From NCBI GenBank assembly GCA_031267855.1, contig JAIRYH010000074.1:1-8424 (forward strand): a stretch of 8,424 nucleotides of DNA. Reading direction: 5' to 3'. The translations under genes were made by a program, and so were the position numbers. Below the pieces are notes generated by a model. It was given only the letters and a program-made list of their open reading frames with translations, did not search any database and was not told the DNA's origin. Source of the DNA: Prevotellaceae bacterium. Its GTDB lineage: Bacteria > Bacteroidota > Bacteroidia > Bacteroidales > UBA932. Shown here in pieces: positions 1 to 8,424 of this stretch (positions are counted from its first letter, which is position 1; every line of letters starts with the position of its first letter).

Positions 1-348
1 TCTTATCAAATCTACTCCGGCCTGACATGCTACAGCGACTACACGGGCAGCAAAACCGGCGTGATCATACCGAAAGCTACAACCGGGCAGACAGTTGGCG
101 ACTGTGGTTGCGATGCTTCGCTTACGAGTTGCGCCGGTCTGTGCCAGCCGTCATGCACTCCTGTTGAAAACCGGTTATGCAGCAACTTACGGTACGGGCA
201 CCGAGTCCTATGGGAGGAGTGCCCGTACGGTGATCACACGATCTGGACACGATCAGTATGCCACACCCGAGCTGCGGAACAGAAGCTTATGACGTACGCC
301 TGCGCGTACGTGGACGAAGGTATGTGTGAGCTATGGACCTGCGACTGA
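1..348 (+). CDS. 3' end of an unrecognised cysteine-rich reading frame (left-truncated)
   Basis: Frame 1 is open from the first base to a TGA at 346-348, giving 115 residues with no start that has to be used, so if real this is the C-terminal part of a longer protein. The peptide is rich in cysteine (more than a dozen, including CGC and CAGLCQPSC clusters) and ends in CELWTCD; I recognise no family. A secreted, disulfide-bonded domain would fit the cysteines, but that is inference. Against coding, the same DNA holds several good inverted repeats (192-201 with 219-228, 292-299 with 304-311, and a nested pair at 80-110), so a structured RNA or decayed sequence is a real alternative. Base composition is less GC-rich than in mfd or rpoN. 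Confidence 0.35.
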   Translation, partial: SYQIYSGLTCYSDYTGSKTGVIIPKATTGQTVGDCGCDASLTSCAGLCQPSCTPVENRLCSNLRYGHRVLWEECPYGDHTIWTRSVCHTRAAEQKLMTYACAYVDEGMCELWTCD

Positions 349-350
349 AA

Positions 351-369
351 CCTTCTACCATATAGAAGG
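351..369 (+). terminator. Hairpin just after the first reading frame
   Basis: CCTTCTA (351-357) pairs perfectly with TAGAAGG (363-369) around a 5-nt loop, starting two bases after the TGA at 346-348. No T-run follows, so it is not a classical intrinsic terminator. It could still be a 3'-end processing or stabilising hairpin. Confidence 0.35.
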
Positions 370-560
370 CAACTAAAAATAACTACTAATCACAGGTGTT
401 TTTACCAAACATCACTTCTGTTGCGCTTCGCACCCCTCAAGGATGCCCAGTGCAACCATGAATAACTAAAAACGTTCTTTAAAAATTGGGAAAACAGGGC
501 AAAAAAGCGGCAATAATTCCTGATTCTTCACAGGTTCTATCTGCATAATTTAAAAATGAG
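370..560. other. AT-rich gap with no gene seen
   Basis: No reading frame, RNA gene or Bacteroidota-type promoter could be supported here on either strand. A weak GTTGC/GCAAC inverted repeat (420-424 with 452-456) is the only structure noted. The stretch ends where the 42-bp array begins. Confidence 0.5.
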
Positions 561-698
561 AAGCCCTCGGGGGCGGTTTTAACACATGTTGAAAGCATGC
601 CGAAGGGCTTCGGGACGGTTGCCCGTGTCCGGGGAAACTGCCAAAACGTCTTATCGGAGCGATGCCTGCACCCGAGCAACGGCCAAAAAGTCGTGTGC

Positions 699-869
699 GG
701 GGGTTGTTAGTGTCCAGGCAAGCAGCAATCCGGTTCGCGCGGGGGTTGTTAGTGTCAAGGCAAGCTGCAATCCGGTTCGCGCGGGGGTTGTTAGTTTCAA
801 GGCAAGCGGTAATCCGGTTCGCGCGGGGGTTGTTAGTGTCAAGGCAAGCGGCAATCCGGTTCGCGCGGG
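699..869 (+). repeat. Array 1, subfamily A: four near-identical 42-bp units
   Basis: Units begin at 699, 741, 783 and 825, each opening with GGGGGTTGTTAGT and closing with CCGGTTCGCGC. They differ at only a few bases. This homogeneity implies recent tandem duplication or gene conversion within the block. The shared GGGTTG anchor keeps it in phase with the flanking units. Confidence 0.9.
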
Positions 870-1079
870 GGTTGCCCAAGCATGTACAACCGCCAAAACA
901 TTTTGCAGGGCGTTTGCCCAAGCATGTACAACCGCCAAAACATTTTGCAGGGCGTTTGCCCAGACATGTACAACCGCCAAAACAGGTTGCAGGACGGTTG
1001 CCCAAGCATGTACAACCGCCAAAACATCCTGCAGGGCGTTTGCCCGGGCATGTACAACCGCCAAAACATCCTGCAGGAC
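870..1079 (+). repeat. Array 1, subfamily B: five 42-bp units
   Basis: Units begin at 870, 912, 954, 996 and 1038. Each has the core CATGTACAACCGCCAAAACA. Unit junctions read GCAGGGCGTTTGCCC or GCAGGACGGTTGCCC; the first can fold as GGGC-GTTT-GCCC. Apart from the anchor, the body is quite different from subfamily A although the period is identical. Confidence 0.9.
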
Positions 1080-1114
1080 GGTTGCCCCGGCCGGGACAAC
1101 GGCCGCGCCAGCCC

Positions 1115-1146
1115 AATCCGTAAATCCGTAAATCTGTAAATCCGTA
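1115..1146 (+). repeat. Octamer tandem repeat (AATCCGTA x4)
   Basis: Four consecutive 8-bp units (1115-1122, 1123-1130, 1131-1138, 1139-1146), the third with T for C. One further copy and a degenerate one occur at 1229-1244, next to the mfd promoter. The same octamer in reverse complement forms the array at 6238-6272. Confidence 0.85.
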
Positions 1147-1185
1147 AATTGTTCCCACGAAGCGCCAAAGTCCCTTCATGCACCC

Positions 1186-1220
1186 TTAATTCCTAATTCT
1201 TAATTCCTAATTCTTAATTC
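1186..1220 (+). repeat. Heptamer tandem repeat (YTAATTC x5) upstream of mfd
   Basis: Five 7-bp units alternate TTAATTC and CTAATTC, so the true unit may be 14 bp. The array stops two bases before the -33 element of the mfd promoter. The same heptamer precedes rpoN at 4782-4816. Confidence 0.9.
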
Positions 1221-1222
1221 AA

Positions 1223-1254
1223 TTTGTCAATCCGTAAATCTTTAAATAACTTTG
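1223..1254 (+). promoter_or_regulatory. Bacteroidota-type -33/-7 promoter of mfd
   Basis: TTTG at 1223-1226 and TAACTTTG at 1247-1254 are separated by 20 bp, matching the -33 TTTG and -7 TAnnTTTG consensus of the primary sigma factor in Bacteroides. The predicted transcription start, near 1259, lies only about 7 nt before the ATG at 1266, so the mfd mRNA would be almost leaderless. Octamer-like copies (1229-1244) fill the spacer. Confidence 0.75.
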
Positions 1255-1265
1255 CAGCCTTAAAA

Positions 1266-4200
1266 ATGGATGCACAAACATTAGTCGGTCAATTTGCCGC
1301 ACAGGAAGCCTGCCGGCAACTGCATGCGCACGTCGCTGCGAATGACGGCGGCGTCATATCCGTGCGCGGGCTGCACGGGTCGGCGCGGACGCTGGCGGCG
1401 GCAGCCCTTTTTTCCGCCGGTACGCGGAACACGGTGGACGGCGCACGGAATACAGCGCCGGCCGGCGCCCCTCCGTGTACCGTGCACCGGACACCGGACA
1501 CCGTTTTATATGTGGCGCCCGACCGCGATGCCGCCGAATACCGCTGCCACGACCTCTGCCTGTGGTGCGACCCCGACCGGGTTTTTTTCCTGCCCTCCTC
1601 GTTCAGGCGCAGTATCGAATACGGCCAGCCCGACGCGTCGAACCGGGTGTTGCGCACCGCCGCGCTGAATGCCCTGCGCCACCGCGGGCAGTGCATGGTG
1701 GTGACCTTTCCCGAAGCGCTGGCTGAGCTGGTTGTTTCGCGTGAAGAGATGGCGCGGCGCCTGCTGCCGCTGCACGCCGGCGAGCGCATTTCCATGGATT
1801 TCCTTTGCGATACGTTGCTGTCCTGCGGCTTCAGCCGGGTTGATTTTGTGACGGAGCCGGGGCAGTATGCCGTGCGCGGAAGCATTATCGACGTTTTCTC
1901 CTTTGCCGGCAACCTCCCCTGCCGCATCGACTTTTTCGGCAACGAGGTGGAGAGTATCCGCACGTTCGGCGTCAACACGCAGCTGTCGGAGCAGCTGCTG
2001 CCGGAGATGGAGATTATTGCGGATGTACGGGAGGCCGCCGGCGATGCCGGACAGGCGACGCTGTTTGAATTTGCGGGGCCGGCAACCGTGTGGGTGGAAG
2101 AATGGAAGTATACGCTCGGCGTGCTGGAGCGGCTGTGGGAAAAGGAAGCGCTGCGCGGCCGCCTGATGTCGCCGGAAACGTTGCGGACGGCGGCGGGCGA
2201 CGGGCCGCTGACGGCGGGAAAGGAATCAATGGTCGTCTTCACCGCCGGGGCGGAACACGGTGCACCGCGCACCGCCGGCCGTGCGCCGCTGACCGTGCGC
2301 CGGCTGTCTTTCGGCACGTCGCCGCAGCCGGCGTTCAACAAGAACTTCGAACTGCTCGCCGCCGACATCACCGCACACGCCGAACAGGGCTACCGGACGT
2401 TTATTTTCTCCGAAAACAGTTCGCAGGCAACGCGGCTGCAGTCCATTTTCTCGTCCATCACGAAAGAGCCGGTACCGTTTGAATTTGTTTCCCTGACGCC
2501 CCACGAGGGATTTATCGACCATACGCTGCGCTGCTGCTGGTATACCGACCACCAGCTGTTTGAGCGCTATCACCGGGCACCGCTGCGGCGCGCCGTGGAG
2601 AAGAGCGAGCGGCTGACGTGGCAGGAATTTTCCGGCATGCAGGCGGGCGATTATATCGTGCATGTCGACCATGGCATAGGCGTGTTCGGCGGACTGGTCA
2701 AGATCAATGTGGACGGGAAGATCCAGGAGGCCGTGCGGCTGATTTACCGCGACAACGATATCCTGTTTGTCAACATCCACGGCCTGCACCGCATTGCAAA
2801 GTACAAAAGCAGGGACAGCGAGCCGCCGAAGATAAACAAGCTCGGCAGCGCCGTATGGCAGAACATGACGCAGTCGGCAAAGCGCAGGGTGAAGGATATT
2901 GCCCGCGAACTTATCGTGCTCTATGCCCGGCGCAAAAACACCAGGGGCTTTGCCTTCGCCGCCGACAGCTATATGCAGCACGAGCTGGAGGCGTCGTTTG
3001 TTTATGAAGACACGCCCGACCAGCTCAAGGCCACGGAGGACGTGAAAGCCGACATGGAGCGCCCCTGCCCGATGGACCGGCTCATCTGCGGCGACGTCGG
3101 CTTCGGGAAAACGGAAGTGGCCGTCCGTGCGGCATTCAAGGCCGCTGCCGACGGCAAGCAGGTCGCCGTGCTGGTGCCCACAACGATTCTGGCGCTGCAG
3201 CATTATAAGACATTCTCTGCCCGGCTGGCCGGCTTCCCGGTAACGGTGGATTACGTGTCGCGCCTGCGTGCTGCCGGACAGGTGAAGAAAACACTGGAGG
3301 CGCTGGAGCAGGGACAGGTCGATATTGTTATCGGGACGCACAGGCTGCTGGGAAAGGATGTGCGGTTCAAAGACCTCGGGCTGCTGGTGGTCGACGAAGA
3401 GCAGAAGTTCGGCGTGGCGGCAAAAGAGAAGCTGCGCCGGCTGAAGCTTCATGTCGACACGCTCGCCATGACCGCCACGCCTATTCCGCGCACGCTGCAG
3501 TTTTCACTGATGGGCGCGCGCGACCTGTCGCTCATCCACACGCCCCCGCCCAACCGCCACCCGATTGCGACGGAAGTGCACCCGTTTCACGAGCGCATTA
3601 TCCGCGACGCCATCCGCTGCGAAGTGCAGCGCGGCGGACAGGTGTTTTTCGTGCACAACCGCGTGCAGGACATACAGGCCATGGCCGACACCGTGCGCCG
3701 CATTTGCCCGGAGGCGTCCGTCGGCGTCGGGCACGGGCAGATGCCGCCCGAAGAGCTGGAAAAAGTAATACTGGAATTTATGAGCGGCGACTTCGACGTA
3801 CTGCTCTGCACAACGATTATCGAAAACGGACTGGACATACCGAATGCCAATACGATTATCGTGAACGGCGCGCAGAATTTCGGGTTGAGCGACCTGCACC
3901 AGCTGCGCGGCAGGGTGGGACGCTCCAACCGGAAAGCATTCTGCTACCTGCTCGCGCCGCCGCCGGCAGCCCTGACCGACGACGCCCGCCGCCGCCTGAA
4001 CGCCATTGAAACCTTTTCGGAACTGGGCAGCGGCTTCAATATCGCCATGCAGGATCTGGACATCCGCGGCGCCGGCAATATCCTGGGCGGCGAGCAAAGC
4101 GGCTTCATCGCCGACATCGGCTTTGAAACCTACCGGAAAATCCTGGATGAAGCGCTGGCAGAACTGAACAGCGAACTGCCGGCTGACGGCGCCGGCAACG

Positions 4201-4679
4201 AGGCCGGCAGCCCGGCGTCCGCCGCCATGGAAGTTGCCGACTGCGCCATAGATACCGACATGGAGATACTCATCCCCGACAGCTATGTCGGCAATGCTAC
4301 CGAAAAGCTGCGCCTCTACAAGGAACTGGACAATATTACCGACGAGCCGCAACTGCAAAAAATGATCGCCGAACTGACCGACCGCTTCGGCGCCCTGCCG
4401 CCCGAAGTGGAGCAGCTGTGCAACATCGTCCGGCTGCGGCGCACGGCAATGTCGCTGGGGTTTGAAAAAATAACGCTCAAGAACAGGCTGATGGTGGCCT
4501 GTTTCGTGAGCAACCAGCTGTCGCATTATTACCGCTCGCCGCTATTCGCCCGTATATTGGGATATATCCAGGAGCATCCCAAAACCTTTACCGTAAAAGA
4601 ACAGCACCATAAACTGTTTCTGACGGTCAAAAACGTCCCCACCGTCCACCGCGCCATTGAGGTGCTAAAAGACTTTTAG
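1266..4679 (+). CDS. mfd: Transcription-repair coupling factor Mfd
   Basis: Mfd is a cytoplasmic DNA translocase that pushes stalled RNA polymerase off DNA and recruits UvrA to start transcription-coupled nucleotide excision repair. The 1137-residue product is close to the family's usual length (about 1150). An N-terminal UvrB-like region (about 1-350) is followed by the RNA polymerase-interacting domain (about 455-520, with GDYIVHVDHGIGVF at 461-474). The RecG-like motor carries Walker A GDVGFGKT (609-616), DEEQ (710-713), TATPIPRT (736-743), TIIENGLDIPNANT (850-863) and QLRGRVGRS (879-887); a C-terminal regulatory domain follows. The start is ATG 1266; the frame extends up to a TTG at 1224, but that overlaps the promoter. 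No Shine-Dalgarno is seen. Odd points: residues about 52-80 and 329-347 are encoded by degenerate heptad repeats, and the stop lies in a 15-bp repeat. Confidence 0.97.
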   Translation: MDAQTLVGQFAAQEACRQLHAHVAANDGGVISVRGLHGSARTLAAAALFSAGTRNTVDGARNTAPAGAPPCTVHRTPDTVLYVAPDRDAAEYRCHDLCLWCDPDRVFFLPSSFRRSIEYGQPDASNRVLRTAALNALRHRGQCMVVTFPEALAELVVSREEMARRLLPLHAGERISMDFLCDTLLSCGFSRVDFVTEPGQYAVRGSIIDVFSFAGNLPCRIDFFGNEVESIRTFGVNTQLSEQLLPEMEIIADVREAAGDAGQATLFEFAGPATVWVEEWKYTLGVLERLWEKEALRGRLMSPETLRTAAGDGPLTAGKESMVVFTAGAEHGAPRTAGRAPLTVRRLSFGTSPQPAFNKNFELLAADITAHAEQGYRTFIFSENSSQATRLQSIFSSITKEPVPFEFVSLTPHEGFIDHTLRCCWYTDHQLFERYHRAPLRRAVEKSERLTWQEFSGMQAGDYIVHVDHGIGVFGGLVKINVDGKIQEAVRLIYRDNDILFVNIHGLHRIAKYKSRDSEPPKINKLGSAVWQNMTQSAKRRVKDIARELIVLYARRKNTRGFAFAADSYMQHELEASFVYEDTPDQLKATEDVKADMERPCPMDRLICGDVGFGKTEVAVRAAFKAAADGKQVAVLVPTTILALQHYKTFSARLAGFPVTVDYVSRLRAAGQVKKTLEALEQGQVDIVIGTHRLLGKDVRFKDLGLLVVDEEQKFGVAAKEKLRRLKLHVDTLAMTATPIPRTLQFSLMGARDLSLIHTPPPNRHPIATEVHPFHERIIRDAIRCEVQRGGQVFFVHNRVQDIQAMADTVRRICPEASVGVGHGQMPPEELEKVILEFMSGDFDVLLCTTIIENGLDIPNANTIIVNGAQNFGLSDLHQLRGRVGRSNRKAFCYLLAPPPAALTDDARRRLNAIETFSELGSGFNIAMQDLDIRGAGNILGGEQSGFIADIGFETYRKILDEALAELNSELPADGAGNEAGSPASAAMEVADCAIDTDMEILIPDSYVGNATEKLRLYKELDNITDEPQLQKMIAELTDRFGALPPEVEQLCNIVRLRRTAMSLGFEKITLKNRLMVACFVSNQLSHYYRSPLFARILGYIQEHPKTFTVKEQHHKLFLTVKNVPTVHRAIEVLKDF
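1423..1507 (+). repeat. Inverted pair of heptad arrays around a palindrome, inside mfd
   Basis: Left arm: 7-bp units CGCGGAA, CACGGTG, GACGGCG, CACGGAA (1423-1450). Right arm: CCGTGTA, CCGTGCA, CCGGACA, CCGGACA, CCGTTTT (1473-1507), which is approximately the reverse complement of the left arm. Between them is a perfect 14-bp palindrome, GCGCCGGCCGGCGC (1455-1468). The segment encodes residues about 53-80 of Mfd, where conserved Mfd proteins go almost directly from the AALF helix to the next strand (VAPD), so it reads as an in-frame insertion. Confidence 0.6.
2251..2306 (+). repeat. Second degenerate heptad array inside mfd (CCGTGCR-like x8)
   Basis: Eight consecutive 7-bp units run CGGAACA, CGGTGCA, CCGCGCA, CCGCCGG, CCGTGCG, CCGCTGA, CCGTGCG, CCGGCTG. 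All begin CCG or CGG. CCGTGCA/CCGTGCG is the heptad also seen at 1480-1486. It encodes residues about 329-347, a poorly conserved basic linker between the N-terminal domains. Confidence 0.5.
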
Positions 4680-4707
4680 AATATAGACTTTCAGAATATA
4701 GACTTTC
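4678..4707 (+). repeat. 15-bp direct repeat overlapping the mfd stop codon
   Basis: Two perfect copies of AGAATATAGACTTTC (4678-4692 and 4693-4707). A third partial copy, GACTTTT at 4671-4677, lies within the last codons. The TAG stop of mfd (4677-4679) therefore sits in the repeat, and the C-terminal KDF is encoded by repeat-like sequence. Confidence 0.8.
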
Positions 4708-4756
4708 ACCCTCGTCGAACATCCGCCGCACGTTCGACGAACATCTAGTTGAAAGT
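4702..4756 (+). terminator. Nested hairpin downstream of mfd
   Basis: TCGTCGAAC (4712-4720) pairs perfectly with GTTCGACGA (4732-4740) around an 11-nt loop. An outer stem, ACTTTCA (4702-4708) with TGAAAGT (4750-4756), can close it. No T-tract follows, so this may be a factor-dependent or processing end rather than an intrinsic terminator. It separates mfd from the rpoN promoter. Confidence 0.5.
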
Positions 4757-4781
4757 TGCGGCAAGCGTGTCATGGCGACAG

Positions 4782-4823
4782 CCAATTCCTAATTCCTAAT
4801 TCCTAATTCTTAATTCTTATTTG
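4782..4823 (+). repeat. Heptamer tandem repeat (YTAATTC) abutting the rpoN promoter
   Basis: Units CCAATTC, CTAATTC x3 and TTAATTC (4782-4816), then a degenerate TTATTTG (4817-4823), directly join the -7 element. The position expected for the -33 box is thus made of repeat DNA, and no TTTG is found there. This is the same heptamer as upstream of mfd. Confidence 0.88.
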
Positions 4824-4831
4824 TATCTTTG
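4824..4831 (+). promoter_or_regulatory. -7 element of the rpoN promoter
   Basis: TATCTTTG matches TAnnTTTG exactly and is followed by CAGC, as at mfd. The rpoN ATG at 4839 is only 7 nt beyond the element, so the transcript should start at or within a few bases of the start codon. No good -33 box is seen. Confidence 0.65.
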
Positions 4832-4838
4832 CAGCGTT

Positions 4839-6230
4839 ATGCTCAAACAAACGCTTCAACAAAAGTTACAGCAGAAGCTGTCGCCGCTGCAGATACAAAC
4901 AATCAGGCTGGTTACATTGCCCGTCATGCAGTTTGAGCAGCGGGTGAAAGAAGAGCTGGAAGAAAATCCCGCCCTCGACGAAACCGACGACGAAACCGAC
5001 GAAATCAACACGTCCGGCATCGTGCCGCCCGCCGACGATACGCCGGCATACAAGCTCTATACAAGCCGGCCGGCGCCGGCCGCAAAGCCGGAATTTCCGA
5101 CCCTGCAGGTCAGGGAAAATTTCCGCCAGCAACTGGAAACACAATTAAGTTTTAACGGACTGGACGACCGCGAACGCGCCCTCGCCTCGTTCCTCATCGG
5201 CAGCCTCGACGACGACGGCTACCTGCGCAGCGACCTGTCGTCGGTGGCAGACGATATTGCGTTCCGCCTGGGCGTGGAAACCACCGGACAGGAACTGGAA
5301 AAACTGCTGTCGCTCATCCAGGACTGCGAACCGCCGGGGACCGGGGCGCGCAATCTGCGGGAGTGCTTATTGATTCAATTGCGCCGCCGCGACGTGCAAA
5401 CGGACGCGCAGCGCCTCGCCGGGCAGGTTCTGGAACATTGCTTTGACGACTTTGTCAAAAAACATTACGATAAAATACAGTCCCGATTGTCGGTCGGCAA
5501 AGCGGCGCTGAAAGCGGCTGTGGAGGAAATCATCAAACTGAATCCGCGCCCGGCGGGCAGCAGCAGCGATTCCTTTAACGAGCAGGCGCGCCAGATTGTG
5601 CCCGATTTCCTGCTCGAACCGAATGACGGCGAACTGCAGCTTTCGCTGCTGCGCGGTAACGTCCCCGCCCTGAAACTGAACAGACGCTACATGCAAATGA
5701 TCGACGGCAAAACCGCCGCCACTGCCGAAGAGCGCGCCGCCGCAGCATTTGTCAAACAAAAAATGGAAGCGGCGGCACGCTTTATCGAGGCGATCAAACA
5801 ACGGCAGCAGACCTTGCTGAAAACCATGCAGGCAATCATTGACTACCAGCACGACTACTTCGCCGACGGCGACGAAACCAAGCTGCGCCCGATGGTGCTG
5901 AAACATATTGCCGCCGTCACGGGCTATGACATTTCAACCGTTTCGCGTGTGGTGAGCAGCAAATTTATTCAAACGCATTTCGGTATATTTCCGCTGAAAT
6001 ACTTTTTCTCGGAAGGCGTGAAAACCGCCTCCGGCACGGAAGTCTCGACGCATGAAATGAAAAATATACTGCAGGAAAGCATCGCCGGCGAAGATAAAAA
6101 ACAACCGCTGGCCGACCGGGAACTGATGGCCGTGCTGAAACAGCGCGGCTATGCTATAGAACGCCGCACGGTGGCAAAGTACCGTGAACAGTTAAACATT
6201 CCCGTAGCCCGGCTGCGAAAAGAACTGTAA
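4839..6230 (+). CDS. rpoN: RNA polymerase sigma-54 factor RpoN
   Basis: Sigma-54 directs RNA polymerase to -24/-12 promoters that open only when an AAA+ enhancer-binding protein is active; no such activator lies in this window. The 463-residue product has the usual order: a glutamine-rich region I that inhibits isomerisation (about 1-48, MLKQTLQQKLQQKLSPLQIQ), an acidic linker (LDETDDETDE, about 47-56, from a 12-bp DNA repeat), the core-binding domain (about 90-290, with GSLDDDGYL at 121-129 and EPPGTGARNLRECL at 164-177), a DNA-binding helix-turn-helix region (about 351-385, HIAAVTGYDISTVSRVV) and a C-terminal RpoN box ERRTVAKYRE (441-450) that reads the -24 element. I chose ATG 4839; the frame opens at a TTG at 4821, but that lies in the promoter. 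The gene appears to be transcribed from its own promoter. Confidence 0.96.
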   Translation: MLKQTLQQKLQQKLSPLQIQTIRLVTLPVMQFEQRVKEELEENPALDETDDETDEINTSGIVPPADDTPAYKLYTSRPAPAAKPEFPTLQVRENFRQQLETQLSFNGLDDRERALASFLIGSLDDDGYLRSDLSSVADDIAFRLGVETTGQELEKLLSLIQDCEPPGTGARNLRECLLIQLRRRDVQTDAQRLAGQVLEHCFDDFVKKHYDKIQSRLSVGKAALKAAVEEIIKLNPRPAGSSSDSFNEQARQIVPDFLLEPNDGELQLSLLRGNVPALKLNRRYMQMIDGKTAATAEERAAAAFVKQKMEAAARFIEAIKQRQQTLLKTMQAIIDYQHDYFADGDETKLRPMVLKHIAAVTGYDISTVSRVVSSKFIQTHFGIFPLKYFFSEGVKTASGTEVSTHEMKNILQESIAGEDKKQPLADRELMAVLKQRGYAIERRTVAKYREQLNIPVARLRKEL

Positions 6231-6237
6231 AGTATAA

Positions 6238-6272
6238 TTTACAGATCTATGGATTTACAGATTTACAGATTT
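6238..6272 (-). repeat. Octamer tandem repeat (TTTACAGA) between rpoN and upp
   Basis: TTTACAGA at 6238-6245, a variant TCTATGGA at 6246-6253, then TTTACAGA at 6254-6261 and 6262-6269, plus TTT. The unit is the reverse complement of TCTGTAAA, the octamer of the array at 1115-1146, so this is the same family inverted. The array ends in CAGATTTG (6266-6273), one base off a -7 element, so it might act as a weak upp promoter. Confidence 0.8.
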
Positions 6273-6287
6273 GGCTGGCGCATCGGG

Positions 6288-6322
6288 AACTCATAATTCA
6301 TAACTCATAACTCATAACTCAT
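6288..6322 (+). repeat. Heptamer tandem repeat (AACTCAT x5) running into the upp start codon
   Basis: Units AACTCAT, AATTCAT and AACTCAT x3. The last two bases of the final unit are the AT of the upp ATG (6321-6323). Copy-number change would alter the leader length and anything upstream, but would leave the start codon intact. Confidence 0.88.
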
Positions 6323-6974
6323 GAAACAATTTATCCTGTCCGACCGTCCATCTATCTTCAATCGCTTTATTGCCGAGCTGCGCGACAGCGCCATACAAAA
6401 AGACCGCCTGCGCTTTCGCCGCAACATGGAACGCGTGGGTGAAATCTTTGCCTATGAAATCAGCCGGACACTGCCGTATGCCACGCAGGAAGTAACCACT
6501 CCGCTGGGCATTTCGTCCGTCGTCCTGCCCGACGAATCCCTCGTGCTGGCCACGATCCTGCGCGCAGGGCTGCCCCTGCACCAGGGGTTCCTGAATTTCT
6601 TCGACCGCGCCGACAATGCTTTCATTGCCGCCTACCGCAAATACAGGAAAGATTATAAATTCACGATTCAGCTGGAATACATATCCTCGCCGGATATCGA
6701 AGGAAAAACGCTGGTGCTGATGGATCCGATGCTGGCTACCGGCGAGTCCATGCTGCTTACCTACCATACCCTGCTGAAAAAAGGCCAGCCGCGGCACACG
6801 CACATCGTGTCGCCCATTGCCAGCAAGTACGGCGTGGAGTATTTGCACACCAACCTGCCGCAACGAAACATCACCCTGTGGTTCGGCGCGGTGGACGAAG
6901 AACTGACCACCAAATCGTACATCGTGCCCGGACTTGGCGACGCCGGCGACTTAGCCTACGGGGAAAAGAACTAA
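6321..6974 (+). CDS. upp: Uracil phosphoribosyltransferase
   Basis: Upp converts uracil and PRPP to UMP and pyrophosphate in cytoplasmic pyrimidine salvage. The 217-residue product has the normal family length (about 210). ILRAGLPL (79-86), the PRPP-binding loop DPMLATGES (135-143) and the uracil-binding C-terminal motif YIVPGLGDAGD (200-210) are all present. In the PRPP loop, residue 142 is E where E. coli Upp has G (DPMLATGGS). ATG 6321 is the natural start; no Shine-Dalgarno precedes it, only the heptamer array. rpoN ends 90 bp upstream in the same direction, so read-through from rpoN is possible. The stop TAA (6972-6974) is the first triplet of the inverted repeat shared with the convergent mtgA. 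Confidence 0.96.
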   Translation: MKQFILSDRPSIFNRFIAELRDSAIQKDRLRFRRNMERVGEIFAYEISRTLPYATQEVTTPLGISSVVLPDESLVLATILRAGLPLHQGFLNFFDRADNAFIAAYRKYRKDYKFTIQLEYISSPDIEGKTLVLMDPMLATGESMLLTYHTLLKKGQPRHTHIVSPIASKYGVEYLHTNLPQRNITLWFGAVDEELTTKSYIVPGLGDAGDLAYGEKN

Positions 6975-7055
6975 GAACTAAGAGTTAAGAACTAAGAGTT
7001 GGCTGACGCCACTGTGCGCTTGTCGCAGTTCTTAGTTCTTAACTCTTAGTTCTTA
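6972..7055. terminator. 26-bp perfect inverted repeat made of heptads, between convergent upp and mtgA
   Basis: 6972-6997 is the exact reverse complement of 7030-7055, leaving a 32-nt loop. Each arm is a tandem of 7-bp units (AGAACTA alternating with AGAGTTA). The left arm begins with the upp stop codon. The right arm contains the mtgA stop codon (7039-7041, minus strand) and the codons for its last residues. By position it could act as a bidirectional terminator. The stem is AT-rich and lacks a clear T-tract, so that role is inferred. Confidence 0.7.
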
Positions 7056-7737
7056 TCAAGTCGGGTTGCGGCAGTTTTTTCATCAGGTTCATAATGGCTT
7101 TTTGCCGGCGCCGCAAATAAGCCGTTGGTTTCGCCGGGTTGCGGTGCAGCGGATTGGGAAGGCATACCGCCAGCATGGCCGATTCTTCGGCGGTCAGCTT
7201 TGCCGCCGGCTTTTTATAATAGTATTGTGCGGCAGCTTCCGCCCCGTACACGCCCCGGCCCATTTCCGCCACATTCAGGTAAACCTCCATGATGCGCTCT
7301 TTGCTCCAGAGCAATTCAATCAATAACGTGTAATAAGCCTCCAAACCCTTGCGCAGCCACGAACGATGCGGCAGGAGGAAGACATTTTTGGCGACCTGCT
7401 GCGTGATGGTGCTTGCGCCGCGCTTCTGCTTCCGGTCTTCGTCGCGCCACGCCTTGTCCAGCTCTATCCAGTCGAACCCGTGATGCTGCTCAAACCGGTT
7501 ATCTTCCGATGCAATCACGGCCCGCACCAGGTGCGGCGCGACTTTTTCCAGCGGCGTCCATGCGTAGCGTGTTTTCCACAGGCTGTCGCCGCGATGTTCC
7601 CACGAGCGGAGGCACATCAACGGCGTGCGGTACACCGGCAACCAGCGCAAAGCCGCCACCTGCAGCAATGACAGCACAAACAGGCCCGGCAGCACGTAAA
7701 GCAGATAAAACGGCAAACGACGGAATATATTTCTCAT
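7039..7737 (-). CDS. mtgA: Monofunctional biosynthetic peptidoglycan transglycosylase MtgA
   Basis: MtgA (family GT51) polymerises lipid II into glycan strands at the outer face of the cytoplasmic membrane and has no transpeptidase domain. The 232-residue product has a basic N-terminus and one membrane anchor (about 8-30, FYLLYVLPGLFVLSLL). GT51 motifs follow: EDNRFEQHHGFDW (78-90, catalytic Glu78), KRGASTITQQVAKNVFL (105-121) and RKGLEAYYTLLIELLWSKERI (129-149, second catalytic Glu expected at 133), then EVYLNVAEMGRGVYGAEAAA (151-170). Length is typical for the monofunctional enzyme. The start is ATG at 7737, 18 nt below a -7 element. It converges with upp. The last residues (IRTKS) and the stop are encoded by the heptad inverted repeat, so the natural C-terminus may have been replaced or extended by repeat sequence. 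Confidence 0.95.
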   Translation of the reverse strand: MRNIFRRLPFYLLYVLPGLFVLSLLQVAALRWLPVYRTPLMCLRSWEHRGDSLWKTRYAWTPLEKVAPHLVRAVIASEDNRFEQHHGFDWIELDKAWRDEDRKQKRGASTITQQVAKNVFLLPHRSWLRKGLEAYYTLLIELLWSKERIMEVYLNVAEMGRGVYGAEAAAQYYYKKPAAKLTAEESAMLAVCLPNPLHRNPAKPTAYLRRRQKAIMNLMKKLPQPDLIRTKS

Positions 7738-7755
7738 AACCGGAAAATAATGCTA

Positions 7756-7763
7756 CAAAGATA
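7756..7763 (-). promoter_or_regulatory. -7 element of the mtgA promoter
   Basis: On the minus strand the bases read TATCTTTG, an exact TAnnTTTG match, followed by TAGC. The predicted start site is about 14 nt before the mtgA ATG. No clear TTTG is found 19-20 bp upstream. Confidence 0.65.
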
Positions 7764-7955
7764 AGGAAAACAATTCTGGCGCTGCACCTCAAAAAAATAC
7801 AGTCATGATGAAAAAAAACCTGCAGATAAAAAATAAAGCAATATATCTGCGCCGTTATTTATGTGCTCCCTGTCATTTTGAAATTGATATTAAGAACAGA
7901 TCGCTTTAACTTTTATTCTGCCGGGTTTCTGAAATCGGGAAAATTTCTACCGGTA
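7764..7955. other. AT-rich gap with no convincing gene
   Basis: The contents are a 7-bp inverted repeat, GCAGATA (7822-7828) with TATCTGC (7844-7850), and the palindrome TACCGGTA (7948-7955) abutting the 42-bp array. A 34-codon frame at 7805-7909 has no promoter or family support. Confidence 0.45.
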
Positions 7956-8165
7956 ACACGTGTCGGAACCGTCCCGAAGCCCTTCGGCATACCTCCGACA
8001 CGTGTCGGAACCGTCCCGAAGCCCTTCGACATACCTCCGACACGTGTCGGAACCGTCCCGAAGCCCTTCGGCATACTTCCGACACGTGTCGGAACCGTCC
8101 CGAAGCCCTTCGACATACCTCCGACACGTGTCGGAACCGTCCCCGAGGGCTCGGGCATACTTGCG
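7956..8165 (+). repeat. 42-bp tandem array 2 (five units, two palindromes each)
   Basis: Units start at 7956, 7998, 8040, 8082 and 8124. Each is built as a 14-bp perfect palindrome CCGACACGTGTCGG, a 7-bp spacer AACCGTC, a 14-bp hairpin CCGAAGCCCTTCGG (5-bp stem, 4-nt loop) and a 7-bp spacer CATACCT. The first unit lacks the left bases of its palindrome. Units 1 and 3 read CGGCAT where 2 and 4 read CGACAT, suggesting an 84-bp duplication. The fifth unit is divergent but keeps the hairpin as CCCGA-GGGC-TCGGG. It is the same family as array 1, in the opposite orientation. Frames through it on both strands give peptides of 14-residue period (TRVGTVPKPFG and so on) that I treat as by-products. Confidence 0.93.
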
Positions 8166-8185
8166 GGGTTTATCCAGCCTGCGCG

Positions 8186-8218
8186 CCGCCGGCCTCATCC
8201 GGCCGGACGCGCCGGCGG
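8186..8218 (-). terminator. GC-rich hairpin just past the small minus-strand ORF
   Basis: CCGCCGGC (8186-8193) pairs with GCCGGCGG (8211-8218) across a 17-nt loop. On the minus strand it begins 4 nt after the stop codon of the 43-residue ORF, the position expected for a terminator. There is no T-tract. Confidence 0.45.
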
Positions 8219-8222
8219 GGAT

Positions 8223-8354
8223 TTAGAAAGGCAGGGATTTAATGATTGTTTCCACCGCGCTCCACAGCAGTTGCAGGTAGAGCGCAGCATTTTCATGCGC
8301 CGTGACATACAGCAGAAACAGCCGGACTCGTAACCAAAACAGGGTCTTTTTCAT
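8223..8354 (-). CDS. Possible 43-residue membrane-associated small protein
   Basis: ATG at 8354-8352 opens a frame to TAA at 8225-8223. It encodes MKKTLFWLRVRLFLLYV, then AHENAALYLQLLWS and AVETIIKSLPF. The basic start followed by a hydrophobic stretch (about 5-17) suggests a single membrane segment or signal anchor, and a second amphipathic stretch follows. I recognise no family. Support: a strong hairpin starts four bases after the stop, the frame ends before the repeats, and it is divergent from the gene at 8395. Against: it is short, and no TAnnTTTG element was found upstream on the minus strand. Confidence 0.4.
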   Translation of the reverse strand: MKKTLFWLRVRLFLLYVTAHENAALYLQLLWSAVETIIKSLPF

Positions 8355-8371
8355 AGTTTTCTATTTTTATG

Positions 8372-8379
8372 TATATTTG
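8372..8379 (+). promoter_or_regulatory. -7 element for the gene at the right edge
   Basis: TATATTTG matches TAnnTTTG and is followed by CAGCG, the same context as at rpoN. A run of T (about 8347-8351) sits at the -33 position. The ATG at 8395 lies about 11 nt beyond the predicted start site. Confidence 0.65.
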
Positions 8380-8394
8380 CAGCGTTTTGGATAC

Positions 8395-8424
8395 ATGAAA
8401 AAGGTGCCCAACACCAAGTTCATG
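8395..8424 (+). CDS. N-terminus of a gene cut by the window end
   Basis: ATG at 8395 after a good -7 element opens a frame of ten codons, MKKVPNTKFM, to the last base. The product cannot be assigned from ten residues. The KF-M context loosely resembles the start of Bacteroidota pyruvate:ferredoxin oxidoreductase, but that is a guess. Confidence 0.55.
   Translation, partial: MKKVPNTKFM

Follow-up and report, generated by a model that had tools for sequence, protein, structure and literature searches.

What are the two tandem arrays that lie in intergenic DNA around mfd-rpoN-upp-mtgA in a Prevotellaceae bacterium (contig JAIRYH010000074.1): a local duplication, a defined element, or members of a dispersed family with properties of its own? 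The window, by which we mean the whole stretch of 8,424 nucleotides analysed, carries an array on each side of these four genes, as described in the first-pass annotation, and all four were identified by Pfam. The mfd gene (TRCF; positions 1266-4679, plus strand) lies downstream of array A, while the start of mtgA (Transgly; 7039-7737, minus strand) faces array B at a distance of 219 bp. A 43-aa ORF with no Pfam match is found just past array B (8226-8354, minus strand), and ORFs resembling it occur near two arrays, L004 and L010, of the related genome G001.

Array B (7956-8165, minus strand) is made up of five 42-bp units, with the minus-strand sequence ATGCCGAAGGGCTTCGGGACGGTTCCGACACGTGTCGGAGGT. 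The 42-bp unit shared by the two arrays contains two palindromes: palindrome A, which is CCGAAGGGCTTCGG or CCGAGGGCTCGG, and palindrome B, here TTCCGACACGTGTCGGAA. Palindrome A, exemplified by CCGAAGCCCTTCGG at 7974-7987, recurs at 42-bp intervals; by eye, its stem is 6 bp, its centre 2 nt and its start C-rich, and CGTC precedes it in some units only. An 18-mer example of palindrome B (7993-8010) is centred between positions 8001 and 8002, so that its centre and that of palindrome A are 21.0 bp apart. Array A maintains a single 42-bp register across 13 units (561-1106, plus strand), of which only the first two (561-644) belong to the same family as array B; their B palindromes differ from that of array B (TTTTAACACATGTTGAAA at 577-594 and TTGCCCGTGTCCGGGGAA at 619-636). 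The remaining eleven units (645-1106) keep the register with other sequence, their palindromes being largely lost, and include two subfamilies that also have a 42-bp period (697-874 and 872-1087), in which the best match to the family model had an E-value of 0.26. Repeat analysis and the unit layout thus confirmed the period that had been assigned to both arrays. Array B repeats both halves of its unit and has no unique spacers, which is not the layout of a CRISPR.

The similarity between the arrays extends past the short palindrome. A 24-nt sequence, ATGCCGAAGGGCTTCGGGACGGTT (597-620), is common to array A and the reverse complement of array B, and a model that included two array B units and none from array A matched positions 564-613 (E = 2.3e-9). 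Allowing up to three mismatches, GAAGGGCTTCGGNACGGTT occurs five times in the window (602-620 on the plus strand; 7967-7985, 8009-8027, 8051-8069 and 8093-8111 on the minus strand), compared with 0.01 occurrences expected from dinucleotide shuffles. The reverse-complement match between the two arrays that had been reported is therefore sound, although describing the arrays as inverted means little, since each unit has near symmetry and several of them are matched by the model on both strands. The first-pass annotation had also read a shared terminal unit as the mark of a defined element. Its sequence observation holds, with CCCCGAGGGCT at 8141-8151 and its complement at 562-572, and the last unit of array B (8124-8165, minus strand) carries palindrome A of the CGAGGGCTCG subtype. 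However, this subtype also occurs at internal positions of arrays L010, L011, L016, L034 and L225 of the related genomes G001, G002 and G006, so it is not a boundary mark and provides no evidence for a defined element.

The family is dispersed rather than locally duplicated, as had been anticipated. One exact match in the genome contigs was followed by 14 BLAST matches (E ≤ 0.001) in the same genome, and the family covariance model gave 60, 63 and 25 matches in G001, G002 and G006, respectively, with zero matches in 50 more distant relatives. G003 and G008, whose mfd identity is 79-81%, had 0 and 1 matches, which indicates that the family is dispensable. These data support an interspersed, intergenic and palindromic family that is lineage-specific and confined to a small group of related bacteria. 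Among the matches listed from the open-licence literature, we found no description of such arrays in Bacteroidales. Searches for a phage or plasmid source gave no match to array B, the plasmid records included, and the exact core is absent from viral contigs, so such an origin was rejected.

We also rejected the idea that the arrays regulate mfd or mtgA as a fixed element, since the family model found nothing (E ≤ 5) in 15 upstream regions of these genes from relatives. The G009 mfd region spans just 499 bp, however, and the neighbouring genes are not the same, such that the 15 regions are not clean empty sites. Short, unrelated 21-bp repeats can be seen in two of these regions (2.7 copies at mtgA of G002 and 2.1 copies at mfd of G007), and a single hairpin that by eye resembles palindrome A lies upstream of mfd in G007 and G009.

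The spacing of the palindromes is exact. We measured pairing around palindrome A in 48 contexts drawn from the window and from G001 and G002. At centres offset by +21.0 and -21.0 bp, 6.4 and 6.9 of 9 positions paired, respectively, compared with 1.8-2.5 of 9 at centres displaced from these by 0.5 or 1 bp. Across 16 arrays, whose dyads were selected by their pairing, 53 of 107 dyad spacings were 21 bp and 14 were 42 bp. Units within one array are copies of each other, so phasing within one family may reflect inheritance and not selection. Most of palindrome A is conserved between arrays. Palindrome B retains its TT..AA ends and an inner C-G pair, and its centre is often ACGT-like; the remaining pairs tend to change together. 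Between arrays its sequence varies yet tends to remain palindromic. Among 51 distinct B 18-mers taken without a pairing filter, 299 of 459 pairs were Watson-Crick, whereas 2000 shuffles averaged 210.5 such pairs and never exceeded 235. Compensatory change is also seen in 13 units chosen for their pairing, in which 38 cells had changed on both sides (12.3 in shuffles) and the covariation score was 0.44 (0.15 in shuffles); two of the five covariation measures in these units did not exceed shuffles, namely pairs changed on both sides (matched or surpassed in 162 of 500 shuffles) and further pair types (139 of 500).

Arrays with a period close to a multiple of 21 bp are in excess across the clade: 73 were found in sampled stretches of nine relatives (1.14 Mb), compared with one in those of 15 other genomes (0.63 Mb, i.e., 630 kb). 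Among arrays of at least 80 bp in the nine relatives, 35 had a period of 21 bp, three of 22 bp, seven of 23 bp and none of 20 bp. Two palindromes lie exactly half a unit apart in 13 of 32 arrays with 41- or 42-bp units, not all of which are independent. The arrays are mostly intergenic, with 67 of 78 overlapping genes by less than half. Units of 41 bp are present as well; these fit the helix and not codons, which points to spacing over sequence and counts against coding. We consider exact 21-bp phasing, common to many arrays of other sequence, to be the more telling property. One subset of the arrays, hereafter the second class, sits upstream of an unannotated gene of ~220 aa.

We tentatively favour the explanation that the arrays are lineage-specific, dispersed intergenic DNA repeats composed of helically phased palindromes. 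Because their centres are separated by 21 bp, or two turns of the helix, the palindromes of an array would all lie on one face of the DNA. A dimeric protein could recognize them by shape or half-site and load cooperatively on that face, as in a centromere or iteron array; alternatively, the palindromes could fold as hairpins when the DNA is single-stranded. Copies within an array may be homogenized by slippage or unequal exchange, with the palindromes potentially maintained by hairpin-templated copying together with selection. We infer that the element acts as DNA: mismatches in the window's class comprise 21 G-T and 18 A-C, and this near equality suggests DNA rather than RNA. Folded as single-stranded DNA, part of array B gave z = -8.0. 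Against the phased-DNA explanation are the weak folding of array A (z = -1.7, -1.2 and -2.3 in three pieces) and the loss of most palindromes beyond position 645. The follow-up analysis yielded no protein partner for the arrays.

A broader proposal, which we hold to be possible and slightly less probable, is that these repeats form a genome-wide class of tandem arrays in which sequence is almost free and the 21-bp helical spacing is kept, i.e., a sequence-free DNA lattice. The window's class would add co-varying paired palindromes, and another branch would be a dispersed cassette in which a 21-bp array of its own sequence precedes the ~220-aa gene; a partner protein would then read spacing and not letters. 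Should it be spacing and symmetry, and not sequence, that are maintained, then repeats of this kind escape searches by sequence. The spacing proposal is open to test by changing the unit length by half a helical turn, and the compensated palindromes offer a natural series for weighing selection against hairpin-templated copying in bacteria.

Known phased arrays offer partial parallels. Plasmid iterons are tandem repeats of about two helical turns that are read by a cooperative DNA-binding protein, with one sequence per origin, beside the rep gene. The arrays described here share the two-turn repeat length but have many sequences at many intergenic sites. The F plasmid site sopC occurs once per plasmid, adjoining sopAB, and has a single sequence. 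In contrast, the window's family occupies many loci per genome, and its unit combines two palindromes, of which one is hypervariable; within the window, its neighbours are mfd, rpoN, upp and mtgA and not parAB. In size, the 42-bp unit with its 16-18-bp palindrome is close to the sopC (parS-F) unit and inverted repeat: sopC has been described as a tandem series of twelve units of 43 bp, in each of which a ParB dimer binds a 16-bp inverted repeat (PMC9178275).

Neutral proliferation, although somewhat unlikely in our judgement, is the rival that survives best. A lineage that readily copies short DNA in tandem could generate such arrays, and template switching at hairpins could keep the palindromes near-perfect, without the cell gaining anything. 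This account is in line with the abundance, in the same genomes, of 7-, 8- and 14-bp repeats of diverse sequence, with the mostly intergenic location of the arrays and with the lack of family arrays at the 15 orthologous sites in relatives. The STRR heptanucleotide repeats of cyanobacteria are lineage-specific, genome-wide short tandem repeats, similar to the 7-bp repeats of this clade; unlike the window's family, the 7-bp STRR unit carries no palindromes. Simple slippage, however, predicts neither the sharp peak at 21 bp nor palindromes placed exactly half a unit apart.

We disfavour, as unlikely, the possibility that transcribed hairpin arrays function as RNA, whether as terminators, mRNA stabilizers or leader structures. 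The hairpins of array B are strong, and TAnnTTTG, which we take to be a -7-box-like motif, is found 5′ of the array in 15 of 29 second-class upstream regions, so those arrays may lie in leaders. Co-directional genes flank 8 of the 14 window's-class arrays that have both neighbours (five ++, three --, three convergent and three divergent; eight further arrays lack one neighbour, and ORF calls are crude), and this orientation cannot separate action as DNA from action as RNA. Against an RNA function, neither class shows a preference for G-U, second-class mismatches being 17 G-T and 27 A-C; 10 of 27 second-class arrays lack a 4-bp stem, and Rfam gave no matches in the window at the gathering threshold.

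A REP/BIME-type family mobilized by a Y1 (RAYT) transposase is less probable still, and the analogy drawn in the first-pass annotation proved weak. The short, dispersed, intergenic palindromes, often paired and repeated in many copies, do resemble REP/BIME elements, as does the CGTC ahead of palindrome A in some units. Array location is compatible and not decisive: the divergent share in the window's class (3 of 14) is close to the background (274 co-directional, 80 convergent and 88 divergent, of 442), and the preference for divergent genes appears only when all 21-multiple arrays are pooled (17 co-directional, 10 convergent and 14 divergent, of 41). The transposase domain PF01797 (Y1_Tnp), present in 38 of 59 relatives, had no matches in seven of the nine nearest relatives (G002 and G004-G009) and one each in G001 and G003, all searched as draft genomes. 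Published GTAG and CGTC REPs differ from the window's family, in which stems are 6-7 bp and centres 2-4 nt, units form regular tandem arrays phased at exactly 21 bp, and palindrome B is hypervariable. One study describes CGTC REPs with stems of 8-9 bp that begin with AT, 4-5-bp loops and no dedicated transposase, and GTAG REPs with a GTAG tag (PMC3733652).

Coding repeats (42 bp as 14 codons, 21 bp as seven) are highly improbable: several frames are open through the window's arrays and some second-class arrays lie within ATG-started ORFs, but 32 of 173 changes were synonymous where 48 were expected (11 second-class arrays with such an ORF), 4 of 29 second-class arrays have stops in every sense frame and 41-bp units exist, which leaves coding with no support in the second-class arrays, where it was tested. 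A heptad peptide, an idea attractive in a few leaders, was rejected on the synonymous count and the closed frames.

The ~220-aa gene, whose product has helices and a fibronectin-III fold, provides a concrete, unannotated handle toward the partner. A 21-bp-multiple array lies upstream of all 10 full-length copies in the retrieved contigs and in 18 of 20 upstream regions picked by the gene alone. The idea that the array arose through duplication of the site where this gene inserted was rejected after a downstream search: no unit copy was found within 800 bp downstream at any of the eight loci tested (10 in hand), the best matches being at shuffle level. No partner gene recurs next to the ~220-aa gene in the 10 loci, among which one homologous neighbour pair was observed, at 0.7 and 3 kb from it.

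Array B (7956-8165) contains five 42-bp units, which read ATGCCGAAGGGCTTCGGGACGGTTCCGACACGTGTCGGAGGT on the minus strand. Each unit includes two palindromes with their centres 21 bp apart: palindrome A (CCGAAGGGCTTCGG) and palindrome B, which when complete reads TTCCGACACGTGTCGGAA. Array A (561-1106), separated from array B by mfd, rpoN, upp and mtgA, keeps one 42-bp register across 13 units. Its units 1 and 2 retain palindrome A and carry B palindromes that differ from those of array B; from position 645 onward, the unit sequence is different and the palindromes are mostly gone. Five copies of the shared core are present in the window, where 0.01 would be expected. The first-pass annotation had assigned both arrays to one family, and this relationship was borne out by the match of array A units 1 and 2 to a covariance model built without them (E = 2.3e-9). 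Single-stranded DNA folding gave z = -8.0 for part of array B and -1.7, -1.2 and -2.3 for three pieces of array A.

Pairing was assessed at fixed offsets from palindrome A alone, using nine core variants, in 48 distinct contexts from the window and two of its nearest relatives (G001 and G002). At centres +21.0 and -21.0 bp away, 6.4 and 6.9 of 9 positions pair, respectively, and only 2.2-2.5 half a base off these centres. The 51 distinct B 18-mers, unpaired ones included, form Watson-Crick pairs at 299 of 459 positions, compared with a mean of 210.5 and a maximum of 235 when partners are shuffled. A single B pair position can be occupied by GC (11), CG (11), AT (10) or TA (5). In a set of 13 units, biased by selection for at least 6/9 B pairs, both sides changed in 38 cells versus 12.3 in shuffles, and two of five covariation measures were not above shuffles; relatedness among sequences can inflate counts of this kind. 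Palindrome A also covaries in this set (GC with CG, AU with GC). Among dyads picked in 16 arrays, spacing was 21 bp in 53/107 and 42 bp in 14/107.

An exact-pattern scan of genome_contigs (one genome per species, 84,980 species) returned a single match, the MAG Prevotellaceae bacterium isolate Cd354_bin9 (G001). BLAST with array B (E<=0.001) found further copies in three of 59 related genomes, namely G001 (14 matches), G002 (8) and G005 (1). The covariance model, built from 13 units (two from the window, eight from G001 and three from G002) and applied to the best 96 candidates per genome, gave 60 matches in G001, 63 in G002 and 25 in G006, these being matches rather than units, since one unit often scores on both strands. 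The repeats thus form an interspersed family and not just local copies, as the first-pass annotation had proposed. The lower counts in the other nearest relatives (G009 6, G007 5, G005 3, G004 2, G008 1, G003 0) may reflect chance or convergence because the model's E-values are rough; the other 50 genomes gave no match at E<=0.01 among their best 96 candidates. In an order-wide sample of 393 genomes, with 14 candidates each, E<=1e-4 was reached in G001 and G252 alone, and the G252 array is, by eye, another 21-bp palindromic sequence. This 21/42-bp array (L224), detected by the model in a 4.9-Mb genome, may mean that the habit is more widespread. Array B had no match among phage and plasmid records, and its exact core was absent from viral contigs. 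Any function of the family is dispensable or redundant, since it is missing from all 15 orthologous mfd/mtgA regions in relatives and two close relatives have almost no model matches. Four G002 loci with alike flanks (L032, L034, L035, L038) carry window-class arrays with differing B palindromes, and a small lipoprotein-like gene adjoins the array in the first three.

Most arrays lie between genes: 67 of 78 share less than half of their length with genes, which cover 88%; array A was scored as genic owing to an ORF that spans it. Where both neighbours are present, divergent genes flank 14/41 of all arrays with periods in multiples of 21 bp, versus 88/442 in the background. Gene orientation does not distinguish the window's class from background, as only 3 of its 14 arrays with both neighbours are divergent (8 co-directional, 3 convergent; 8 further arrays lack one or both neighbours).

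Comparison of mfd and mtgA makes G001-G009 the nine nearest relatives of the window; the eight that have an mfd match are 67-81% identical in this gene, and seven others tested are 54-62% identical. We sampled 1,143,298 bp from the nine and 629,851 bp from a further 15 genomes, with contigs picked by number. Arrays of at least 80 bp with periods of 21, 41, 42, 63, 105 or 126 bp numbered 73 in the nine relatives (G001, G002 and G005 had been included for their matches to array B, and sampling went deeper in G004 and G009, where a first stretch had revealed arrays), versus one (41-bp period, G012) in the 15 others, of which G053 contributed 422 bases without G or C. None was found in the 32 kb sampled from G008. 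By period, the nine relatives had 0 arrays at 20 bp, 35 at 21 bp, 3 at 22 bp and 7 at 23 bp. Among arrays with 21-, 41- or 42-bp units (70 when the window is counted), 13 were palindromic at p<=0.01 (0.7 expected) and 25 at p<=0.05 (3.5 expected); a second dyad lies exactly half a unit away in 13/32 arrays with 41/42-bp units, some of one family. Palindromes are therefore enriched and not universal, and spacing is the common feature.

That the 21-bp spacing extends beyond the window's sequence is shown by a second class of arrays upstream of an unannotated gene of ~220 codons, which surfaced from an all-against-all comparison of array neighbours. Its product had no Pfam or NCBIfam match above cut-off. 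The family has 11-47 matches, fragments counted, in each of the nine relatives, 1-13 in G027, G028, G032, G033 and G037, and none in 45/59 genomes. On the contigs fetched from the nine relatives, all ten full-length copies (for example L054:1548-2198, L065:438-1142, L145:12674-13336 and L043:6301-6939) are preceded, at a distance of no more than 600 bp, by an array with a period of 21, 42 or 63 bp. Eleven further matches are partial: five are truncated by a contig end, and six represent four loci, with a 21-bp array upstream in L148 and L155 and none in L104 and L152. As a check, 20 upstream regions (L204-L223), of which 12 come from outside the clade, were chosen solely from the coordinates of the gene; 18 contain 2.6-16 copies of a 21-bp unit, and the others have 2.4 copies (G037) and an 8-bp repeat (G032). 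The units are largely unrelated in sequence, with 5 of 351 pairs among 27 consensus units sharing at least 14/21 bases (best 16) versus 1.3 in shuffles. The predicted protein structure (pLDDT 94.3) has an N-terminal helical region and a C-terminal part for which the best 50 PDB matches are to fibronectin-III domains and related domains of receptors. Among the matches listed, no copy adjoins a window-class array. One copy lies between a Mur ligase gene and mraY (Pfam), which suggests dispersed insertion. Many G002 matches begin partway through the gene at a contig end, which suggests that nearly identical copies interrupted the assembly.

Equal two-turn spacing in largely unrelated sequences, together with 41-bp units that no reading frame allows, points to the DNA helix. 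Palindromes would be displayed on one face of the DNA, recognised by shape or half-site and spread through copying, with their symmetry maintained by compensated change; we infer both a protein that binds them and any benefit. A purely mutational origin of the arrays is a strong rival. Display on one DNA face is favoured because the palindromes are paired and covarying and their mismatches lack strand bias. That the arrays are RNA elements is unlikely; 738 dyad pairs from the 16 arrays (640 Watson-Crick, 59 other) gave no sign of one-strand RNA pairing, since G-T (21) and A-C (18) pairs are similarly frequent.

In build, the window arrays resemble iterons. They also resemble sopC, which has 43-bp repeats, each with a 16-bp inverted repeat (PMC9178275). 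Unlike both, the window's class has many loci and a hypervariable palindrome. The earlier analogy with REP/BIME elements holds for general resemblance, but most carriers have no transposase, and the arrays show neither the tag nor the stem that published families have. Our literature search gave no description of such arrays in Bacteroidales among the matches listed.

Other repeats were also observed. Arrays of 23 bp are a separate class, one per sample in seven relatives (L048:15018-15105, L065:14318-14495, L125:10294-10413, L147:7633-7732, L155:13346-13469, L157:2423-2534 and L134:13-146), several with a hairpin visible by eye (e.g., GAGCGGTTGCCCGCTCCTAGCCT). Tandem repeats of 7 bp, in several sequences, lie between genes in the window (1187-1220, 4784-4816, 6288-6322, 6966-6997 and 7027-7055), in L001 and in other G001 loci; 8-bp repeats occur at 1115-1149 and 6237-6272, and both kinds are common in the sampled relatives. 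A family of ~43-aa ORFs (..QLLWAAVEKL..) is found in the window (8226-8354, minus strand), L004, L010, L062 and L063, and lies near window-class arrays in the first three.
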